A DNA stretch of 64,000 bases from Nonomuraea polychroma. GTDB taxonomy: Bacteria > Actinomycetota > Actinomycetes > Streptosporangiales > Streptosporangiaceae. The position numbers were made by a program, and so were the translations under genes. Below the pieces are notes generated by a model. The model ran no database searches and was not told where the DNA came from. It saw only the letters and a program-made list of their open reading frames with translations. This document shows positions 1 through 64,000 of this stretch, piece by piece. The stretch is from contig NZ_SAUN01000001.1 of assembly GCF_004011505.1 (NCBI RefSeq), forward strand, positions 124,001 through 188,000. Reading direction: 5' to 3'. Every line of letters begins with the position of its first letter. Positions within the stretch are counted from its first letter, which is position 1.

Positions 1-21
1 CGGGCGGCGCATGCGAGCGGG

Positions 22-1173
22 TCATGCGTGTTGCGCCGCGTTGAAGAGGGCCTTGGCGGCGTCGCCCAGGTACGGGCCGTACATGGTGCGCGGGTCGTCG
101 CTGTACTTGAAGCTGCTCAGCGACGTGATGGTGCCGTTTCCGGTGGCGGCGTCGAACCCGGCCATCCAGGGCCCGCCGCTCGAGCCCGCCGTCATGTCGC
201 AGCCCAGGCCCTGGTCGCGGGTCTGACCGTGCGGGTCGTCCTTGAGCCGGCCCGCACAGTAGACCAGATGGCCGCCGTTGTAGGGCGGGTCGGCCGGATA
301 ACCGAAGCCGAACACCTGGCCGCCGCGCGGCGCGTTGAAGGCGATCTCCTGCGTGCCCACCGCGTCGGCCACGTGCCTGCCGCCTGACGTGGCCAGCGCC
401 ACCATGGCGACGTCGTAGTCGTCGTCGCCCTCGCGCGACCACGCCTCGGCGACGAACATGCGGCGGGCCGCGTACCGCCCGAACGGCTGCTCCCCGCCGG
501 TGCCGTAACCGGGGACGAACGTCCAGTTCTCGGCCCACTCACCGGCACCGTCCTTGACGCAGTGGCCGGCGGTGACCACGACGTCCTTGTTGGCGCTCCT
601 GACCGTGCTGGCCGAGCAGACGAAGTCGGCGCCGCGCACCGTCATGAACACCCGCCCCGTGGTCCTGGCCACGGCGCCGCCGGTGATCCAGCGGGCGCCG
701 ATCGTGCTCGCGCTCGGCTTGGCCGCCGATTGGTGGCTCGGCATGGGGAGCTTGGACGCGGCCGTCCGCGGAAGGAGCGGCGTGCCCTGCCTCGGGACGC
801 GCTGCGCCAGGCCGGTCTTCGCGCCCACGACCTTCGTGACGGCGTCCACGTCGATCAGCTGCCGGGTGGTCCTGTTCAGCGTCCCGCCGGACAGCCCGTC
901 CAGCAGGCGCTCGCCGCCCGTCACGATGTCGAGCAGGTCGATCGGCAGTGCCCTGGCCATACGTTGCGGCGTCCAGTAGTCGAGCACGCGCCGCTGCTCG
1001 GCAGCGGTGCGGGCGGCCACATGCTCGACTACGCGGTCTCGCTCAGCGGTGTGGACGGGCGTGGTCACAGGGCCGTCGTCCTGCTGCGGGCCGGGAACCG
1101 CCCCGAGGAGCGCGGGCCCCATCAGCCCGGCCAGGAGCGGGGCGGCCACCAGCAGGGGGATGCTCAGCGTCAT
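22..1173 (-). CDS. Secreted V8/trypsin-like serine protease
   Basis: Predicted exported endopeptidase of 383 residues. The chymotrypsin-fold triad is visible: His about 204 in TAGHC, Asp about 254 in DDDYDVAMV and Ser about 332 in GSSGGPW. A hydrophobic N-terminus (SIPLLVAAPLLAGLMG) looks like a signal peptide and is followed by a long pro-region with the segment VLDYWTPQRM. I chose the ATG at 1173 because the reading frame upstream of it runs into the preceding gene, and this start puts the signal sequence at the N-terminus. The gene lies 55 bp downstream of a paralogue (1229-2236) on the same strand, so the two may be cotranscribed. Substrate specificity cannot be read from the sequence. 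Confidence 0.85.
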   Translation of the reverse strand: MTLSIPLLVAAPLLAGLMGPALLGAVPGPQQDDGPVTTPVHTAERDRVVEHVAARTAAEQRRVLDYWTPQRMARALPIDLLDIVTGGERLLDGLSGGTLNRTTRQLIDVDAVTKVVGAKTGLAQRVPRQGTPLLPRTAASKLPMPSHQSAAKPSASTIGARWITGGAVARTTGRVFMTVRGADFVCSASTVRSANKDVVVTAGHCVKDGAGEWAENWTFVPGYGTGGEQPFGRYAARRMFVAEAWSREGDDDYDVAMVALATSGGRHVADAVGTQEIAFNAPRGGQVFGFGYPADPPYNGGHLVYCAGRLKDDPHGQTRDQGLGCDMTAGSSGGPWMAGFDAATGNGTITSLSSFKYSDDPRTMYGPYLGDAAKALFNAAQHA

Positions 1174-1228
1174 GGCCCCCGAGTGTGCACCACAAGGTGT
1201 GTTCTTGTGACTACTTTCGGTAAATCCC

Positions 1229-2236
1229 TCAGAGTGCGCCGGTGGTCTGTGCGGCTTGGTAGACCGCCTGGGCTTCGTTCCCGAAATAGGGGCCGAACAT
1301 CCAGTTGGGGGCGAAGTTGTATTTGAAGCTGTTGACCGAATTGACGGTGCCGAGCCCGGTGGACTCACTGAAACCCTGCATCCATGGACCGCCGCTCGAA
1401 CCGCCGGTCATGTTACAGGTCAGGCCCAGGTCGTCGGACATCAGGAAGTCGTCGAAGGTGCGGCCGCTGCAGTAGACGAGCTTGGAGCCGTCGTACGGGG
1501 CCGCGGCCGGGTAGCCGAAGGCGTACATCTGCTGCCGCCTCGGCTGGTTGAACGCCACGCCCTGCCCGCCGACGACGTCGACCAGCGCCTTGCCGTCGAG
1601 CGGCGCCACCACGGCGGCGGCCATGTCGAAGTTGATGTCCTCCCTGGCGTTCCACTGCTGCGTGGTCAGCAACTTCGTGGCGGCCCAGGTGCCGAAGGGA
1701 CGGCTGCCCTTGTCGTAGCCCGGCACGAAGACCCAGTTCGTGTGGAAGGCGCCGTTCAGCTTCACACAGTGGCCTGCGGTGATCACCACACTCTTGTTGG
1801 CGCTGGTCACCGCCGATCCGGAGCACGAGGCATTGCGGCCCTGCGTGGTGAAGAAGATCCGCCCGGTGGTCTTCACGACCGCGCCGCCGGCGGTCCACGG
1901 CTCACCTCCGCTCCTGGCCGCCTGCAACACCGGGCCCCCGCCGGACGCGCTGGTGAGCCCCTTGGTGGGCACTGCCGACCACGGGTTGCCCGCGGCCGCC
2001 GTGGTGAGCTTCATGCCCTTCTTGGGACCCGGCGCGGCCAGCGGCTCGGCGGACTCCATTTTCTGCTCCGTCCAGTACTGGAGGACCTGCCGCTGCTCAG
2101 AGGCCGAGTCCGCGGCGGCGTGCTGGGCGGGTTTGGGCCGCATGTGGACGTTGGCCTGTGCCGCTGTCGCGGGGAACAAGGCGGCGCTTCCCGTGGCGAG
2201 GACGAGGGTGGAGAGCAGGGCGAATCTGCGGTGCAT
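1229..2236 (-). CDS. Secreted V8/trypsin-like serine protease, paralogue
   Basis: 335-residue exported serine protease. The signal peptide starts MHRRFALLSTLVLATG and has a likely cleavage after ATAAQA (about residue 28). The triad is His about 156 (ITAGHC), Asp about 204 (INFDMAA) and Ser about 281 (GSSGGPW). The pro-region carries VLQYWTEQKM, matching VLDYWTPQRM in its neighbour, so the two arose by tandem duplication. The ATG at 2236 is preceded by a good ribosome site (GGGAGGT); a longer frame upstream has no such site. The 196 bp up to dxr on the other strand are AT-rich for this genome and probably hold divergent promoters. Confidence 0.88.
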   Translation of the reverse strand: MHRRFALLSTLVLATGSAALFPATAAQANVHMRPKPAQHAAADSASEQRQVLQYWTEQKMESAEPLAAPGPKKGMKLTTAAAGNPWSAVPTKGLTSASGGGPVLQAARSGGEPWTAGGAVVKTTGRIFFTTQGRNASCSGSAVTSANKSVVITAGHCVKLNGAFHTNWVFVPGYDKGSRPFGTWAATKLLTTQQWNAREDINFDMAAAVVAPLDGKALVDVVGGQGVAFNQPRRQQMYAFGYPAAAPYDGSKLVYCSGRTFDDFLMSDDLGLTCNMTGGSSGGPWMQGFSESTGLGTVNSVNSFKYNFAPNWMFGPYFGNEAQAVYQAAQTTGAL

Positions 2237-2432
2237 TACGTACCTCCCGAAACCGGACGTGGGGTTGGAAGGTAGCCGCCTCAATATCCAGATTTCTCAG
2301 GATTTGCGCATTCCGATATAGCGATATTCCGGCGTAAATTAACTCGGTTATCGCGTGTCACATACGTAAGGGAATTTCGGTACGGCCACCACCCCGTGCT
2401 CGCCCGCCCTCCGCAGCGGGGACAATGGACGC

Positions 2433-3623
2433 GTGCATGCAGAGACCCTCCGCTCCGTCGTCCTGCTCGGCTCCACCGGTTCGATCGGCACACAGGCCCT
2501 CGACGTCATGGCCGCCAACCCTGGCGGCTTCAAGGTCGCGGCGCTGGCCGCCGGTGGCGGGCGCGTCGAGTTGCTGGCCAGGCAGGCGGCCGAGTTCGGT
2601 GTCGAGGCGGTGGCCGTGGCGGACGAGGCGGCCGTGCCCGCGCTGAAGGAGGCGCTGGCCGCGCAGGGCGCCCGGCCCGAGGTGTTCGGCGGCCACGAAG
2701 GGGTCGCCGAGGTGGCGGGGTGGCCGTGCGACACCGTGCTCAACGGCATCACCGGCGCGCTCGGGCTGACCTCCACGCTCGTCGCGCTCGAAGCGGGCAG
2801 GACGCTCGCCCTCGCCAACAAGGAATCCCTGATCATCGGCGGGCCGCTGGTGAAGCGGCTGGCCAAGCCCGGGCAGTTGCTGCCGGTCGACTCCGAGCAC
2901 TCGGCACTGCAGCAGTGCCTGTGGGCCTCGGGGCCGGGCGCGTACGACCCGGACAGTGTCAAGCGGCTCGTGGTGACCGCCAGCGGCGGGCCGTTCCGCG
3001 GCATGAGCCGTGAGGAGATGACCGACGTCACCCCTGAGATGGCGCTGGCCCACCCCACCTGGTCCATGGGCCCGGTGATCACCATCAACTCCGCGACGCT
3101 GGTCAACAAGGGACTGGAGGTGATCGAGGCGCATCTGCTGTTCGACCTGGACTTCGACCGGATCGAGGTGGTGGTGCACCCGCAGTCGATCATCCACTCC
3201 ATGGTCGAATACGTGGACGGCTCGACCATGGCCCAGGCCAGCCCGCCCGACATGCGTCTGCCGATCGCCCTCGCGCTCGGCCACCCGCACCGCGTGCCCG
3301 GCGCGGCCCAGGCCATCGACTGGACCAAGGCGCACACGTGGACGTTCGAGCCGCTTGACGACATGGCGTTCCCGGCCGTGGCGCTGGCCAGGCACGTGGG
3401 CACGGAGGGCGGCACCGCGCCCGCCGTCTACAACGCGGCCAACGAGGCCTGCGTGGAGGCGTTCGCGCGCGGCGAGCTGCCGTTCCTGGCGATCGTCGAT
3501 ACCGTCGCCAAGGTCGTCGAGGAACACGCCGTGACCCCGGCGGACTCGGTCGAAGAGGTGCTCGCGGCCGACACGTGGGCCCGCGCGCGTGCGGCCGAAC
3601 TCACAGCCGTGCAGTCGCGCTAG
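2433..3623 (+). CDS. dxr: 1-deoxy-D-xylulose-5-phosphate reductoisomerase
   Basis: Second enzyme of the MEP isoprenoid pathway. It converts DXP to 2-C-methyl-D-erythritol 4-phosphate with NADPH and a divalent metal in the cytoplasm. The 396-residue length is normal. The Rossmann motif GSTGSIGTQ lies at about residues 13-21, followed by ALANKESLI, the metal-binding [11 protein letters not shown] and the catalytic-loop ASGGPFRG, then [13 protein letters not shown]. Translation starts at GTG 2433. The gene is followed after 39 bp by ispG, with which it is presumably cotranscribed. In mycobacteria and streptomycetes a site-2 protease gene lies between these two genes; it is missing here. Confidence 0.97.
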
Positions 3624-3662
3624 CTACATAAACTTGAAACCGTCGCCACAGTAAGGGTTGAA

Positions 3663-4826
3663 ATGTCTTCCGTAGCTCTCGGCATCCCGACCGTCCGCCC
3701 CAAGCCGCTCGCCGAACGCCGGCACTCCCGCCAGATCATGGTCGGCACCGTGCCCGTGGGCGGCGACGCACCCGTCTCGGTGCAGTCGATGACGACCACG
3801 GTGACCGCCGACGTCAACGCCACGTTGCAGCAGATCGCGGAGCTGACAGCGTCCGGGTGCCAGATCGTCCGCGTGGCCGTGCCGTCCCAGGATGACGCGG
3901 ACGCGCTGCCGATCATCGCGAAGAAGTCCCAGATCCCGGTCATCGCCGACATCCATTTCCAGCCGAAGTACGTGTTCGCGGCCATCGAGGCGGGCTGCGC
4001 GGCCGTCCGGGTCAACCCTGGAAACATCAAGAAATTCGACGACAAGGTGGGTGAGATCGCTCGCGCCGCCGCCGACCACGGGGTGCCGATCCGGATCGGC
4101 GTCAACGCCGGCTCCCTCGACCCCCGCCTGCTCCAGAAGTACGGCAAGGCCACGCCCGAGGCCCTGGTCGAGTCGGCGCTGTGGGAGTGCTCCCTCTTCG
4201 AGGAGCACGGCTTCCGCGACATCAAGATCTCGGTCAAGCACAACGACCCCGTCGTCATGATCAACGCCTACCGGCTGCTGGCCGCCAAGTGCGACTACCC
4301 GCTGCACCTGGGCGTCACGGAGGCCGGACCCGCCTTCCAGGGCACGATCAAGTCGGCCGTGGCCTTCGGCGCGTTGCTGGCCGAGGGCATCGGCGACACG
4401 ATCCGCGTCTCGCTCTCCGCGCCGCCGGTCGAGGAGGTCAAGGTCGGCAACCAGATCCTGGAGTCGCTCGGACTGCGCGAACGCGGCCTGGAGATCGTCT
4501 CCTGCCCGTCGTGCGGTCGCGCCCAGGTGGACGTCTACACGCTGGCCGACCAGGTCCAGGCCGGCCTGGAGGGCATGAAGGTGCCGCTCCGGGTGGCCGT
4601 GATGGGCTGCGTGGTCAACGGTCCCGGTGAGGCCCGTGAGGCGGACCTGGGGGTGGCTTCGGGCAACGGCAAGGGCCAGATCTTCGTCAAGGGCGAGGTC
4701 ATCAAGACCGTGCCCGAGTCGCAGATCGTCGAGACGCTGATCGAGGAGGCGCTGCGGCTGGCCGAGGAGATGGGCGTCGAGGTCGACCTCGACGACGACT
4801 CCGGCCCCGTGGTCACGGTGAGCTGA
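3663..4826 (+). CDS. ispG: 4-hydroxy-3-methylbut-2-en-1-yl diphosphate synthase
   Basis: Penultimate MEP-pathway enzyme (GcpE). It converts MEcPP to HMBPP using a [4Fe-4S] cluster. The protein has 387 residues, the normal length for the bacterial two-domain form: a TIM barrel ([15 protein letters not shown] near the N-terminus, [16 protein letters not shown]) and a C-terminal Fe-S domain with the cluster ligands in CPSCGR and [13 protein letters not shown] 3663 matches the family N-terminus. It is the second gene of the dxr-ispG unit. Confidence 0.97.
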
Positions 4827-4955
4827 CAAGATCCTTTCCTGGGCTACTCTCTGCCACATACCGCTTACAGATTGGCAAGCATTTCCCCATACCCAGCGTC
4901 ACGGCGCGGTCGCTCACGAGAGCATCGCAAGGCCTATGACTGGGAAGGGGGCCGG

Positions 4956-6545
4956 GTGAAGCGGGTAGTTGGGGTTGTCGCCGGAATGGTGGTGCTCGTC
5001 GCAGGGGTCGCGGTCGCCGGTGGTGGGGCGCCGGCCGTCGCCGCAGGGAGAGCGCCAGTGGCCTGGGGGGCCTGTCCGGCGGTCCCCGGGAAGGCGGCGA
5101 ACGCGAACGTCGAGTGCGCCACCGTACGGGTGCCGCTCGACTACCGCCAGCCGTTGGGCCAGTCGATCAAGGTGGCGATCAACAGGATCAAGGCCAAGGT
5201 GTCCCGTGACGCCAACCACCTCGGCACGCTGCTCATCAACCCGGGCGGCCCCGGGGCGTCCGGACGGAACCTGGCTGAATACGTGGCCATGTCTCTGCCG
5301 GCCAAGGTGAGCGAGCGTTACGACATCGTGGGGTTCGATCCGCGCGGCGTCGGCGGCAGCCAGCCGGCGCTGCACTGCGTGGACCCGGAGGTCTTCTACA
5401 AGGCCCCGAGACCGGACGCGGTCCCGCGGACGCGGGACGACGAGCGGGTCCTGCTGGGCAGGGCCGCCGAGTACGCCACCCGCTGCGGCCAGTTCTGGTC
5501 CTGGCTGCTGCCGCACCTGACCACCGAGAACTCGGCCAGGGACATGGACACGATCCGCGCGGCACTGGGTGAGGAGAAGATCAGCTATCTGGGCTTCTCG
5601 TACGGCACCTACCTGGGCGCCGTGTACGCCACGCTCTTCCCGCACCGGATCAAGCGCCTGGTCCTGGACAGCAACGTGGACCCGACCGGCGTCTGGTACA
5701 AGACGAACCTGGCGCAGGACCAGGCCTTCGAGCGCCGGCACCGCCAGTTCCTCGCCTGGACGGCCCGGCACCATTCCACGTACAAGCTGGGCGCGACGGT
5801 CACGCAGACGTCCTTCGCCTACTACGCGCTGCGCGACCGGCTGCGCGCCCGCCCGGCGGGCGGGATCGTGGGCCCGAGCGAGCTCGACGACACCTTCACC
5901 ATGGCCGGGTACACCGACCGCGTGTGGCCCCAGTTCGCCCAGGCCTGGTCGTCCTACGTCCGCAAGGGCGACGTGAAGGGCCTGGTCGACGCCTACACCA
6001 AGCACGGCAAGAATGACGCCGCCGACGAGAACAGCTACGCCGTCTACCTGGGCGTCCAGTGCCGCGACGCCACGTGGCCGCGCCAGTGGGAGAGCTGGCG
6101 GGCCGACATGACGAAGATGCATCGCCAGGCGCCGTTCATGACCTGGTCGAACGCCTGGTACAACGCCCCTTGCGCCTTCTGGCCGGTCGCGGGCGGGAAA
6201 CCCGTCGAGGTGCGGGGCTCGGCGACGCTGCCGCCCATTCTCATGCTCCAGTCCCGTGGCGACGCCGCGACGCCGTACGAGGGGGCGCTGCGGATGCGCG
6301 CGCGCTTCCCCACGGCCCGCATGGTGGTCGACAAGGGGGGCAACCATGGGGCCTCGCTGGCGGGGAACCAGTGCGTGGACCGGCATCTGGCCGCGTACCT
6401 GACGGACGGGTCCCTGCCTCCGCGTGACGCGGTCTGCGACGCTCGGCCCGAGCCCCGTCCGGTGGTCGCTCGCATGGCGGCGGAGCCGCCGGTCCAGCGC
6501 CACGACCTCCTGGGGGTGCTCACGGGGGTGCTTGGAGCACGATGA
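4956..6545 (+). CDS. Secreted TAP-like alpha/beta-hydrolase (tripeptidyl aminopeptidase type)
   Basis: 529-residue predicted exported peptidase of the SlpD/SlpE/Tap family, which removes tripeptides from the N-termini of secreted proteins in Streptomyces. Residues 1-35 form a signal peptide (VVGVVAGMVVLVAGVAVAGG). The oxyanion region NPGGPGASG precedes the nucleophile Ser about 214 in GFSYGTYLG. Asp about 434 (SRGDAATP) and His about 463 (GGNHGAS) complete the triad in the TAP C-terminal domain. I chose GTG 4956 because GGAAGGGGG lies just upstream and the signal peptide begins there. It sits between ispG and the GNAT gene, which are adjacent in mycobacteria, so it is an insertion relative to that order. 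Confidence 0.88.
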   Translation: MKRVVGVVAGMVVLVAGVAVAGGGAPAVAAGRAPVAWGACPAVPGKAANANVECATVRVPLDYRQPLGQSIKVAINRIKAKVSRDANHLGTLLINPGGPGASGRNLAEYVAMSLPAKVSERYDIVGFDPRGVGGSQPALHCVDPEVFYKAPRPDAVPRTRDDERVLLGRAAEYATRCGQFWSWLLPHLTTENSARDMDTIRAALGEEKISYLGFSYGTYLGAVYATLFPHRIKRLVLDSNVDPTGVWYKTNLAQDQAFERRHRQFLAWTARHHSTYKLGATVTQTSFAYYALRDRLRARPAGGIVGPSELDDTFTMAGYTDRVWPQFAQAWSSYVRKGDVKGLVDAYTKHGKNDAADENSYAVYLGVQCRDATWPRQWESWRADMTKMHRQAPFMTWSNAWYNAPCAFWPVAGGKPVEVRGSATLPPILMLQSRGDAATPYEGALRMRARFPTARMVVDKGGNHGASLAGNQCVDRHLAAYLTDGSLPPRDAVCDARPEPRPVVARMAAEPPVQRHDLLGVLTGVLGAR

Positions 6546-6553
6546 CGTCAAGA

Positions 6554-6598
6554 AAGGGTTACCGCGGGCATCGCATGATGAGCTAATCGGTAACCCTT
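6554..6598. repeat. 11-bp perfect inverted repeat upstream of the GNAT gene
   Basis: AAGGGTTACCG at 6554-6564 and CGGTAACCCTT at 6588-6598 are exact reverse complements separated by 23 bp. The repeat starts 9 bp after the TAP-like gene stops and ends 16 bp before the GNAT start. No T-tract follows, so an operator, or an mRNA hairpin in the leader, is as likely as a terminator. Confidence 0.6.
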
Positions 6599-6614
6599 CG
6601 CGTAGTCTGACCAT

Positions 6615-7460
6615 GTGATGCTGCGTACATCGGCGTCGCGCGTGCTTGACGACAGCGACCGGGACGAGGTTCTCGCACTGCTGGACTCCGATCCGGTCGC
6701 CAACGTCTTCGTCTCCTCCAGGGTGCGGGCCGTCGGACTCAACCCGGCTCGGCTCGGCGGGCAGATGTGGGGATTCGGGCCGCGCGGTGGCCTCGTGTCA
6801 CTCTGCTACGCGGGTGCCAACATGGTCCCGGTCAGCGCCGGTCCCGAGGCGGTGCACGCGTTCGCCGACCGCGCCCGAAAGCAGGGGCGGCGCTGCTCGT
6901 CCATCGTGGGGCCCGTGGACGCGGTCTCCCTGCTGTGGGAGCGGCTCGAGCCGTACTGGGGCCGGGCGCGCGCGATCCGCTGGGCGCAGCCCGTCATGGC
7001 CACCTCGCGCAAGCCGCCGGTGCCCGCCGACCCGCTCGTCCGGCGGGTGCGGCCGGAGGAGTTCGACATCCTGCTGCCGGCCTGCGTGGCCATGTTCACC
7101 GAGGAAGTCGGCGTCTCGCCCAACCTCGGCGACGGCGGCGCCCTCTACCGCACCAGGGTCGCCGAGCTGATCAGGATCGGCCGGTCCTACGCCCGCATCG
7201 ACAACGGGAAGGTCGTGTTCAAGGCGGAGGTGGGGGCGGTCACCCCCCAGGCCTGCCAGATCCAGGGCGTCTGGGTGGACCCCGAGCTCCGCGGCAAGGG
7301 GCACGCGGTGGCGGGCATGGCCGCCGTGGTCGAGGCCGCGATGGAATGCTTCGCCCCGCTGGTGACCCTCTACGTCAACGACTACAACCGATCCGCGCGG
7401 GCCGTCTACCGCAAAGTGGGCTTCGTCGAGGTCGACACCTTCATGTCCGTGCTGTTCTAG
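6615..7460 (+). CDS. DUF4081 / GNAT-family N-acetyltransferase
   Basis: 281-residue cytoplasmic protein with an N-terminal DUF4081 domain (about 1-125) and a C-terminal GNAT domain (about 140-281). The acetyl-CoA loop is visible in VWVDPELRGKGHAVAG, and the family C-terminal signature in LYVNDYNRSARAVYRKVGF. Its closest positional match is Rv2867c, which lies next to ispG in M. tuberculosis. The substrate is unknown. Either GTG 6615 or ATG 6618 can start translation. The stop codon overlaps the stop of the convergent DUF3037 gene by 4 bp (CTAG). Confidence 0.9.
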   Translation: MMLRTSASRVLDDSDRDEVLALLDSDPVANVFVSSRVRAVGLNPARLGGQMWGFGPRGGLVSLCYAGANMVPVSAGPEAVHAFADRARKQGRRCSSIVGPVDAVSLLWERLEPYWGRARAIRWAQPVMATSRKPPVPADPLVRRVRPEEFDILLPACVAMFTEEVGVSPNLGDGGALYRTRVAELIRIGRSYARIDNGKVVFKAEVGAVTPQACQIQGVWVDPELRGKGHAVAGMAAVVEAAMECFAPLVTLYVNDYNRSARAVYRKVGFVEVDTFMSVLF

Positions 7461-7834
7461 AGACGTACGAGCTTGTCGAACAACCGGGCCAGCTCCGTGT
7501 CCGGGTCCGCGGTGAGGCCCGCATGCACCGGACCCGTCTGCACGATCGTGCTGCGGGGCGCCGTCAGCCAGCGGAACCTGCCCCCGAGCGACTCCGCCTT
7601 CAGCGGCCCCGGCTCGTCGCCGCAGGCCAGCTCGTACGCGCTGAGCGCCCGGCGTACCGCGTCCACGTCGGCCGTCGGGTCGAGCGCGCGCAACCGGGCC
7701 GGGTCGAGCTCGACCCGCGCGCACAGGTAGGCGCGCGGCTGGCAGTAGAGCAGCACGCCCGCGTTGATCTGCTCGCCGCGCTCCACCTTGGGGATCACGC
7801 GGATGACCGCGTACTCGTACACGTCCCTGGTCAT
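7457..7834 (-). CDS. DUF3037 protein, partner of HipA-like kinase
   Basis: 125-residue protein of the DUF3037 family (N-terminal YEYAVIRVIPKVERGEQINAGV, typical of the family). Its ATG overlaps the stop of the upstream HipA-like gene in an ATGA junction, which argues for translational coupling and fixes the start at 7834. DUF3037 genes commonly accompany HipA-family kinase genes. The molecular role is unknown, but a dedicated partner or modulator of the kinase is the obvious guess. No membrane segment or signal peptide is seen. Confidence 0.85.
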   Translation of the reverse strand: MTRDVYEYAVIRVIPKVERGEQINAGVLLYCQPRAYLCARVELDPARLRALDPTADVDAVRRALSAYELACGDEPGPLKAESLGGRFRWLTAPRSTIVQTGPVHAGLTADPDTELARLFDKLVRL

Positions 7835-8643
7835 CGGCCGCCTCCCCGCCAGAACTCGCCGACGGACCCAGGCCCGGACCGCCGCGGGGCCCGCTCCTCG
7901 CCGCGCACCAGCCACTCGCGCGGCCCGTGCGCTCGTCGTACCAGATGGTCGACGTACGCTTCCCGCACCGCCTGCGGGCCGTCGAACCCTGGCTCTCCGT
8001 CGAGCCACTCGTCCGGCACCAGAGCCGTCACGGTCTCCAGCAGCTCCCGTGTGATCTTCCCGGCCAGGTCGTCGCCCACGGCCGCCACGTCGCCGGCGAA
8101 CGGCTCCAGCACGTGGTCACCGGCGTCGAACGGGCGCTGCGGATCCGCCGTGGGCCAGTTGTGATGGAACCAGAGCGACGCGCCGTGGTCGATCAGCCAG
8201 GTGTCGCGGTCCCAGACCAGCAGGTTGGGGTTGCGCCAGCTCCGGTCGATGTTGTGAATGAGGCCGTCGAACCACACCACGCGTGCCGCGAACACCGGAT
8301 CCGCCACCCACGCCAGCGGCTCGAACCCCAGCGCGCCCGGCAGGAAGTCCACCGCCAGGTTGAGCCCGGTGCTGGCCTTGAGCAGGTCCTGGACCTCCTC
8401 GTCCGGCTCGCGAAGGCCGAGCTGCGGGTCCAGGTCGATGAGCTTGAGCTCAGGGGTCTTGAGCCCCAGCCTGCGGGCCAGCTCGCCGGCGATGATCTCG
8501 GCGACCAGCACCCGGCGGCCCTGGCCGGCCTCGCGGAACTTCACGACGTACGTGCCCAGGTCGTCGGCCTCGACGACGCCGGGCAGCGACCCGCCCTCCC
8601 GCAACGGGGTCACATAACGGGTGGCTGCGATCTTATCCAGCAC
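7831..8643 (-). CDS. HipA-family kinase-like protein
   Basis: 270-residue protein resembling the HipA-like kinase family paired with DUF3037. Visible elements are TYVVKFREAGQGRRVLVAE near residue 35 (nucleotide-binding strand with the invariant Lys), GLIHNIDRSWRNPNLL (catalytic-loop region with Asp and Asn) and WLIDHGASL (metal-binding DHG). It is shorter than the roughly 440 residues of E. coli HipA and lacks the N-terminal subdomain. No HipB-type HTH antitoxin gene is adjacent; the coupled partner is DUF3037. The target of phosphorylation is unknown. Confidence 0.8.
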   Translation of the reverse strand: MLDKIAATRYVTPLREGGSLPGVVEADDLGTYVVKFREAGQGRRVLVAEIIAGELARRLGLKTPELKLIDLDPQLGLREPDEEVQDLLKASTGLNLAVDFLPGALGFEPLAWVADPVFAARVVWFDGLIHNIDRSWRNPNLLVWDRDTWLIDHGASLWFHHNWPTADPQRPFDAGDHVLEPFAGDVAAVGDDLAGKITRELLETVTALVPDEWLDGEPGFDGPQAVREAYVDHLVRRAHGPREWLVRGEERAPRRSGPGSVGEFWRGGGR

Positions 8644-8846
8644 GAGACGAGGCTACCGCCCAGCCACCCCACCCACCTCCCCAGCCCCTCCCCGCCATCC
8701 CCCGCCCACCGGGATCCGGCTCGCCCCACGCCACCGGCCCGCCTGCCCCACGCCGTAGGCCCGCCTCGAGGCCCGCCGGAGGAGGTGGCGCAGGTGGCGG
8801 ACATGCTGCGGCGCATCATGAAGAACCTCGCCGACGGGCCGGACGC

Positions 8847-9389
8847 CTAGGGTGCTTGGGTGGCGCGGGCGCGGACGGCGGCGAGGATGATGTGGCGTAT
8901 CAGGCCGCTGCCGAGGCGGATCACCGCCCAGTACCGCAGGAAGGCCCGTCGTGCGGCCGGGCTCGTGGCCAGGACGCGGGTCTCGGTCACCAGCCGCACC
9001 CGCCCCGAGCCCGCTTCCTCCAACACGAAGCTGAACGTGCCCTTCGCGTAGCCCGGGCGGTCGAAGGCGTCGAAGTCGCCGGCGGTGGCGACGGACGGCG
9101 TGTCCTCGGCGCGGCCCAGGCGCCACCACTGGCCGATCGTGCCGAGAACCATCTCGCGGCCCGGCTCCTCGGCCAGGAGCGTGAATGCGGGCGGAATGGG
9201 ATGGGGGCGCCCGCCGCGTAACCGCGAGACCAGCGCGCGGGCGGCGAAGAGCGGTTTGGCGAGGCGGACGTCCGACGGGTGCAGGTGCGTGAGGGTGTCC
9301 CAGACACGCTCGCGCGAGGCATTGATCACGATGGAGTGGCGTTCGGCGGCGTCGGGGCGGGGGATGAGCCGGTCGGCGAGCTGGGACAT
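8847..9389 (-). CDS. SRPBCC / polyketide-cyclase-fold protein
   Basis: 180-residue START-like protein. The N-terminus RHSIVINASRERVWDTLTHL is the characteristic first strand-helix of the SRPBCC fold, and FSFVLEEAGSGRVRLVTETRV is a late beta hairpin. Such proteins bind hydrophobic ligands; the ligand here is unknown. ATG 9389 is preceded by GAGGTGG. It is divergent from the TetR gene at 9456, with two matching palindromes between them, so it is very probably that regulator's target. The roughly 200 bp separating it from the HipA-like gene are a C-rich low-complexity stretch. Confidence 0.82.
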   Translation of the reverse strand: MSQLADRLIPRPDAAERHSIVINASRERVWDTLTHLHPSDVRLAKPLFAARALVSRLRGGRPHPIPPAFTLLAEEPGREMVLGTIGQWWRLGRAEDTPSVATAGDFDAFDRPGYAKGTFSFVLEEAGSGRVRLVTETRVLATSPAARRAFLRYWAVIRLGSGLIRHIILAAVRARATQAP

Positions 9390-9401
9390 GGGCCACCTCT
9401 T

Positions 9402-9441
9402 CCATACGGATGCGTATGGTGCCGACTATACGGTGCCGTAT
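9402..9441. promoter_or_regulatory. Pair of palindromic TetR operators
   Basis: Two copies of ATACGnnnnCGTAT lie at 9404-9417 and 9428-9441, 24 bp apart, in the 66-bp gap between the SRPBCC and TetR genes. The first extends to CCATACG/CGTATGG and the second to ATACGG/CCGTAT. Matching half-sites with identical spacing in a divergent regulator/target gap are the hallmark of a TetR operator. Binding would cover both promoters. Confidence 0.75.
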
Positions 9442-9455
9442 GGCAGGCTGGCCGG

Positions 9456-10001
9456 GTGGGTCGGTTGAACGCGGATGACTGGGCGCGGGCCGCGCTGGAC
9501 GCGCTGGCGGAAGGCGGGCTGGCGGCTGTCGCCGTCGAGCCGGTGGCCGTGCGGCTCGGCGTGTCGAAAGGCAGCTTCTACTGGCACTTCGCCAACCGGC
9601 AGGCGCTGGTGGAGGCGGCGTTGTGGCGCTGGGAGGCCGAGACCGAGGAGATCATCGCCGGGCTGGAGGCGGTGCGCGATCCGGTGGCGCGCATGCGGAC
9701 GCTGCTCGAACGGGCGTTGGGGGACGGGCGCGACGCGGCCGTCGCGTTCCGGCTGATCAGCGAGGCCGACGATCCGGTGGTGGGGGCGGTGGTGCGGCGG
9801 GTGAGCAAGCGGCGGCTGGCGTACATGCAGGCCACGTTGGAGGAGGCCGGGCAGCCGCCGGCGGAGGCCCGCCGGCGGGTGCTGGCCGGGTACGGCGGTT
9901 ACCTGGGGCTCGCCGCACTGGCCCGCGTCGGGGTGGTGACGGAGCCGCCGCTCGACCTGGTCGACCCGCTCATGGCCGAGCTCGGCCTCCCGCCGGCCTG
10001 A
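9456..10001 (+). CDS. TetR-family transcriptional regulator
   Basis: 181-residue repressor. The HTH is LAAVAVEPVAVRLGVSKGSFYWHFANRQALVEAAL (about residues 18-52 in this start; family signature SKGSFYWHF). The remaining helices form the ligand-binding domain. GTG 9456 is the most likely start because the protein then begins just before the first TetR helix; no strong ribosome site precedes it and the message may be leaderless. It most likely represses itself and the divergent SRPBCC gene through the two ATACGnnnnCGTAT sites. The inducer is unknown. Confidence 0.88.
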   Translation: MGRLNADDWARAALDALAEGGLAAVAVEPVAVRLGVSKGSFYWHFANRQALVEAALWRWEAETEEIIAGLEAVRDPVARMRTLLERALGDGRDAAVAFRLISEADDPVVGAVVRRVSKRRLAYMQATLEEAGQPPAEARRRVLAGYGGYLGLAALARVGVVTEPPLDLVDPLMAELGLPPA

Positions 10002-10011
10002 CCTCGGAGCA

Positions 10012-10881
10012 TCAGAGCTTCGCGATGACCTCCTCCGCGAAGCGTTCCATGGTGGCGATCTTGAGCTCGAGCGTGCCCTCGCCGTACCGTGCCTTCTCCT
10101 CCGGGGTGGCCAGCCACCACGGGGCGGCCATCGTGCCGGTCACGCCCTTGGCGGCGAAGTGGCGGTAGGCGTCCGCGTCCGGCAGCACGGCCAGCGGCGC
10201 GATGATGTCGAACGGCCCGGTCCTGCCGTTCTCGTCGAGATGCCGCCGCAGCGTGTCGAGCACGGGGTCGAGTTGCTCCTCCGTGTAGATGCGGTTGCCG
10301 ATCCAGCCGTCGCCCGCGCGGGCCGCCCGCCGCAGGGCCGCCTCGCTGTCGCCGCCCACGTACACCGGGATGCGCTGGGCAGGAGTCGGTGAGATCGACA
10401 GGGGCGGGAGGCCGTCCAGGCTGACCGTCTCGCCCGCCCAGAGCGAGCGCAGCACCGGGAGCATGGCGTCCAGCCGCCGCCCCCGCGTGTGGAAGTCCTG
10501 TCCGGTGGCGACGAACTCCTCCTTGCACCACCCCACGCCCACCCCGAACGTCACCCGGTCGCGCGACAGCACCGCCGCCGTGGACACCTGCTTGGCCACG
10601 GTGAACAGGTCCCGGGCGGGGGCGATGTAGACGTTCGGCGAGAAGCGCAGAGACGTGGTGACCGCGGCCATCGCCCCGATCGTCACCCACACGTCCGGCC
10701 AGTGCGTCGTGGCGTCCCAGCGCGGCCGCCCCGACCGCGAGTACGGGTACGGCGTGGCGAAGTCGGCGTAGAAGAGGTGGTCCGACAGCGTCAGCGTGTC
10801 GAACCCGCAGCGCTCGGCCGCCCGCGCCAGTTCCACGAACTGGTCGGCGTCGACGAAGGAGGCCCCCAGCCAGATCTTCAT
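10012..10881 (-). CDS. LLM-class F420-dependent oxidoreductase
   Basis: 289-residue bacterial-luciferase-fold enzyme (TIM barrel) predicted to use F420 or flavin. The N-terminus MKIWLGASFVDADQFVELAR, then LTLSDHLF, VTFGVGVGWCKEE and PVYVGGDSEAALRRAAR are typical of the class. The ATG at 10881 overlaps the upstream gene's stop (ATGA), so translation is coupled to the larger LLM gene at 10878-12125. The pair probably acts on related substrates. The substrate is not predictable. Confidence 0.87.
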   Translation of the reverse strand: MKIWLGASFVDADQFVELARAAERCGFDTLTLSDHLFYADFATPYPYSRSGRPRWDATTHWPDVWVTIGAMAAVTTSLRFSPNVYIAPARDLFTVAKQVSTAAVLSRDRVTFGVGVGWCKEEFVATGQDFHTRGRRLDAMLPVLRSLWAGETVSLDGLPPLSISPTPAQRIPVYVGGDSEAALRRAARAGDGWIGNRIYTEEQLDPVLDTLRRHLDENGRTGPFDIIAPLAVLPDADAYRHFAAKGVTGTMAAPWWLATPEEKARYGEGTLELKIATMERFAEEVIAKL

Positions 10882-12125
10882 CGGAACTCCGGGGCGACCT
10901 TGGTCGCGAACAGCTCCAGGTTGCGCTTGACCGTGTCGAGCGGCAGCACGCCCTGCTGCCCCTGCATGTAGAGCCCGAACCACTCCAGGTCCGGCATCCG
11001 GTCCAGCATGCGCTGGATGCCGCGCTTGACGTCGTCAGGCGTGCCGAACAGGGCCATCTCGACGTCGTTCATACGCTTGGCGTCGCCCTTCTCCGGCGAG
11101 ATCGGCTTGTGCTTCTCGTCCTCCTTCTTCCGCAGCACCTCCAGATATCCGAAGGGGCCGAAGAAGGCGGCGAAGTCCTTGGGGATGCTGCGGCCGAAGG
11201 TGTTGATCGCCTGCTCGGTGGTGTCCGCGATCCCGACGATCTTCAGGATGCCGGTGTGCTCGCCCAGCTTGTAGTGGCGGCCCTGCCTGGCGGACTCCTC
11301 CTGGTACAGCTTGGCCTTGGCGGCGTGGTCGTCCGGATTGGGGGTGAACATCCACGGCAGGATGTTCTCCTGCGCGGCCCTGATGACCGACCGGTCCGAG
11401 ATCGTGAAGGGCTGCCACAGCTCGGGGTGCGGGTTCTGGTACGGCCGCGGGCAGACCGACACGGCCACGACCTTGCCCTCCTCGTCCAGCTCCGCGGGCG
11501 CGCCGAAGGTCCGCGTCCACTCCTGGGCGGGCCAACCCTCGATGCCGTCGTACGGATAGGGCACCTGATAGTCGAGCACGTCGGACTTGTAACGCAGGGT
11601 CTCCTCGGTCCACGCCAGCTTCATGATCTTCAGCACCTCGCCGAAGACGTCGAAGTTACGCGTGTCGGACGCCGAGCCGTCCGAACGGGCGGCGGCCGCG
11701 TGCCAGCGCTGGCCCAGGACGTTCATCCAGCGGTTCTGGTAACCGCGCGCCACCCCCAGCCGCAGCCGTCCCTTGCTGAACTGGTCGAGCAGCGCGACGT
11801 CCTCCGCCGCCCTGATCGGGTCCCAGGCCGGCAGCACCAGGCCGAGCGGAGCGAGCAGGATCCGCTCGGTACGCGCGGCGAGGTCGGTGAGGAACATCAG
11901 CGGATTGACGGAGAACTCCATGCCCTCGGAGTGGAAGTGGTGCTCGGTCATCATCAGCGCGTCGAACCCGAGCTGGTCGGCGTGGACGGCGATCTCCCGG
12001 ACCTCGTGCAGCAGCTTCTGGTACGACTCCGTGTCCCGCCCGATGGGGCGCTTGGCCTTGGCGTTCTCCTCGGCCGCGTATCCAGAGCCTGGAATCTGCG
12101 GATTCAGGAAAATGGAAAACTTCAC
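10878..12125 (-). CDS. LLM-class flavin-dependent oxidoreductase
   Basis: 415-residue luciferase-like monooxygenase, longer than its partner. Visible are MKFSIFLNPQIP, DALMMTEHHFHSEG (conserved HH), LLAPLGLVLPAWDPIRAAED and GRLRLGVARGYQ. It starts at GTG 12125 with GAGGT upstream. It forms a two-gene unit with 10012-10881 and is divergent from a third LLM gene at 12214; the 88-bp gap holds the shared 20-bp motif at 12178. The function may be F420/flavin-dependent oxidation of a small hydrophobic compound, by family only. Confidence 0.87.
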   Translation of the reverse strand: MKFSIFLNPQIPGSGYAAEENAKAKRPIGRDTESYQKLLHEVREIAVHADQLGFDALMMTEHHFHSEGMEFSVNPLMFLTDLAARTERILLAPLGLVLPAWDPIRAAEDVALLDQFSKGRLRLGVARGYQNRWMNVLGQRWHAAAARSDGSASDTRNFDVFGEVLKIMKLAWTEETLRYKSDVLDYQVPYPYDGIEGWPAQEWTRTFGAPAELDEEGKVVAVSVCPRPYQNPHPELWQPFTISDRSVIRAAQENILPWMFTPNPDDHAAKAKLYQEESARQGRHYKLGEHTGILKIVGIADTTEQAINTFGRSIPKDFAAFFGPFGYLEVLRKKEDEKHKPISPEKGDAKRMNDVEMALFGTPDDVKRGIQRMLDRMPDLEWFGLYMQGQQGVLPLDTVKRNLELFATKVAPEFR

Positions 12126-12177
12126 CGGGGACCTCTTTCCGCGGACGGTTCCTACGCAAGCTACTCTGGAAATCTTA

Positions 12178-12197
12178 GCCGAGCAATCGCTTGGTTA
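12178..12197 (-). promoter_or_regulatory. Putative regulon operator, copy 1
   Basis: On the minus strand this reads TAACCAAGCGATTGCTCGGC. It matches two motifs at 23480-23499 and 23542-23561 (consensus WAASCAAGCGAKYGCT). The core CAAGCG-AT-TGCT is an imperfect palindrome like those bound by actinobacterial TetR regulators of lipid or acyl-CoA genes. It lies 16 bp upstream of the LLM gene at 12214 and 53 bp upstream of the divergent LLM gene. Confidence 0.6.
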
Positions 12198-12213
12198 ACT
12201 ACGAGGAGGGCGC

Positions 12214-13023
12214 ATGAGGCTGGGCGTCACGATGTTCGCCACGGATCTGGCCATGCCGATCGACGAGCTCGCCAGAGCGGCCGAGGAACGCGGATTCGAC
12301 TCCCTCTGGCTGCCCGAGCACACCCACATCCCGGTCTCGCGCCGCACGCCCCCGGCCGCCGGGCAGGACGAGCTGCCCGAGGAATACAAGCGCACGCTCG
12401 ACCCCCTGGTCGCGCTCTCGTTCGCCGCCGCCGCGACCCGGCGGCTGCGCGTCGGCACCGGCATCCTGCTGGCCGCCCAGCGCGACCCCATCGTGACCGC
12501 CAAGGCCATCGCCACGCTGGACCACCTGTCGGACGGGCGGGTCGCGGTCGGCGTCGGCTTCGGCTGGAACGTGGAGGAGATCGAGAACCACGGCGTCCCG
12601 TACGCCCGCCGCCGGGAGGTGGCCCGGCGCAACGTGCTGGCGATGCAGGCGCTCTGGCGCGACGAGGTGGCCTCCTTCGACGGCGTCGAGCCGTGCTGGT
12701 CCTGGCCGAAGCCGATCGGCGGCCCGCCCGTGTACATCGGCGGTGCCGCGGGGCCGAAGTTGTTCGCCCATGTCGCCGAGTACGCCGACGGCTGGATGCC
12801 GATCGGCGGCGCCGGCATCAAGGCCGCGCTGCCGGCGCTGCGCGAGGCGTGTGACAAGGCGGGGCGGCCGATGGCCGAGGTGATCCCCTTCGGAACGCGG
12901 CCGACCAGGGAGAAACTCGACTACTTCGCCGGGCTCGGCATCCAGGAGGCGGTGGCCACGCTGCCCAGCGGCCCGGCCGACACGGTCCTCCCGATCCTCG
13001 ATGATTATGCGCAACTGATCTAG
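12214..13023 (+). CDS. LLM-class F420-dependent oxidoreductase
   Basis: 269-residue luciferase-fold enzyme. LGVTMFATDLAMP, FDSLWLPEHTHIP, LRVGTGILLAAQRDP, VAVGVGFGWNVEEI and PPVYIGGAAG fit the TIGR03619-like F420 subfamily. ATG 12214 has GAGGAGG upstream. It is divergent from the two other LLM genes across the putative operator at 12178, so the three enzymes are likely coregulated. The substrate is unknown. Confidence 0.88.
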   Translation: MRLGVTMFATDLAMPIDELARAAEERGFDSLWLPEHTHIPVSRRTPPAAGQDELPEEYKRTLDPLVALSFAAAATRRLRVGTGILLAAQRDPIVTAKAIATLDHLSDGRVAVGVGFGWNVEEIENHGVPYARRREVARRNVLAMQALWRDEVASFDGVEPCWSWPKPIGGPPVYIGGAAGPKLFAHVAEYADGWMPIGGAGIKAALPALREACDKAGRPMAEVIPFGTRPTREKLDYFAGLGIQEAVATLPSGPADTVLPILDDYAQLI

Positions 13024-13026
13024 CCC

Positions 13027-13041
13027 CCGGCATAATGCCGG
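13027..13041. repeat. Short perfect palindrome before the kinase gene
   Basis: CCGGCAT and ATGCCGG flank a single A in the 21-bp gap between the LLM gene and the Ser/Thr kinase gene, ending 3 bp before the kinase ATG. It could be an operator, or a hairpin that occludes translation initiation. Confidence 0.4.
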
Positions 13042-13044
13042 AAT

Positions 13045-14424
13045 ATGTCCGAGCTACGAACTGACGACCCACGCCGGCTAGGGGCGTACCGGTTGTCGCA
13101 CAGGCTCGGGCAGGGCGGCCAGGGCGTCGTCTACCTCGGCCATTCGCCGCAGGGGGCGCAGGTCGCGATCAAACTGCTGCACGCCAGCCTGTCCAGTGAC
13201 CCTGACGTGCGCCGCCGGTTCCTGGGAGAGGTCGAGGCGGTGCGGCGGGTGGCGGCGTTCTGCACGGCCCAGCTGCTCGACGCCGACCTCGAAGGAGACC
13301 GGCCCTACCTGGTCAGCGAGTATGTCGAGGGGCCGTCGCTCCAGCAACACGTCCTCACCAAGGGGCCGCGGCTGGGCGGATCCCTGGAGCGCCTGGCCAT
13401 CGGCACCGCCACCGCGCTCGGCGCCATCCACCGGGCCGGCGTCGTGCACCGGGACTTCAAGCCGGGCAATGTGCTGCTCGGGCTCGACGGGCCGCGGGTG
13501 ATCGACTTCGGGGTGTCCCGGCTGGTCACCGCCACGACGGCGACCACCAGCCAGATTCCCGTCGGGACGCCGGCGTACCTGCCGCCCGAGCGCATCAAGG
13601 GCGAGCCCGCCGGGCCGGCCGCCGACCTGTGGGCGTGGGGGCTGACCGTCGCGTACACGGCGACGGGGCGGCACTCGTACACGGCGGACACCTATCACGA
13701 GGTCCTGGCCAGGATCCTGTACGGCAAGCCGCACCTGGGGCCGCTGAGCGGGCGGCTGCGGGAGATCGTGGAGGCCTGCCTGGCGCCCGCGCCGGGGGAC
13801 CGGCCGGACGCCGAGGAGGTGCTGCGGTGGTTGCTGGGGCAGGACGCGGCAGGCGACGACGTGCTGTCGTCCGGCGCCATGGCCGCCATATCCCGCTCCG
13901 GGTTGTCGGCGATCGCCGGCGGCGGAAGTGTCACGTCCCCAGGGGAATCGTTCACGGATCCCGATCCGACCACCAGCTTCCCCGCGGTCTCTCGTACCAC
14001 GCCGGAGCCGGAGCGTCCCAGGCGTCGGCCGCGGGCCTGGCAGGCGGGTGTGGCGGTGGCCGGGGTGGCCATGGCGGTGGCCGGGTTCGTGTTCTGGATG
14101 CGCGGTGCGCAGGGACCCGGGCTGGAGGGGACGTGGAAGGGCTCGGCCGAGCACTTCACCGCCCAGCGGGTCTTCCCCGTCGAGCTGCGGCTGGGCGTGG
14201 ACGGCGGGGCCATGCGATGGGGAGCCGATCTGCGCTGCTCCGGGCGGCTCGGGCGGACCGGGAGCGGGACGGTGTTCGCGCTCGATCGGGTCGTGGGCGA
14301 GGAGTGTTATCCGGGGACGTTGCGGATGTTCCCGACGTCGTACGCCGACCAAATGGCCATCAAAGTGACGCGCCAGGGTAAGGACGAGGTGACGTATTCG
14401 GGTACGGTCACCCGCACCTCTTGA
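13045..14424 (+). CDS. Membrane Ser/Thr protein kinase
   Basis: 459-residue Hanks-type kinase. The kinase domain spans about residues 10-265: glycine loop LGQGGQGVVYLG, invariant Lys in VAIKLL, catalytic loop HRDFKPGN, metal site DFG in VIDFGVSR, and GTPAYLPPE at the activation loop. A linker leads to a single transmembrane helix (about 332-352, VAVAGVAMAVAGFVFWM). An extracytoplasmic domain of about 105 residues with two Cys carries EGTWKGSAEHFTAQRVFPVEL and may be a sensor. A paralogous kinase follows 110 bp downstream. Confidence 0.92.
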   Translation: MSELRTDDPRRLGAYRLSHRLGQGGQGVVYLGHSPQGAQVAIKLLHASLSSDPDVRRRFLGEVEAVRRVAAFCTAQLLDADLEGDRPYLVSEYVEGPSLQQHVLTKGPRLGGSLERLAIGTATALGAIHRAGVVHRDFKPGNVLLGLDGPRVIDFGVSRLVTATTATTSQIPVGTPAYLPPERIKGEPAGPAADLWAWGLTVAYTATGRHSYTADTYHEVLARILYGKPHLGPLSGRLREIVEACLAPAPGDRPDAEEVLRWLLGQDAAGDDVLSSGAMAAISRSGLSAIAGGGSVTSPGESFTDPDPTTSFPAVSRTTPEPERPRRRPRAWQAGVAVAGVAMAVAGFVFWMRGAQGPGLEGTWKGSAEHFTAQRVFPVELRLGVDGGAMRWGADLRCSGRLGRTGSGTVFALDRVVGEECYPGTLRMFPTSYADQMAIKVTRQGKDEVTYSGTVTRTS

Positions 14425-14534
14425 CCTGCTGTGTCACGGTCAGGCGGCGATTGCCCTGAGCACCGTTGACTGTTGGCGGTCCGTTGCTTTCAGTAGAGAG
14501 CAGAAGTGGGGGTGGCGGCGAGGGGAGGCGCCCC

Positions 14535-16496
14535 GTGCCAACGGCACAGCCGCTCAGAACGGGGGACCCGCAGCGACTCGGAGAGTACGCGCTTTCCGGG
14601 CGCCTGGGCGAGGGTGGTCAAGGCGCGGTGTTCCTCGGTTCGCGGGGCGGGGAGACGTACGCGGTCAAGCTGCTGCACGGGCCGGTGGGGGACGAGCGGG
14701 CGGCGTTCTTACGGGAAGTCGAGCTGGCCAAGCATGTGGCGAGGTTCTGCACGGCCCAGGTGATCGACGCCGGGTTCGACGAGGGCCGGCCGTACATCGT
14801 GAGCGAATACGTCGACGGGCCCTCGCTGGCCAGGGAGGTCGCGCTGACCGGGCCGCGGCGCGGCGGGGCGCTGGAGCGGCTGGCGGTCAGCACCGCGACC
14901 GCGATCACGGCCATCCACCGCGCGGGCATCGTGCATCGCGACTTCAAGCCCCAGAACGTGTTGCTCGGGCCGGACGGGCCCCGGGTGATCGACTTCGGCC
15001 TGGCCAGGGCGCTGGACGCGGCGGCCACGGTGAGCGGCAGGGGCGTGGGGACGCCCGCGTACATGGCGCCCGAGCAGATCACGGCGTCGGCCGTCACGGG
15101 GAAGGCGGACGTGTTCTCGTGGGGCGCGACGATGTGCTTCGCGGCCAACGCCACGGCGCCGTTCGGGCAGGACTCGGTGGCGCCGGTGCTGCACCGCATC
15201 CTGACCGCGCCGCCGGAGCTGGGGCTGCTGGAGGGGCGGCTGCGGCGGCTGGTGGAGTCCTGCCTGGACAAGGACGCCAGGAACCGGCCGACCAGCAGGG
15301 AGTTGCTGTTCGAGCTGCTGGGGGAGTCGGACGAGCTGCCGGCCGAGGTGCTCGGCACGCCGCCGCCGCACATCCTGTGGATCACTCCACCCCTGGTCCC
15401 CGAGCCCCGGACGCCCATTGCCGACCCGGAAGCCACCGGGCTGCCCGGTGGGTACATGTTGCCGGGCCGGACCGGCGACGATCAGGCCTCTGATCAGCCG
15501 TCCGATCCGGCAACGGCATCCGAGCCCGGCCTGGCGTCCGTTTCCGGGGCGGGCGACGACGGTGTGCGGACCGTTGACACGGAAGGCCACGGCAGGAGGG
15601 GGTGGCCGCGGGCCGCCGTCGCCGTCTGCGCGGCCCTCCTGGCGACCGCGGCCGTGCTGTTCGCCGTGGTCATCCCCAACCTGAGCAAGAACGAGCCCGC
15701 CGCACAGGTGGCGGGACCGGCCCCGCCCGCGCAGTCCGAGCCGGCGCCGTCCAAGCCCTTCGCCGAGAAGTCGTCCCCCGCCGAACCCAAGGAAACGCAG
15801 GAGGCCCGCAAGCCGCCTCTCGAGTCGTCAGTGGCGGCGCCGGTGACGGTTCCCGTCCCGGAGCTTGCCGGACTGGATCGTGCCAAGGCGATCAAGGCCA
15901 TCCAGCGGGCGGGACTGGTCGCCGGGGCGGTGACCCAGGCCGACTCGCCGCAGAAGATCGGCCAGGTGCTGAGCAGCAAACCCGCCTCCGGCGCGGCCGT
16001 GCCCAAGGGGAGCACGGTCACGCTCCAGGTGTCGGCGGGGCTGGCCGTGCCATCCGTCGTCGGCCTCCAGCGCAAGGCCGCCGAATCCGCCCTGACCGGT
16101 GCCGGTCTCGCCGTCGGCACCGTCACCCACGCCTGTTCCGACCAGCCGAACGGGCAGGTGCTCGGCACGCAGCCCCAGGCCGGCAAGCGGGTGGCAGGCG
16201 GCACGCCCGTGGCGCTCACGGTGGCACGCAAGGGCGCCGCCGTTCCGCCCGTCGTGGGCAAGAGCCGGGAGGAGGGGCAGGGCGCACTGGCGGCGGCCGG
16301 GTTCCGGGCGCGCTTCCAGGGCCAGGTGGTGGAGGACGAGTCACGCGTGGGGATGATCCTCAGCCAGAGCGTCCTGCCGGGCACCTGCGCGGCGCCCGGA
16401 ACCGCGGTGCTGATCGTCGTCGGGCTGCAGGGACAGTCCGGTCCCGACCCCACGGAGCCTTCGGAGACCCCGACGGGCCCGGTCTCCGGAGAGTGA
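14535..16496 (+). CDS. PASTA-domain Ser/Thr protein kinase
   Basis: 653-residue transmembrane kinase. The kinase domain (about 10-275) shows LGEGGQGAVFLG, AVKLLH, HRDFKPQN, VIDFGLAR and GTPAYMAPE. A Pro-rich juxtamembrane linker is followed by one membrane helix near residue 360 and three PASTA repeats (about 435-640) starting VPELAGLDRAKA, VPSVVGLQRKAA and VPPVVGKSREEG. PASTA modules bind peptidoglycan fragments in PknB-like kinases, so a cell-wall sensing role is likely. GTG 14535 has AGGGGAGG six bases upstream; an earlier in-frame start lacks this. It is paralogous to the upstream kinase in the catalytic domain only. Confidence 0.93.
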   Translation: MPTAQPLRTGDPQRLGEYALSGRLGEGGQGAVFLGSRGGETYAVKLLHGPVGDERAAFLREVELAKHVARFCTAQVIDAGFDEGRPYIVSEYVDGPSLAREVALTGPRRGGALERLAVSTATAITAIHRAGIVHRDFKPQNVLLGPDGPRVIDFGLARALDAAATVSGRGVGTPAYMAPEQITASAVTGKADVFSWGATMCFAANATAPFGQDSVAPVLHRILTAPPELGLLEGRLRRLVESCLDKDARNRPTSRELLFELLGESDELPAEVLGTPPPHILWITPPLVPEPRTPIADPEATGLPGGYMLPGRTGDDQASDQPSDPATASEPGLASVSGAGDDGVRTVDTEGHGRRGWPRAAVAVCAALLATAAVLFAVVIPNLSKNEPAAQVAGPAPPAQSEPAPSKPFAEKSSPAEPKETQEARKPPLESSVAAPVTVPVPELAGLDRAKAIKAIQRAGLVAGAVTQADSPQKIGQVLSSKPASGAAVPKGSTVTLQVSAGLAVPSVVGLQRKAAESALTGAGLAVGTVTHACSDQPNGQVLGTQPQAGKRVAGGTPVALTVARKGAAVPPVVGKSREEGQGALAAAGFRARFQGQVVEDESRVGMILSQSVLPGTCAAPGTAVLIVVGLQGQSGPDPTEPSETPTGPVSGE

Positions 16497-16505
16497 CGCA
16501 ACCCC

Positions 16506-17807
16506 TCAGCGGAGTGCGCCTTCCACCGTCACGGTCTCGCCCTGCTGACGTGACCTCTCGGCCGCCCAGGCGATGAGGTGGCTGTGCAGGCTCTCGGCCG
16601 GGGAGGAGAGGATCGGCCCGCGGTCTCTCGTGGCGACCGCGGTCAGGAACGCCTCGACCAGCGCCTCGTCACCACCTCCGTGACCGCCCCGAGCCGTCGC
16701 TCGCTCATGGTCGCGGCCGCTTCGGGGCTCGTTGGCTCGTCCCTCGCTCTCTCCCCCCGAGCTCCTCCGCTCCGGTCCACTGGGACGGGTCTCCACGGTT
16801 TCCGACCGGCCGGTGACGAAGTCGAAGACGGTCAGGCGGTCGCCGTCGCCCTCGATCGAGCCGCGGGTGCCGAAGATCCGGGTCTGCCGGTGCAGCGCCG
16901 GTGTGAAACCGGTCATGGTGAACGACGCGGTGCTGCCGCCCTCGAACTCCATGTTCACGACCTGGTGATCGACCACGTCGTTGTCGCAGGCGTACACGCA
17001 CCTGCCGTACGGGCCGGTCCTGAGCGCCTCCAGCACGCCGGCTTCGGAGACGTCGTCCGTGAGCACCGACAGAGGCCACTCCGCGCGCCCGGCCAGCGGC
17101 AGGTAGATGCGCTTGGCCGAGTACGGGCATTCCGGCTCCACCGTGCAGTCCAGGCAGCGCTCGGCCGCGTCGGCCGGGCGGTGCTCGGGGCGGAAGTGGT
17201 GGAGCCCGCCGAACGAGGAGACGCGGGTGACCCGCCTGCCGGTCAGGTGGACCAGCCAGTCGAGGTCGTGGCAGGACTTGGCGAGCAACATGAACGTGGA
17301 CTCGTCCGTACGCCGCCAGTTGCCCCGCACGTACGAGTGCGCCTGGTGCCACCAGCCCACCGGCTCCAGATGCTGGATGCTGACGATCTCGCCGATCCGG
17401 CCGGAGTCGACCAGCGCCTTCAACGCCCGCGTGTACGGCGTGTACCGCAGGACATGGCAGACCGCGAAGATCGCATTGGATCGTTCGGCGGCCGCCACGA
17501 CGGCCCGGCAGTCGTCCTCGGAGACCGCCATCGGCTTCTCCAGCAGGATGTCGTAGCCGAGCCCGGCGAAGCGCACCGCGGGCTCGACATGGTCGCGATC
17601 CTGGGTGGCGACGATCACGGCGTCCGCCTGGCGGGGCAGCGCGGCCAGCTCACGCCAGTCCGCGTACTCCTCGGCGCCGGGGAAACGACCGCGCCGCCCG
17701 GCCAGCGGATCGGCCACGGCGACCACGCGGGCCCGGCCGGTCGCGACGGCGTGGCGGGCATAGGCGGTCCCCCGCGAACCCGCGCCGATGACGGCGAGCG
17801 TGACCAT
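16506..17807 (-). CDS. Gfo/Idh/MocA-family oxidoreductase
   Basis: 433-residue NAD(P)-dependent sugar-type dehydrogenase. The Rossmann start is LAVIGAGSRGTAYARHA, with ILLEKPMAVSEDD as the catalytic-Lys motif (EKP) and DLDWLVHLTG further on. Four Cys in ERCLDCTVEPECPYS may bind a metal. Near residue 350 an Arg/Gly/Ser-rich stretch (ETRPSGPERRSSGG onward, about 35 residues) interrupts the expected link to HGGGDEALVEAFL and looks like an inserted sequence. The gene is divergent from a ROK repressor, the usual arrangement for sugar-responsive control. Confidence 0.88.
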   Translation of the reverse strand: MVTLAVIGAGSRGTAYARHAVATGRARVVAVADPLAGRRGRFPGAEEYADWRELAALPRQADAVIVATQDRDHVEPAVRFAGLGYDILLEKPMAVSEDDCRAVVAAAERSNAIFAVCHVLRYTPYTRALKALVDSGRIGEIVSIQHLEPVGWWHQAHSYVRGNWRRTDESTFMLLAKSCHDLDWLVHLTGRRVTRVSSFGGLHHFRPEHRPADAAERCLDCTVEPECPYSAKRIYLPLAGRAEWPLSVLTDDVSEAGVLEALRTGPYGRCVYACDNDVVDHQVVNMEFEGGSTASFTMTGFTPALHRQTRIFGTRGSIEGDGDRLTVFDFVTGRSETVETRPSGPERRSSGGESEGRANEPRSGRDHERATARGGHGGGDEALVEAFLTAVATRDRGPILSSPAESLHSHLIAWAAERSRQQGETVTVEGALR

Positions 17808-17816
17808 GACGCCTCC

Positions 17817-17907
17817 ACTTATGTAACCAATTCACGTATGTCGGCCGATGCTAGGATCCTGGCTGGTAGCGGTCAAGAGCGCAATTATGGGAGAGGGTCT
17901 CATAAGT
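17817..17907. promoter_or_regulatory. Inverted pair of putative ROK-repressor sites
   Basis: ACTTATGTAACC at 17817-17828 and its near copy ACTTATGAGACC (reverse strand of 17896-17907) agree at 10 of 12 positions. They sit at opposite ends of the divergent gap, one beside each start codon. Binding at both could repress both genes, possibly by looping. Confidence 0.55.
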
Positions 17908-19003
17908 GACCGAGCTCGGGCCGGGTGACGCGTCGCTGCTGCGGAAGGTGAACACCCAGGTCACGCTCAAGGCCCTGCGGCGCGCGGGCGTGGCCACGCT
18001 GACGCAGCTCAGCCGCATCACCGGGCTGTCCAGGCAGACGGTGGAAGCGGTGCTCGACGAGCTGGCCGCGCGCGGCTACGTCAGGGAGGTTCCGCCGGAC
18101 GAGGGCGTGATGGGGCGGCCCGCGCGGCGGTTCGCCTTCCGAGCCGACGCCGGCCACGTCGTGGGCGTGGAGGTCGGCGGGGACGGCATCGTGGTGGCGC
18201 TGGCCGATCTCAACGGCGAGGTGATCGCCTGGCGGCGGGCCGCCGTCTCCGTCGACGCCGCCGCCCCCGAACGGCTGGAGGCGGCCAGGCGTACGTCGCT
18301 GGCCTGCGTGGACGACGCGGGCGTGGCACGCAGGCAGGTGTGGGCGGTGGCGGCCGGCACCCCCGGCATCGTTGACCGCACCGGGCGGGTGTCACTGTCG
18401 CTCACGTTGCCGGGCTGGACCGGGGTGGACCTGGCGGGGCTGGCCGGGCGCTGGTTCGGCGGCGCCGCGCTGGCCGCCAACGACGCCAACCTCGCCGCGC
18501 TCGCCGAGCACTGGCGCGGCAGCGCGCAGCACGCCTCCGACGTCGTGTACGTCCTGACGGGCCACCGCACGGGCGCCGGCATCCTGATCGACGGCCGCCT
18601 GCATACGGGACGCGGCGGGGCCGCCGGCGAGATCGGCACGCTGCGCCAGGTCGGCTGGGAGGACGCCGCCCGCGAGCTGGTGAAGGAGGCCCCGGCGTCA
18701 GTGGTGTTCGAGGCGGCGCTCGGCGGCGATCGCGAAGCCGCGCGCCGGGTGGACCACTACGCGGAGAAGCTCGCCATCGGCGCCTCCGCGCTCGCCCTGG
18801 CCGTCGACCCCGAGCTGCTGGTGCTCGGCGGCGGACACGCGCGGGCCGGCGAGGTATTGCTCGAACCGCTCCGGCGGCACCTGGCCGAGTTGTGCGTGAG
18901 CGTGCCCGAGGTGGTCGTGTCCACCTTCGGGGACGAGGGGGTGGCGCTGGGCGCGGTACGCCTCGCGCTCGATCATGTGGAGCGGGAGGTCCTCGGGATC
19001 TAG
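17906..19003 (+). CDS. ROK-family transcriptional repressor
   Basis: 365-residue regulator. An N-terminal winged HTH (about 12-65, VTLKALRRAGVATLTQLSRI and GLSRQTVEAVLDEL) is followed by a ROK/sugar-kinase-fold domain with VGVEVGGDGIVVALADLNG and AAGTPGIVD. The usual ROK zinc-binding Cys cluster is not visible, which is common in regulators that have lost kinase activity. GTG 17906 has GAGAGG upstream. It probably controls the divergent Gfo/Idh/MocA gene in response to a sugar. Its stop overlaps the convergent TetR gene's stop by 4 bp. Confidence 0.88.
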   Translation: MTELGPGDASLLRKVNTQVTLKALRRAGVATLTQLSRITGLSRQTVEAVLDELAARGYVREVPPDEGVMGRPARRFAFRADAGHVVGVEVGGDGIVVALADLNGEVIAWRRAAVSVDAAAPERLEAARRTSLACVDDAGVARRQVWAVAAGTPGIVDRTGRVSLSLTLPGWTGVDLAGLAGRWFGGAALAANDANLAALAEHWRGSAQHASDVVYVLTGHRTGAGILIDGRLHTGRGGAAGEIGTLRQVGWEDAARELVKEAPASVVFEAALGGDREAARRVDHYAEKLAIGASALALAVDPELLVLGGGHARAGEVLLEPLRRHLAELCVSVPEVVVSTFGDEGVALGAVRLALDHVEREVLGI

Positions 19004-19524
19004 AAGGCGCGGCAGGACTCGAGGAGCACGGCACGCACCTGGTCCTCCGGCAGGTCCATGGTCCTGACCACGCCCCACAGCAGCGCGCCGAGCAACGCCC
19101 AGCTCTTGACCCTGGCCTCCGGGGCGGGATCGTCACCCACGAGCCTGGCGTGGATCTCGTCCCTGAACGTCTTGACCGTCTCCCGTTTCGAGCCCGGCGA
19201 GACCGCGTCGTCCGCGGACAGGTCCTCCATGAACAGCCGGATCACGGAGCGGTAGCGCACCGAGAAGGCGACCAGGGCCTCGACCAACTCCGCCCGGTCC
19301 GCGTAGTCCGTGCCGAGCAACGCCAGCATCTCGTCCGCGGCCGGCGAGAGCAGTTCGGCGGCCAGGCGGTCCTTCGGATGGAAGTGGTAGGCGACGGCGG
19401 TCTTGGTCAGGCCGACGGCGGCGGCGATGTCGGCCAGCGACGTGGCCGCGTAGCCGCGTTCGGCGAACAGCTCTCTCGCCGCGGCCAGGATGCGGCTGCG
19501 GGTGTCGTCGGCTGTGGTCATCAT
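19000..19524 (-). CDS. TetR-family regulator of the MMPL gene
   Basis: 174-residue repressor. The HTH is ILAAARELFAERGYAATSLA and IAAAVGLTKTAVAYHF (about residues 10-48), followed by an all-helical ligand-binding domain. Two adjacent ATGs (19524, 19521) can start it; earlier in-frame residues do not resemble TetR. The gene is divergent from the MMPL transporter, with a perfect 10-bp-arm palindrome between them, so autoregulation and repression of the exporter are likely. The ligand is probably the exported compound, an inference. Confidence 0.9.
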   Translation of the reverse strand: MMTTADDTRSRILAAARELFAERGYAATSLADIAAAVGLTKTAVAYHFHPKDRLAAELLSPAADEMLALLGTDYADRAELVEALVAFSVRYRSVIRLFMEDLSADDAVSPGSKRETVKTFRDEIHARLVGDDPAPEARVKSWALLGALLWGVVRTMDLPEDQVRAVLLESCRAF

Positions 19525-19574
19525 CTCATTTTCCCGCGCTGTACGCGTTCCGTAACATACCCGCCTTATCGTAT

Positions 19575-19596
19575 GTCCTGTACGACCGTACAGGAC
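19575..19596. promoter_or_regulatory. TetR operator upstream of the MMPL transporter
   Basis: GTCCTGTACG at 19575-19584 and CGTACAGGAC at 19587-19596 are exact reverse complements around a 2-bp spacer. The palindrome is 24 bp upstream of the MMPL ATG and 51 bp upstream of the TetR start, ideal for repression of both. Confidence 0.8.
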
Positions 19597-19620
19597 GGCC
19601 GCTGAGTTGGGGGCTGAGCA

Positions 19621-21843
19621 ATGGCGCTGTGGCTGGGACGGCTGGGCGGCTGGTGCGCGCGGCACGGCAAGATCGTACTGGCGTTATGGGTGATCGCGGC
19701 CGCCGCGCTGATGGGCGCCAACCTCGCGTTCAGCAGCCCCACCAGTAACGACGCGAGCATTCCCGGCACCGACGCGCAGCGCGCGCACGACCTCATGAAG
19801 GAGGGCTTCGGTCCCGGCTACGCGCAGGGCGGCACGGTCCAGCTGCTGGTGTACTCCGCGGACGGCCCTCTCACCGAGGAAAAGCGTCAGCAGGCCGTGG
19901 AGCGCTCCATCGCCGGCCTGCGGACGATGCCGCACGTCGTGCAGGTGGACACGCCGTTCCGCAGGGGCGGCATCGCCTCCAACCTGCAGATCGGCCTCAT
20001 CACCATCCGTATGGAGGGCCACGACCCGGACAAGCTCGCCGAGACCACCCGGGCGCTGTCGAAGGCCGCCGACCCGGCCAGGGCCGCCGGGATGGAAGTC
20101 GTGCCCGCCGACTCCTCGACCCCCGCCGACAAGGAGATCAAGACCGGTCCCAGCGAGATCATCGGCGTGGTCTGCGCGCTGCTGGTGCTGGTGTTCGCGT
20201 TCGGGACACTGGTGGCGGCGATGATCCCGATCTTCGCCGCACTGGTCAGCGTGGCGTCGGGGCTCGGCGTGATCGGGCTGCTCGGCTGGGTCGTGGACAT
20301 GCCCAAGCAGGCCGGGATCATGGCCACGATGATCGGGCTCGGCGTCGGCATCGATTACGCGTTGTTCCTGCTGTCACGCCATCGCCGGTTGCTGGCTCAG
20401 GGGGTGCCGGTCGTGGAGTCGGTACGGCGGACCGTGTCGAGCTCGGGCGGCGCCGTCGTCTTCGCCGGCGGCACGGTGATCATCGCGTTGAGCGCGCTCA
20501 TGCTGGCCGGCTTCCCGCTGCTGGCCACGCTCGGCTGGGTCACCGGCATCTCCGTCGTCGCCGCCGTGCTGACCTCGATCACGCTTGTCCCGGCCATGCT
20601 GGGGCTGCTCGGCCACCGCGTCAACGCGCTCAAGGTGCCGTTCCTGGGCCGCGGCGGCTCCTCCGGCACGGGCTGGGCGGGCCTGGGGTCGTGGGTGGCG
20701 CGTCGCCCGTGGGGGACGCTGGCGGCCAGCGTGGCCGTGCTGGGCGCGCTGGCCGCACCCGCGCTCGGGCTCAAGCTGGGCTCGCTCGACGAGGGGTACG
20801 GCGCTCAGGGCTCGGAGTCGCGGCGCGCGTACGAGCTGATGGCCACCGGCTTCGGCCCCGGCTCCAACGGCCCGCTCATCGTGATCGCCCAGCTGCCGTC
20901 CCAGGTCGAGAGCGCGAAGGACCCGATCGTCGAGGAGGTCGCCCGCGAGGTGAAGGCCGTCGACGGGGTGGCGCACGTGGCCGCCCCCAAGGTCAACGCC
21001 TCCGGCCGCGCGGTCCTGCTGCAGACCGTCACGGAGTACGCCCCCAGCGACAGCCGGGCCGCCGGCGTCGTCAGGGACATCAGGGCCATCGCGCTGCCCG
21101 GCGTCGACGTGCACGTCGGCGGGAAGGTCGCGGGTCTCACCGACGCGGGGGACCGCATGGCCGAGCGCACCCCGCTGGTCATCGGCGTGGTGGTGCTGCT
21201 CAGCGCGCTGCTCCTGCTGCTGGCCTTCCGCGCGCCGGTCGTCGCGGTCAAGTCCGCGGTGATGAACCTGGTCTCGCTCGGGGCCGCGTTCGGGGCGCTG
21301 GCGCTGGTGTTCTCGTTCGGGCTCGGCAGCGGGCTGGTGGGCATGGACCCGCCGGCGAACGCCTCCTACCTGCAGACGATCTTCTTCTCGGTGCCGGTGG
21401 AGAGCTATGTGCCGCTGCTGCTGTTCGCGGTGTTGTTCGGCCTGTCGATGGACTACGAGGTGTTCCTGCTGACGGCGGTGCGGCAGGCGCATGCCAGGCA
21501 CGGGGACAACGCGCGCGCGGTGGCGGAAGGGCTCGGCTCGACGGGCCGGGTGATCACTTCCGCCGCTCTGATCATGGTGGCCGTGTTCGTGGCGTTCATC
21601 GCATACCCGGACGCCATGGTGAAGACGTTCGGGGTGGGGCTGGCGGTGGCCATCGCGGTGGACGCCACGATCATCCGCGGTTTCCTGGTGCCCGCCACGA
21701 TGGTGATCCTCGGGCGGTGGAACTGGTGGTGTCCGCGCTGGCTGGACCGGCTCCTGCCGAACCTCTCCGTGGAGGGGCACGAGGAGGAGGAGGAGGACGA
21801 GCCGGTCGCCGAGCGCCGGGAACCCGTCGGGGCGGGGGTCTAG
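19621..21843 (+). CDS. MMPL/RND-family transporter
   Basis: 740-residue inner-membrane exporter. There are two repeats, each with a membrane helix, an extracytoplasmic loop and a five-helix bundle. Signatures include GLGVGIDYALFLLSRHR (proton-relay Asp-Tyr pair of the first half) and FGLSMDYEVFLLTAVR (equivalent in the second half), plus SPTSNDASIPGTDAQRA at the start of the first loop. The acidic C-terminus (HEEEEEDEPV) is cytoplasmic. The family exports lipids or drugs. It is under a divergent TetR regulator and stands alone, not in an operon. Confidence 0.92.
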   Translation: MALWLGRLGGWCARHGKIVLALWVIAAAALMGANLAFSSPTSNDASIPGTDAQRAHDLMKEGFGPGYAQGGTVQLLVYSADGPLTEEKRQQAVERSIAGLRTMPHVVQVDTPFRRGGIASNLQIGLITIRMEGHDPDKLAETTRALSKAADPARAAGMEVVPADSSTPADKEIKTGPSEIIGVVCALLVLVFAFGTLVAAMIPIFAALVSVASGLGVIGLLGWVVDMPKQAGIMATMIGLGVGIDYALFLLSRHRRLLAQGVPVVESVRRTVSSSGGAVVFAGGTVIIALSALMLAGFPLLATLGWVTGISVVAAVLTSITLVPAMLGLLGHRVNALKVPFLGRGGSSGTGWAGLGSWVARRPWGTLAASVAVLGALAAPALGLKLGSLDEGYGAQGSESRRAYELMATGFGPGSNGPLIVIAQLPSQVESAKDPIVEEVAREVKAVDGVAHVAAPKVNASGRAVLLQTVTEYAPSDSRAAGVVRDIRAIALPGVDVHVGGKVAGLTDAGDRMAERTPLVIGVVVLLSALLLLLAFRAPVVAVKSAVMNLVSLGAAFGALALVFSFGLGSGLVGMDPPANASYLQTIFFSVPVESYVPLLLFAVLFGLSMDYEVFLLTAVRQAHARHGDNARAVAEGLGSTGRVITSAALIMVAVFVAFIAYPDAMVKTFGVGLAVAIAVDATIIRGFLVPATMVILGRWNWWCPRWLDRLLPNLSVEGHEEEEEDEPVAERREPVGAGV

Positions 21844-21853
21844 TGAAGAGGTG

Positions 21854-22345
21854 TCACACCATGTACTGGTCGTGGCGCAGGTAGAGGTCCGTCCATTCCT
21901 CGGGAGTGAGCTGGCGGCCGCTGGTCGAGATCTCGGCCAGCTCCTCGAAGTACGCCTCGCGGGGCGCGCCCGGCGTGAAGAGGATCAGCATCGAGGCCGG
22001 CTCGCCCGACTCGTTGCGGAAGCCGTGGATGCCGCCTTCCGGCACGTGCAGGAAGTCGCCCGGCCGGCCGGCCGCCCACGTCTCGCCCGTGTAGAGACGC
22101 ACGGTGCCGGACAGCACGTAGAACGACTCGGTCATCGTCCGGTGGAAATGCGCGCCGGCGCCCCCGGGCTTCGGCCCCATCTCCCACCGGTAGAGGCCGA
22201 ACGCGCCGTTCGTGGAGCCGCCGGTGCCCAGGTAGTGCACCCGTGTCCCGGTGCCCATCGTCAGGTCCGGCTCTCCGCCTGCCGGTCGTAGCGTGCTGCT
22301 GATCTCGCCGGTTTCGCCCAGGTATTGGGCCTCGGGGTAGGACAT
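21854..22345 (-). CDS. Cupin-domain protein
   Basis: 163-residue protein with a single cupin barrel. Metal-ligand motif 1 is visible as GAHFHRTMTESFYVLSG (His-His-Glu), and motif 2 as PGDFLHVPEGGIHGFRN (His). Likely a small-molecule-binding or dioxygenase-like protein; the reaction is unknown. It is convergent with the MMPL gene and lies 15 bp downstream of the alcohol dehydrogenase gene on the same strand, so it may belong to that transcript and share its operators. Confidence 0.85.
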   Translation of the reverse strand: MSYPEAQYLGETGEISSTLRPAGGEPDLTMGTGTRVHYLGTGGSTNGAFGLYRWEMGPKPGGAGAHFHRTMTESFYVLSGTVRLYTGETWAAGRPGDFLHVPEGGIHGFRNESGEPASMLILFTPGAPREAYFEELAEISTSGRQLTPEEWTDLYLRHDQYMV

Positions 22346-22360
22346 GTCGGCAGGATAGCG

Positions 22361-23458
22361 TCAGAAGGTGATCACCGTGCGAGCGACGGTGCCCTGGCGG
22401 ACGTGCGCGACGGCCTCGTTGATCTGGTCGAGCGGGAGGCGTTCGGAGATCAGGCCGTCGAGGTCCAACCGGCCTCTCAGGTATTGAGCGGCCAGCATGG
22501 GCAGGTCGCGGTGCGGGGCGGCGTCGCCGCCCTGGGTGCCCATGAGGCGACGGGAGGCGAACAGCAGCCCCGGGTCAAGCTCCAGCGGTTGCCCCGCCGG
22601 CGGGCTGCCGACCATGACCGTCGTGCCGCCCGGCTGGGTCGCGGCGAACGCCTGGGCCAGCACGCCGGGCACGCCCGTCGCGTCGAAGGCGTAGTCGACG
22701 CCGCCCGGCGCGAGCTCGGCCACCTGCTTGGGCAGGTTCCCCGCCGTCAGGGTCGCGGTGGCGCCGAACTGCATGGCCAGCTTGAGCTTGTGCTCGGCCA
22801 CGTCGGCGGCGATGATCGTGGTCGCGCCGGCGAGCACCGCGCCCTGGATGACGTTGAGCCCGACCCCGCCGCAGCCGACGACGAGGACCGAGGCGCCGGG
22901 CGGGACCTCGGCCACGTTCAGGACGGCGCCGACGCCGGTCACGACGCCGCAGGCCAGCAGGCACCCGGCGGCGAACGGCACGCTTTTGCGCAGTTTCACG
23001 CACATGGCCTCGCTCACGACCGCGTACTCGGCGAACGAGCCGATGCCGATGAAGCGCCGCGTCTCCTGGCCGTCGAGGGTGATCCTGGGCAGGCCGCCCA
23101 TGATGGTGGGCAACCGGGCGGGGCCCGAGCACAGGTGGAAGCGGCCCGCGCCGCACGGGCGGCACCGGCCACAGGGACCGTTCATCGAGATGATGACGTG
23201 GTCGCCGGGCGTGACGGAGGTGACGCCCGCGCCGACGCTCTCCACCACGCCCGCGCTCTCGTGTCCGAGGATGAAGGGCAGCCTGCTCACCACCGGGCTC
23301 TTGCCGTCGATGGCCTTGAGATCCGAGCCGCACACCCCGGACGCCTTGATCTGCACGCGCACCTCGCCCGGCCCGGGATCGGCGATCTCCACCTCGCGGA
23401 TCTCCATCGGGGCCTGGAATCCGGTCAGCACGGCCGCGCGCATCAGCATGCGCCACAC
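22361..23458 (-). CDS. Zinc-dependent alcohol dehydrogenase (MDR)
   Basis: 365-residue medium-chain dehydrogenase. Catalytic-zinc ligands are in GVCGSDL and GHESAGVVE, and the structural-zinc Cys cluster in CGRCRPCGAGRFHLC (four Cys). The Rossmann motif is VLVVGCGGVGLN. It resembles the Rxyl_3153-type alcohol dehydrogenases found beside branched-chain-amino-acid-type ABC transporters. GTG 23458 and ATG 23443 are alternative starts with no clear ribosome site. It is divergent from the transporter operon, with two copies of the shared 20-bp motif in the gap. Confidence 0.9.
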   Translation of the reverse strand: MWRMLMRAAVLTGFQAPMEIREVEIADPGPGEVRVQIKASGVCGSDLKAIDGKSPVVSRLPFILGHESAGVVESVGAGVTSVTPGDHVIISMNGPCGRCRPCGAGRFHLCSGPARLPTIMGGLPRITLDGQETRRFIGIGSFAEYAVVSEAMCVKLRKSVPFAAGCLLACGVVTGVGAVLNVAEVPPGASVLVVGCGGVGLNVIQGAVLAGATTIIAADVAEHKLKLAMQFGATATLTAGNLPKQVAELAPGGVDYAFDATGVPGVLAQAFAATQPGGTTVMVGSPPAGQPLELDPGLLFASRRLMGTQGGDAAPHRDLPMLAAQYLRGRLDLDGLISERLPLDQINEAVAHVRQGTVARTVITF

Positions 23459-23479
23459 GGTAACCCCGGTGCCGAATTG

Positions 23480-23499
23480 TAAGCAAGCGATTGCTAGGT
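23480..23499 (+). promoter_or_regulatory. Putative regulon operator, copy 2
   Basis: TAAGCAAGCGATTGCTAGGT begins 22 bp upstream of the alcohol dehydrogenase GTG. It matches copy 1 (12178-12197, reverse strand) at 16 of 20 positions, including CAAGCGATTGCT without mismatch. Confidence 0.62.
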
Positions 23500-23541
23500 A
23501 TGCCGTTGACAGCCCCTCTGGGCGAATTTACGCTCAGCGCA

Positions 23542-23561
23542 AAACCAAGCGAGCGCTAGGC
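23542..23561 (+). promoter_or_regulatory. Putative regulon operator, copy 3
   Basis: AAACCAAGCGAGCGCTAGGC lies 18 bp upstream of the binding-protein ATG. CAAGCGAGCGCT is the shared core with a 2-bp change from the other copies. Copies 2 and 3 are 62 bp apart in the same orientation, one near each divergent gene. Confidence 0.62.
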
Positions 23562-23579
23562 CAAATCGCGAGGGCAATC

Positions 23580-24830
23580 ATGATCGTACGGCGGGGTGCG
23601 GCGGCGGCGCTCACGGTGGCGTTGCTCGCCACCGGGTGCGCGGCCCAGCAGAAGGGCACGACCCAGCAAGAGGGCGCGGCCGTGCCAGGGGTGACCGGCA
23701 CGACGATCAAGGTCGGCGGCGTGCTGACCAAGACCAGTGCCAGCGGGTACTCGACCAAGGACGCCGAGATCGGCGCCAAGGCCAGATTCGAGCGCGCCAA
23801 TGCCGAAGGCGGCGTGCACGGGCGGAAGATCGAGTTCATCGGGGCCGAGGACGACGGGCAGGACGCGGCCAAGGGCGACGCGGCGGCCAAGAAGCTCGTG
23901 CAGAAGGACCAGGTGTTCGCCCTGGTCCCGGTGCACGCCCCCAACTTCGGCGGCGCCGCCTTCCTGGAGCAGCAGGGCGTGCCGTGGTTCGGCTGGGCGA
24001 CGGGACCGCAGTGGTGCGGCACGAAAACCGGCTTCGGCTACAACGGCTGCCTGGCCCCCAAGCAGGGCGCGGGATCGCAGACGTGGTGGGGCAGGCAGAT
24101 GGCGGACCTGCTCGGCGGCGCCGAGGGCAAGAGCGTCTACGTGCAGACCAGCGACTCCAGCGGCAGCAAGTACGGCGGCACGACGATCTCCCAGTCGTTC
24201 ACCGCGGCCGGTTTCAAGCTGGTCGGCGTGAACTCCGGCCTCCCGGCCGCCGCACCGCCACCCGACTGGCTGCCGTACGTCAACAAGATCATGACGTCCA
24301 ACGGCGGCAAGGCGCCCGACATCGTGGTCTCGGTGATCGCCGGCACCAAGTTCAACGTCGGCCTGTACTCGGCGCTCAAGCGCGCCGGCTACAAGGGCGT
24401 GCTCACGGACGCCACCAGCTACGACGCGGCCATACTCAAGGACCCGGCCAGCGCGCAGGCCCTCGAAGGCGTGATCGCCGCCCCGATGTTCGAGCCCTTC
24501 GAGTCGACCGCCCCCGAGATCGCGCAGCTCAAGCAGGACGTCGAGAAGGTCGCCCCCGGCACGGTGCTCACCCAGCACCTGGCGATCGGCTACTGGGCCG
24601 CCGACATCTTCCTCGACATGCTCGACAAGACCGGCAAGGACCTGACCAGGGAGAAGTTCCTGGCCACCGGCAACGGCTCGTACACCTACGAGAACGCCGG
24701 CTTCGGCAGGATCCAGTACCCCAAGGACCACAGCGAGCCGAACGGCTGCGGCGCCCTGGTCAAGCTGGAGAACGGCGCCTTCCAGGTGGCCAAGAGCATG
24801 AAGTGCTTCGACAACGTGCCGCTCAAATGA
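23580..24830 (+). CDS. ABC transporter substrate-binding lipoprotein (Peripla_BP_6)
   Basis: 416-residue extracytoplasmic binding protein of the branched-chain-amino-acid type. The signal peptide ends in a lipobox (LLATGC), with lipidated Cys about residue 19. TIKVGGVLTKTSASGYSTKDAEIGAK begins the type 1 periplasmic fold. It delivers ligand to the fused permease/ATPase encoded next, with which it shares an ATGA junction. Despite the family name, the ligand need not be an amino acid; actinobacterial members also carry aromatic or fatty compounds. Confidence 0.9.
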   Translation: MIVRRGAAAALTVALLATGCAAQQKGTTQQEGAAVPGVTGTTIKVGGVLTKTSASGYSTKDAEIGAKARFERANAEGGVHGRKIEFIGAEDDGQDAAKGDAAAKKLVQKDQVFALVPVHAPNFGGAAFLEQQGVPWFGWATGPQWCGTKTGFGYNGCLAPKQGAGSQTWWGRQMADLLGGAEGKSVYVQTSDSSGSKYGGTTISQSFTAAGFKLVGVNSGLPAAAPPPDWLPYVNKIMTSNGGKAPDIVVSVIAGTKFNVGLYSALKRAGYKGVLTDATSYDAAILKDPASAQALEGVIAAPMFEPFESTAPEIAQLKQDVEKVAPGTVLTQHLAIGYWAADIFLDMLDKTGKDLTREKFLATGNGSYTYENAGFGRIQYPKDHSEPNGCGALVKLENGAFQVAKSMKCFDNVPLK

Positions 24831-27487
24831 TCCTTGTCAGCTATGTGCTCAGCGGCCTGGTCACCGGCGCGATCTTCGCGATCATGGGATCCGGCCTGAC
24901 GCTCTCGTACGCCGCGACCGGGGTGTTCAACTTCGCCCACGGCGCGCTCGGGTTCCTGTCCGCCCTGCTGTTCTACGAGCTCACCACGGCCGCCGGGTGG
25001 CCCGCGTGGGCGGCGGCGCTGGTCTCGGTGGTGCTGTTCGCGCCCGCGCTCGGATACGTGCTGCACAAGGCCATGTTCCGCGGCCTCGCCCAGGCGGGGG
25101 AGACCGCGCAGATCGTCGCCACGATCGGGCTGACGATCGCGCTGCCCGCGCTCGGCCTGCTGGTCGTGGACCTGGCCGGGCTGCCGGCCGCGGACGCGAC
25201 CTCGCTGCCGCGCGGCGTCGGGCCGCACCCGGCATTGTCGTTCGACGTGCTCGGCGTGCACCTGGACACCGATCAGCTCATCACGTTCGCCGTCTCGGCG
25301 GTGGCGGCGGCCGGGTTGTGGGCCTTCATGCGCCACACCCCGTACGGCCTGCGCATGCGAGCCTCGGTCGACCGCCGCCGCCTGGCCACGCTGCGGGGCA
25401 TCGACGCCGACGCCACCTCGGCGCTGGCCTGGATGCTGAGCTCCTGCCTGGCGGGGCTGGCCGGGGTGCTGGCGGTGTCGGTGCTGGGGCTGGACGCGAC
25501 GGCGTACACGGTGTTGTTGTTCGCCTCGGCCACGGCGGCGGTGTTCGGGCGGCTGCGGTCGATTCCCTGGACGTTCGCCGCCGGGCTGGCGCTCGGCGTG
25601 GTGCAGAACCTGGTCGCCGGGTACACCGACTTCCTGGAGGAGGTCACCGGGCTGCGTACCGCCGTGCCGGTGATCCTGCTGTTCGCCGGGCTCGTGCTGC
25701 TGAACCGGTCACGCGAGCGGGTCGCGGGCAGCGCGGCCGAGGACACCCCGCCGCCCGACCACCTGGCCGGGCTGCCGCCGTGGCGGCGGCGCCTGCCCTG
25801 GGCCGTGGGCGTGGTCCTGCTGGTGGGCTTCACCTTCCTGGCGCCTGCGTACTACGTGGGCATCGCCGCGCAGGGGCTCGTGCTCGCGCTGATCTTCTGC
25901 TCGTTCGTGGTGGTGACCGGGATCGGCGGCATGGTCAACCTGGCACAGGCGGCCTTCGCCTCGATGGCGGCGCTGACCTGCGGCTGGGCGTTCTCCTCCG
26001 GGCTGCCGTTCTTCGCCGCGATCCTGCTGGGCGTGCTGGCGGCGGCCGCGGTCGGCATGCTCGTGGCGCTGCCCGCGCTGCGCCTCGGCGGACGGGTCCT
26101 GACCCTCGCCACGCTGGCTCTCGCGTTGCTGGCCGATCAGGTGTTGTTCCAGGTGGACGCGTTCAGCAACGGGACCATCGGGTGGTCGTTGCCCGCGCTC
26201 GGGTTCGGCTTCGCCGACACCTCTGATCCCCGGGTGCTGGTGGTGGTGCTGCTCGTGCTGATCGGGTTGGTGGCGTGGCTGGTGCGGAACCTGGAGAGGT
26301 CCGCGTCCGGGCGGGCCATCCTGGCCGTGCGGTCGGCCCCGGCAGCGGCCACGACGTCCGGGTTGTCCGCGCCACGTACCAAGATCATGCTGTTCGTGCT
26401 GGCGTCGGCGATCGCCGGTCTCGGCGGAGTGCTGTTCGCGGTCGCCAAGGGCTCGATCACCGCCACCGACCTGCCGGCCTTCGCCGGGTTCGTGTGGCTG
26501 GCCGTGGTCGTGCTGCAGGGGGTGCGCCGCATCGGCGGCGCGGTGCTCGGCGGGCTCATCGCGGTCGTCATGCCCGAGCTGCTGTCCACCTGGAACCTGT
26601 CCGCGCACGTCGGGGCCATCCTGTTCGGGCTCGGCGGCATGATCCTCGCCAAGCACCCCGACGGGGTGCTCACCCAGATGGCCGAGCTGCGCCACCGCCG
26701 GCGCACGAAGGCCGCCGCCGCCCGCCCCCGCACGGAAGCAGTGGTCCCCGCGGCGGGCGATGGCGCGGGATCAGTCCCGGTGGCGGGCGGCGGCGTGCGG
26801 CCATTGCTCGTGCTGGACGGCGTCGTCGCCGGCTATCAGGACTGCACCGTGCTCCGGGGTGTGGACCTGGCCATCCATCCCGGCGAGGTGGTCGCGCTGC
26901 TCGGCGCCAACGGCGCGGGCAAGTCCACCACCTGCGCCGCCGTCGCCGGAGATCTGCCGATCGCCGCCGGCGGGGTCCTGCTGGACGGCGAGGACGTCAC
27001 CGCCTGGCCCGCCCACCGCAGGGCGCGCGCCGGCATCCTGCTGGCGCCCGAGGGACGGGGCGTGTTCCCCGGCCTCACCGTGGAGGAGAACCTCCGGACC
27101 TGGCTGCCCGACCCAGAACCGGTCTACGACCGGCTGCCGCAGCTTGCCGAACGCCGCGGCGTGCTCGCCGGCGCCCTGTCCGGCGGCGAGCAGCAACTGC
27201 TCACCCTCGCTCCGGCGCTGGTGCGGCCACCCCGCGTCCTGATCGCGGACGAGCCGTCGCTCGGGCTCGCGCCGCTGGTGGTGCGGCAGGTGTTCGAGGT
27301 CTTCGGCGAGCTGCGCGAGCGCGGGGTGGCGCTGCTGCTGGTCGAGGAGAAGGCCACGGAGGCCCTCGCCATCGCCGACCGGGTGGCGTTCATGCAGCTC
27401 GGCCGCGTCACCTGGACCGGGCCCCGCTCCGAGGTGGACAGCGAACGGCTGGCCGCCGCTTACCTGGGGATTGGAACTGTTCGTTGA
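24827..27487 (+). CDS. Fused LivH-LivM-LivF type ABC permease/ATPase
   Basis: 886-residue fusion of three parts normally made separately. Residues about 1-295 are a LivH-like permease (SGLTLSYAATGVFNFAHGALGF), about 305-640 a LivM-like permease (GIGGMVNLAQAAFASMAALT) and about 655-886 a LivF-like ATPase with Walker A GANGAGKST (about 692), signature LSGGEQQL (about 784) and Walker B VLIADEP (about 804). The linker is Ala/Pro-rich. ATG 24827 overlaps the binding-protein stop. A separate LivG-like ATPase follows and completes the transporter. Confidence 0.92.
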   Translation: MILVSYVLSGLVTGAIFAIMGSGLTLSYAATGVFNFAHGALGFLSALLFYELTTAAGWPAWAAALVSVVLFAPALGYVLHKAMFRGLAQAGETAQIVATIGLTIALPALGLLVVDLAGLPAADATSLPRGVGPHPALSFDVLGVHLDTDQLITFAVSAVAAAGLWAFMRHTPYGLRMRASVDRRRLATLRGIDADATSALAWMLSSCLAGLAGVLAVSVLGLDATAYTVLLFASATAAVFGRLRSIPWTFAAGLALGVVQNLVAGYTDFLEEVTGLRTAVPVILLFAGLVLLNRSRERVAGSAAEDTPPPDHLAGLPPWRRRLPWAVGVVLLVGFTFLAPAYYVGIAAQGLVLALIFCSFVVVTGIGGMVNLAQAAFASMAALTCGWAFSSGLPFFAAILLGVLAAAAVGMLVALPALRLGGRVLTLATLALALLADQVLFQVDAFSNGTIGWSLPALGFGFADTSDPRVLVVVLLVLIGLVAWLVRNLERSASGRAILAVRSAPAAATTSGLSAPRTKIMLFVLASAIAGLGGVLFAVAKGSITATDLPAFAGFVWLAVVVLQGVRRIGGAVLGGLIAVVMPELLSTWNLSAHVGAILFGLGGMILAKHPDGVLTQMAELRHRRRTKAAAARPRTEAVVPAAGDGAGSVPVAGGGVRPLLVLDGVVAGYQDCTVLRGVDLAIHPGEVVALLGANGAGKSTTCAAVAGDLPIAAGGVLLDGEDVTAWPAHRRARAGILLAPEGRGVFPGLTVEENLRTWLPDPEPVYDRLPQLAERRGVLAGALSGGEQQLLTLAPALVRPPRVLIADEPSLGLAPLVVRQVFEVFGELRERGVALLLVEEKATEALAIADRVAFMQLGRVTWTGPRSEVDSERLAAAYLGIGTVR

Positions 27488-27698
27488 TCGCGTTGACGCA
27501 TTGGAACGGCATGATGACGCTACACATGCGATCTTGGACACCATCGCCAGGGAACCTGCCGCCCTGGATCGGACCGCAAGCAGGACGTGCGTCGCCGCCT
27601 GGGGTTGAACGTGGGGGACCAGTGCGCCCAAGACCGTCCGGGGCGTGCCGCTGCGCAGGAGTCGCTCCTGGGCCGTGCCTAGGGACGGTGAGGTGACC

Positions 27699-28439
27699 AT
27701 GCTGGCCGTCGAGAGCGTGTCAGTGGCGTTCGGCGGGGTCAGGGCGCTCGATCAGGTGTCGTTCGAGGTCGCCGCCGGGCAGGTCTGCGGGATCATCGGG
27801 CCGAACGGCGCGGGCAAGACCACGCTGTTCGACGTGGTGTCCGGGCTGCGCAGGCCGAGCGCGGGGCGGGTGAGCGTGGCGGGCCGGGACCTGACCGGGG
27901 TGTCGCCGGTCAAGCGGGCCAGGGCCGGGCTGCGCCGCACGTTCCAGCGGACCCAGGTGTTCGGCCGGCTCACCGTCGCCGACAACGTGCTGGCCGCGCT
28001 CGACTGGCACGGCGGCGGTGGCGGCCTCGCCGCCGACCTGGTGGGCTGGCCGGCGCGGCGGCGGCACGAGCAGGAGCGGCGCGAGCGCGTGACCGAGGTG
28101 CTGCGGTTGTGCGGGCTCGACGGGTTACGCGACGCGTACGCCGCGGCGCTCCCTGTCGGGCAGCGCCGGCTGGTCGAGCTGGCCCGGGCGCTCGCCGACC
28201 GGCCCGCGCTGCTTCTGCTCGACGAGCCCACCTCCGGCCTGGACGCCGGTCAGACCACCCGCCTGGGCGAGGTCGTCAGGTCATTGAACACGACCGTGCT
28301 GCTGGTCGAGCACGACATGGGCTTCGTCATGGACACCTGCGACCGGATCGTCGTGCTGGACCTCGGCAAGGTGATCGCCACCGGCACGCCGGCCGAGATC
28401 AGGGAGAACCCGGTCGTCCGGGCCGCCTACTTGGGCTGA
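27699..28439 (+). CDS. LivG-like ABC transporter ATPase
   Basis: 246-residue cytoplasmic ATPase, second nucleotide-binding subunit of the transporter. Walker A is GPNGAGKTT, followed by LRRTFQRTQVFGRLTVADNV (LivG hallmark), signature LPVGQRRLVELAR and Walker B LLLLDEPTSGLD. ATG 27699 or GTG 27693 starts it. About 210 bp separate it from the fusion gene; I see no gene or clear terminator there, so coexpression is uncertain but likely. Its 3' end overlaps the convergent dienelactone hydrolase gene by 13 bp. Confidence 0.9.
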   Translation: MLAVESVSVAFGGVRALDQVSFEVAAGQVCGIIGPNGAGKTTLFDVVSGLRRPSAGRVSVAGRDLTGVSPVKRARAGLRRTFQRTQVFGRLTVADNVLAALDWHGGGGGLAADLVGWPARRRHEQERRERVTEVLRLCGLDGLRDAYAAALPVGQRRLVELARALADRPALLLLDEPTSGLDAGQTTRLGEVVRSLNTTVLLVEHDMGFVMDTCDRIVVLDLGKVIATGTPAEIRENPVVRAAYLG

Positions 28440-29119
28440 GCCCCGTTGGATTGAGCATGGCGCTCGGTGAACGAAAGGATCTGACGCCAGGCATCCTGGC
28501 AGGCCTCCGCCCACTCGCCGTACGAGCGGTCGAAGAACGAATGCGGCGCACCCTCGTAGATGTGGGTTTCGTGCTCGGTGCCGACCCGGTCGAGCGCGGC
28601 TGTGAACCGGTCGAAGTCCTCCGGCGTCGAGGCCGTGTCCGCCCCGCCTCTGAGCAGCAGGATCGGCGCGCCCGGACCGGTCGTGGGCTCCTCGATCGCC
28701 CGGAGTGCGCCGTAGAAGCCGATGCCGCCGGCCAGGCCGTTGCCCTCGTACGCCTGCCGCCACGAGTGGGCGCCGCCCATGCAGAAGCCCACCGTGAAGA
28801 CGGGGCTCTCCAACTGCTCGGTGGCCGCCCGCACGTCCGCCCTGACGTGGTCACTGGTCAGCTGCTTGACGTGGGTCATGTAGTCGAAGTCGTCGCCGCG
28901 CTCGCCGAGACCCGCCGTGCGGCCGAAGTAGTCGATCGCGATCGTACGGAACCCCGCCTCGGCGAACCGCACGACCAGGTCCTTGTAGAACGGGTGCAAC
29001 CCGCGCACGTCAGGCATGATCACCACGGAACGCCCGTTCGGCTCGGCCGGTTCGGCCCGGTAGGCGAGGAAACGGTTGCCGTCGGCGGCGGTCAGCTCTA
29101 TTTGCTCATGTGAGGCCAC
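28427..29119 (-). CDS. Dienelactone hydrolase family protein
   Basis: 230-residue alpha/beta hydrolase. The family triad is visible as Cys nucleophile in GFCMGGAHSW, Asp in RGGADTASTPED and His in GAPHSFFDR, so this is a true DLH-type Cys enzyme. It also shows VVIMPDVRGLHPFYKDLV near residue 35. DLHs open dienelactones in aromatic catabolism. GTG 29119 matches the usual family N-terminus; in-frame ATGs further upstream (29170) lack ribosome sites. It stands between the transporter operon and a regulator remnant. Confidence 0.85.
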   Translation of the reverse strand: MASHEQIELTAADGNRFLAYRAEPAEPNGRSVVIMPDVRGLHPFYKDLVVRFAEAGFRTIAIDYFGRTAGLGERGDDFDYMTHVKQLTSDHVRADVRAATEQLESPVFTVGFCMGGAHSWRQAYEGNGLAGGIGFYGALRAIEEPTTGPGAPILLLRGGADTASTPEDFDRFTAALDRVGTEHETHIYEGAPHSFFDRSYGEWAEACQDAWRQILSFTERHAQSNGAQPK

Positions 29120-29254
29120 CTCGCCCTGGATCGGAGGTGCGGGTGGCCTGCTGTCAGTGGAATGGCACATGCTGGGCACTATGCCCGAAGACGATTCCGG
29201 ATATCCAGCTACTCGGAGGGGCAGGCTCGCCGTGGCCGCGACCGTCAGACTGGA

Positions 29255-29500
29255 GCCACGAATCGGGAACTCGGGGCATTTCTCCAGGTCCGCAGGAGCG
29301 AGGTCACGCCCGAGGACGAGGGTCTGGCGAGCGGGCCGCGCAGGCGCTTACGCCGGCTGCTCCCGGAGCTCGTCGCCCTGGTCGGCGAGCTGTCGGTACG
29401 CGGCGAGCGGTTCCGGTCGCTGCGGGCGGGGCGGGTGGTCGGGGAACGCACCCACGGTGGCAAGCACTTCACGCATCCTGGCCGCCGACCTCGGGTATCG
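29255..29500 (+). pseudogene. Remnant of MmyB-type XRE regulator
   Basis: The frame reads NRELGAFLQVRRSEVTPEDE, the start of the HTH_31 domain, and after a large internal deletion GELSVRGERFRSL, GERTHGGKHFTHP, the end of the MmyB-like ligand-binding domain. In intact family members these two parts are about 200 residues apart. No start-to-stop gene exists. This explains the roughly 390 bp between the DLH and STAND-ATPase genes. Confidence 0.65.
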
Positions 29501-29512
29501 GCGACTACTGGC

Positions 29513-31555
29513 TCAGCCCTTGGCCGCGCCGTAGATCTCCCGGTGCCAGAGGTCCTCGCAGACCCGCTCGATGCCCGAGGCGAGGTGGCGGCGGTAGGTG
29601 GTGAAAGGCAGGCCGAGCCGCTCGGCAGCGACCTCCTGCGTCGGGGCGCCGCGCAGGAATGTCATGGACAGGGCCCGGTGCAGCTTGTCCGCGCGCGGGT
29701 CCCGCCGCACATCGTCGACGGCCTGCTCCAGGATCCGGCGCAGGGCACGGGCGGGGTCGGGCTCGGAGTCGTCGGTGACGATCCGGCAGCGCGTGAGCGG
29801 ACTGGCGGCCAGCTCGCCGGACCGGGACAGGTGGCGCAGCGCCTTCCGTACGGCGTCGCCGAACTCGGCCTGCGACAGCACCGCCAGCGCGGGGCCGGGA
29901 AGGGCCTGGACGTCCTGCGGGTCGCCGAGCAGTAGCCGGTTGAGCCGGTCGAGCCACGCCTGCGCGGGCGCCGCCCGCCAGTCGTGGGCGTACAGCGCGT
30001 ATTCGGTGTCGCCGAGCCAGGCGTGCTCGCCGACGTCGTGCATGTCGTAGTGCCGCAGGTAGTCCCGCATGGGGTCGTCGCTCCGCATGGCCATGAACGA
30101 CCAGGCCATGCGGTCCGCGCGCAGGCAGTAGCCGATGGACCGCCACTGGATGAGGTCCTGGACCGGCGACATGCCACGATATTCGGGGCGCACCCATGTC
30201 CGGCCGACGGCCAGGTGCTCGCCGGGCCGCAACGGAGCGAGCGCGCGGGCATTCGCCCAGGCCGTGGCCACGATCGGGTCGAGCGCTGCCTCCTCCTCGG
30301 ACGGCTCGTACAGCCGTAGCCAGGAGCAGAAGCCCACCAATTCGCCGGTCTCGGCCCGGCGGTAGAGGCGGAACGCCTCAGGTTGGCGAGCGGTCCAGTA
30401 GGCGACGGCGGTTGCCGACGCCTCGTTTTCCACCTCGGCCGCCATCCGCACCAGCGCCTCGGTCTCCGTGGGGCGGAAGGCGTCCTCGTACGCCTCGCCG
30501 TCTCCGCGCCAGCTGTTGAACTCCGAGGTCGAGCCGACGGCGCGGTGCAGGTAGAACAGCGAGCCGACGGCCCCGAGTACGAAGGCGTCGGGCGCGGCGC
30601 GCGTCTGGGCGGCGAGATAGTTGCTGATGCGCTCGTGCATCGCGGCGTATCCCTGGGGATCGCGCCACCGCAGGTCGGCCTCGAGCACCTCGCGGACGAC
30701 GTCGTGCGGGAACAGCCCACGCGGGCTGGACTCCACGAACGGCAGCCGCCGCAGCCAGGTGAACAGGGACGAGGCGTCCTCCGGCAGGATCTCGCGCAGC
30801 AGGTCCTCGGTGGTCATGTAGGCGTGCGCGCAGACCTCCAGCGCGTGCCGGTGCGTGGGGCTGGGCACCTCGCCGACGAGCTGGTCGAGCAGGGTGGCGA
30901 CGACGTCCTGCGAGGGCCTCCAGCGCGCGCTCGCCCGACTGTCCTTGGTCGCCACAGCCGCCCCTAGGGACAGGGCCAGGGGGTGGCCGCCGGCGAAGGC
31001 CAGCAGCGGCCCGCGTAGCTCGTCCGCCACGCCACGCGCCTCCAGCAGTGCGGCGGCGTCCGCCGGGGCGAGGTCGCGCAGCAGCAACACGTGCAGCGCC
31101 TCGGACCAGCCGGGGTCGGCGGTCCACATCACGTCCGGGGGGACGCGCCCGGCCACCACGACCAGCGCGCCGAGCGGCAGGCGTGGCAGGAACCGCTCGC
31201 GCAGCCAGCCCTCCAGACCCTGGATGCGCTCGAAGGTGTCGATGACGAGCACCGCGCGCTCGCCGGCGAGCACCGGCGCCGCCTGGGCCTCGAAGGCCAC
31301 CGGGGTCGGGTCCAGCGTGCGCCCGTCCAGCGTCGTCACCTGGCGTCCGAGGGCCGCCGCCTGTTGAGCAAAGCGGCGCAGCAACGCGGTCTTGCCGACG
31401 CCGCCGGGGCCGTGCACGTAAAGGACGCTGCGGGAGCCGCGCAGGGCGTCGGTGAGGACTCCGAGTTCTTCCTCCCGGCCCACGAACGACCGCTGCCGCA
31501 CCGCTTCCAAGTGCTGCTCCAACACCCCGAGCTCCTGCTCACTCCCGGAACACAT
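29513..31555 (-). CDS. STAND-type ATPase with C-terminal HTH
   Basis: About 680-residue signal-transduction ATPase. The N-terminal AAA_16/NB-ARC-like domain has FVGREEELGVLTDAL, Walker [13 protein letters not shown] and Walker B AVLVIDTFER. A winged-helix-like region follows. A middle part with RTWVRPEYRGMSPVQDLI resembles the acetyl-CoA loop of GNAT enzymes, which is tentative. The C-terminus TQEVAAERLGLPFTTYRRHL is an HTH of sigma-region-4 type. Start choice is uncertain: ATGs at 31618, 31612 and 31555 have no clear ribosome site. A truncated inverted copy of its ATPase domain lies at 33252-33470. Confidence 0.8.
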   Translation of the reverse strand: MCSGSEQELGVLEQHLEAVRQRSFVGREEELGVLTDALRGSRSVLYVHGPGGVGKTALLRRFAQQAAALGRQVTTLDGRTLDPTPVAFEAQAAPVLAGERAVLVIDTFERIQGLEGWLRERFLPRLPLGALVVVAGRVPPDVMWTADPGWSEALHVLLLRDLAPADAAALLEARGVADELRGPLLAFAGGHPLALSLGAAVATKDSRASARWRPSQDVVATLLDQLVGEVPSPTHRHALEVCAHAYMTTEDLLREILPEDASSLFTWLRRLPFVESSPRGLFPHDVVREVLEADLRWRDPQGYAAMHERISNYLAAQTRAAPDAFVLGAVGSLFYLHRAVGSTSEFNSWRGDGEAYEDAFRPTETEALVRMAAEVENEASATAVAYWTARQPEAFRLYRRAETGELVGFCSWLRLYEPSEEEAALDPIVATAWANARALAPLRPGEHLAVGRTWVRPEYRGMSPVQDLIQWRSIGYCLRADRMAWSFMAMRSDDPMRDYLRHYDMHDVGEHAWLGDTEYALYAHDWRAAPAQAWLDRLNRLLLGDPQDVQALPGPALAVLSQAEFGDAVRKALRHLSRSGELAASPLTRCRIVTDDSEPDPARALRRILEQAVDDVRRDPRADKLHRALSMTFLRGAPTQEVAAERLGLPFTTYRRHLASGIERVCEDLWHREIYGAAKG

Positions 31556-31968
31556 GGGAGTAACAGTAGTCACCCACGTATGAGGGACAGGCGTCCTCGA
31601 GTGTGTATTCATACGCATTTGGCGCGGCGGAGCCGGCCCTCGGAAGGTCTCACGGGGCGCGCTCCGGCCATCCCGAACAGCACCAAGGGACCGGGTGACG
31701 TGCGCCCGACCGAGCAGGTCGGTGCGGCGAGTTGCGCTGGCTCGGTCAGCGCGGGGTGCCGCCCAGGCCGTGCGTGGTGGACGGCACGACCATCGCGTGC
31801 GGGACTCCGGCGAAGTCGGCCGTGTGCCGGTTGAGCACCGAATGGGCAGAGAAATGACCTGGGTCCTGGACATTTCGGTGAGGAACCATCTTGGCCTGCG
31901 GTTTCGATCTGTGGACCCGAGCCGCATTCCATATGCCAAATAGATCGGCACGACCGAGGGGATGTTCC
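31556..31968. other. Intergenic region between STAND ATPase and LLM genes
   Basis: About 410 bp between divergent starts. I see no convincing gene, remnant or palindrome in it. The stretch next to the LLM gene is relatively AT-rich and is the likely promoter region; the far end may belong to the STAND gene if it starts at 31612 or 31618. Confidence 0.4.
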
Positions 31969-32862
31969 ATGGGCGGTATCGACGGTATGGATCTGGGCAC
32001 GTTCGGCATCTACACCTTCGACTTCGAGCATCAGCCGGCCGCGCAGATGCGCGAGTCAATCCAGGAACTGGAGAAACAGGGTTGGCGGGCCTTCTGGATG
32101 CCCGAACTCCTCGGACGTGAGGCGCTCACCCACGCCGGCTTTCTGCTCTCCTGCACCGAACGCCTGCACATCGTGAACGCCATCGCGCAGATCTGGTCCC
32201 GCGAGGCCAGGTGGACGCACGGCGCCGCCCTCCTGCTGGCCGACGCCTACCCCGACCGGCACATGCTCGGGCTGGGGTTCGGCGGGCAACGACGGCCGGG
32301 GACCAAGCCGCTGGCGGCCATGAGCGCGTACCTGGACGAGATGGACGCCCTCGAGATGCTCAACCCCGCGCCGAAGGCCCCGGTGCGCCGTATCCTGGCC
32401 GCGTACGGGCCGAAGATGCTCGAACTGGCCCGCGACCGCACCGCCAGCGCGCACACGTACCACGTCACCGTGGCGCACACCGCGCAGGCGCGGCAGATCC
32501 TCGGCCCGGACGCGTTCCTGGCCGTTGAGCACGCGGTGCTGTTCGAAACCGACCCTGCCGCGGCCCGCGCCATCGCCCGCCAGCACCTGGCCCCCTACCT
32601 GAACAGCCCGTACAACAGGACGAAGTTCCGCCGCCTGGGCTACGCGCAAGAGGAGATCGACGGCGGCGGCAGCGACCGGCTCATCGACGATGTCGTGTTC
32701 TGGGGGGACCTCGACACCATCGTCGGCAGACTCCACGACCACGTCACGGCCGGCGCCGACCACGTCGCCGTACAGGTGATCGGGATCGAACCGGGCCAGA
32801 CGGCGATGCCCTACTGGCGAGAGCTCGCCGACGCGCTCTCCCCCGCGCACGTCAATGCCTGA
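31969..32862 (+). CDS. LLM-class F420-dependent oxidoreductase (TIGR03620-like)
   Basis: 297-residue luciferase-fold enzyme. MDLGTFGIYTFDFEHQPAAQ, GWRAFWMPELLGREALTHAG, MLGLGFGGQR and RRILAAYGPKMLELARDR are characteristic of the TIGR03620 F420 subfamily. ATG 31969 is preceded by GAGGGG. It is a fourth LLM enzyme in the window but lacks the 20-bp motif found before the others, so it is probably controlled separately. The substrate is unknown. Confidence 0.87.
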   Translation: MGGIDGMDLGTFGIYTFDFEHQPAAQMRESIQELEKQGWRAFWMPELLGREALTHAGFLLSCTERLHIVNAIAQIWSREARWTHGAALLLADAYPDRHMLGLGFGGQRRPGTKPLAAMSAYLDEMDALEMLNPAPKAPVRRILAAYGPKMLELARDRTASAHTYHVTVAHTAQARQILGPDAFLAVEHAVLFETDPAAARAIARQHLAPYLNSPYNRTKFRRLGYAQEEIDGGGSDRLIDDVVFWGDLDTIVGRLHDHVTAGADHVAVQVIGIEPGQTAMPYWRELADALSPAHVNA

Positions 32863-32941
32863 GGGGGCCGGGGAACTGCCGTTGGCTTGGTGGCGTCCAG
32901 CGCATGTGACACAACGCCGCCTTCCGCGACCACTGCCCACT

Positions 32942-33250
32942 TCACATCCCAGGAACGCAGCGTGTCATAAACGGACCGAGGGCCGCGTGCGCCGTCTCCT
33001 CGTACCGGAGGACGAGCTTTTCCGGGTCGCTCTGCGTCCGCAACGCGTCGCGCAGCAACTCGGCCTGCACCAATGCCATCGAGATCCCCTGGCAGAACGT
33101 CGGGTAGGTGGTCGCCCACGCGTCCCCGACGCCGACCAGTCCGTCACCGACGGCCGCCCTCGCTGATCAGGTGCTGCCGCCGGGTGGCCGGGCCGGCCGT
33201 CGTCAGCACTCCGGCGATGGGCTCGCCGGGCACGCACCGGAGCCCTAGCC
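32942..33250 (-). pseudogene. Remnant of FAD-dependent monooxygenase
   Basis: The minus strand reads GEPIAGVLTTAG, then in another frame GLVGVGDAWATTYPTFCQGI and SMALVQAELLRDAL, ending at a stop at 32942. The GDA...GQGISMA block is the second FAD-binding motif of PHBH-type monooxygenases. The N-terminal FAD domain is absent and a frameshift separates the pieces. Confidence 0.6.
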
Positions 33251-33251
33251 G

Positions 33252-33470
33252 GCCGCGTTCGAGGCCGCGGCCGAGCCGGTGCTGCGCGACGAGCGGGCGG
33301 TCCTCCTGGTGGACACTTTCGAACGGATCCAGGGCCTGGAGGGCTGGCTGCGGGAGCGCTTCCTGCCGCGGCTGCGGGTCGGCGCGCTGCTGACCTTCGC
33401 CGGCGGCCATCCGCTGGCGTTGCTGCTGGGCGCGGCGGTGGCGGTGAAGGACGGACGCCGCCCTTCCGGC
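33252..33470 (+). pseudogene. Inverted, internally deleted copy of the STAND-ATPase domain
   Basis: The plus strand encodes RAVLLVDTFERIQGLEGWLR and ERFLPRLRVGALL, nearly identical to the Walker-B region of the minus-strand STAND gene, then jumps directly to TFAGGHPLALLLGAAVAVKD, which in the intact gene lies about 70 residues further on. No start, Walker A or C-terminus remains. It is a paralogue fragment in opposite orientation. Confidence 0.75.
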
Positions 33471-33582
33471 GTCAGCCGGCCTGCTTGGGCAGCTGTCGCG
33501 AGATCGTGCCGCCCAAGCGGATGACGCCCCGGAGGTTCCGGGGTGGGCGGCCGCCGGATCGGGGCGGCCGTTGGGACATGGC

Positions 33583-34005
33583 CTACTGCGTGGCTCGCCA
33601 GATGGTGTGGGTGTCGAAGACGGTCTCGAACCGCTGCGCGATCCCGTCCAGGAGGTGCCAGACATGGACGAACTTGGCCGCCCCTTCCTTACCGGTCGTG
33701 CGATTCACGCCGCGGTACTCGCCCTGGGCGAAGAGCTTGTCGCCCACGGGGGTGAGCTCGAACGTGGTGATCGTGAAGTCGGACCAGTCGACGGCGATCG
33801 GCGCCATCGCCTTTTCGAGGACCTCCTGGGGGCCGTGGTAGGTGCCGCCGGTCGCGCCGCCGGCCGCCACCGTCCACGTGACGTCCGGCGCCAGGCGCTC
33901 CATGAACCCCTGCATGTCGCCCGTGGCCAGCGCCGAGTAGATCTCGGTGACGGTCCGGCGGTTGATCCGCTCGGTCGGGGTGAGGGTCTTCGTCTCGGTT
34001 TCCAT
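33583..34005 (-). CDS. SnoaL-like / NTF2-fold protein
   Basis: 140-residue protein with the SnoaL-like fold. TVTEIYSALATGDMQGFMER and LAPDVTWTV form the first helices and strand, and EGAAKFVHVWHLLDG a late strand. Such proteins act as cyclases, isomerases or ligand-binding proteins; the specific role is unknown. ATG 34005 has AGGAG upstream. It stands alone among gene remnants, and a fragment of a second copy lies at 34563-34615 on the other strand. Confidence 0.85.
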   Translation of the reverse strand: METETKTLTPTERINRRTVTEIYSALATGDMQGFMERLAPDVTWTVAAGGATGGTYHGPQEVLEKAMAPIAVDWSDFTITTFELTPVGDKLFAQGEYRGVNRTTGKEGAAKFVHVWHLLDGIAQRFETVFDTHTIWRATQ

Positions 34006-34164
34006 CGTGTGCAGCTCCTCAGTCGTCTGGTGTGCTGCCGACAGCCCACTACGAAGGACTGCTCATTTCCCAGACTGTCCGGCCGCCGATTTCCGCCCAC
34101 CCCGCGGTGCCAGAGCGGCGCGTTCAGCCTTGTCGCGTGGCGGCTGTGCGCCCAGTCGCGGTCA

Positions 34165-34400
34165 GGGGATCAGCAAGGTCTTGCCGAGGGTCCGCCACTG
34201 GCGTCGCAGGCGATGTCCATGCCCATTTCGCCGGTCGCCTCCCGCACGTGTTCCCCCCAGCCCGGCTGGGTGTGGCCGACGGCGATGTCGGCGCCGCGAC
34301 CACGACCGGTCCCTCGCCCGGCACGTGTCCGGCCTCCCCGGCCAGCCGCCCGCCAGCGCCGCGCGGAACAGCCCGACCCGCCGATCCTTGGCATCGCGCG
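34165..34400 (-). pseudogene. Remnant of MDR (quinone) oxidoreductase
   Basis: In one minus-strand frame ADIAVGHTQPGWGEHVREAT and GEMGMDIACDASGG match the cofactor-domain segment of MDR oxidoreductases. In another frame, just upstream, PGEGPVVVAAPTSPS matches the preceding Rossmann strand. The frames are broken and no start or catalytic domain remains. Confidence 0.55.
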
Positions 34401-34562
34401 GTCGCTGGCCTGAGCGACCCTCGCCGTCACGCGCATGCCGGCCGCGCCGGCGTCCTTCCTCATCAAGGGGTGTGATCGAATTTGCCGGTATCCGGCTCAG
34501 CTCATGTGCAGGGCGAACGCAGAGTGAGCAGTCGAGCAGTCGGGTAACTGAACAGTCTGCTG

Positions 34563-34615
34563 ACGGTGGACTGGGACGACTTCGAGGTCATCCCGTTCGA
34601 GCTGACGTTGAGCAC
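34563..34615 (+). pseudogene. Fragment of a second SnoaL-like gene
   Basis: The plus strand reads VDWDDFEVIPFELT, against VDWSDFTITTFELT in the intact SnoaL-like protein encoded at 33583-34005 on the other strand. Nothing flanking it extends the match. Confidence 0.5.
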
Positions 34616-34727
34616 GATCAGCCACCGTTCGAGGAGGGCGTCGTCGAGCATTCATGCTGCTTGCGGCGCTGGTCTGGTCAGCGGTGACGGCGGCGACGAT
34701 CTACCGGCGCATGCCGCTTCCCTCCCC

Positions 34728-35357
34728 TCACCGCTGGGACGGAAGGTCCTCCGGATGCGTCGCGCTCGCGGGAATCGCGGCGTCAACCAGTGCTTGGGCA
34801 ACGGCGCGGGCGGTGGTTTCGGCGCTCGGGTCGCGATCCAGCCAGGCGCTGATGTCCGCACCGTCGTACAGCAGGACCAGCTGACGAGTCAATCCCTTGG
34901 GATCCTTGGCCCCGGCCTGCTCGGCGAGATCATGGAAGAGCGCGTGCAGCCAGGTGCGGTATTCGGCGGACACCTCCTTGACGGCACCAACGAGTGGCGC
35001 GTTCGCGTTGGCGCTGACGAGGGCGCAGCCATGAAAGACCGGGTCGGAGAAGGACAGCCCCTGCACTTCGAAGACTCCGACAAGGCGCTCCCGTGGCGTG
35101 CGGTAGCGCCGTTCGAGCTCGCGGTCCATGCGCTCCTGGGTGACGGCGTGACGGGCTCGCAGGTAGGCGCGCACCAGCGCCTCCTTGCCGCCAAAGATGT
35201 TGTAGAGAGTGGCCTTGGCGACGCCGGCGTGCTGGATGACGCGGTCGATGCCGACCGCCTGGATTCCCTCGGCGTAGAAGAGCTCGTCGGCGGCGGCCAG
35301 GAGCCTGGTGCGGGCGGCGGCGCTGCGCTCCTTGGAGGAGGAAGGCTTGGTAGCCAT
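34728..35357 (-). CDS. TetR-family transcriptional regulator
   Basis: 209-residue repressor with the HTH LLAAADELFYAEGIQAVGID and VIQHAGVAKATLYNIFGGKE (about 18-57). Its C-terminal domain resembles the TetR_C_11-type regulators that often control short-chain oxidoreductases. Start at ATG 35357 is the best fit to the family, though no ribosome site is obvious; ATG 35384 is an alternative. The sequence upstream is a CHRD-gene remnant, so the original promoter may have been rearranged. Confidence 0.87.
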   Translation of the reverse strand: MATKPSSSKERSAAARTRLLAAADELFYAEGIQAVGIDRVIQHAGVAKATLYNIFGGKEALVRAYLRARHAVTQERMDRELERRYRTPRERLVGVFEVQGLSFSDPVFHGCALVSANANAPLVGAVKEVSAEYRTWLHALFHDLAEQAGAKDPKGLTRQLVLLYDGADISAWLDRDPSAETTARAVAQALVDAAIPASATHPEDLPSQR

Positions 35358-35600
35358 GTTGACCGAAGAAGGGGATCTTGACATCACCGTTCGTGCCTGC
35401 TTTGCCCTGGTGAATGTGGAAGGCGGTCGGAGCGGCGATCCTCCTCCACTGGAACGCGTAGCTGACCTTGTTACCGCGGAGATGGAAGACGGGCACCGCC
35501 TTACCGTCCTTGTGTCCTGGAGCCGGCATCTCGTTCCTGCCGAGAAGGGCCGCGGAGAGATAGACGTCCGCTGCCGCGACGGGAGGCCGCCGATCCTCAC
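35358..35600 (-). pseudogene. Remnant of CHRD-domain protein
   Basis: The minus-strand frame gives VYLSAALLGRNEMPAPGHKD, then VFHLRGNKVSYAFQWRRIAA and PTAFHIHQGKAGTNGDVKIP. The AFHIHxGxAGxNG block is the CHRD-domain signature. The signal peptide and the second half of the domain are missing; the frame runs on into the TetR gene's sequence. Confidence 0.6.
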
Positions 35601-35662
35601 GAACCGTCGGGCGGGCTTTCCGGCTTGCCGGACGCCGTCCTCACCGCGGCTGCGCCGGTGCC

Positions 35663-36643
35663 CTACCAGGGGATGTCGCTCGCGGCGGCGGGTTCGATGG
35701 CCACCGAGGGGAGGTCTTCCAGCAAGTCGGCGGCCGGAACGAAGAACAGGGTCCCGGTGACCGGGGCGGAGAAGTCGAGGATCCGGTCGTGGTTGCCCGG
35801 CGGATCGCCGATGAACATGTTCTCCAGCATCTTCTCGGTGACCGCCGGGGTGCGGGCGTAGCCGATGAAGTAGGTGCCGAACTCGCCCCGGCCGACGTTC
35901 CCGAACGGCATGTTGTCCCGCAGGATGCGGAGTTCCGTCCCGTCGGGGTCGGTGAGCGTGGTCAGCGAGACATGCGAGTTGGACGGCCTGACGGCGTCGT
36001 CCAGCTCGATGTTGTCCAGCTTCGTGCGGCCGATGATGCGCTCCTGAGTCTGCACGGGCAGGGCGTTCCACGCCTCAAGGTCGTGCAGGTACTTCTGTAC
36101 GATCACGTAGCTTCCGCCGGCGAAGTCGGGGTCCTCGTCGCCGATCAGGACCGCCGCGGCCGCCGCCGGACCCACCGGGTTCTCGGTGCCGTCGACGAAG
36201 CCCAGCAGGTCGCGCACGTCGAAGTACATGAACCCCTGCACCTCGTCCTCGACCGTGACCACTCCCCGCAGCCGGTTCATGATCTGGGACGCGAGCTCGA
36301 AACACAGGTCGAGCATTTCGGCGCGGATGTGGAACAGCAGGTCGCCCGGGGTGGCCACCGCACGGTGCGCGGCTCCGGAGACCTCGCGGAAGGGGTGCAG
36401 CTCAGCCGGTCGAGGTCCGTCGAAGAGGCGGTCCCAGGCGTCCGACCCGATGCCGGCGACGCAGCTCAGTCTGCCGCCCGGCACCCGGAAACCCACCGAC
36501 CGCGACAGCCCGGCCAGGTCGCCCAGCAGTTCCCGTACGACCGGTTCGCCGCCATCATCGATCCTCAGCACGAGGAAGACGGCGGCGGTCGTCAACGGGC
36601 TCAGTACCGGCTGCGGTACGCCGCTTCGCTCATCCGCCGCCAT
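35663..36643 (-). CDS. Dye-decolorizing (DyP-type) peroxidase
   Basis: 326-residue haem peroxidase. The GxxDG motif is GFVDG with catalytic Asp about 151. Proximal haem His about 224 is in SNSHVSL and distal Arg about 242 in LRILRDNMPFG; all key residues are intact. There is no signal peptide, so it is cytoplasmic or an encapsulin cargo, but no encapsulin gene is seen nearby. ATG 36643 has AAGGGGG upstream. Confidence 0.93.
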   Translation of the reverse strand: MAADERSGVPQPVLSPLTTAAVFLVLRIDDGGEPVVRELLGDLAGLSRSVGFRVPGGRLSCVAGIGSDAWDRLFDGPRPAELHPFREVSGAAHRAVATPGDLLFHIRAEMLDLCFELASQIMNRLRGVVTVEDEVQGFMYFDVRDLLGFVDGTENPVGPAAAAAVLIGDEDPDFAGGSYVIVQKYLHDLEAWNALPVQTQERIIGRTKLDNIELDDAVRPSNSHVSLTTLTDPDGTELRILRDNMPFGNVGRGEFGTYFIGYARTPAVTEKMLENMFIGDPPGNHDRILDFSAPVTGTLFFVPAADLLEDLPSVAIEPAAASDIPW

Positions 36644-36745
36644 CAAAGATCCCCCTTGTGTTCGACTTGGAAAAGTCCGTCATGACGTGGCTCATCGCCG
36701 TTTCCGGGACGTGGCTCTCGGCTTGCGCAGTGCGCCCGTGGTCGC

Positions 36746-37600
36746 TCAGCGGCTGTCGCGGGCGGCGCGGCGGATGAGGTCGGTGACCGCCGCGGGTTCG
36801 GAGACCGAGACCGCGTGTGAGGCGTCCTTGACGGTGACGGTGCGGGCGTCGGCGCGTTCGGCCATCCACTGCTGGGCCTTGGGCGGGATGTTGTAGTCCT
36901 GGCCGGCGATCAGAGCGTAGGACCGGATGTCCTTCCAGGCGGCCTTGGTGGCCTTCTCCTCCAGGGCGAGGGTGGAGACCGGCCGCTGGGTGGCGGCCAT
37001 GATCGCGGCGGTCGTGGCAGGCACGTCGGCGGCGAACTGCTTGTGGAACTTGACCTGCTTGATGGTCAGCTCGGTGCCGGCGCCTCCGCCGGGCAGCGGG
37101 TAGGAGGCGGTGCTCAGGGTCTCGCCCAGGGTGCTGCCGGGGAACTTGCCGGCCAGTTCGCCGGCGCTCTCACCGGCGTCGGGGATGAACGCGGCGATGT
37201 AGACCAGTGCCTTGACGTCCGGGTCGCCGGCGGCCGCCTCGGTGATGACCGAGCCGCCGTAGGAGTGGCCGGCCAGGACCACGGGCCCGTCCACGGTGTC
37301 CAGGACGCTGCGCACGTAGGCGGCGTCGTCACTCAGCCCGCGCAGGGGGTTGGCCGCGGCGACGACGCGGTAGCCGTCGCGGTGCAGGCGCCGGATGACG
37401 TCGGACCAGCTGGAGGCGTCGGCGAAGGCGCCGTGGACGAGCACGATGGTCGGCTGGGCCTTGGCCGTCTCGTCGTTCTGCGAGGCGGCGGCGCTGCTGC
37501 TGGTCACGGTGGCGGCCAGTAGCGAGCCGGCCACGACCGGAGCCAGGGCCACGGTGACGAGGGTGCGAACGACCGAGCGGGTGCGGGAGATACGGGACAT
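36746..37600 (-). CDS. Exported alpha/beta hydrolase
   Basis: 284-residue esterase-type hydrolase. A signal peptide (VVRTLVTVALAPVVAGSLLA) precedes the core domain: VLVHGAFADASSW (oxyanion), Ser nucleophile in AGHSYGGS, and a C-terminal His in DASHAVSVS. It is paralogous to 37860-38570, which lacks the signal peptide. ATG 37600 has AAGGA upstream; upstream in-frame residues are not hydrophobic. Confidence 0.87.
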   Translation of the reverse strand: MSRISRTRSVVRTLVTVALAPVVAGSLLAATVTSSSAAASQNDETAKAQPTIVLVHGAFADASSWSDVIRRLHRDGYRVVAAANPLRGLSDDAAYVRSVLDTVDGPVVLAGHSYGGSVITEAAAGDPDVKALVYIAAFIPDAGESAGELAGKFPGSTLGETLSTASYPLPGGGAGTELTIKQVKFHKQFAADVPATTAAIMAATQRPVSTLALEEKATKAAWKDIRSYALIAGQDYNIPPKAQQWMAERADARTVTVKDASHAVSVSEPAAVTDLIRRAARDSR

Positions 37601-37696
37601 AGCGGATTCCTTGGAGGTTGTTGCCGGCAGATGGCGGTCCTGCGGGGGATACGTGCTCTCCGCTATGGCCACCGAGAGCGTGTTGACCGGACATGC

Positions 37697-37715
37697 CCCC
37701 GCCACGGAGGCGGGG
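37697..37715. terminator. GC-rich hairpin between hydrolase genes
   Basis: CCCCGCC and GGCGGGG pair around a 5-base loop in the 259-bp gap between two minus-strand hydrolase genes. It may terminate the upstream transcript, but no T-run follows on the minus strand, so it could also be a leader hairpin. Confidence 0.35.
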
Positions 37716-37859
37716 CGACGCCCGCGCATCGGCGACGAGCGCCGTGAGGCTTGGATGACGGCTCGGCGGATCGCCCGTTCGAAGGCGACCTGCCGAGCCG
37801 GCCGATGTTACCGCCCCTCGCGGTGGCTGAGGTGCCGGCCGGTTGTGGCGGGAGGGCTG

Positions 37860-38570
37860 TCATGCGACGGTTTGGACGGCCTTGAGGATGACGTCGGCGA
37901 CGGCGGTGGGCTGGGAGGCGGGCAACGCGTGCGAGGCGCCGGCGATCTCCACCTGCTCGCGGGCGCCGGCCCGTTCCGCCATGAACCGGTGCGCGGCAAG
38001 CGGGATGTTGAAGTCCAGCTCGGGATAGACGAACCAGGACGGCAGGTCCCGCCAGGCCGGCGGACCGGACTTTTCATGCAGCGCCCGGTCGTTCAACGGC
38101 CGCTGGGTCACGGCGTCCAGAGCGGCGCGTTCCGGCGTCAGGTCTGCGGCGAACTGCGCATGGTAGCGCTCCTGGCGGATGTACAGATCGGTGCTGCCAT
38201 CGGGCAGCGGGACCGGGTTCAGCGTGTCGCCCAGCGTGCTGCCGGGGAAGCGGCCGCTCAGCTCGGCGATGCTCTCGCCCTCTTCGGGGGCGAACGCGGC
38301 CACGAACACCAGCGCCTTGACGCGGTCGTCGCCGCGGACGGCGTTCGAGATGACCTGACCGCCGTAGGAATGGCCGACCAGGACGACCGGGCCGTCGAGG
38401 GAGGAAACCAGGCCGGCGACGACGTCGGCGTCGCCCGACAGGCTGCGCAGCGGGTTGGCGGCGGCGATCACGCTCAGGTCGTGCTCGCGCAGCCTGGTGA
38501 TGACGCCGTTCCAGCTGGCCGACTCGGCGAAGGCCCCATGGACGAGGACGATGGTGGGCGAAGTGGTCAT
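37860..38570 (-). CDS. Cytoplasmic alpha/beta hydrolase
   Basis: 236-residue hydrolase of the same subfamily as 36746-37600, without signal peptide: IVLVHGAFAESASW, Ser in VGHSYGGQ, C-terminal His in GASHALPAS. ATG 38570 overlaps the stop of the upstream esterase gene (ATGA) and has AGGAGA upstream, so the two are translationally coupled. The substrate is unknown. Confidence 0.88.
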   Translation of the reverse strand: MTTSPTIVLVHGAFAESASWNGVITRLREHDLSVIAAANPLRSLSGDADVVAGLVSSLDGPVVLVGHSYGGQVISNAVRGDDRVKALVFVAAFAPEEGESIAELSGRFPGSTLGDTLNPVPLPDGSTDLYIRQERYHAQFAADLTPERAALDAVTQRPLNDRALHEKSGPPAWRDLPSWFVYPELDFNIPLAAHRFMAERAGAREQVEIAGASHALPASQPTAVADVILKAVQTVA

Positions 38571-39526
38571 GAGCTCTCCTGGTCGGTCTTCAGGGCGGTG
38601 GACAGGAAGTCGATGGCCTGTCGGATGGCGCTTTCAGCGGCCTGGGTGCCGCGCAGGGCGTTGAGCATCACGAAGTCGTGGATGATGCCTTGGTAGCGCA
38701 CGGCGGTGACGGCGACGCCGGCCGCGCGCAGCTTGTTCGCGTACGCCTCGCCCTCGTCGCGCAGCACATCGGCCTCGGCGGTGATGACGAGTGCCGGCGG
38801 CAGCCCGGCCAGTTCCTCCAGGCCGGCCCGCAGCGGCGAGGCGGTGATCTGGTCACGCTCGGCGGCGTCGGTGGTGTATTGGTCCCAGAACCACTGCATG
38901 CCGTCACGGCGCAGGAAGTATCCCTCGGCGAACTCGTGGTAGGAGCCGGTGTCGAAGGCGGCGTCGGTGACCGGGTAGAACAGCACCTGCGCGGCCAGCG
39001 GGATCCCGCCGCGCTCCTTGGCCATGAGCGTGAGGGCGATGGCCATGTTGCCGCCGACCGAGTCTCCGGCGACCGCCAGGCGGGAGGCGTCCAGGTCATG
39101 GGCGGCGCCATGCTCGATGACCCAGCGGGCGGCGGTGTGGACCTGTTCGATCGCGACCGGGTAGCGGGCCTCGGGAGAGGCGCTGTAGTTGACGAACACC
39201 ACCGACGCGCCGACGCCGAGGGCCAGCTCGCGGGCGAGGCGGCCGTGGGTGTGGTCGTTGCCGAACACCCAGCCGGCTCCGTGCACGTAGATGATCACCG
39301 GTAGGGGGCCCGTCGCGCCTGTCGGCCGGAAGACGCTCACCGTCAGCCCGTCGGCGACCGGGAGGATCTCCTTGCTGGTGCCGGGCACTTCGATCTCGGG
39401 CGTCTGGGCCTGGTCCACGGCCTTGCGGCCGTCGGCGGGATCGAGGTCGAACAGGTAGGGCGGGTCGGCGGTGGCCTCGGCGAAGGCCTGCGCGGCATCT
39501 TCGAGAACGGGTTTGTCGGTGGGCAT
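38567..39526 (-). CDS. HSL-family esterase/lipase
   Basis: 319-residue carboxylesterase of the hormone-sensitive-lipase family (alpha/beta hydrolase fold 3). The oxyanion motif is YVHGAGWVFG, the Ser nucleophile sits in GDSVGGN, Asp in ITAEADVLRDEGE and His in IIHDF. ATG 39526 has AAAGAGG upstream. It is coupled to the downstream hydrolase and related to the esterase gene at 39697-40692. Confidence 0.9.
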   Translation of the reverse strand: MPTDKPVLEDAAQAFAEATADPPYLFDLDPADGRKAVDQAQTPEIEVPGTSKEILPVADGLTVSVFRPTGATGPLPVIIYVHGAGWVFGNDHTHGRLARELALGVGASVVFVNYSASPEARYPVAIEQVHTAARWVIEHGAAHDLDASRLAVAGDSVGGNMAIALTLMAKERGGIPLAAQVLFYPVTDAAFDTGSYHEFAEGYFLRRDGMQWFWDQYTTDAAERDQITASPLRAGLEELAGLPPALVITAEADVLRDEGEAYANKLRAAGVAVTAVRYQGIIHDFVMLNALRGTQAAESAIRQAIDFLSTALKTDQESS

Positions 39527-39696
39527 CCTGGCCTCTTTCCCTGTGCATGACGTGCCGCCGCCGCGGCCTCACGCCCGTCATCCTGGCAAACCACGCTTTC
39601 CGTACACATCAGTAAATTGACTGGTCTGTCGCAGGCTGCCGACGGAAGAGAGAGGGACCTATCGCCTCCGGGTGTGGACAAGGCGGACTGCCGGTG

Positions 39697-40692
39697 TCAG
39701 CTCCGGTCGGCCAGGGCCTCTTTGAGGAAGCGGCCGCCCTGTCTGAGTGCGGCCACGGTGGGCGGGCTGTCGCGCAGCGGGTTCAGTGACGCGAAGTCGT
39801 GGACCGTGCCCAGGTAGCGCACGCAGGTCACCGGCACTCCCGCCCGCCGCAGCAGGCCGGCGTACTGCTCGGCCTCGTCCCTTACGACGTCGGCCTCCGC
39901 CGACACGACCAGAGCGCGGGGCAGTCCGGCGAGGTCCGCCGTGGTGGCGTGCAGCGGCGAGGCGGTGGGTTCGGCGAGTTCACTGCTGTGGTCGCTGTAC
40001 TGCTGCCAGTACCACTCCAAAGCCGCGCGCGTCAGGAGGTAGCCGGACGCGAACTGTTTCCGGGACGCGGTGTCGCAGTACGGGGCGGTCGTCGGGTAGT
40101 ACAGCAGTTGCGCGCGGATGCGGGGGCCGCCGCGCTGCTTGGCCATCATGGTGAGCGCCGTGGCCAAGGTCGCGCCGGCGCAGTCGCCGGCCACCGCCAG
40201 CCTCCGGCCGTCCAGGTCCAGGCCAGGGGCCTGCTCGACCAGCCAGGTCAGCACCGCATACGACTCCTCCAGCGCGACCGGGTAGCGGGCCTCCGGGGTG
40301 CGGGTGTACTCGGGGACCACGAATGCGGCGGCGCTGGCGACCGCGAGCTCGCAGATCATGCGTGCGTGGGTCCGCGCGTCGCCGAGCATCCAGCAGCCGC
40401 CGTGCAGGTACACGACCACGGGCAAAGGACCGGCCGCCCGTGCGGGCCGGAAGATCCAGAAGCCGGCGAGCCCGGAGGGGCCCACCGGCGCCACGGCGTA
40501 ATCGGCGTCCACGCCGAAGTCGTCGTACGCGTGGCCCTGGATCTCCAGCAACGCCTGCCGTCCATCGACCGGGCCGAGCTGGTGCAGGTAGGGCGGCGCG
40601 GCCGAGGCGTCGACCAGTCGCTGGACGAGGGGGTCGAGGACGAGGGCCGAACGGTCGTGTCCCCGTGGGCCCGTGACGGGCTCGAAACTCAC
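39697..40692 (-). CDS. HSL-family hydrolase with Cys at the nucleophile position
   Basis: 331-residue HSL-family protein paralogous to 38567-39526. YLHGGCWMLGD replaces the usual HGGG-type oxyanion motif, and the elbow reads GDCAGAT: the codon for the normally invariant Ser is TGC (Cys). Asp (VSAEADVVRDEAE) and His (GTVHDF) remain. It may use a thiol nucleophile or be inactive. GTG 40692 has GGTGGAG just upstream; ATGs 15 and 12 codons before are alternatives. Confidence 0.85.
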   Translation of the reverse strand: MSFEPVTGPRGHDRSALVLDPLVQRLVDASAAPPYLHQLGPVDGRQALLEIQGHAYDDFGVDADYAVAPVGPSGLAGFWIFRPARAAGPLPVVVYLHGGCWMLGDARTHARMICELAVASAAAFVVPEYTRTPEARYPVALEESYAVLTWLVEQAPGLDLDGRRLAVAGDCAGATLATALTMMAKQRGGPRIRAQLLYYPTTAPYCDTASRKQFASGYLLTRAALEWYWQQYSDHSSELAEPTASPLHATTADLAGLPRALVVSAEADVVRDEAEQYAGLLRRAGVPVTCVRYLGTVHDFASLNPLRDSPPTVAALRQGGRFLKEALADRS

Positions 40693-40843
40693 GCGCTCCA
40701 CCTTTCCTGTCGTCGAAGGGATCATCATGCAGCGGCCCACCGGCCGCCGCAGCGAGCGCCCTCGCCTTCGCCCTCGGTCCGCAAAGGTCGCAAGGGTCGC
40801 AAGGGCCGCAAAGCGGCGTCCACCGGACGGCTCGACGCGGCGG
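40693..40843. repeat. Short 9-bp tandem repeat in intergenic region
   Basis: Around 40787-40813 the unit GGTCGCAAG occurs twice and is followed by a degenerate third copy (GGCCGCAAA). It lies between the LAL regulator's stop and the esterase start and has no assigned role. Confidence 0.4.
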
Positions 40844-43600
40844 TCACAGATCGCCCAGCAGGGCCCGAAGCTGGTTGCGGCTGCTCACACCAAGCTTCGG
40901 ATACACGTTATAGAGGTGGGAGCCGACCGTGCGGGGCGAGAGCATCAATTGCTCGGCGATCTCCCGGTTACGCAGTCCCTGCGCCGCCAGGCGGACGATC
41001 TCGCGCTGCTGGGTGGTCAGCCCCGCTAGCGGGTCGGCCGGGGCAGGCGCGGTGGCGACGCCGCTGGCCCGCAGTTCCGCGCGTGCCTCTTCGGCCAGGC
41101 CGATCGCGCCGAGCCGGGTGAACGACTCCAGTGCCGTGGCCAGGAGCGGGCGGGCGTCCAGGGGGCGCCGTTTCCTGCGCAGCCACTGGCCGTAGTGGAG
41201 CCTTGCCTGCGCGCGGGCCAGCGGCCACTGCTCGCCCGCCGGGTTCACCGTGGCGAGCCGGAAGTGGTGCTCGGCGTCCTTGGGATCGCCGGTCAGCGCG
41301 GCGGCGTGGTGAAGCAGCAGCGTCATCCGGGTGGTCGGCCGTGGGCCCAGCGCGGCGCGCACCGCCACGACGATGTGCGCCACCTCTTCCTGTCTGCCCG
41401 TCCGCTGGGCGGCCGCAGCCAGATCCGTGATCGCGCGGTGGGACAAGAAGTAGTGCAAAGGAGCGCCGTCCTCGTCGAACAGCAGCCGTAAGTGGCGGAA
41501 CGCGCCGTCGAAGTCGCCGGCTGCGGCGGCGGCGGTGCCGGCGGCGCGCAGCAGGCGCGCGTGCGTGGCGCGGTTCTCCTCCAGCCCGACGGCCATCCAC
41601 GCCGGGTCGGCCGGCATGACGGCGGGCTGCCCGCGCAGGGCCTGCAGGGTGATCCGCAGCGCCTCGACGTCGATCTCCAGGTGCCTCAGCTTTTGGACCG
41701 CCGTCAGCGTTGCCGTCATCTCCAGATGCTCGTCGGCCTCCGCCCACCGCCCGGTGTCGATCAGCGCCGATGCCATCGTCGCGAGCGAGGGTCCGGCAGA
41801 GCCCATGGACCCGTACGCCGCCAGCATGGCGTATGCCTGCCGGAAGAACTCCACGCACAGGCCGGACTCGTCGGCGTACGAAGCGACCGCGCCGAACGTG
41901 TGCAAGCGGGTCATCTTCGCCACGTCGTCCTCCGCCTCCGGCGGGTCAGGCCGCCGGAGTATCCGCCGCAGCAGCTCGGGGGCGGTCCTCGGATCGGCCC
42001 CGGCCAGGGCCGCGGCCCGCACTCCGTCGGAGGTTTCGGCCGTCCTCAGTTCGGGGTAGGGCGTGTCTCGGCCGTCGGCGTCGATTCCCTCGAGAAGAGC
42101 CGCGATCGGACGCCTGATCTCGGGCAGCCCGGACTGGAATGCGACCGCGTGCATGTTGGACGCAAGAGCGAGCACCGTCATGCCATCCCGGGGCTGATCC
42201 GGCTCGAGGGCGCTCATGAGCACCTGGAACGCCTCCCGTTGGCGGCCGAGCAGCGACAGGGCCAAGCCGGCTCCGCACGCCGCGATGCCAAGTACATCGG
42301 GATCACGCGTCAGTGCGATGACCCTGCCGTACAACTCGCGTACCCACGAAGGGTCGCCGGCGTTGTTGGCGGCTCTCAGCGCCTTGGCGTACCGGCGTGC
42401 CCGATCGGCGGGTACGGGGCTGCACTCCGCCGACCGCTCGAGCGCCCGCGCCGCCGCGAAGAAACCGCCGCGCCGCTCGGCGAGCTCCGCGGTGTCCTCC
42501 AGCGCCGCCGCCACCGACTCGTCGTGGCCGAGACACGCGGCAGCCAGATGCCAGGCCCGGCGGGCCGGATCAGCTGTCAGCACCGCCGCCAAATCCCGAT
42601 GCGCCTGCTGCCTGAGGTAGGCCGGGGCCCCGTGATAGGAGCCCGCACGCGCCAGCGGATGCCGGAAGGCGACCCGCCCGTCCACGACGGTGACCAGGCC
42701 GGCGTCCTCGGCGGGAGCCCATACCGCGAGGTCCGGCCCCGCGCCGGTGGCGGCCATGATCGTGGCCAGGTCTTCGTACTGCGACGCCGCCGCCGCGTAC
42801 AGGATCAGCCGCTGGGTGATCTCCGGCAGGCCGCGCAGGCGTGCGGCGTACATCTGCTGGATGCGCTCGGTCTGCGGCAGCCCACCACCGGGCATCCCTT
42901 CCGGGCCGCCCGTCCTGGTCGCCCGGCACAGTTCGATGATGGCCAGCGGATTCCCACCGGACTGCTGGAGCACATCGATGCGAGTTCGGCCGGTCGGCGG
43001 GTGCGGCTGAGCGTCCACGAGTTCGGTCGCGGCCTGCTCGGTCAGCGGCCCCAGAAGCAGCGTGGGCAGGTTACCGGCGACACCCTCCGGAGGCGTCTGC
43101 CCACGCGCCGCCAGCAGCACCGAAACGTCCTCCGTCGAGATACGGCGGGCCACGAAGCCCAGAACGTCGAGAGAGTCCCGGTCGCAGTGCTGGACGTCGT
43201 CCACGGCAAGCAAGACGGGCTGCCGCAGGGAGACGCCGGTCAGCAACGTCAGGACCGCCACACGCAGCAGCGTCGGGTCAGGCTGCCCGCCCGCCGGAGC
43301 GATGCCCACCGCACTCTCCAACGCTTCCCGCAGATGCTCGGCAAGCGTGCCGGCCTCCGGCAGGACAGGAAGAAGTAACTGGTGCAAGGACGCGAAGGAC
43401 TGCTGCGACTCCGCCTCGCTGCCCTGACACGCCAGTACGGCCCATCCGCTGCCGCGCGCATGGTCGGCGGCGGCAGCCACCAAGCTTGTCTTGCCGGCGC
43501 CGGCCTCGCCGAGCAGGAGCAGCATCCGCGATCTGCCGCGATCCGCCTCGATGACGTCCAGGACGCGACGGATCTCGGATTGCCGGCCGACCAGTGTCAT
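40844..43600 (-). CDS. LuxR-family LAL transcriptional regulator
   Basis: 918-residue large ATP-binding LuxR regulator. The N-terminal AAA domain carries LVGRQSEIRRVLDVIE, Walker A GEAGAGKTS (about 31-39) and Walker B PVLLAVDDVQ (about 128-137). A long helical-repeat middle region follows. The C-terminal LuxR HTH is LTTQQREIVRLAAQGLRNRE and IAEQLMLSPRTVGSHLYNVY. The start at ATG 43600 matches family N-termini. It lies directly upstream of the four hydrolase genes on the same strand and may activate them, an inference from position. Confidence 0.92.
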   Translation of the reverse strand: MTLVGRQSEIRRVLDVIEADRGRSRMLLLLGEAGAGKTSLVAAAADHARGSGWAVLACQGSEAESQQSFASLHQLLLPVLPEAGTLAEHLREALESAVGIAPAGGQPDPTLLRVAVLTLLTGVSLRQPVLLAVDDVQHCDRDSLDVLGFVARRISTEDVSVLLAARGQTPPEGVAGNLPTLLLGPLTEQAATELVDAQPHPPTGRTRIDVLQQSGGNPLAIIELCRATRTGGPEGMPGGGLPQTERIQQMYAARLRGLPEITQRLILYAAAASQYEDLATIMAATGAGPDLAVWAPAEDAGLVTVVDGRVAFRHPLARAGSYHGAPAYLRQQAHRDLAAVLTADPARRAWHLAAACLGHDESVAAALEDTAELAERRGGFFAAARALERSAECSPVPADRARRYAKALRAANNAGDPSWVRELYGRVIALTRDPDVLGIAACGAGLALSLLGRQREAFQVLMSALEPDQPRDGMTVLALASNMHAVAFQSGLPEIRRPIAALLEGIDADGRDTPYPELRTAETSDGVRAAALAGADPRTAPELLRRILRRPDPPEAEDDVAKMTRLHTFGAVASYADESGLCVEFFRQAYAMLAAYGSMGSAGPSLATMASALIDTGRWAEADEHLEMTATLTAVQKLRHLEIDVEALRITLQALRGQPAVMPADPAWMAVGLEENRATHARLLRAAGTAAAAAGDFDGAFRHLRLLFDEDGAPLHYFLSHRAITDLAAAAQRTGRQEEVAHIVVAVRAALGPRPTTRMTLLLHHAAALTGDPKDAEHHFRLATVNPAGEQWPLARAQARLHYGQWLRRKRRPLDARPLLATALESFTRLGAIGLAEEARAELRASGVATAPAPADPLAGLTTQQREIVRLAAQGLRNREIAEQLMLSPRTVGSHLYNVYPKLGVSSRNQLRALLGDL

Positions 43601-43969
43601 AGCAGGCTCGGCCGCACGTGCGGCGCTGTGCCCGCCGTCTCTACGACGCGTGCTCCGGAGGGACCGGTGGACCGTGCGGGAGGGGCACAACCGGTCAGTT
43701 CATCCACGGCGTGCTTCCTCTCCCATTGCTGCACAGTCCCGAGCCTGGCGACTACTCGACCATTCCGGCCACAGCACGGAGCGGATTTACGCATTCTCCC
43801 ATCTTTCTCACCCAACGGCGGCTCAGGACACGTTCGGGAGAAGTTCCCGGGCCGAGCTGCGAACGGGCCGCTGATTACCCAGTTCAGAGCGGGTTCGGCG
43901 GCTCATCGCACCGGTATCGCCTTCGTCAGCCATGTTGAATTCCCGCCCCTCATCGCGTACCGCTCCTTA
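43601..43969. other. Non-coding gap
   Basis: 369 bp between the LAL regulator start and the lectin gene stop. No frame shows family resemblance or believable codon bias, and I see no strong repeat. It presumably contains the LAL gene promoter. Confidence 0.4.
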
Positions 43970-44578
43970 CTAGGGTGTGAACGTCTGCGCGGGGGTCCAC
44001 TGATGGAGCGGGTTGCCGGTCTGGCAGTTGCCGACGCCCACCACGGCGTTGCCGCGCGTGTTGGGCCGTGCGCTGACCAGGCACTTCTTGGTCGCGAAGT
44101 TCTGGATGGTGAAGGCGTCCTTGAAGGGAGCCGGAGCATCCACCGCCAGCTTGAACGCCCACTTCTGGCTCTGCTTGCCGCCCACGCACCGGGCCACGAA
44201 CAGCTGACTGGCTCTGTCGGCCTCCAGGCACATGGTCTGTCCCCGGACGAGCTTCCTGCTGACGAGCTTGCCGCCGTTGATGAAGTTCCACTGCTGCTCA
44301 ACGTCGTTGCCGCCGCGGGCGAAGCGGCTGAACACCTTGCCCTTACCGCTGCCGCCGACGTCGCCGACCTCCAACGTCAGGCTCGTCTTGCGGTTTCTGA
44401 TGCTCAGAGTGCCGGTTGGAGGTGCAGCGGCCGCGGCTGTGACGGCGCCGGCGGAGGCTGCGGTGGAAGCAGCAGCGGGCGAGGCGATGGCCGTGGCGAC
44501 CAGAGCTGCGTTCACGGCGCCGATCATCGCGCGACGCAAGGGGATAGGGGTGGCACCAGCCAGCGGGGCACGCTTCAA
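43970..44578 (-). CDS. Secreted ricin-type beta-trefoil lectin-like protein
   Basis: 202-residue predicted secreted protein. The signal peptide is MIGAVNAALVATAIASPAAAS. A beta-trefoil domain follows with QxW-type repeats: VEQQWNFINGG, SQKWAFKLA, LHQWTPAQ, and paired Cys in TMCLEADRAS...CVGG and CLVSARPN...NCQTG. The TTG at 44578 has an ideal AAGGAG upstream and I prefer it; ATG 44635 is an alternative. Such domains bind carbohydrate. It is a stand-alone gene. Confidence 0.78.
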   Translation of the reverse strand: MKRAPLAGATPIPLRRAMIGAVNAALVATAIASPAAASTAASAGAVTAAAAAPPTGTLSIRNRKTSLTLEVGDVGGSGKGKVFSRFARGGNDVEQQWNFINGGKLVSRKLVRGQTMCLEADRASQLFVARCVGGKQSQKWAFKLAVDAPAPFKDAFTIQNFATKKCLVSARPNTRGNAVVGVGNCQTGNPLHQWTPAQTFTP

Positions 44579-44787
44579 GGTCTTCTCCTTGTTCCGACGG
44601 GTTGCTTCGACAAGCCGCGGCAAGGCATTCGCCATACGCGGCACGGCCCAGCCCGCATCATGAGCGGGCCCAGGCAAGGCCGAACCTAGGCACGGGCACA
44701 GTCCACATCCCAGGCCATTTCTGGGCCGGTCGCTGCTCACGCGCCACCCCGCCTGTCCGCAAGGTGCCCGACGCCCGGAACCTGTCA

Positions 44788-44808
44788 AACCTGATGAGAC
44801 ATCAGGTT
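44788..44808. repeat. 9-bp-arm perfect palindrome
   Basis: AACCTGATG and CATCAGGTT flank AGA. The spacing and symmetry suit a GntR- or LacI-type operator or a tight hairpin; no T-run follows. It lies 210 bp upstream of the lectin gene start, in a gap with no other gene. Confidence 0.5.
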
Positions 44809-45152
44809 GCTTCTGTGGTTTGTAGTGGAGTGTCCGGTAGTGCTGTGGGCGGCTGGTTGATCCATACCTTGGTCGGCAGCGGCGGTGGGCCCGCCTGCCC
44901 CGCCGGGAGGATCCGTAGGGCGCCGCGCACTGACGCAGAGAACCCTCTGCCCCGTCGTGCAGAAATCGACGCGAGAACGCGACCTCACATGGTCCCGGTG
45001 CCTAGGCCTGAGGCCGCTGTTGAATGACGGCGGCTCCAGCGGGTTCGAGCGTGAGGTCATAGCCGAGGGCGAACCGGCACGGCCGCGATGGCCTCGGCGT
45101 CGCCGAGATGGGGAGCGGCGCTGCGCCGGAGTCGGTGGAGGTCGAGTCCGGC

Positions 45153-45356
45153 GTACTTGGGGTGCCACCGGAATACGGCTGGCATGGGCCGCCGAGCGGC
45201 AGGGACTTCTCGGACACAGGTTTTCGGACGGCATTCGTGCAGGTGGGCTCGCCGTCCGAGAACGTGCACCTGGACAGCGAGCGACCGGCCTTGCAACGTC
45301 CCAGGTCAGAGGCTCGGCGGCCTGAATCTTCCCTATTCCGGTGGCACCCGAAGAAC
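45153..45356. repeat. Imperfect inverted repeat, about 200 bp
   Basis: A 23-bp segment at 45153-45175 recurs inverted at 45334-45356 (21/23 identical; core GGGTGCCACCGGAATA exact). Both arms also contain GGCCGCCGAGC eleven bases further in. The enclosed 158 bp contain further partial palindromes. No gene is recognisable between 44580 and 45500. It may be a miniature inverted-repeat element or a structured RNA. Confidence 0.5.
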
Positions 45357-45503
45357 GCGAACACACTGCCGCGGGAATCAGCTTCCGGCAGGTCTGCCCA
45401 AGGCGCGCAGCCTCTCCTCGCCGCCATGAGGGAGTGAACTTGTCTCGATCACGGTGCCCCGCTGCTGTCGTGGAGAATCATTGGCCTGGGGGTGCAGGTG
45501 TTC

Positions 45504-46712
45504 TCATCGGCAGTTCTTGGCGGGCGGTGAGCAGAATTGGACCTCGGGGTAGCGCGGGGAGGGCTTGTCGAGCAGGGGTTGAGGCTTGCCGCGCAGGTGC
45601 AGGTCGAGGAAGGCTGCGACGTACTTGCGGGTGATGTCCATCGAGCGGGTTTCCTTCAGGCCGCTGCCGAGGTCCGCGCCGAGCTGCTGGATCAGCATGT
45701 CGTAGTCGGTGAAGGACGGGTGCAGCGCCCCCTTCACCACCAGCCAGCGTTTCCACCCGGTCATGTGCTGCCAGTCACGTTTCCATGTGTCGTCCTTGCC
45801 TTCGGGGGTGTGCAGCTTCGGCTCGCCCATGAGCATGAACGGGCGTGCCAGTCCGCTCTTGGGGATCGGGAGGAAGAACCTGCCGTCCATGTTGATCCCG
45901 GCGCGCACTCGGGAGTCCTTCAGCATGGTCTCGGGGGCGGCGGCGCCTCCGAGGGACTGGCCCGCCATCGCGATCCGGGCCGGATCGATCAGGGCGCCGC
46001 CCTTCCACTTGGGGCGGGGACCGGTCAGCTGGTCGAGCACGAAGGAGATGTCGATCGCCCGGCTCCGGATCATCGTTCGACCGAAGGCGTCGGGGTGGGC
46101 GTTGTCGTCGGTTTCGATCTCGCAGGCGGCGCAACTGGTGACTCGGCCGTCGGGGAAGGTGGTGGCGAAGTTCTCGTAGGTGTGGTCGATGCTCGCCACC
46201 ACGTACCCTCTGCTGGCCAGGTCCTCGGCCAGACCCGTCATCGAGGTGCGCAGCCAGGTGAAGCCTGGTGACAGCACCACGAGCGGCAGGCTGCGCCGGC
46301 GTCCGGCCGGTTCGGCGTCGGTGAAGGCGTTCGTCCGCGTCCGGCTCAGCGCTGTGGGCGGTATCTTCTCCAGTTCCGGCTTCGCCACGCCCTTTATGAG
46401 CAGCTCCGACTCCTTGGGCGTCACGTACGGCGCGCGCCGTCCGTCACGCGCGGCCGTCGGGTACCACAGGGAGACCATGAGCTCGCGGGTCTTGGCGGAG
46501 GGAACCCACGGGTCACGGCGGGAGGCGTCGGTCAGGTGCAGAGAGGTCGTGCCGACCCGGTGCGGGCCGGTCGGCTTGGGCAGGAACGGCGTACCGGCTG
46601 CCGCGGCCGCGCCCGGCGCGCACAGGGCGGAGGCGGTGAGGGCGAGCAGCCCTGCGACGGTGGCCAGAAGCGCCGGCCATTTCCGTGCTGGGCGGGTGTT
46701 GTCATGTGGCAT
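45504..46712 (-). CDS. Secreted PAF-acetylhydrolase-like lipase
   Basis: 402-residue exported alpha/beta hydrolase of the platelet-activating-factor acetylhydrolase type. Its signal peptide is LLATVAGLLALTASALCAPG. ELMVSLWYPTA is typical of the family; the Ser nucleophile is in MAGQSLGGAA, Asp lies in NMDGRF and His in HPSFTDYDML. Two Cys (SCAAC) lie in the core and two more at the C-terminus. ATG 46712 was chosen over an upstream in-frame start because the signal peptide then has normal length. Confidence 0.87.
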   Translation of the reverse strand: MPHDNTRPARKWPALLATVAGLLALTASALCAPGAAAAAGTPFLPKPTGPHRVGTTSLHLTDASRRDPWVPSAKTRELMVSLWYPTAARDGRRAPYVTPKESELLIKGVAKPELEKIPPTALSRTRTNAFTDAEPAGRRRSLPLVVLSPGFTWLRTSMTGLAEDLASRGYVVASIDHTYENFATTFPDGRVTSCAACEIETDDNAHPDAFGRTMIRSRAIDISFVLDQLTGPRPKWKGGALIDPARIAMAGQSLGGAAAPETMLKDSRVRAGINMDGRFFLPIPKSGLARPFMLMGEPKLHTPEGKDDTWKRDWQHMTGWKRWLVVKGALHPSFTDYDMLIQQLGADLGSGLKETRSMDITRKYVAAFLDLHLRGKPQPLLDKPSPRYPEVQFCSPPAKNCR

Positions 46713-46983
46713 GGGTTGATCTTGCAGCTCGGGATCGGCGCCCGGCACCGGCCGCAGGTACCGTTGCCGCCGTTCCCAGCCGTACTTTCGACCGATTCCA
46801 GGCGGGGACGGAGGTGATCATGGCTGGGTTGCGGAGTTTCGTGTGGGCCCGTATGTGATCCAACGGCGCGCGGAGTGGGCCAAGCGGCTTGGCATGAGGT
46901 GGCCGCTCAGCTGATGTCTGCGACACCAGCCGTCTCGCGGCGGGTAGACCTGAACAACTCCGCTCGAAACCGTCCGGAACAAC

Positions 46984-47260
46984 ATGTCGTCCCACGGGGC
47001 AGCATGTGTCCGCGAGCCGACAGTGGGCGATGAGGACAACCTCGCCGACTGGCTGGCCACCAAGATCTGCCCGGTGGAGATGTCGCGGGATCGGCTGCGC
47101 GGCGCGCTACTGGCGCGTTGCCGCGAACACAGGATCGAGCCGCCGAAGACGACCCGGATGGAACGCGTGCTGGGCGCGCGGAGGAGATGTTCAAGCAGAA
47201 CTTCACCGTCACGACCATGGAGCGCTTGTCGTTCGACGGGCCGGGCCGGGGTGGGCTCGG
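46984..47260 (+). pseudogene. Remnant of Tn3-family transposase N-terminus
   Basis: The frame encodes DEDNLADWLATKICPVEMSR and RLRGALLARCREHRIEPPKT, typical of the DUF4158 N-terminal domain of Tn3-family transposases. After a frameshift AEEMFKQNFTVTTMERLS continues the match. The catalytic C-terminal two thirds are missing, cut off at the 53-bp repeat that begins at 47267. Confidence 0.65.
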
Positions 47261-47266
47261 GTTCGG

Positions 47267-47319
47267 CTGTGACTTGGATCGTTTGATGACGTGATTTTGG
47301 GATCGCTATTTGTCGTGGT
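47267..47319 (+). repeat. 53-bp inverted repeat, left copy
   Basis: Identical at 51 of 53 positions to the reverse complement of 55925-55977. The two differences are adjacent (47281-47282). It begins CTGTGACTTGGATC and ends GCTATTTGTCGTGGT. It lies 75 bp downstream of the stop of the minus-strand tyrosine recombinase, in the same relative position as the right copy has to the other integrase remnant. Confidence 0.85.
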
Positions 47320-47393
47320 CCATCCTGGCTGGAACCGTTGTACCTCACGCCCTATGTCGACCCACTGGTCTTCAGGGTGCTCGAGCCTTGCGG

Positions 47394-48565
47394 TCATAGG
47401 CCTTCGACGTAGCCAGCGGCGATGTCGTCGGGTGGGTTGGTATATAGGCGCAGGTAGCGGTCATTGGCGTGACCGAGGCGGCGTTCGAGTTCGGCGCGGT
47501 TGTGGTCGGAGGTTTGCGACAGCGCGTAGGCGAAGGTGTGACGGGCGTCGTGCGGGTGCAGGGTGCCCAGGTTGCGGTCGGGATCCATGGTCTGGGCGTC
47601 GTGCAGGCGGCCGATCTCGCCGACGATGGTGTTGATCGAGCGGGCTGAGAGGCGGCCGTCGGGGCGGCGGGCGACGATCGAGGCGGCCGACAGGAACAGC
47701 GCGGCCGCCTCGATGCTGGCGGCGGCGTCGCCGGGCCGTTCGCCGCGCAGGTAGTCGGCCAGCGCCTGGCGGGCGTCGTGGCCGAGGAACACGGTCCGGC
47801 TGGTGCGGCCCTTGCCTCGCACGCCGGTCAGGCGCGCCTTCTTGGCCTGGCGCAACCGGTCCGGGTCGGCCGGTTCCAGTTGGGCAAGGTCCAGGCCGAC
47901 CACCTCTGCGCGGCGAAGCCCGGTGCCGAACTGCAGGTAGACGATGGCCCGGTCGCGCAGCGGGCGCGCATGGGCGTGTGCACGCGCGCCAGCGCCGCGG
48001 CGACGGCGGCCCTTGAGCTCGTGAAAGACCTCGATCCGGTCCACGACGTTCTTGAGGGTGCGCACCTGGGCGGCAGCCAGCGCTCGCGGCTGCGGGGCGG
48101 GCAGCGGCAACAGTGCCACCTGCTTGGTCGGATCGCCGTGGCGCAGCAGGGCGGCCGGGGCGACGCGGTGATCCAGGAGAACAGCGCCGACAGGTGCGCG
48201 AGATGGTTATTGACGGTCGCGGCGGCCATCGGCGCCACCTTGCCGTCGCGGCCGAGGTTGCCGGCGGCGAACAGGTGGTCGCGCCAGGCGGTGACCTCGC
48301 GCACGGTGACGGAAGAGAGCCGGTCGTGCCCGAGCCCGTCGACAATCCAAACGCCGAAGCGCTCCAGATGACGGGAGATCTTGGCGGTGACCTCCGCCGA
48401 GCGGACTCCGCGCACGGCCAGATCGAGGTAGCGCTCCACCCACGCGAGGAGGCTGTCGTCGGCCGGATCGAGCCGCTCGGGAAGCCCAACCACCTTTCGT
48501 GAAGTGATTTCGGCGCGGTCCAACCCGGGGGACGGATCAGTCGACCTGGGCGTCCGGTGAGGCAT
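47394..48565 (-). pseudogene. Tyrosine recombinase with one frameshift
   Basis: Site-specific recombinase in two frames. The N-terminal core-binding part (48565 to about 48155) has LLAWVERYLDLAVRGVRSAE and HLAHLSALFSWITA. The catalytic part (about 48160 to 47394) begins RHGDPTKQVALLPL. All catalytic residues are present: Arg in GTGLRRAEV, HxxR in PHDARHTFA, GH in LGHAN and Tyr in RYLRLYT. A single-base shift near 48155-48165, beside CCCC, splits them. It could be a recent mutation, a sequencing error, or programmed frameshifting. Confidence 0.8.
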
Positions 48566-48678
48566 GCCACCAGGTCACTTCATGGAAGGGCTGTTTCCTG
48601 AAGAGAACCGGCGCCGGATGGGGTCGGCCACACTCATGAAGAGGAAAGCACGCGCCGTTAAATGGACACGTCCTATTG

Positions 48679-48720
48679 CCGCAACGGTGAGGGCGCCTTG
48701 GGACGCCCTCACCGTTGCGG
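48679..48720 (-). terminator. Strong 17-bp hairpin after the subtilase gene
   Basis: CCGCAACGGTGAGGGCG at 48679-48695 and its exact complement at 48704-48720 flank an 8-base loop. The hairpin begins 2 bp beyond the subtilase stop, the classic position for a terminator of that minus-strand transcript. Confidence 0.8.
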
Positions 48721-48721
48721 A

Positions 48722-51700
48722 TCAGCCGACGGCGTAGGCACGGGTGATCAACTGGGTCACCCCGTCGCCAGCGGTGTCGGTGACTGCCGCGCGGAGGGAG
48801 ATGAACCCGGCCGTACGGGGGTTCGTCAGCGTGGCGGTCCAGCCGGAGCCGGTGCGGGTGACCGGGACGGGACGCCAGGTGGCGCCGTCGTCGGCGGACA
48901 CCTCCAGCCGGATCGATCTCGTCTCTGCCTTCGTGGAGCCGGGGTTGCGCTCGACCCACATGGGCATGCGGGTTGTGCTGCCGGGCTTGGCGCGGTTGGA
49001 GTCGTCCAGGCCCTCGGGGCTGTAGCGGACGGCCATCAGGGGCAGCGGCTGTCGCTTGGCGGTGGTCGTGGACGGGAACGTCCAGACCGATTTCACCTCC
49101 GTGGAGAGCGTGGCCTGCCGGCGCATCGACGTGGTCAGCGTGTAGGCGCCGGATCCGGCGGGCAGGTCGGCGCGCAGTCCGCAGCTCTGCGGTTGGTGGG
49201 CGTCGCAGTCGGCGAGGTCGGCGGTGGCCAGCGCCTTGCCGTCCTTGGCGAGGGTGGCGGTGCCGGTGGCGGCGGTGTCGGAGCCGGTCCTGCCCGGCTG
49301 CCCGTCGGCGAACATCGCCGTCGCGGCGAAGGTCAGGCTGTCGCCGGTGCGGTGGCCGGCCGGCAGCAGGAACGACGGCCCGGTGACGGCTGCGTTCCAG
49401 ACTTCGCTGGTGTGACCGCGTTTCATGAGCTTGCCGCCGTCGGAGGTCAGCGCGGTGCCGACCTGGAGGCTGCTGTCGTAGACCAGACCCGGAGTCCGAT
49501 AGTGGACGAGCGTGCCGGGCAGCGCGATGTCACCTACCGACGAAACCGGGAACTCAACCATCGAATCGCCGACGTGCAGGCTGACCAGGGGTGAGCCCGT
49601 GGCGGCCGCTCCGGAGGCTCGGTAGGTCGCGGTGACCTTGGCCAGTTCCTTCTTTCTGGCGTGGTAGGTGGGATCGTCCGGAAGACCGCCGCTGCGCCGG
49701 TCGACCAGGGTGTAGACGTACGGGCTGGGCGAGAGGTCCTTGCTGAGCCACGTGGTCGCCAGGGTGTAGGTCAGACCTGGTGACGCGGCGGGGATGACGA
49801 AGACCTGGGAGTTGGCGTCAAGGCCGAACATGCGGCTCCAGAGGTTCCACGCGCCGTGGTCCAGCCCGAGGGAGGAGACGCGCTGGAGTTGGGCGCTCGG
49901 GTCGTCGACGGTGATTTTCACCGGCTTGCCCTGACGTGTGTCCACGGTGAGCCGCTGGTCGCTGCCGTCAACCTTCAGCGGGGAGTCGGCGATCGTCAGC
50001 ACAGGCTGCCCGTCGATCTTCTCTCTGATGCTGGTGTAGAGGTTCCAGTCTCCTTTGGGCAGTCGTACGGTGGCCGTCCCGTTCTGGAAGGACAGCGCGT
50101 GGACGGTCCCGGACTCGGCCTCGTAGATCTCGCCTGCCTGGGGGTTGACCGGCAGGCCCTGCCTGCCGACGACGGTGATGGTGACGTCGTAGGACTCCGG
50201 CTCGACGTACGCGCCGGCCAGCGTGCGGATCACCGTCTCGCCCGACCTGGCGGTGACCGTTCCCGGGTACTCGTCCGGGGCCTTCCCGCTCGCGTCGATG
50301 GTGAGCGTGACCGACGCCTCGCCCTTGGCCGGGACCGTGACCTGGTCGGACGGCAGTTTCAGCACCTCGCTGTCCGCCGACAGGCTGAGGGCGACCGGGG
50401 TGTCGCCCGCGTTGGCGTAGGTGATCGTCTTGGTCGCGGTCCGGCCGCCGGTGCCGTTCCAGGGAAAAGCCGCCCACACGTTGGCCTGCTTGGGCACGAC
50501 CTGCTGCCGCAGCGCGCGTACCAGGTCGATCGTCCCGGCGCCCTGCTGATAGATCGTCGCGTCCTGGACCGGGGCGGCGCTGCCGATCAGCGCGGACTTG
50601 ATCTGCGCGCCCGTCCAGTCCGGGTGGCGCTGAGCCAGGATCGCCGCCGCTCCCGCCATGTGCGGGGCGGCCATCGAGGTGCCGCTCATCGATCGGTAGC
50701 CGCCCCCGACGGCGGCGGCCATGATGTCGACCCCGGGCGCGGCCACGTCCGGTTTGATCGCGTGGTCGCCCACGCGCGGCCCCTGGCTGGAGAAGTCGGC
50801 CATCCGGCCCTGCTTGTCCACCGCGCCCACAGTGAGTGCCGCCTCGGCGCTGGCGGGACTGATCACACTGCCCTTGACGCCGTCGTTCCCCGCCGCCGCG
50901 ACGAACAGTGCGCCGGTCTGTTCCGACAGCGTGTTGACCGCCTGCTCCAGCGGATCCAGCTCCGGGCCGTCAGGACCGCCCCAGCTCATGTTGACGATCT
51001 TGGCCTTCACCTCGACGGCGGCCCACTCCATGCCGGCAAGGCCTTCAGACTCGGTCAGGCTATTGCCTTCGCCCACCTTTCCGATGGCCAGGCTCGCCTC
51101 CGGGGCCACGCCCCGGAACTTCTCGCCTCTGCCGGCCACGATCGAGGCGACGTGGGTGCCGTGGCCATTGTTGTCGCGCATATCCGGTTCCTTGCTGAAT
51201 TTCCCCTCATGCGTCACTGCGTCCTTAAGGTCCGGATGGTCAGGGTCGTAGCCGGAGTCGAGGACCGCGACCGTGACGCCCTTGCCCGTCAGGCCCTGCT
51301 GCCACGCCTGCGGCGCGCCGATTTGCTTGACGCTCTCGTCCAACGAGAAGCTCCTGCGGCCGTCCAGCCACAACTTGGTACGGCCCGCCACCAGAGTGCG
51401 AGCTCCCGTGAGAGTCCGCCAGGTCTGCGAGGCGTTCGCCTTGGACACACGTGCCGCGCTCATGCCCAGACTGGACAGCCGCCGCACCTGCGAGGAACCC
51501 AGTGGTGTGGTGATGCCCTGCTCGATGACGGGGATGTCGGGGGTGTCGGCGTCGCCGTACCGCCAGGCCAGCAGCTGGGTGATGTCGAACAACCGCCGGT
51601 CCAGCACACCCTGCGCGAGCAACGGCGCGGCGTCGGACGGGATTACATACAGGTGGCCCCCGCGCACCTGGCTGGAGAAGTCGACATGCCTGCCAGGCCC

Positions 51701-51865
51701 TGGCTCCACGCGATGCCCCTGGGCGGTGACCACCACCCGATCACCGGTGATCAGCGTCACCCCGTTCACCGGTGGGGATGGAGCCTGTGATGCCGGTGCC
51801 TGTGTGGGTGTGACACCGATCGTCCCCGCCAGCAAAGCGGCGAGGAGCGACTTGCCTAAAGTCAT
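48722..51865 (-). CDS. Secreted S8 family (subtilisin) peptidase
   Basis: 1047-residue exported serine protease. Signal peptide 1-about 25, propeptide to about 190, then the subtilase domain with the triad Asp about 203 (VAVLDSGYD), His about 235 (NGHGTHVAS) and Ser about 397 (SGTSMAAPH). After about residue 460 come about 580 residues of beta-rich accessory domains. ATG 51865 has GTGAGGT upstream. Its promoter gap faces away from the ECF/CU044_5270 pair, whose genes read in the same direction 30 bp upstream, so all three may form one transcript ending at the 48679 hairpin. Confidence 0.93.
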   Translation of the reverse strand: MTLGKSLLAALLAGTIGVTPTQAPASQAPSPPVNGVTLITGDRVVVTAQGHRVEPGPGRHVDFSSQVRGGHLYVIPSDAAPLLAQGVLDRRLFDITQLLAWRYGDADTPDIPVIEQGITTPLGSSQVRRLSSLGMSAARVSKANASQTWRTLTGARTLVAGRTKLWLDGRRSFSLDESVKQIGAPQAWQQGLTGKGVTVAVLDSGYDPDHPDLKDAVTHEGKFSKEPDMRDNNGHGTHVASIVAGRGEKFRGVAPEASLAIGKVGEGNSLTESEGLAGMEWAAVEVKAKIVNMSWGGPDGPELDPLEQAVNTLSEQTGALFVAAAGNDGVKGSVISPASAEAALTVGAVDKQGRMADFSSQGPRVGDHAIKPDVAAPGVDIMAAAVGGGYRSMSGTSMAAPHMAGAAAILAQRHPDWTGAQIKSALIGSAAPVQDATIYQQGAGTIDLVRALRQQVVPKQANVWAAFPWNGTGGRTATKTITYANAGDTPVALSLSADSEVLKLPSDQVTVPAKGEASVTLTIDASGKAPDEYPGTVTARSGETVIRTLAGAYVEPESYDVTITVVGRQGLPVNPQAGEIYEAESGTVHALSFQNGTATVRLPKGDWNLYTSIREKIDGQPVLTIADSPLKVDGSDQRLTVDTRQGKPVKITVDDPSAQLQRVSSLGLDHGAWNLWSRMFGLDANSQVFVIPAASPGLTYTLATTWLSKDLSPSPYVYTLVDRRSGGLPDDPTYHARKKELAKVTATYRASGAAATGSPLVSLHVGDSMVEFPVSSVGDIALPGTLVHYRTPGLVYDSSLQVGTALTSDGGKLMKRGHTSEVWNAAVTGPSFLLPAGHRTGDSLTFAATAMFADGQPGRTGSDTAATGTATLAKDGKALATADLADCDAHQPQSCGLRADLPAGSGAYTLTTSMRRQATLSTEVKSVWTFPSTTTAKRQPLPLMAVRYSPEGLDDSNRAKPGSTTRMPMWVERNPGSTKAETRSIRLEVSADDGATWRPVPVTRTGSGWTATLTNPRTAGFISLRAAVTDTAGDGVTQLITRAYAVG

Positions 51866-51895
51866 GATCTACCTCACGTACGAAGGAGAAGGCCC

Positions 51896-52795
51896 TTACC
51901 GGGGAAGCTCGTCCGTCCAACCTGTGGTCAGCTTGATGAACAACCCGTGGTTCGTACCCGTCAGCCCTCCCGTAGCGGTGGGGAGCCAACTGGTGCGGAT
52001 CACCTGGGACGTCTCGGGATCGACGACCAGCTTGCTCTCATGCCTCCCGCCCTGGATCATCAGCTCCTCGCCGCCTTCGACCGCGCCCAGCCGCTGCACG
52101 CCCGGCAGCTCGGCGAGCGCGCGGAACGCCGCCGATCGGACGCCCGCGGGCGCGGGGAGCTCCGAGATCAGCGAGGCCAGCGGCAGGAGGGCGATGTCGT
52201 GCTCGCCGACGGGACCACCCTTCTGCATCGCGGTGACCTTCTGCCGCAACGCCTCGGGGTCGGTCGGCAACGCCTCGAGATCTTCCATGGAGACCTCGGT
52301 GCCGCTGTCGGCGGGTCCGAGCCAGAACGTGCCCGAGGGCTCCTTCACCACGCCGGGCCCGTTGCCTGGCTCCCCTCTGCTCCACCGCTGCCCGTCGCGC
52401 GTGGTCCAGCTCTCGCCCCAGAAGTGCCGGCCGTCCTCGCTCTCCCGTTTGATGTGCCAGTAGGTCCCAGAACCCTGTGGCGTACGCTCCGCGCTGATGG
52501 CGGCCACGAGCAGGACGTTCTTGGCAGAGGTCAGGGGCAGGACGTCACGGGCGGAGGCAGGTGGCTTGACGGGCACGGCGGCCGGACCGGTGGTGATCAC
52601 GATGGCGGCGGCGGCCGCGACCGCGGCGGCGGCGGAAAGGCCCGTGACCCGCATGGTCAGTGGCCGCCGGGAGCGCCGAGGAGCTGGCGTGCGGGCCATC
52701 ACGGCCAGCAGTTGCCCCCGCGCGCCGGTCAAGGCGTCCGGGTCGGTTTCCGCTACCTCCGATCGCAGTTGCTTGATCAGCTCAAGGTCGTTCAT
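51896..52795 (-). CDS. CU044_5270-family membrane protein, ECF partner
   Basis: 299-residue protein of the CU044_5270 family. An N-terminal cytoplasmic segment (MNDLELIKQLRSEVAETDPD) is followed by one membrane helix (about 50-72, AAAAVAAAAAIVI) and a large outer domain with TYWHIKRESEDG. Members are encoded directly after ECF sigma genes and may act as anti-sigma or sensor. ATG 52795 lies within the 3' end of the sigma gene (14-bp overlap), implying coupling. Confidence 0.87.
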   Translation of the reverse strand: MNDLELIKQLRSEVAETDPDALTGARGQLLAVMARTPAPRRSRRPLTMRVTGLSAAAAVAAAAAIVITTGPAAVPVKPPASARDVLPLTSAKNVLLVAAISAERTPQGSGTYWHIKRESEDGRHFWGESWTTRDGQRWSRGEPGNGPGVVKEPSGTFWLGPADSGTEVSMEDLEALPTDPEALRQKVTAMQKGGPVGEHDIALLPLASLISELPAPAGVRSAAFRALAELPGVQRLGAVEGGEELMIQGGRHESKLVVDPETSQVIRTSWLPTATGGLTGTNHGLFIKLTTGWTDELPR

Positions 52796-53456
52796 GGTCT
52801 TCTTCTCTCGTCTCGATGGGATTGGCGCCGCCCAGAGCGTGCGCGACCTTGCGGCGGGCACGCGACAGGCGCGAGCGAACCGTGCCGATGGGCACCTGCA
52901 ACGCTTGGGCCGTCTCCTCGTACGTCAGATCGCCCCAGGCGATCAGCAGCAGCACGTCCCGCTCACCGCGGCCGAGTTTCGCCAGCGCGGCGGCCAGGCG
53001 CTGCCGGGTGGCCGATGCGGAGACCCGGGCGGCCACCCGCTCGTCGAACGCCGCGACCACCGGATCCTCGCCCGTACGGGCTATGGCCCGGTAACCGCGC
53101 ACTTCGGCACGCCGGTGCAGGCCGATGACGTTCGTGGTGATGCCGTACAGCCAGGGCAACGCCTCTGCGCAGCCGAACTCGTACCGGTGGCGCGTCTCGA
53201 AAGCCCTGGTGAACGCCTCGGCCACCACGTCCTCGGCGTGGTCGGGCCCGAGGCGCCGCGCGGCGTAGCGGTGCAGGACGGTGGCGTGCCGGTCGAAGAG
53301 CGCCGCGAAGCGCTCGGGTACGTCCAGGGATGCCGCGATGATGGCGGAGTCGTCCTGGCAATCCGCCAACTCCGCCTGGCCGCGCACCGATGGCCGGTGG
53401 TCGTCGGGAGGCGGGGGATCCGTCAAGACGAGCTCCCGTTCTGAGGTGGTTGTCAC
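52782..53456 (-). CDS. ECF-type RNA polymerase sigma factor
   Basis: 224-residue sigma-70 family factor. Region 2 shows FAALFDRHATVLHRYAARRL and DVVAEAFTRAF, and region 4 ALAKLGRGERDVLLLIAWGD with YEETAQALQVPIGTVRSRLS as the HTH. GTG 53456 is the likely start because earlier residues do not match the family. GGAAC and CGGAT elements about 30 bp upstream resemble an ECF promoter, so autoregulation is possible. It is coupled to the CU044_5270 gene. It resembles the second ECF at 58757-59350. Confidence 0.9.
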   Translation of the reverse strand: MTTTSERELVLTDPPPPDDHRPSVRGQAELADCQDDSAIIAASLDVPERFAALFDRHATVLHRYAARRLGPDHAEDVVAEAFTRAFETRHRYEFGCAEALPWLYGITTNVIGLHRRAEVRGYRAIARTGEDPVVAAFDERVAARVSASATRQRLAAALAKLGRGERDVLLLIAWGDLTYEETAQALQVPIGTVRSRLSRARRKVAHALGGANPIETREEDHERP

Positions 53457-53934
53457 GACCGTCTTTATCCGTAGGGCGTTTTGGAGTTCCCAGTAGATGT
53501 TCCGAACGGGTAGAGGCCGTCCCCGATCAGGCCGCGAGTTCGTCGGCCTAGGCGGCCAGAGACCGGCCCGCCCGGTGGCGCCGGCAGCAGTCACGGGGAT
53601 CTCGCCGGGGATGGGCCAAGGACAGGCCGAGGCACATCGGCGTCGCGCCACAACCCATGCCCCTCACCGACAACAAGACCTGAACGAGTCCACCCGAAAC
53701 CGTCTGTCTCAACATGGCGGGCCACCGGTCAGCACGTGCCCCCTCCCACCGACTCCATTGGGAAGTGATAGTCCGCAGGTCCCCGGTGTGTGGAGGTTGC
53801 CGTAAACCGTGGCCTTCACGGGTGTGGTGGGCATCGGTTGTGGGAACGGACGATGACAGGGTGAGCACTGAGCGCGAACGCCATGCGCGGGCCAAGCCTG
53901 ACAGCGGGCGCTCTGGCGGCGTGCCCGGGCGATG

Positions 53935-54380
53935 AGCCGGTATGAGGTGCTCGGGCGCAGCGGCGGCCCTGGTCGCGCAGCGGGTTCGTGACAGACGTGA
54001 TGCCGGCGCCGCGGCCGTCCAGGGAGGCGTCCCCGCCGAGGTAGGCGGCGTCCGGGTGGACGTCGTAGAGAGCCTGGCGGGCTCCCAAGGCGAGTTCGTC
54101 GCTCATTGCGATGACGAGAGGGCGCGGGGCGAGCCGGGCGTCCGGCCGTCGCGCAGCCCCGTGGGCGGCGACGGCGCGGGCGGCCTCGTGGTCGTCCTGG
54201 GTGACGCAGGTGATGCCCTCGCGGGCCGGGCCGCCCTGGACGACGGCGGGCCTGGGGTCCTCCTCGCCGCAGACCTCCGCGATCCCCGCCAGGAACCGGG
54301 CCGCCTGCGGATCGTCGAAGGCGTACGTCAGGTGCTCGCTGAACACCATGCCGAGCTGCCGCGTCCGGCCGGACTTCGGC
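53935..54380 (-). pseudogene. Remnant of LacI-family regulator
   Basis: The frame gives QLGMVFSEHLTYAFDDPQAA and RFLAGIAEVCGE (start of the ligand domain), then DDHEAARAVAAH, VIAMSDELALGARQAL and GAGITSVTNPLRDQGRRCAR (the conserved end of the fold). The N-terminal LacI HTH and several internal segments are gone. Nothing else is recognisable in the 1.1 kb between 53457 and 54577. Confidence 0.65.
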
Positions 54381-54577
54381 GCGCGGCCCACGGCGCCTCA
54401 ATGGTCGGGATAGCAGATTATAGTTCCGCCGCCGTTCTCCGCTCCTCGGCCTGCACGGCGTCCGCCTGGCGACGCTGTCGAGTCCACTGAAGCTGTAAGG
54501 GATCGACGCGGGACATAGTTGGGCCTGCAGTTGCACCACTCGACCTGACTGGATGGCGAGGCCGGGGCGGGGGTGGC

Positions 54578-55081
54578 ATGCTGTGGCCGGTGAGGATGAT
54601 CAAAATAGCGGTCGCGGTCTTAGCGGTCGCGGCGCTGTTCTTCACCCTGGCCTACGGGTACGCGGCGGTGGATCTGACAATGTGCAAGATACGCGTGGCG
54701 CAGCAGCATCCTGTGCTGGAGCGGAACGTGACCCCGTTGCTGACCCGGTTGTTCCCCGCGGACTCGGTCACAGCCATCGACCGTGAGGATAACTGCCAGT
54801 TCGAACCGGACCCTGACTTGACTCCCTCACCGAGCGCCAGCGTGGTCGTAACAGTGGCGGGTGTCCAGCATGTGCGGGATGCGCTGGCGGTGATGCACCG
54901 GGAAGGCTGGCGATTTGATGAGACCTTCGAGGAACTCGATCTGTTCGGCCAGATTCCGGAGCTGACGAAGAAGTTCTCGCACGGCACCATCGATGCGGTC
55001 GTTGAGGTGATGTCGGACGGCGCCCCTGTGTCCGGCGGTTCCGGGGTGCCCACCTGGGAATTCGAGTTCAGCTATTTATGA
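54578..55081 (+). CDS. Hypothetical single-pass membrane protein
   Basis: 167-residue protein I do not recognise. A membrane helix lies at about 8-30 (IKIAVAVLAVAALFFTLAYG), followed by an outside domain with two Cys and a possible alpha/beta fold (VRDALAVMHREGWRFDETFE). Codon usage is less GC-biased than its neighbours. ATG 54578 has a G-rich region upstream; ATG 54596 is an alternative. It is isolated between pseudogenes inside the repeat-bounded segment. Confidence 0.6.
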   Translation: MLWPVRMIKIAVAVLAVAALFFTLAYGYAAVDLTMCKIRVAQQHPVLERNVTPLLTRLFPADSVTAIDREDNCQFEPDPDLTPSPSASVVVTVAGVQHVRDALAVMHREGWRFDETFEELDLFGQIPELTKKFSHGTIDAVVEVMSDGAPVSGGSGVPTWEFEFSYL

Positions 55082-55435
55082 GCCTCGAAAGCTCGGTGTG
55101 CTGTTGAGTCCCTTTCTTGGCGCCAACGCCGCGCACCAGCTTCGGCTGGAGCGAGGTCGTGCTGTCCGGGTTATGCGGCGGTGGCACTTGTGCTGATGGT
55201 GGTACGTCGATCTTTTGAAGGCGACGCTCATTCTGCCTCCCTTCGCCGCTTTGCTCTTCGCCTGCTCCTGCTTGTTCTCCCGGACGGGAATGGCCGGCAG
55301 GCAGTTCCGGGTCCAGGTCTCGGTGGTCGTGATCGTATGGGTCGTCGCGTTGAAAGCCTCAGATACGTCGAGGATGTCGCCCGCTTCTGACAATGTCTTG
55401 GCCGTCACCGGCGGCCGCCCGCAGGTCGTGGTGAG

Positions 55436-55787
55436 ACGCTGACCCGCCTGCGCACCAAACTGGGAGACGGCGCTCTGCTGACCGACCTGGCGGCCGAGCC
55501 GACGGCAGCGGTATTCACCGCGGCGTGGGGGGACGCGGCCGCCCGCACCCGGAACCGCCACCGCTCCGCCTTGCGCTCCTTCACCACCTGGGCCGCCGCG
55601 CGGTGGAGCATGACCGACCTGGCCGCGCTGATCGAGCGGCGCCGGGAAGACTCCGACGCCACGAAGGTCATCGACCGGCACCTGATCGAGGCCCTGTGGC
55701 AGCGCCGTGACCTGCCGCTGCGGGACAATCGTCACCAAGGAGGTCGTCGAAGCCGCCCGCAAGAACCTCGTCATCGGCACGATGTGA
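55436..55787 (+). pseudogene. Remnant of tyrosine integrase
   Basis: The plus strand reads LTRLRTKLGDGALLTDLAAE, then TRNRHRSALRSFTTWAAARW and ALWQRRDLPLRDN, the core-binding domain and start of the catalytic domain of a streptomycete-type integrase (normally LWRRRDVPLREKTLW). A frameshift then gives TKEVVEAARKNLVIGTM and a stop. The N-terminus and the catalytic Arg-His-Arg-Tyr segment are missing. It points toward the right 53-bp repeat. Confidence 0.65.
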
Positions 55788-55924
55788 CCCCGGTCGCCCA
55801 AAACCCGAGACCCACCAGGGCGCGTCTTCTGGAAGAGCTGTTGTTCTCGTGCTTCGGCTCTCACCGAGCAAGAGAACAACGGCCCTTCTCGCGTACGCCG
55901 ACCAACCCATCTTCCCCATGCCGC

Positions 55925-55977
55925 ACCACGACAAATAGCGATCCCAAAATCACGTCATCAAGAGATCCAAGTCACAG
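55925..55977 (-). repeat. 53-bp inverted repeat, right copy
   Basis: Reverse complement of the left copy with two mismatches. It lies about 140 bp downstream of the integrase remnant's last recognisable codon. From the outer edge of one copy to that of the other is 8,711 bp. Confidence 0.85.
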
Positions 55978-56130
55978 GTTCGGCGTGGGGCGAACCAGTG
56001 CCGTCTGGCCGTGCACGGTGAGTAGGTGGAGGCGGATGTGGCCCTCATGAGAGCGACGGGCGATCTCCTCGATCTCCGCTACAGGACGCCGTCCGAGGGC
56101 CTGGCCACACAGGACACCGGGGTTTGAGCG

Positions 56131-56925
56131 TCAGCCGCGTCGGATCCGCTGGAGGGTCTTCCCGTTCGCGTCAGTGAAGACGAGCGCTGCCGTTGTGACG
56201 TCGGAAGGGAATTTCACCGCCCAAACCCCGTACCCCGCTCCGACGCTCCGCGCGACGCTTCCGGCAATTTTGCGCCCATCCGTGGTGACCGCCATGATGC
56301 CGTGAACCTCGGCCCTGGCGATGCCGAAGAAGATCTTTCCGAGGGCGTTCACGCGCTCCTGTTCATCAATGAGCCTGCGCAGTTGCTCCGAGGTGGCATC
56401 GGGATGGAGGGCTCGCATCTGCTTCGCGTCCAGAATGCCCGACGTGGAGCCCTGCGTGCGAGCGAACTCCTTGGCATTGAGCGGAGGAAACCCGGCGCAG
56501 GTGGCGCCGCGCGAATCCCACGCGTTGCACAGGACAACACCTTTCGCGTCGACGGTTGACCGCCGGCCCAGCCACATCCAGATCGGTATCTCCGGCATGG
56601 AGGCGATCTTCCCGACGGGTGGGTACTTCTCCTTCAACTTCTTGAACCCCGCACCGGACGGCTCCGTCTTGGCCACCGCAGACGGTTCAGTGGGCGGGGC
56701 ACCGGCGGGCACGGCGAGGGTAACGCCATCGCGCTGTCCCGGTTGCGGGAGAGCGAGCCAGGTCACTGTGACGGCCAGGCACACCGACAGCGCCGAGATC
56801 GCAGCGGCGCCTGTCCGGCGGCGGCGGCGTGTCGCGCGTCCGGCGGCGATGGCCTGGTCCACCCGCACCGACATGGGCGGCTGCTCCTGGTGTGCCAGCC
56901 CGTCGAACAGGTTCCTGGTGTCCAT
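56131..56925 (-). CDS. Membrane protein partner of SigE-type sigma factor
   Basis: 264-residue protein. A cytoplasmic N-terminus (MDTRNLFDGLAHQEQPP) is followed by one membrane helix (about 40-60, AAISALSVCLAVTVTWLAL) and an outer domain with two Cys (LCNAWDSRGATCAGF). The ATG shares one base with the sigma gene's stop (TGATG), so it is coupled to it. It resembles the putative anti-sigma or sensor proteins that accompany SigE-family factors; binding has not been shown. Confidence 0.82.
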   Translation of the reverse strand: MDTRNLFDGLAHQEQPPMSVRVDQAIAAGRATRRRRRTGAAAISALSVCLAVTVTWLALPQPGQRDGVTLAVPAGAPPTEPSAVAKTEPSGAGFKKLKEKYPPVGKIASMPEIPIWMWLGRRSTVDAKGVVLCNAWDSRGATCAGFPPLNAKEFARTQGSTSGILDAKQMRALHPDATSEQLRRLIDEQERVNALGKIFFGIARAEVHGIMAVTTDGRKIAGSVARSVGAGYGVWAVKFPSDVTTAALVFTDANGKTLQRIRRG

Positions 56926-57434
56926 CAGTACTCCTCCGTTTTCGCTACACGGGTGTCCTGCGCGCCGAGTGTCGAGCGCAGGGTGGCTAAGCCGCGGGCG
57001 GTCTGGCTTTTGACGGTTCCGGTGGAGCAGCCGAGTGTGCGGGCGGTCTGCTCGACACTCAGGTCGCAGTGAAAACGCAGCACGAGGGTCGCACGCTGGC
57101 GCGGCGGAACCGCGGCCAGTGCGCGGCGCAGGTCCATGGCCGTGTCGCGGTCGTTGCCCTCGAAGGAGGAAGGGGGCGGCGTGGACGTCAGCCGTACCCG
57201 GGAGAACCAGCCTCCTCGCTGCTCGGCGAGAAAGACCCGGATCAGGATCACCCGGACGTAGGCGTCGAGGTCGTCTGCCAGGCGCGCGTGGCGCCACTTG
57301 ACGTACAGCCTTGTGATCGCCGTCTGCACCAGATCGTCGGCACGGTGCCAGTCCTGGCACAGCGGGTAGGCGATCTGCCGCAACCATGGCAGCCGCCCAC
57401 GTACATAGGCGGTGTACTCCTCATCGAGGCTCAT
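56925..57434 (-). CDS. SigE-family RNA polymerase sigma factor
   Basis: 169-residue sigma factor. Region 2 is EEYTAYVRGRLPWLRQIAYP and DDLVQTAITRLYVKW; region 4 is LAAVPPRQRATLVLRFHCDL and VEQTARTLGCSTGTVKSQTA. This length and the short region 2-4 linker are typical of the actinobacterial SigE-like (TIGR02983) group, distinct from the other two ECF factors here. ATG 57434 has GGAGA upstream. It forms a two-gene unit with 56131-56925. Confidence 0.9.
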   Translation of the reverse strand: MSLDEEYTAYVRGRLPWLRQIAYPLCQDWHRADDLVQTAITRLYVKWRHARLADDLDAYVRVILIRVFLAEQRGGWFSRVRLTSTPPPSSFEGNDRDTAMDLRRALAAVPPRQRATLVLRFHCDLSVEQTARTLGCSTGTVKSQTARGLATLRSTLGAQDTRVAKTEEY

Positions 57435-57634
57435 CGGTCTCCAAGAAAGATTGCTTCACACAGACGGGATGCGTCGAGCCCGTTCAGGGGTTGCATCGAG
57501 GGCCGATCAGTGAACGGGGTGACAGGGGAGTCGTCATGGCTCCCAGAACCGGACTGATCTTGTGTTGTGGCTCAAGTGCGCGCGCCGCATGGCGCTCAGA
57601 AGGATTCCGGAGCGATGTGGAACGGGTTCCGGCG

Positions 57635-58753
57635 TCAGCCGGGCCGTTGCCCGGCCTTGTCGACGACAGCGGCCTTGATCAGGGCGTCCCAGTTGCGGAT
57701 TTCGCCCTTCTTCATGGTGTCAAAGGGCCCGTCCTTGTGGTCCTTGACCACGATGGTGCGGTAGCCCAGGTACTCATAGGTCTTCGGATTGATGAAGATC
57801 TCGTCGCGCAGGTAGCCGTCCAGGACGTGGTAGAGGGTGATGCCCCGGCGGTTGAGCAGATCGGAGGACTTGGCTTCGTATCGGACGCCCGGGATCTTGG
57901 CCATGGCGCCGTACATGGCGGCGCGGAGCCTGGGTGGGAGGGCGGCGTCCCCCATGCCCATCGCGATCATCTGGAACGCCCACCTGTCGCGCTGTACGGA
58001 GGTGAGAGGGGGGAATGATTCCTCGGCCAGCCGCTTCGCCTCCTCGGGGGTCTTGCCGCTGTTCTCCGCCCGTTCCTGAGCGGAGCGCAGGGAGGAGGCG
58101 CGATGCCTGGCGTTCTCCGTGTCGACGGTCTCGTAGATCCGGGCCAGCAACTGATCGGCGTCGGTCGGCAGGGCCAGCAGGTAGGGGTAGGTCACCTCGA
58201 ACTCCGACCCCTTGGAGATCTCGAGCTTGCCCTTCTCGACGGTGGCGAACGCCTTGTCGTTGAGCTGCCGCCACTGTTCGCGGGTGTTCGTCACCGCCGG
58301 CTTGCCGCGCAGCCATTCCCCGCCGTCCACCCGCGTCTGGGCGCGCAGGCTCTTCACGTAGCCCCACTGCGTGGGCCCGGCACTCCATTCGGGCTCGTCG
58401 GAGGCCAGCACCGCCGCGTTGTCGGCCAGGTCCTGGGCATTTGCCACCGGGCGCAGCCGCAGCTCGGTAACGGCGGCGGAGGGCCGCACCCGGGGAACCT
58501 CGACGCCCTTTTCCCGAGTGACGTCCGGAGCTTCCCGAGTGACGTCCGGGACGACCGTCGTGGCCACGGCGAGCAGCGCGGCGGCGGCCGCCCCGGCCAG
58601 GCTCAGCCCCCACACCGGCCGGATGCGGCGGGCCCGCCGACGCCTGCTCCCGCGCATGTGACCCGCCAGGCGGGACCGGGCCGCGCCGATGGACTCCGGA
58701 GCGGCCCCCGGCAGCGCGTCGTGGTAGCGGCGCAGCTCCTGCAGTTCTTCCAT
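57635..58753 (-). CDS. CU044_5270-family membrane protein, ECF partner
   Basis: 372-residue second member of the family. N-terminal cytoplasmic helix MEELQELRRYHDALPGAAPE, a membrane helix at about 47-68 (GLSLAGAAAAALLAVATTVV), then an outer domain that ends in GYRTIVVKDHKDGPF. Residues after the helix contain a tandem repeat PDVTREAPDVTRE encoded by a 21-bp duplication (58511-58549). It follows the ECF gene by 3 bp. Confidence 0.88.
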   Translation of the reverse strand: MEELQELRRYHDALPGAAPESIGAARSRLAGHMRGSRRRRARRIRPVWGLSLAGAAAAALLAVATTVVPDVTREAPDVTREKGVEVPRVRPSAAVTELRLRPVANAQDLADNAAVLASDEPEWSAGPTQWGYVKSLRAQTRVDGGEWLRGKPAVTNTREQWRQLNDKAFATVEKGKLEISKGSEFEVTYPYLLALPTDADQLLARIYETVDTENARHRASSLRSAQERAENSGKTPEEAKRLAEESFPPLTSVQRDRWAFQMIAMGMGDAALPPRLRAAMYGAMAKIPGVRYEAKSSDLLNRRGITLYHVLDGYLRDEIFINPKTYEYLGYRTIVVKDHKDGPFDTMKKGEIRNWDALIKAAVVDKAGQRPG

Positions 58754-58756
58754 GAT

Positions 58757-59350
58757 TCAGACCCCCCTCGCCGCGTGACCCAGTGTCTTGCGTAGTTTGG
58801 TTCTGGCCCGGTGCACCCGGGAGCTGACAGTGCCGATCGGGATCCCCAGGGCGAAGGCCACCTCCGCGTAGCTGAGGTCGGCGCAGGCCACGAGCATCAG
58901 CGCGTCGCGGTCGCCCCGGGACAGGCTCTCCAGGCCGCGTGCCAGCCGAGGGCTGAGCTGCTCGGCGGTCACCCGGTCGGTGACCCGGTCGGCGTGGCCC
59001 TCCACGTCGTCGCGGGCAGCCGAGCGGCTGAGGGCCCGGTAGAGGCGGAGCTCGCCGCGGCGATGACGGCCAATGAGATTGGTGGCGATGCCGTACAGCC
59101 AGGCCTTGGCCTCCGGGCGGGTCAGGTCGTAGCGGTCGCGCTGGTCGAACGCCGCCAGGAACGTCTCCGCGGCCACGTCGTCGGCGGCGCCGGGCCCGAG
59201 CCGGGCGGCGGCGTAGCGGTGGATCGTGGTGAAGTACCGGTCGAAGATCATCGAGAACCACTCCGGATCGTGCCGCGAGTTCGCGATGACCGACGCGTCG
59301 TCCGGCTCCGCGGCCAGCCGTGTGGCGGGATATGAAGCAGGGTCATGCAT
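58757..59350 (-). CDS. ECF-type RNA polymerase sigma factor
   Basis: 197-residue factor, paralogous to 52782-53456. Region 2 is FSMIFDRYFTTIHRYAAARL and DDVAAETFLAAFDQRDRYDL; region 4 is GLESLSRGDRDALMLVACAD and YAEVAFALGIPIGTVSSRVH. It forms an operon with the CU044_5270 protein that follows. The paired organisation in the two modules shows that sigma and partner were duplicated or acquired together. Confidence 0.9.
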   Translation of the reverse strand: MHDPASYPATRLAAEPDDASVIANSRHDPEWFSMIFDRYFTTIHRYAAARLGPGAADDVAAETFLAAFDQRDRYDLTRPEAKAWLYGIATNLIGRHRRGELRLYRALSRSAARDDVEGHADRVTDRVTAEQLSPRLARGLESLSRGDRDALMLVACADLSYAEVAFALGIPIGTVSSRVHRARTKLRKTLGHAARGV

Positions 59351-59639
59351 CCGGCGCCTTTCTCGAAAGAGGGTCGGCGCTGATTGCCCGATGCGGGCGT
59401 CCTTGTTCGCGGTTATTTCGCGGAGCCCGCCGGAGAGCGATGACGATCAGCGTCCCGCCATGGCCCGTAGCGCCCCACGCCGATCAGCCAGGGCAGGTCA
59501 CTGTACCCGGCGTACCGCTACGCGGGCGGACCAGAGATCGGCGGCCGCTGTTGGGCGGTGTGCTGAAGATCACATCTAAGCAGGAGCAGGAGGTGTTCGC
59601 TCATCTGTCAACTACGGCCGACGTGGCTGTCATGACCGG

Positions 59640-59822
59640 CGCTTCCGAACGCCCGCCATGGCGTTGACCGAAGGTTGGCGCAGCCGCAGAGTCGCGACCA
59701 CCAGCAGGCAAGCGTGCCCGCGGTGAGGCTGGGCCGGGAGGCCTTGGCGCCACTGGCCTTGTCTAGGGATGTCATCGCGGTCCGACGCCCGCGCGCAGCA
59801 GCGCGTCGATTGTCCGTGGCCA
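59640..59822 (-). pseudogene. Serine resolvase remnant, part downstream of IS21 insertion
   Basis: The minus strand contains IDALLRAGVG and, in another frame, LDKASGAKASRPSL, conserved pieces of Tn3-type resolvases that follow the N-terminal GYARVST motif. The 5' part lies on the far side of the IS element at 62282-62378. Frameshifts indicate decay besides the insertion. Confidence 0.6.
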
Positions 59823-59933
59823 TGTAAAAGTCCCCGCAGGTGGCCAGTTCGAGGTCACCACTGGCGGCCGGTTTAGGTCCCCACTTCTCCTTCGTGCTGT
59901 TCGCGTGTCGCGAGGAGGGGTGTGCCCTGAGCG

Positions 59934-61478
59934 GTGATCGTGACGGTGTCAGCCAGTCACGAGATCACCGCTCAGGGGGTCTGCCCGGCCATGAAGTCTG
60001 CGGGGGAAGTCATGGACATCATCGCCGCCTACCGGGAGGTAGGCACCTATCGCGGAGCCGCCGAGATGTGCGGCACCACGCACAAGACCGTCAAACGCAT
60101 CATCAACAAGGCGCTGGCCGGGGACAAGGCGCCGAGCCGTAAGCGGCGCGAGCACAACTTCGACGAGGTCACCGATCTGGTCGTCGAGAAGGTGAAGGCC
60201 ACCGCGGGGAAGATCTCGGCCAAGCGGCTGCTGCCACTGGCGCAAGCCGCGGGATATGCCGGGTCGGCGCGCAACTTCCGCCGCCTGGTGGCCGAGGTGA
60301 AGAAGAACTGGCGGCGCGAGCACCCGCGCGGCCGGCGGCCGGCAGTCTGGACACCGGGCGAGATGCTGGTCATCGATTGGGGAGATGCCGGGCGCGGGCT
60401 GCACGTGTTCTGCGCGGTGCTGGCCTGGTCACGGGTGCGGTTCGTCCGCTTCGCCGACAACGAGCGCGCCGAGACCACGCTCGCCTTCCTGGCCGAGTGC
60501 TTTGAGGAACTCCGTGGCGTGCCCAAGGTGGTGCTCGCCGATCGGATGGGCTGCCTAAAAGGCGGCGTGGTGGCCAACAAGGTCATCCCGACCGCCGACT
60601 ACGTGCGCTTCGCCACGCACTACGCCTTCCGGCCGGACTGGTGCGAGGCCGCCGACCCGGAATCGAAGGGCATCGTGGAGAACCTGGTCGGCTATGCCAA
60701 GCGGGACCTGGTCGTGCCGCAGGCGCCGTTCGATGACCTGACGATGGCCAACCTCGCGGCCCGCCGATGGTGCGCCGAGGTCAACTCCGTGGTGCATTCG
60801 GAGATCTGCGCGGTTCCGGCCGAACGGCTGGTCAGCGAGCGGCAGGTGTTGACCGCGCTGCCCTCACTGCGTCCGACGATCGGCAAGCCGCCGGCGACGC
60901 GCAAGGTCGACCGGCTGTCGTGCGTGCGGTTCGGCTCGGCCCGCTACTCGGTGCCCACCCGGCTGATCGGCACGCGGGTCGCCGTGGTGGAGACGGCCGG
61001 ACGGCTGCTGATCACGGACCTGGCCACCGGACAGATCGTCGCCGATCACGCCCCGGTCCCGCCCGGCGAGGCGTCGGTCATCGATGAGCATTACGGCGGC
61101 CCTCGGCCCACGCCGCGCCGGGCCGCCCGCGCCCGCACCGAGACCGAGAAGGCGTTCCTGGCACTCGGCCCGATCGCCGAGACGTTCTTGACCGGCTCAG
61201 CCGCCTCCGGCAACACCCGCCTGGCCGCTGATCTGGTCGAGCTGGCCGCGCTGCAAGCGGCTCACGGCCAGGCGGCGCTGCTGACCGCGCTGGAGCGGGC
61301 TATCGCCTTTCGCCGCTGGCGCGCCGATGACGTGCGCGCCATCCTGGCCGCCGGAGCCGGCACGGCGCAGGTCCGCCCGCCTGGAGACGCCCTGGTCCTG
61401 GAGTTGCCGCACGTCCCGACCCGCTCCCTGGCGGACTACACCCTGGACAAGCTCGACCGGATCGGAGACGCCTCATGA
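59934..61478 (+). CDS. istA: IS21-family transposase IstA
   Basis: 514-residue DDE transposase. An N-terminal HTH (GTYRGAAEMCGTTHKTVKRI) is followed by an rve integrase core with catalytic acids in VIDWGD, VVLADRMG and GIVENLVGYAK. The C-terminal region carries the Mu-type domain (SCVRFGSARYSVPTRLIG). Start GTG 59934; the later ATG 59991 is an alternative. It pairs with IstB for transposition. Confidence 0.93.
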   Translation: MIVTVSASHEITAQGVCPAMKSAGEVMDIIAAYREVGTYRGAAEMCGTTHKTVKRIINKALAGDKAPSRKRREHNFDEVTDLVVEKVKATAGKISAKRLLPLAQAAGYAGSARNFRRLVAEVKKNWRREHPRGRRPAVWTPGEMLVIDWGDAGRGLHVFCAVLAWSRVRFVRFADNERAETTLAFLAECFEELRGVPKVVLADRMGCLKGGVVANKVIPTADYVRFATHYAFRPDWCEAADPESKGIVENLVGYAKRDLVVPQAPFDDLTMANLAARRWCAEVNSVVHSEICAVPAERLVSERQVLTALPSLRPTIGKPPATRKVDRLSCVRFGSARYSVPTRLIGTRVAVVETAGRLLITDLATGQIVADHAPVPPGEASVIDEHYGGPRPTPRRAARARTETEKAFLALGPIAETFLTGSAASGNTRLAADLVELAALQAAHGQAALLTALERAIAFRRWRADDVRAILAAGAGTAQVRPPGDALVLELPHVPTRSLADYTLDKLDRIGDAS

Positions 61479-62254
61479 CCGCCGCGAGCGTCCCCGCTCT
61501 GGCCGCCGATCTCGATAGCGGGCTGCGCCGGTTGAAGCTGTCCACGATCCGCAGGCTGGCGCCCGAGCTGCTGGTCACCGCCCGCACCCAGCGCTGGAAT
61601 CCCGAAGAGTTCCTGCGCACCCTCATCGATGCCGAGCTGGCCGCCCGTGATGAGTCCAACGCCCGGGCGCGGATGAAGGCCGCCGCCTTCCCGGTGATCA
61701 AAACGATCGAGGAGTTCGACATCGCCGCTTCCTCGATCCCTCAGGCGAGTTTCGACTACCTGGCCAGCTTGGAGTGGATCCGCGCGGCGGAAAACTACTG
61801 CGCGGTCGGCCCGGCCGGCACCGGCAAGTCCCATAGCCTCATCGCCTTCGGCGTTGCCGCCATTCAGGCCGGGCATAAGGTCCGCTACTTCACCGCCGCC
61901 GAACTCGTCGAGACCCTCTATCGAGGGCTGGCCGACAACTCCGTCGGCCGCGTGATCGAGAACCTGCTGCGCGCCGACCTGGTCATCATCGACGAAGTGG
62001 GGTTCGCCCCACTCGATGACACCGGCACCCAGCTGCTGTTCCGGTTCGTCGCGGCCGCCTACGAGCGGCGCGCCTTGGGGATCGGCTCGCACTGGCCCTT
62101 CGACCAGTGGGGCCGCTTCCTGCCCGAACACACCACTGCTGTCAGCCTGCTTGATCGGCTGCTGCACCACAGCATCGTCGTGGTCACCGAGGGTGAGTCG
62201 TTTCGCATGCGGCAGGCCCGCAGCCGGGGCCCAGAACGCCTCCCCAAGAAGTAG
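61475..62254 (+). CDS. istB: IS21-family ATPase IstB
   Basis: 259-residue DnaC/IstB-type AAA ATPase that licenses IstA. Walker A is GPAGTGKSHSLIAF (about 109-122), Walker B LVIIDEVGF, sensor region FDQWGRFLPEHTTAVSLLDR. Its ATG overlaps the istA stop by 4 bases (ATGA), so the two are translationally coupled. Confidence 0.95.
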   Translation: MTAASVPALAADLDSGLRRLKLSTIRRLAPELLVTARTQRWNPEEFLRTLIDAELAARDESNARARMKAAAFPVIKTIEEFDIAASSIPQASFDYLASLEWIRAAENYCAVGPAGTGKSHSLIAFGVAAIQAGHKVRYFTAAELVETLYRGLADNSVGRVIENLLRADLVIIDEVGFAPLDDTGTQLLFRFVAAAYERRALGIGSHWPFDQWGRFLPEHTTAVSLLDRLLHHSIVVVTEGESFRMRQARSRGPERLPKK

Positions 62255-62281
62255 TCAACTCCGCGACCCTGGGGACATTTA

Positions 62282-62378
62282 CGTGGCCACCAGCGGCGAC
62301 ACGCACTTGGCCGTTGACATCGATCCGGTGGTCGGGGGTTTGGCCGACGGTACTGATCCTCGCGTAGCCGAAGAGCAC
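62282..62378 (-). pseudogene. Serine resolvase remnant, 5' part interrupted by IS21
   Basis: From GTG 62378 on the minus strand the frame encodes LFGYARISTVGQTPDHRID, the N-terminus of a Tn3-type serine resolvase with the catalytic Ser in ARIST. The IS21 element cuts it after about 30 codons; the next part lies at 59640-59822. It is probably left from the same transposon family as the Tn3 transposase remnant at 46984. Confidence 0.7.
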
Positions 62379-62520
62379 TGTCGAAATCTAGTCCACGCAC
62401 CGTTCACCGACATTGATTTTCGGCACGAGTTATCGACAGTGCTCACCTGCGGTTCCGTGATCGGCCCGGTGACTGTCGACAGACGGCCGTTATCCGACAC
62501 TGAGATGACCAACCTCGCGA
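62376..62520. repeat. Probable res site of the interrupted resolvase
   Basis: Upstream of the resolvase start lie CACTGTCGA (62376-62384) and its inverse TCGACAGTG (62433-62441), then palindrome CTGTCGACAG near 62475 and TTATCCGACACTG near 62490, which repeats TTATCGACAGTG at 62430. Clustered direct and inverted 12-bp elements next to a resolvase start are what a res site looks like. No gene is present between 62379 and 62549. Confidence 0.5.
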
Positions 62521-62549
62521 CCGCAGAGGGTAACGATAGTTACTCAGCG

Positions 62550-63710
62550 CTACTTTGAGGCTGGTGACGCGGACCCGAGTGGGGCCCTGAGGGGCGGGCG
62601 GCGGCCCCAGGTGGCCCAGCGCCAGAGCCACTCGATCGGGCCCTGGCGGAAGCGGCGCAACCAGAGGGCGGACCACAGCCACTGGACGGCGAGGACGGGA
62701 CCGGCGATCAGCAGCACCGTCGTCGAGGACCAGGTGTCCGGCGAGCCGCCGATGACGTGGGCGGTCACCAGGACCAGGACGGTGGCGGTCAGGTAGTTGG
62801 TCAGCGTCATCCGGCCCAGCGGTGCGAACACCGCCTGCAATGCCGGCCGGAGCGGCGTCCTGAGCAGGACCAGGAGGGTGCACACGTACAGGCCCGCCAT
62901 GAGCAATCCGGCGGGGGCGAACCAGGAGGTGGAACGGCCCGCGCCGGCGGCCTCTGAGTCGACCTGCAGCCACACCGCGGGCACTGCTCCCGCTGCGAAG
63001 GCCAGGCCCAGCCCGGCCGGTACCAGCGTGGATCGCTCGATCCGGTCGATCAGGCCGTAGCGGGCCAGTGTGGAGCCCAGCAGGAACAGCCCGGGCGCCA
63101 GTGACGGGCCGCTGTGGCCGAGAACCAGCGGCGTCACGATGAGGACGGCGGCGAGCCCGGCGACGGCCCAGCGCGGCAGCCAGGTCGAGGGCAGCAGCAC
63201 CAGCAGGCCGACGACGGCGTAGGTGGTCAGGATGTCGCCCGGCCACAGCAGGAACATGTGGGCCAGGCCGATGGCGAGCAGCACCAGGAGGCGGCGCAGC
63301 AGGAGCAGTCGCGGACGGGGGACGCGACGTCTCGCGGAGTTCAGCAGCAGCGTGAAGCCGATCCCGAACAGCGTGGAGAAGATCGGGAAGAAGCGCTGGT
63401 GGACCAGCAGCCCGAACCAGTCGCCGTCGGAGCTGCCGGTTGTGGCCTTCAGGGCATCGCCGACGGCGGCGATCGACGGGACGCTGCTCAGCACGATTCC
63501 GCACAGCGCGAACCCGCGCAACACGTCGAGCGCGATGATGCGGGGCCGACCGGAGGAGAGCGCAGCGGTCTGGGGCTGGCCGGACGCGGGCGCGGCGCTC
63601 TGGGGCCGATCGGGGGAGGCGGTGGCGAATCCGTCGTGCGCGAGACGGTGGCCGGGATGGCTGGCCGCGCCCTTGCCGGGGGGTTGCTGGGGGAGATCTT
63701 CGCGTGGCAT
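62550..63710 (-). CDS. DUF418-family membrane protein
   Basis: 386-residue integral membrane protein. [20 protein letters not shown] is the DUF418/acyltransferase-like family start, [20 protein letters not shown] follows, and about ten hydrophobic segments run to the C-terminus, where [20 protein letters not shown] and [20 protein letters not shown] are strongly conserved family blocks. Function unknown. The first about 55 residues are Ala/Pro-rich and may be over-extended. Confidence 0.88.
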
Positions 63711-63930
63711 GAGGCCTCATCCTGCGAGGGCCGCCCGGGGGAGGGCACCGGTTGAAAGCAGGGTTCACGGCGTCCGAGACCGTACTTTCGGCCGGTTGAT
63801 CGGGCGAGGGCGACCGCCTCGCCTGAACGGCGTGAAGGTCCGGCTGGCCGGGGCGCTGCACCTGGTGATGGCTACTCTCAGGCCAGGAAATCCACGGTTT
63901 CGGGCGTTTCCCAGGATTTCAGGTCGGCGA
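63711..63930. other. Intergenic region at right end
   Basis: About 220 bp with no recognisable gene. It should contain the DUF418 promoter. Confidence 0.4.
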
Positions 63931-64000
63931 TCATCTGGCCAGCAGGCTGGTGTTCTCGTGCCGGACCGCCTGCGGGCCGACCGTGTCGATGTCGGCGACT
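63931..64000 (-). CDS. Possible 3' end of a gene cut by the window edge
   Basis: A minus-strand frame gives VADIDTVGPQAVRHENTSLL then AR and a stop at 63931. An ATG overlapping that stop opens MIADLKSWETPETVDFLA and another stop, so the true C-terminus may involve a frameshift. Too short to name. Confidence 0.25.
   Translation of the reverse strand, partial: VADIDTVGPQAVRHENTSLLAR

Follow-up and report, generated by a model that had tools for sequence, protein, structure and literature searches.

MalT, AfsR, plant NLRs and Avs all rely on the same type of switch, the STAND ATPase. As the available portions of the literature describe them, the sensors of these proteins are repeats in most cases (PMC6468293), and the MalT-type STAND mechanism (PMC6468293, PMC4381067) serves as the model here. 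In AfsR, a large SARP, inhibition is relieved by ATP binding (PMC10936776), and IniR, an actinobacterial STAND regulator of a mycobacterial cell-envelope stress operon, has a putative sugar-binding domain with trehalose as its cue (PMC5760070). For vanRSY loci of Streptosporangiales, colocalisation with a racemase and Ddl is reported to be rare (PMC8698665). Here, we describe a gene in a 64,000-nucleotide stretch of Nonomuraea polychroma DNA (the window, meaning the whole stretch analysed) that probably, though by no means certainly, encodes a STAND-class transcription regulator with a GNAT-fold sensor, working like MalT or AfsR. The gene, its parts and its candidate operator are as follows.

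29513-31555, minus strand: intact gene, 680 aa, an open frame with its start taken from homologue alignment; STAND AAA switch, probable winged helix, GNAT-fold domain and C-terminal HTH.
30914-31483, minus strand: nucleotide-binding domain and lid (model residues 25-214), from PF13191 and structural similarity to STAND proteins, Hda and further AAA+ proteins.
30551-30913, minus strand: predicted winged-helix domain and helices (residues 215-335), from model secondary structure, in which the succession of elements was judged by eye.
29978-30499, minus strand: GNAT-fold domain with a degenerate CoA loop (residues 353-526), from two models, fold searches and conserved residues.
29525-29878, minus strand: C-terminal helical linker and putative HTH (residues 560-677), from weak HTH profile matches in homologues, helices in the model and a conserved TYRRHL.
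31602-31617, minus strand: candidate operator, a TGCGTA-tgaa-TACACA dyad starting 62 bases upstream of the ATG.

The longest frame would run for 848 aa from a TTG at 32059; since homologues align only from the ATG at 31555, the gene was taken as the 680 aa frame. Its host is a soil bacterium. Family counts below refer to 93 members of at least 450 aa from loci with flanks (the window, L038-L068 and L089-L148), a part of all family matches that was cut from 100 by removing repeats; shorter broken or cut members and SARP-fused members stand outside the count, and genes were called with our own codon-usage script, with approximate starts. L070 and L074, for which one alignment had used an incorrect reading frame, were set aside. 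The nucleotide-binding module is an AAA domain by Pfam (PF13191, E 8.5e-8, 33.3 bits, above the cut-off of 32.6) and, by its predicted fold, a STAND-type P-loop NTPase: the two best Foldseek E-values went to STAND-TPR 6mfv and then to the MalT entry 8bob, at low whole-chain TM-scores (0.2). It contains GPGGVGK, VLVID, AGR and GGHPLAL, which we take to be Walker A, Walker B, the sensor arginine and a GxP-like motif, and residues of the P-loop core are kept across the family (K55 in 90, D106 in 91 and R137 in 90 members). The segment after the AAA lid is probably a winged helix, with helices and a short hairpin sitting in the model where one is expected; residues 215-340 hold 35 columns with at least 88% identity in the family alignment. 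No repeat family of the TPR, WD40 or LRR kind, the sensor of most STANDs but not all, is among the Pfam matches.

The middle region was modelled to see whether it consists of plain helical repeats, and AlphaFold2 predicted a GNAT fold instead (mean pLDDT ~86), both in the whole-protein model and in that of the domain alone. The first-pass annotation had singled out an AAA switch, a GNAT-like segment and an HTH in one protein as unusual, and PF13191, the predicted fold and, more weakly, the HTH profiles bear it out. The fold is hinted at by sequence, where PF00583 stays below threshold (E 0.028 with the whole protein; with the domain alone, E 0.0017 and 19 bits where 20.7 are required); by sequence no Pfam cut-off is reached, and a PDB profile search returned two chance-level matches. 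It is clear from the predicted structure, which superposes on Naa50 over ~150 residues at 2.7-2.8 A; matches to folds of the GNAT superfamily (Naa50, the O-GlcNAcase HAT-like domain, FeeM) extend over 147-172 residues at 2.7-3.4 A, and most matches listed in the domain fold search are named acetyltransferases or GNATs. The best is the O-GlcNAcase HAT-like domain 6r45, level with Naa50 and FeeM; entry 3zj0, related to it, bears the title "pseudo histone acetyltransferase". Both models place a helical insert between strands 3 and 4. The acetyl-CoA loop R/Q-x-x-G-x-G/A is absent from the window protein. This pattern occurs in only 2 of the 93 members, yet R452 is present in all 93, D426, P427, W387 and R399 in 91 each, and E446, D525 and R527 are nearly invariant as well; we therefore infer that the domain is a ligand sensor and not an ordinary acetyltransferase.

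It is possible, but in our judgement unlikely, that the domain is instead catalytically active, transferring acyl groups from an unusual donor (acyl-ACP, an aminoacyl group or some further acyl group) under the control of the AAA module, and is brought to DNA or to a partner by the HTH. The fold matches do include enzymes, such as SbzI with a carrier protein (Z 12.2) and the N-acyl amino acid synthase FeeM (Z 12.9; 3.4 A across 172 residues), and R452, E446, D426, D525 and R527 are nearly invariant in a strongly constrained domain. The loop pattern, however, is found in just those two members; the top match is a HAT-like domain whose related entry carries the pseudo histone acetyltransferase title; the SARP fusions described below indicate regulation; and no stand-alone form of the domain turned up in 198 genomes, with up to 16 candidates scored in each, the seven matches obtained (from 5 genomes) including no such relative.

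Turning to the predicted DNA-binding end, the HTH profile support is weak and divided between sigma-70 region 4 (Sigma70_r4_2 in 8 of 25 members, best 7e-4) and Xre-like families (Xre-like-HTH in 7 of 25, best 1.9e-4); the sigma-region-4-like HTH proposed earlier is one of two similarly weak matches. A LuxR-type (GerE) HTH was absent among the 17 Pfam families found at E <=0.1 in 25 members, and the HTH profile run against PDB sequences returned helical-repeat noise only. Two relatives, L003 and L034, have an N-terminal SARP (Trans_reg_C and BTAD) joined to the same AAA-GNAT core, and their alignment stops after the GNAT domain; as judged from sequence, the output end is swapped in these fusions and the core kept. 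That they carry this core with a SARP activator replacing the HTH supports reading the window protein as a transcription regulator. The SARP end itself (OmpR-type DNA-binding domain and BTAD) is absent from the window protein by Pfam. Beyond the start codon lie the following features.

31969-32862, plus strand: F420-dependent LLM-class oxidoreductase (TIGR03620, 282.4 bits, cut-off 219.8).
32947-33231, minus strand: remnant of the family's accompanying FAD monooxygenase (82.6% nucleotide identity to L039, 80.4% to L041).
33239-33454, plus strand: what is left of a second paralogue (clade 2), a deletion having brought 33239-33388 and 33387-33454 together.
33583-34005, minus strand: SnoaL-like protein, a shared neighbour (PF12680; 97-98% nucleotide identity in L038 and L109).

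The LLM enzyme and the monooxygenase remnant had already been named as neighbours, and the TIGR03620 score and the identities of the remnant (also 70-76% at the amino acid level over ~60 residues) confirm both. The first-pass annotation had also described an inverted, internally deleted partial copy at 33252-33470, and had seen in it a family that duplicated and decayed. Likeness to the intact gene is indeed far above chance (169 nt at 78%, 78 nt at 77%), and at the protein level the relic gives a match at E 4.7e-19, with an internal TAG. The bounds, however, are 33239-33454, and the relic is nearer another clade, with 89.3% (150 nt) and 95.6% (68 nt) nucleotide identity to the clade-2 gene of L041 and, over 45 aa, 84% to L041, L045 and L039 against 76% to the intact neighbour, one clade-1 gene (L039) reaching 80% on the same 45 aa, within 4 points of the clade-2 genes. 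The relic fills <10% of the columns and was left out of the tree; its clade placement comes from identity and gene order. Relic and monooxygenase wreck lie in the order and orientation of the genes in L039 and L041, and for this reason, together with the greater nearness to clade 2, we reject a local duplicate of the intact gene as the origin. Duplication and decay are thus true at this locus, but on sequence grounds the inverted copy derives from another paralogue clade, and its remains adjoin those of an FAD monooxygenase. Since both have decayed in the window, the surviving gene has lost its usual monooxygenase partner as well as the second paralogue. The same block has decayed otherwise in L109, which keeps clade-2 residues 340-684 and monooxygenase residues 125-287; in L038 the stretch 31628-33574 is absent and the SnoaL-like gene adjoins the intact gene. 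A liv-type ABC transporter adjoining the window gene is only ~25-43% identical to those in L039, L059 and L060.

With its partner monooxygenase and its sister paralogue in ruins, and with stops or breaks in some other members of the STAND-GNAT-HTH family, the intact gene might itself be a decaying remnant with no present role in this strain. We regard this as quite improbable, as the frame is open over its full length, the dyad at -62 is conserved, and dN/dS against two close orthologues (L038 and L109) is 0.26-0.27 for the whole gene and 0.12-0.14 for the GNAT domain. Orthologues of the protein are 95-97% identical. The GNAT value is the lowest among four domains in four of six ortholog comparisons, the exceptions being that with L041 and that of L038 with L109.

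Across the family, a MonCI-like FAD monooxygenase lies within 3 genes/5 kb of 25 of the 93 members, a count that depends on the way the family was assembled, as its profile was built from the family's own neighbours, and that is not 25 events, related genomes sharing synteny; the other 68 have none nearby. In 18 members it is directly adjacent (11 downstream co-directional, 6 divergent, 1 convergent), three of these being short pieces (L040, L091, L097); that of L144 has no Pfam match at 1e-5, yet is 32% identical to that of L041. As background, there are 2 matches in the window's own genome and 27 in 13 family-bearing genomes (mostly chosen for showing the link), 15 of which lie <=6 kb from a family member when positions are compared; because the neighbour known from G457 (L094) escaped the query, this background is a lower bound. 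The second association is with vanY, which stands directly upstream on the same strand, with a gap of -17 to 127, in all 15 such members (of 93), with racemase, murF and ddl genes alongside; 73 of the 93 are without two of racemase, MurF and Ddl. The candidate operator is of narrower occurrence. Six clade-1 genes, that of the window included, have the dyad at -62 or -63, and it precedes only 7 of the 93 members. The window holds no other such site at <=1 mismatch, which 3 of 100 shuffles equal, and genome-wide it has 3 places against 1 for the control, hardly above background. A regulon sought through this pattern was unconvincing, one of the other two places lying ahead of a gene for a CHRD-domain protein (L152) and the second within a kinase gene (L153).

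A role in defence had also been raised, and the protein could be imagined as an anti-phage STAND (Avs/NLR-like) with the GNAT or HTH end as effector. Fold matches to Avs3, Avs4 and plant NLRs point that way, as do an AVAST5 match at Z 13.8 (240 residues, though at 10.4 A), a weak PADLOC match of the window protein to PDC-S01 (E 0.0015, across the P-loop stretch) and single neighbours that match PADLOC models (a reverse transcriptase, PD-T4-6, mad6 and a TAP-like protein). PADLOC, however, gave only weak P-loop matches for the protein, and no family matched more than one of the 121 adjacent genes scanned (of 153; those left out are mostly near-identical clade-2 neighbours). The neighbours of homologues, surveyed as had been suggested, hold no recurrent defence family; those that do recur are metabolic and cell-wall genes, and SARP-fused sisters exist. 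We consider the anti-phage role highly improbable.

For the regulator that we favour, DNA binding, ligand sensing, ATP switching and targets may be pictured as follows. A nucleotide-binding module switched by ATP/ADP, together with the winged helix, would keep the protein closed; the sensor domain, a GNAT fold with a degenerate acetyl-CoA loop in place of TPR, WD40 or LRR repeats, would read the signal; and opening and oligomerisation would free the DNA-binding end to act. The ligand may be a small acyl, amino-acid or cell-wall related molecule, and no target would be acetylated. Likely targets would be its own promoter and the recurring neighbour gene for the MonCI-like FAD monooxygenase; one clade has vanY and the racemase-murF-ddl group as its neighbours. 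More speculatively, and with little confidence, the STAND switch class may have made the GNAT fold a ligand sensor to which either output, a C-terminal HTH or an N-terminal SARP, can be coupled, and the vanY clade, facing racemase-murF-ddl, may read a cell-wall precursor or an antibiotic-derived signal and add a cytoplasmic tier to the control of peptidoglycan remodelling, next to that of the adjacent two-component pair. If true, a compact enzyme-fold sensor, its cofactor loop lost and its own residues conserved, would illustrate how direct reading of a metabolite could work, and the GNAT domain offers a small domain whose ligand can be sought. The tight vanY linkage in one clade makes it testable whether glycopeptide-type wall remodelling in Nonomuraea relatives is also sensed in the cytoplasm, and not by the membrane histidine kinase alone.

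Among known systems, Kre33/NAT10 is an ATPase joined to a GNAT domain, and 5 of the first 13 Foldseek rows come from chains in ribosome-processing complexes, with Kre33 named in one of the entries. These match with an rmsd of 26-28 A over the whole chain, thus at best domain by domain, and come with no chain identity; we know of no HTH in proteins of this type. With the GNAT superfamily the window protein has its fold in common, and differs by the lost CoA-loop pattern and the helical insert. The literature searched, with subscription journals mostly outside it, yielded no description of a protein with STAND-GNAT-HTH or SARP-STAND-GNAT architecture; in the available main text of the SARP review (PMC10972967), "acetyltransferase" occurs 0 times. 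The vanRSY loci are approached by L054, which has VanY-N (364.8 bits, cut-off 250), a racemase, Ddl and a two-component pair, but the window gene itself lies outside any such locus, and the L054 pair is not assignable as vanRS from NCBIfam scores, its response regulator being nearer CseB (269 bits) than VanR (159), both under the cut-off of 350. A STAND gene behind vanY goes unmentioned in the available text of the vanRSY report, where AAA, ATPase and ATP-binding protein have 0 occurrences (PMC8698665). IniR, compared through the available parts of its published description only, is alike in being an actinobacterial STAND regulator linked to the cell envelope. Large SARPs such as AfsR and the SARP-LALs, the latter likewise without a C-terminal HTH according to the available review text (PMC10972967), resemble L003 and L034, in which a SARP precedes the same AAA-GNAT core; they differ in having TPRs where the window protein has its GNAT domain, and in the SARP end that it lacks. 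MalT and the LALs differ in their TPR sensor and LuxR HTH, where the window protein has a GNAT fold and its family no LuxR-type match in 25 members, but share with it the AAA switch and have counterparts to its putative middle sensor, probable winged helix and predicted C-terminal HTH.

The window gene encodes a STAND protein that is real and maintained; most likely it is a regulator, and a GNAT-fold domain occupies the place of the sensor. It lies in a single-contig genome of 11.52 Mb; a longer frame with a TTG start at 32059 is not supported, since the alignments to homologues begin at the ATG at 31555. The features concerned are:

29513-31555, minus strand: intact STAND-GNAT-HTH gene, 680 aa, start ATG at 31555
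Residues 25-214: AAA switch (PF13191; Foldseek matches to STAND proteins)
Residues 215-335: looks like a winged helix with helices, by appearance in the predicted model
Residues 353-526: GNAT fold (predicted model, mean pLDDT about 86)
C-terminal 120 residues: HTH, conserved in the family; weak Pfam placement
32947-33231: FAD monooxygenase remnant, matching the monooxygenase that adjoins the clade-2 genes of L039 and L041
33239-33388 and 33387-33454: relic of a clade-2 (sister paralogue) gene, 89.3% and 95.6% to that of L041
35663-36643: Dyp-type peroxidase (PF20628, PF04261)

Most STAND proteins are described as sensing through repeat families (PMC6468293); no repeat-type sensor family is among the Pfam matches of the window protein. 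By E-value, the best Foldseek matches of the whole-protein model were the STAND-TPR entry 6mfv and the MalT entry 8bob, at whole-chain TM-scores of about 0.2. Within that model the GNAT domain matched Naa50 (2psw; Z 13.6, 2.7 A, 149 residues), and when predicted alone (pLDDT 85.7, pTM 0.84) its tied matches were the O-GlcNAcase HAT-like domain (Z 13.3, 2.9 A, 158 residues), Naa50 (Z 12.9) and FeeM (Z 12.9). Ribosome-processing chains supplied five of the best 13 Foldseek rows for the protein model, Kre33 being named in one entry. Kre33/NAT10 is an ATPase joined to a GNAT, and these matches may therefore be a domain-by-domain echo of that layout.

Is the domain an acetyltransferase? Among 93 distinct family members, each 450 aa or longer, two show the CoA-loop pattern R/Q-x-x-G-x-G/A. 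R452 is invariant (93/93), W387, R399, D426 and P427 are each kept in 91, D525 and R527 each in 89, S463 in 78 and P464 in 62. The GNAT dN/dS is the lowest of the four domains when the window gene is compared with L038 (0.14), L109 (0.12), L040 (0.22) and L110 (0.21). The exceptions are the comparison with L041 (0.31; AAA 0.29) and that between L038 and L109 (0.16; winged helix 0.12). The near-lost loop, the conserved residues and dN/dS together argue for a domain that is kept under selection in some role other than that of a standard acetyl-CoA enzyme. A GNAT-domain profile gave seven matches in 5 of 198 genomes, every one within a frame 698 aa long or longer. In other conflict systems, a GCN5-like acetyltransferase domain is described among the effectors (PMC7159879).

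Members were found in 37 of 150 Streptosporangiaceae genomes (E up to 1e-30), in 73 of 297 at order level (E up to 1e-60) and in 15 of 396 at phylum level (E up to 1e-30); the phylum-level set extends to other classes, where identity is about 40%. One 7.4-Mb genome, G098, holds six full-length members (loci L066, L067, L101-L103).

The broken copy, taken in the first-pass annotation for a copy of the intact gene, is 77-78% identical to it, below its match to L041. The monooxygenase remnant directly adjoins this relic in the order and orientation of L039 and L041. At L109, where the intact gene shares 97% identity with the window's, the block retains the clade-2 gene's C-terminal half together with a different part of the monooxygenase; at L038 (95%), 52 bases replace 1.9 kb. 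Read most simply, these alignments point to an ancestor with a complete block that has since decayed separately. A phage-type integrase and a small Cro/C1-type HTH gene lie beside the clade-2 gene at L039:1-1115, L041:833-2279, L045:4416-5758 and L059:4353-5725, adjoining MurF in L059; they may be the means by which the block moves.

The FAD monooxygenase lies within three genes and 5 kb of 25 of the 93 members and is directly adjacent in 18 (11 downstream on the same strand with gaps of 33-846, six divergent, one convergent). In the tree the link recurs in both clade 1 and clade 2 as well as in distant groups. Among solved structures, the L041 enzyme is most closely related to the epoxidases MonCI and Lsd18/LasC (E 3e-15 to 2e-13). 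The window's own genome has two matches at E up to 1e-8, the remnant being one. Thirteen family-bearing genomes, chosen mostly for the link, hold 27 matches at E up to 1e-10 (one to four per genome; G457's known neighbour is missed at this threshold), 15 of them, by position, within 6 kb of a member.

Cell-wall genes form a second association. Two or more of racemase, MurF and Ddl occur within 6 kb of 20 of the 93 members, and VanY at 15, always directly upstream on the same strand; labels at loci other than L054 follow similarity to L054, where VanY-N, MurF, D-Ala-D-Ala ligase and amino acid racemase exceed NCBIfam cut-offs. The L054 response regulator meets no listed cut-off (CseB 269 bits, above VanR 159). 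In the window's genome, racemase, MurF and Ddl are still present at 9.82 Mb (L089), where the 30 kb covered contain no tagged vanY; about 6 kb from this Ddl lies a scrap of the family reduced to the HTH (L090:929-1123, about 9.8327 Mb). VanRSY together with racemase and Ddl is described as rare (PMC8698665).

The dyad TGYGTA-N4-TACRYR starts 62-63 bases before six clade-1 genes (the window gene's clade) and 72 before one other, seven of 93 in all, and as a candidate operator is a lead only. The genome's second site (L152) precedes an intact CHRD protein, and a minus-strand frame at about 35370-35529 resembles, by eye, a CHRD domain (FHIHQGKAGTNG). At 40844-43600 a large 918-aa protein with a P-loop by eye is possibly a LAL-type regulator.

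The best evidence that the family regulates transcription comes from two relatives, L003 (own genome) and L034, in which a SARP (Trans_reg_C and BTAD by Pfam) precedes the same AAA-GNAT core and alignment to the window protein stops after the GNAT domain. Five further order-scan matches, in frames of 805-913 aa aligning to the AAA-GNAT part only, are probably of this SARP-fused kind. In three genomes (L063, L141, L142) a divergent SARP-type protein adjoins the STAND-GNAT-HTH gene, with Pfam BTAD and AAA_16 at L063. For the window protein itself we infer DNA binding, ATP switching, a ligand and targets. SARP classes are reviewed in PMC10972967; in AfsR, NOD and TPR are described as inhibitory, with ATP relieving the inhibition (PMC10936776), and IniR is described as a STAND regulator of envelope stress (PMC5760070).
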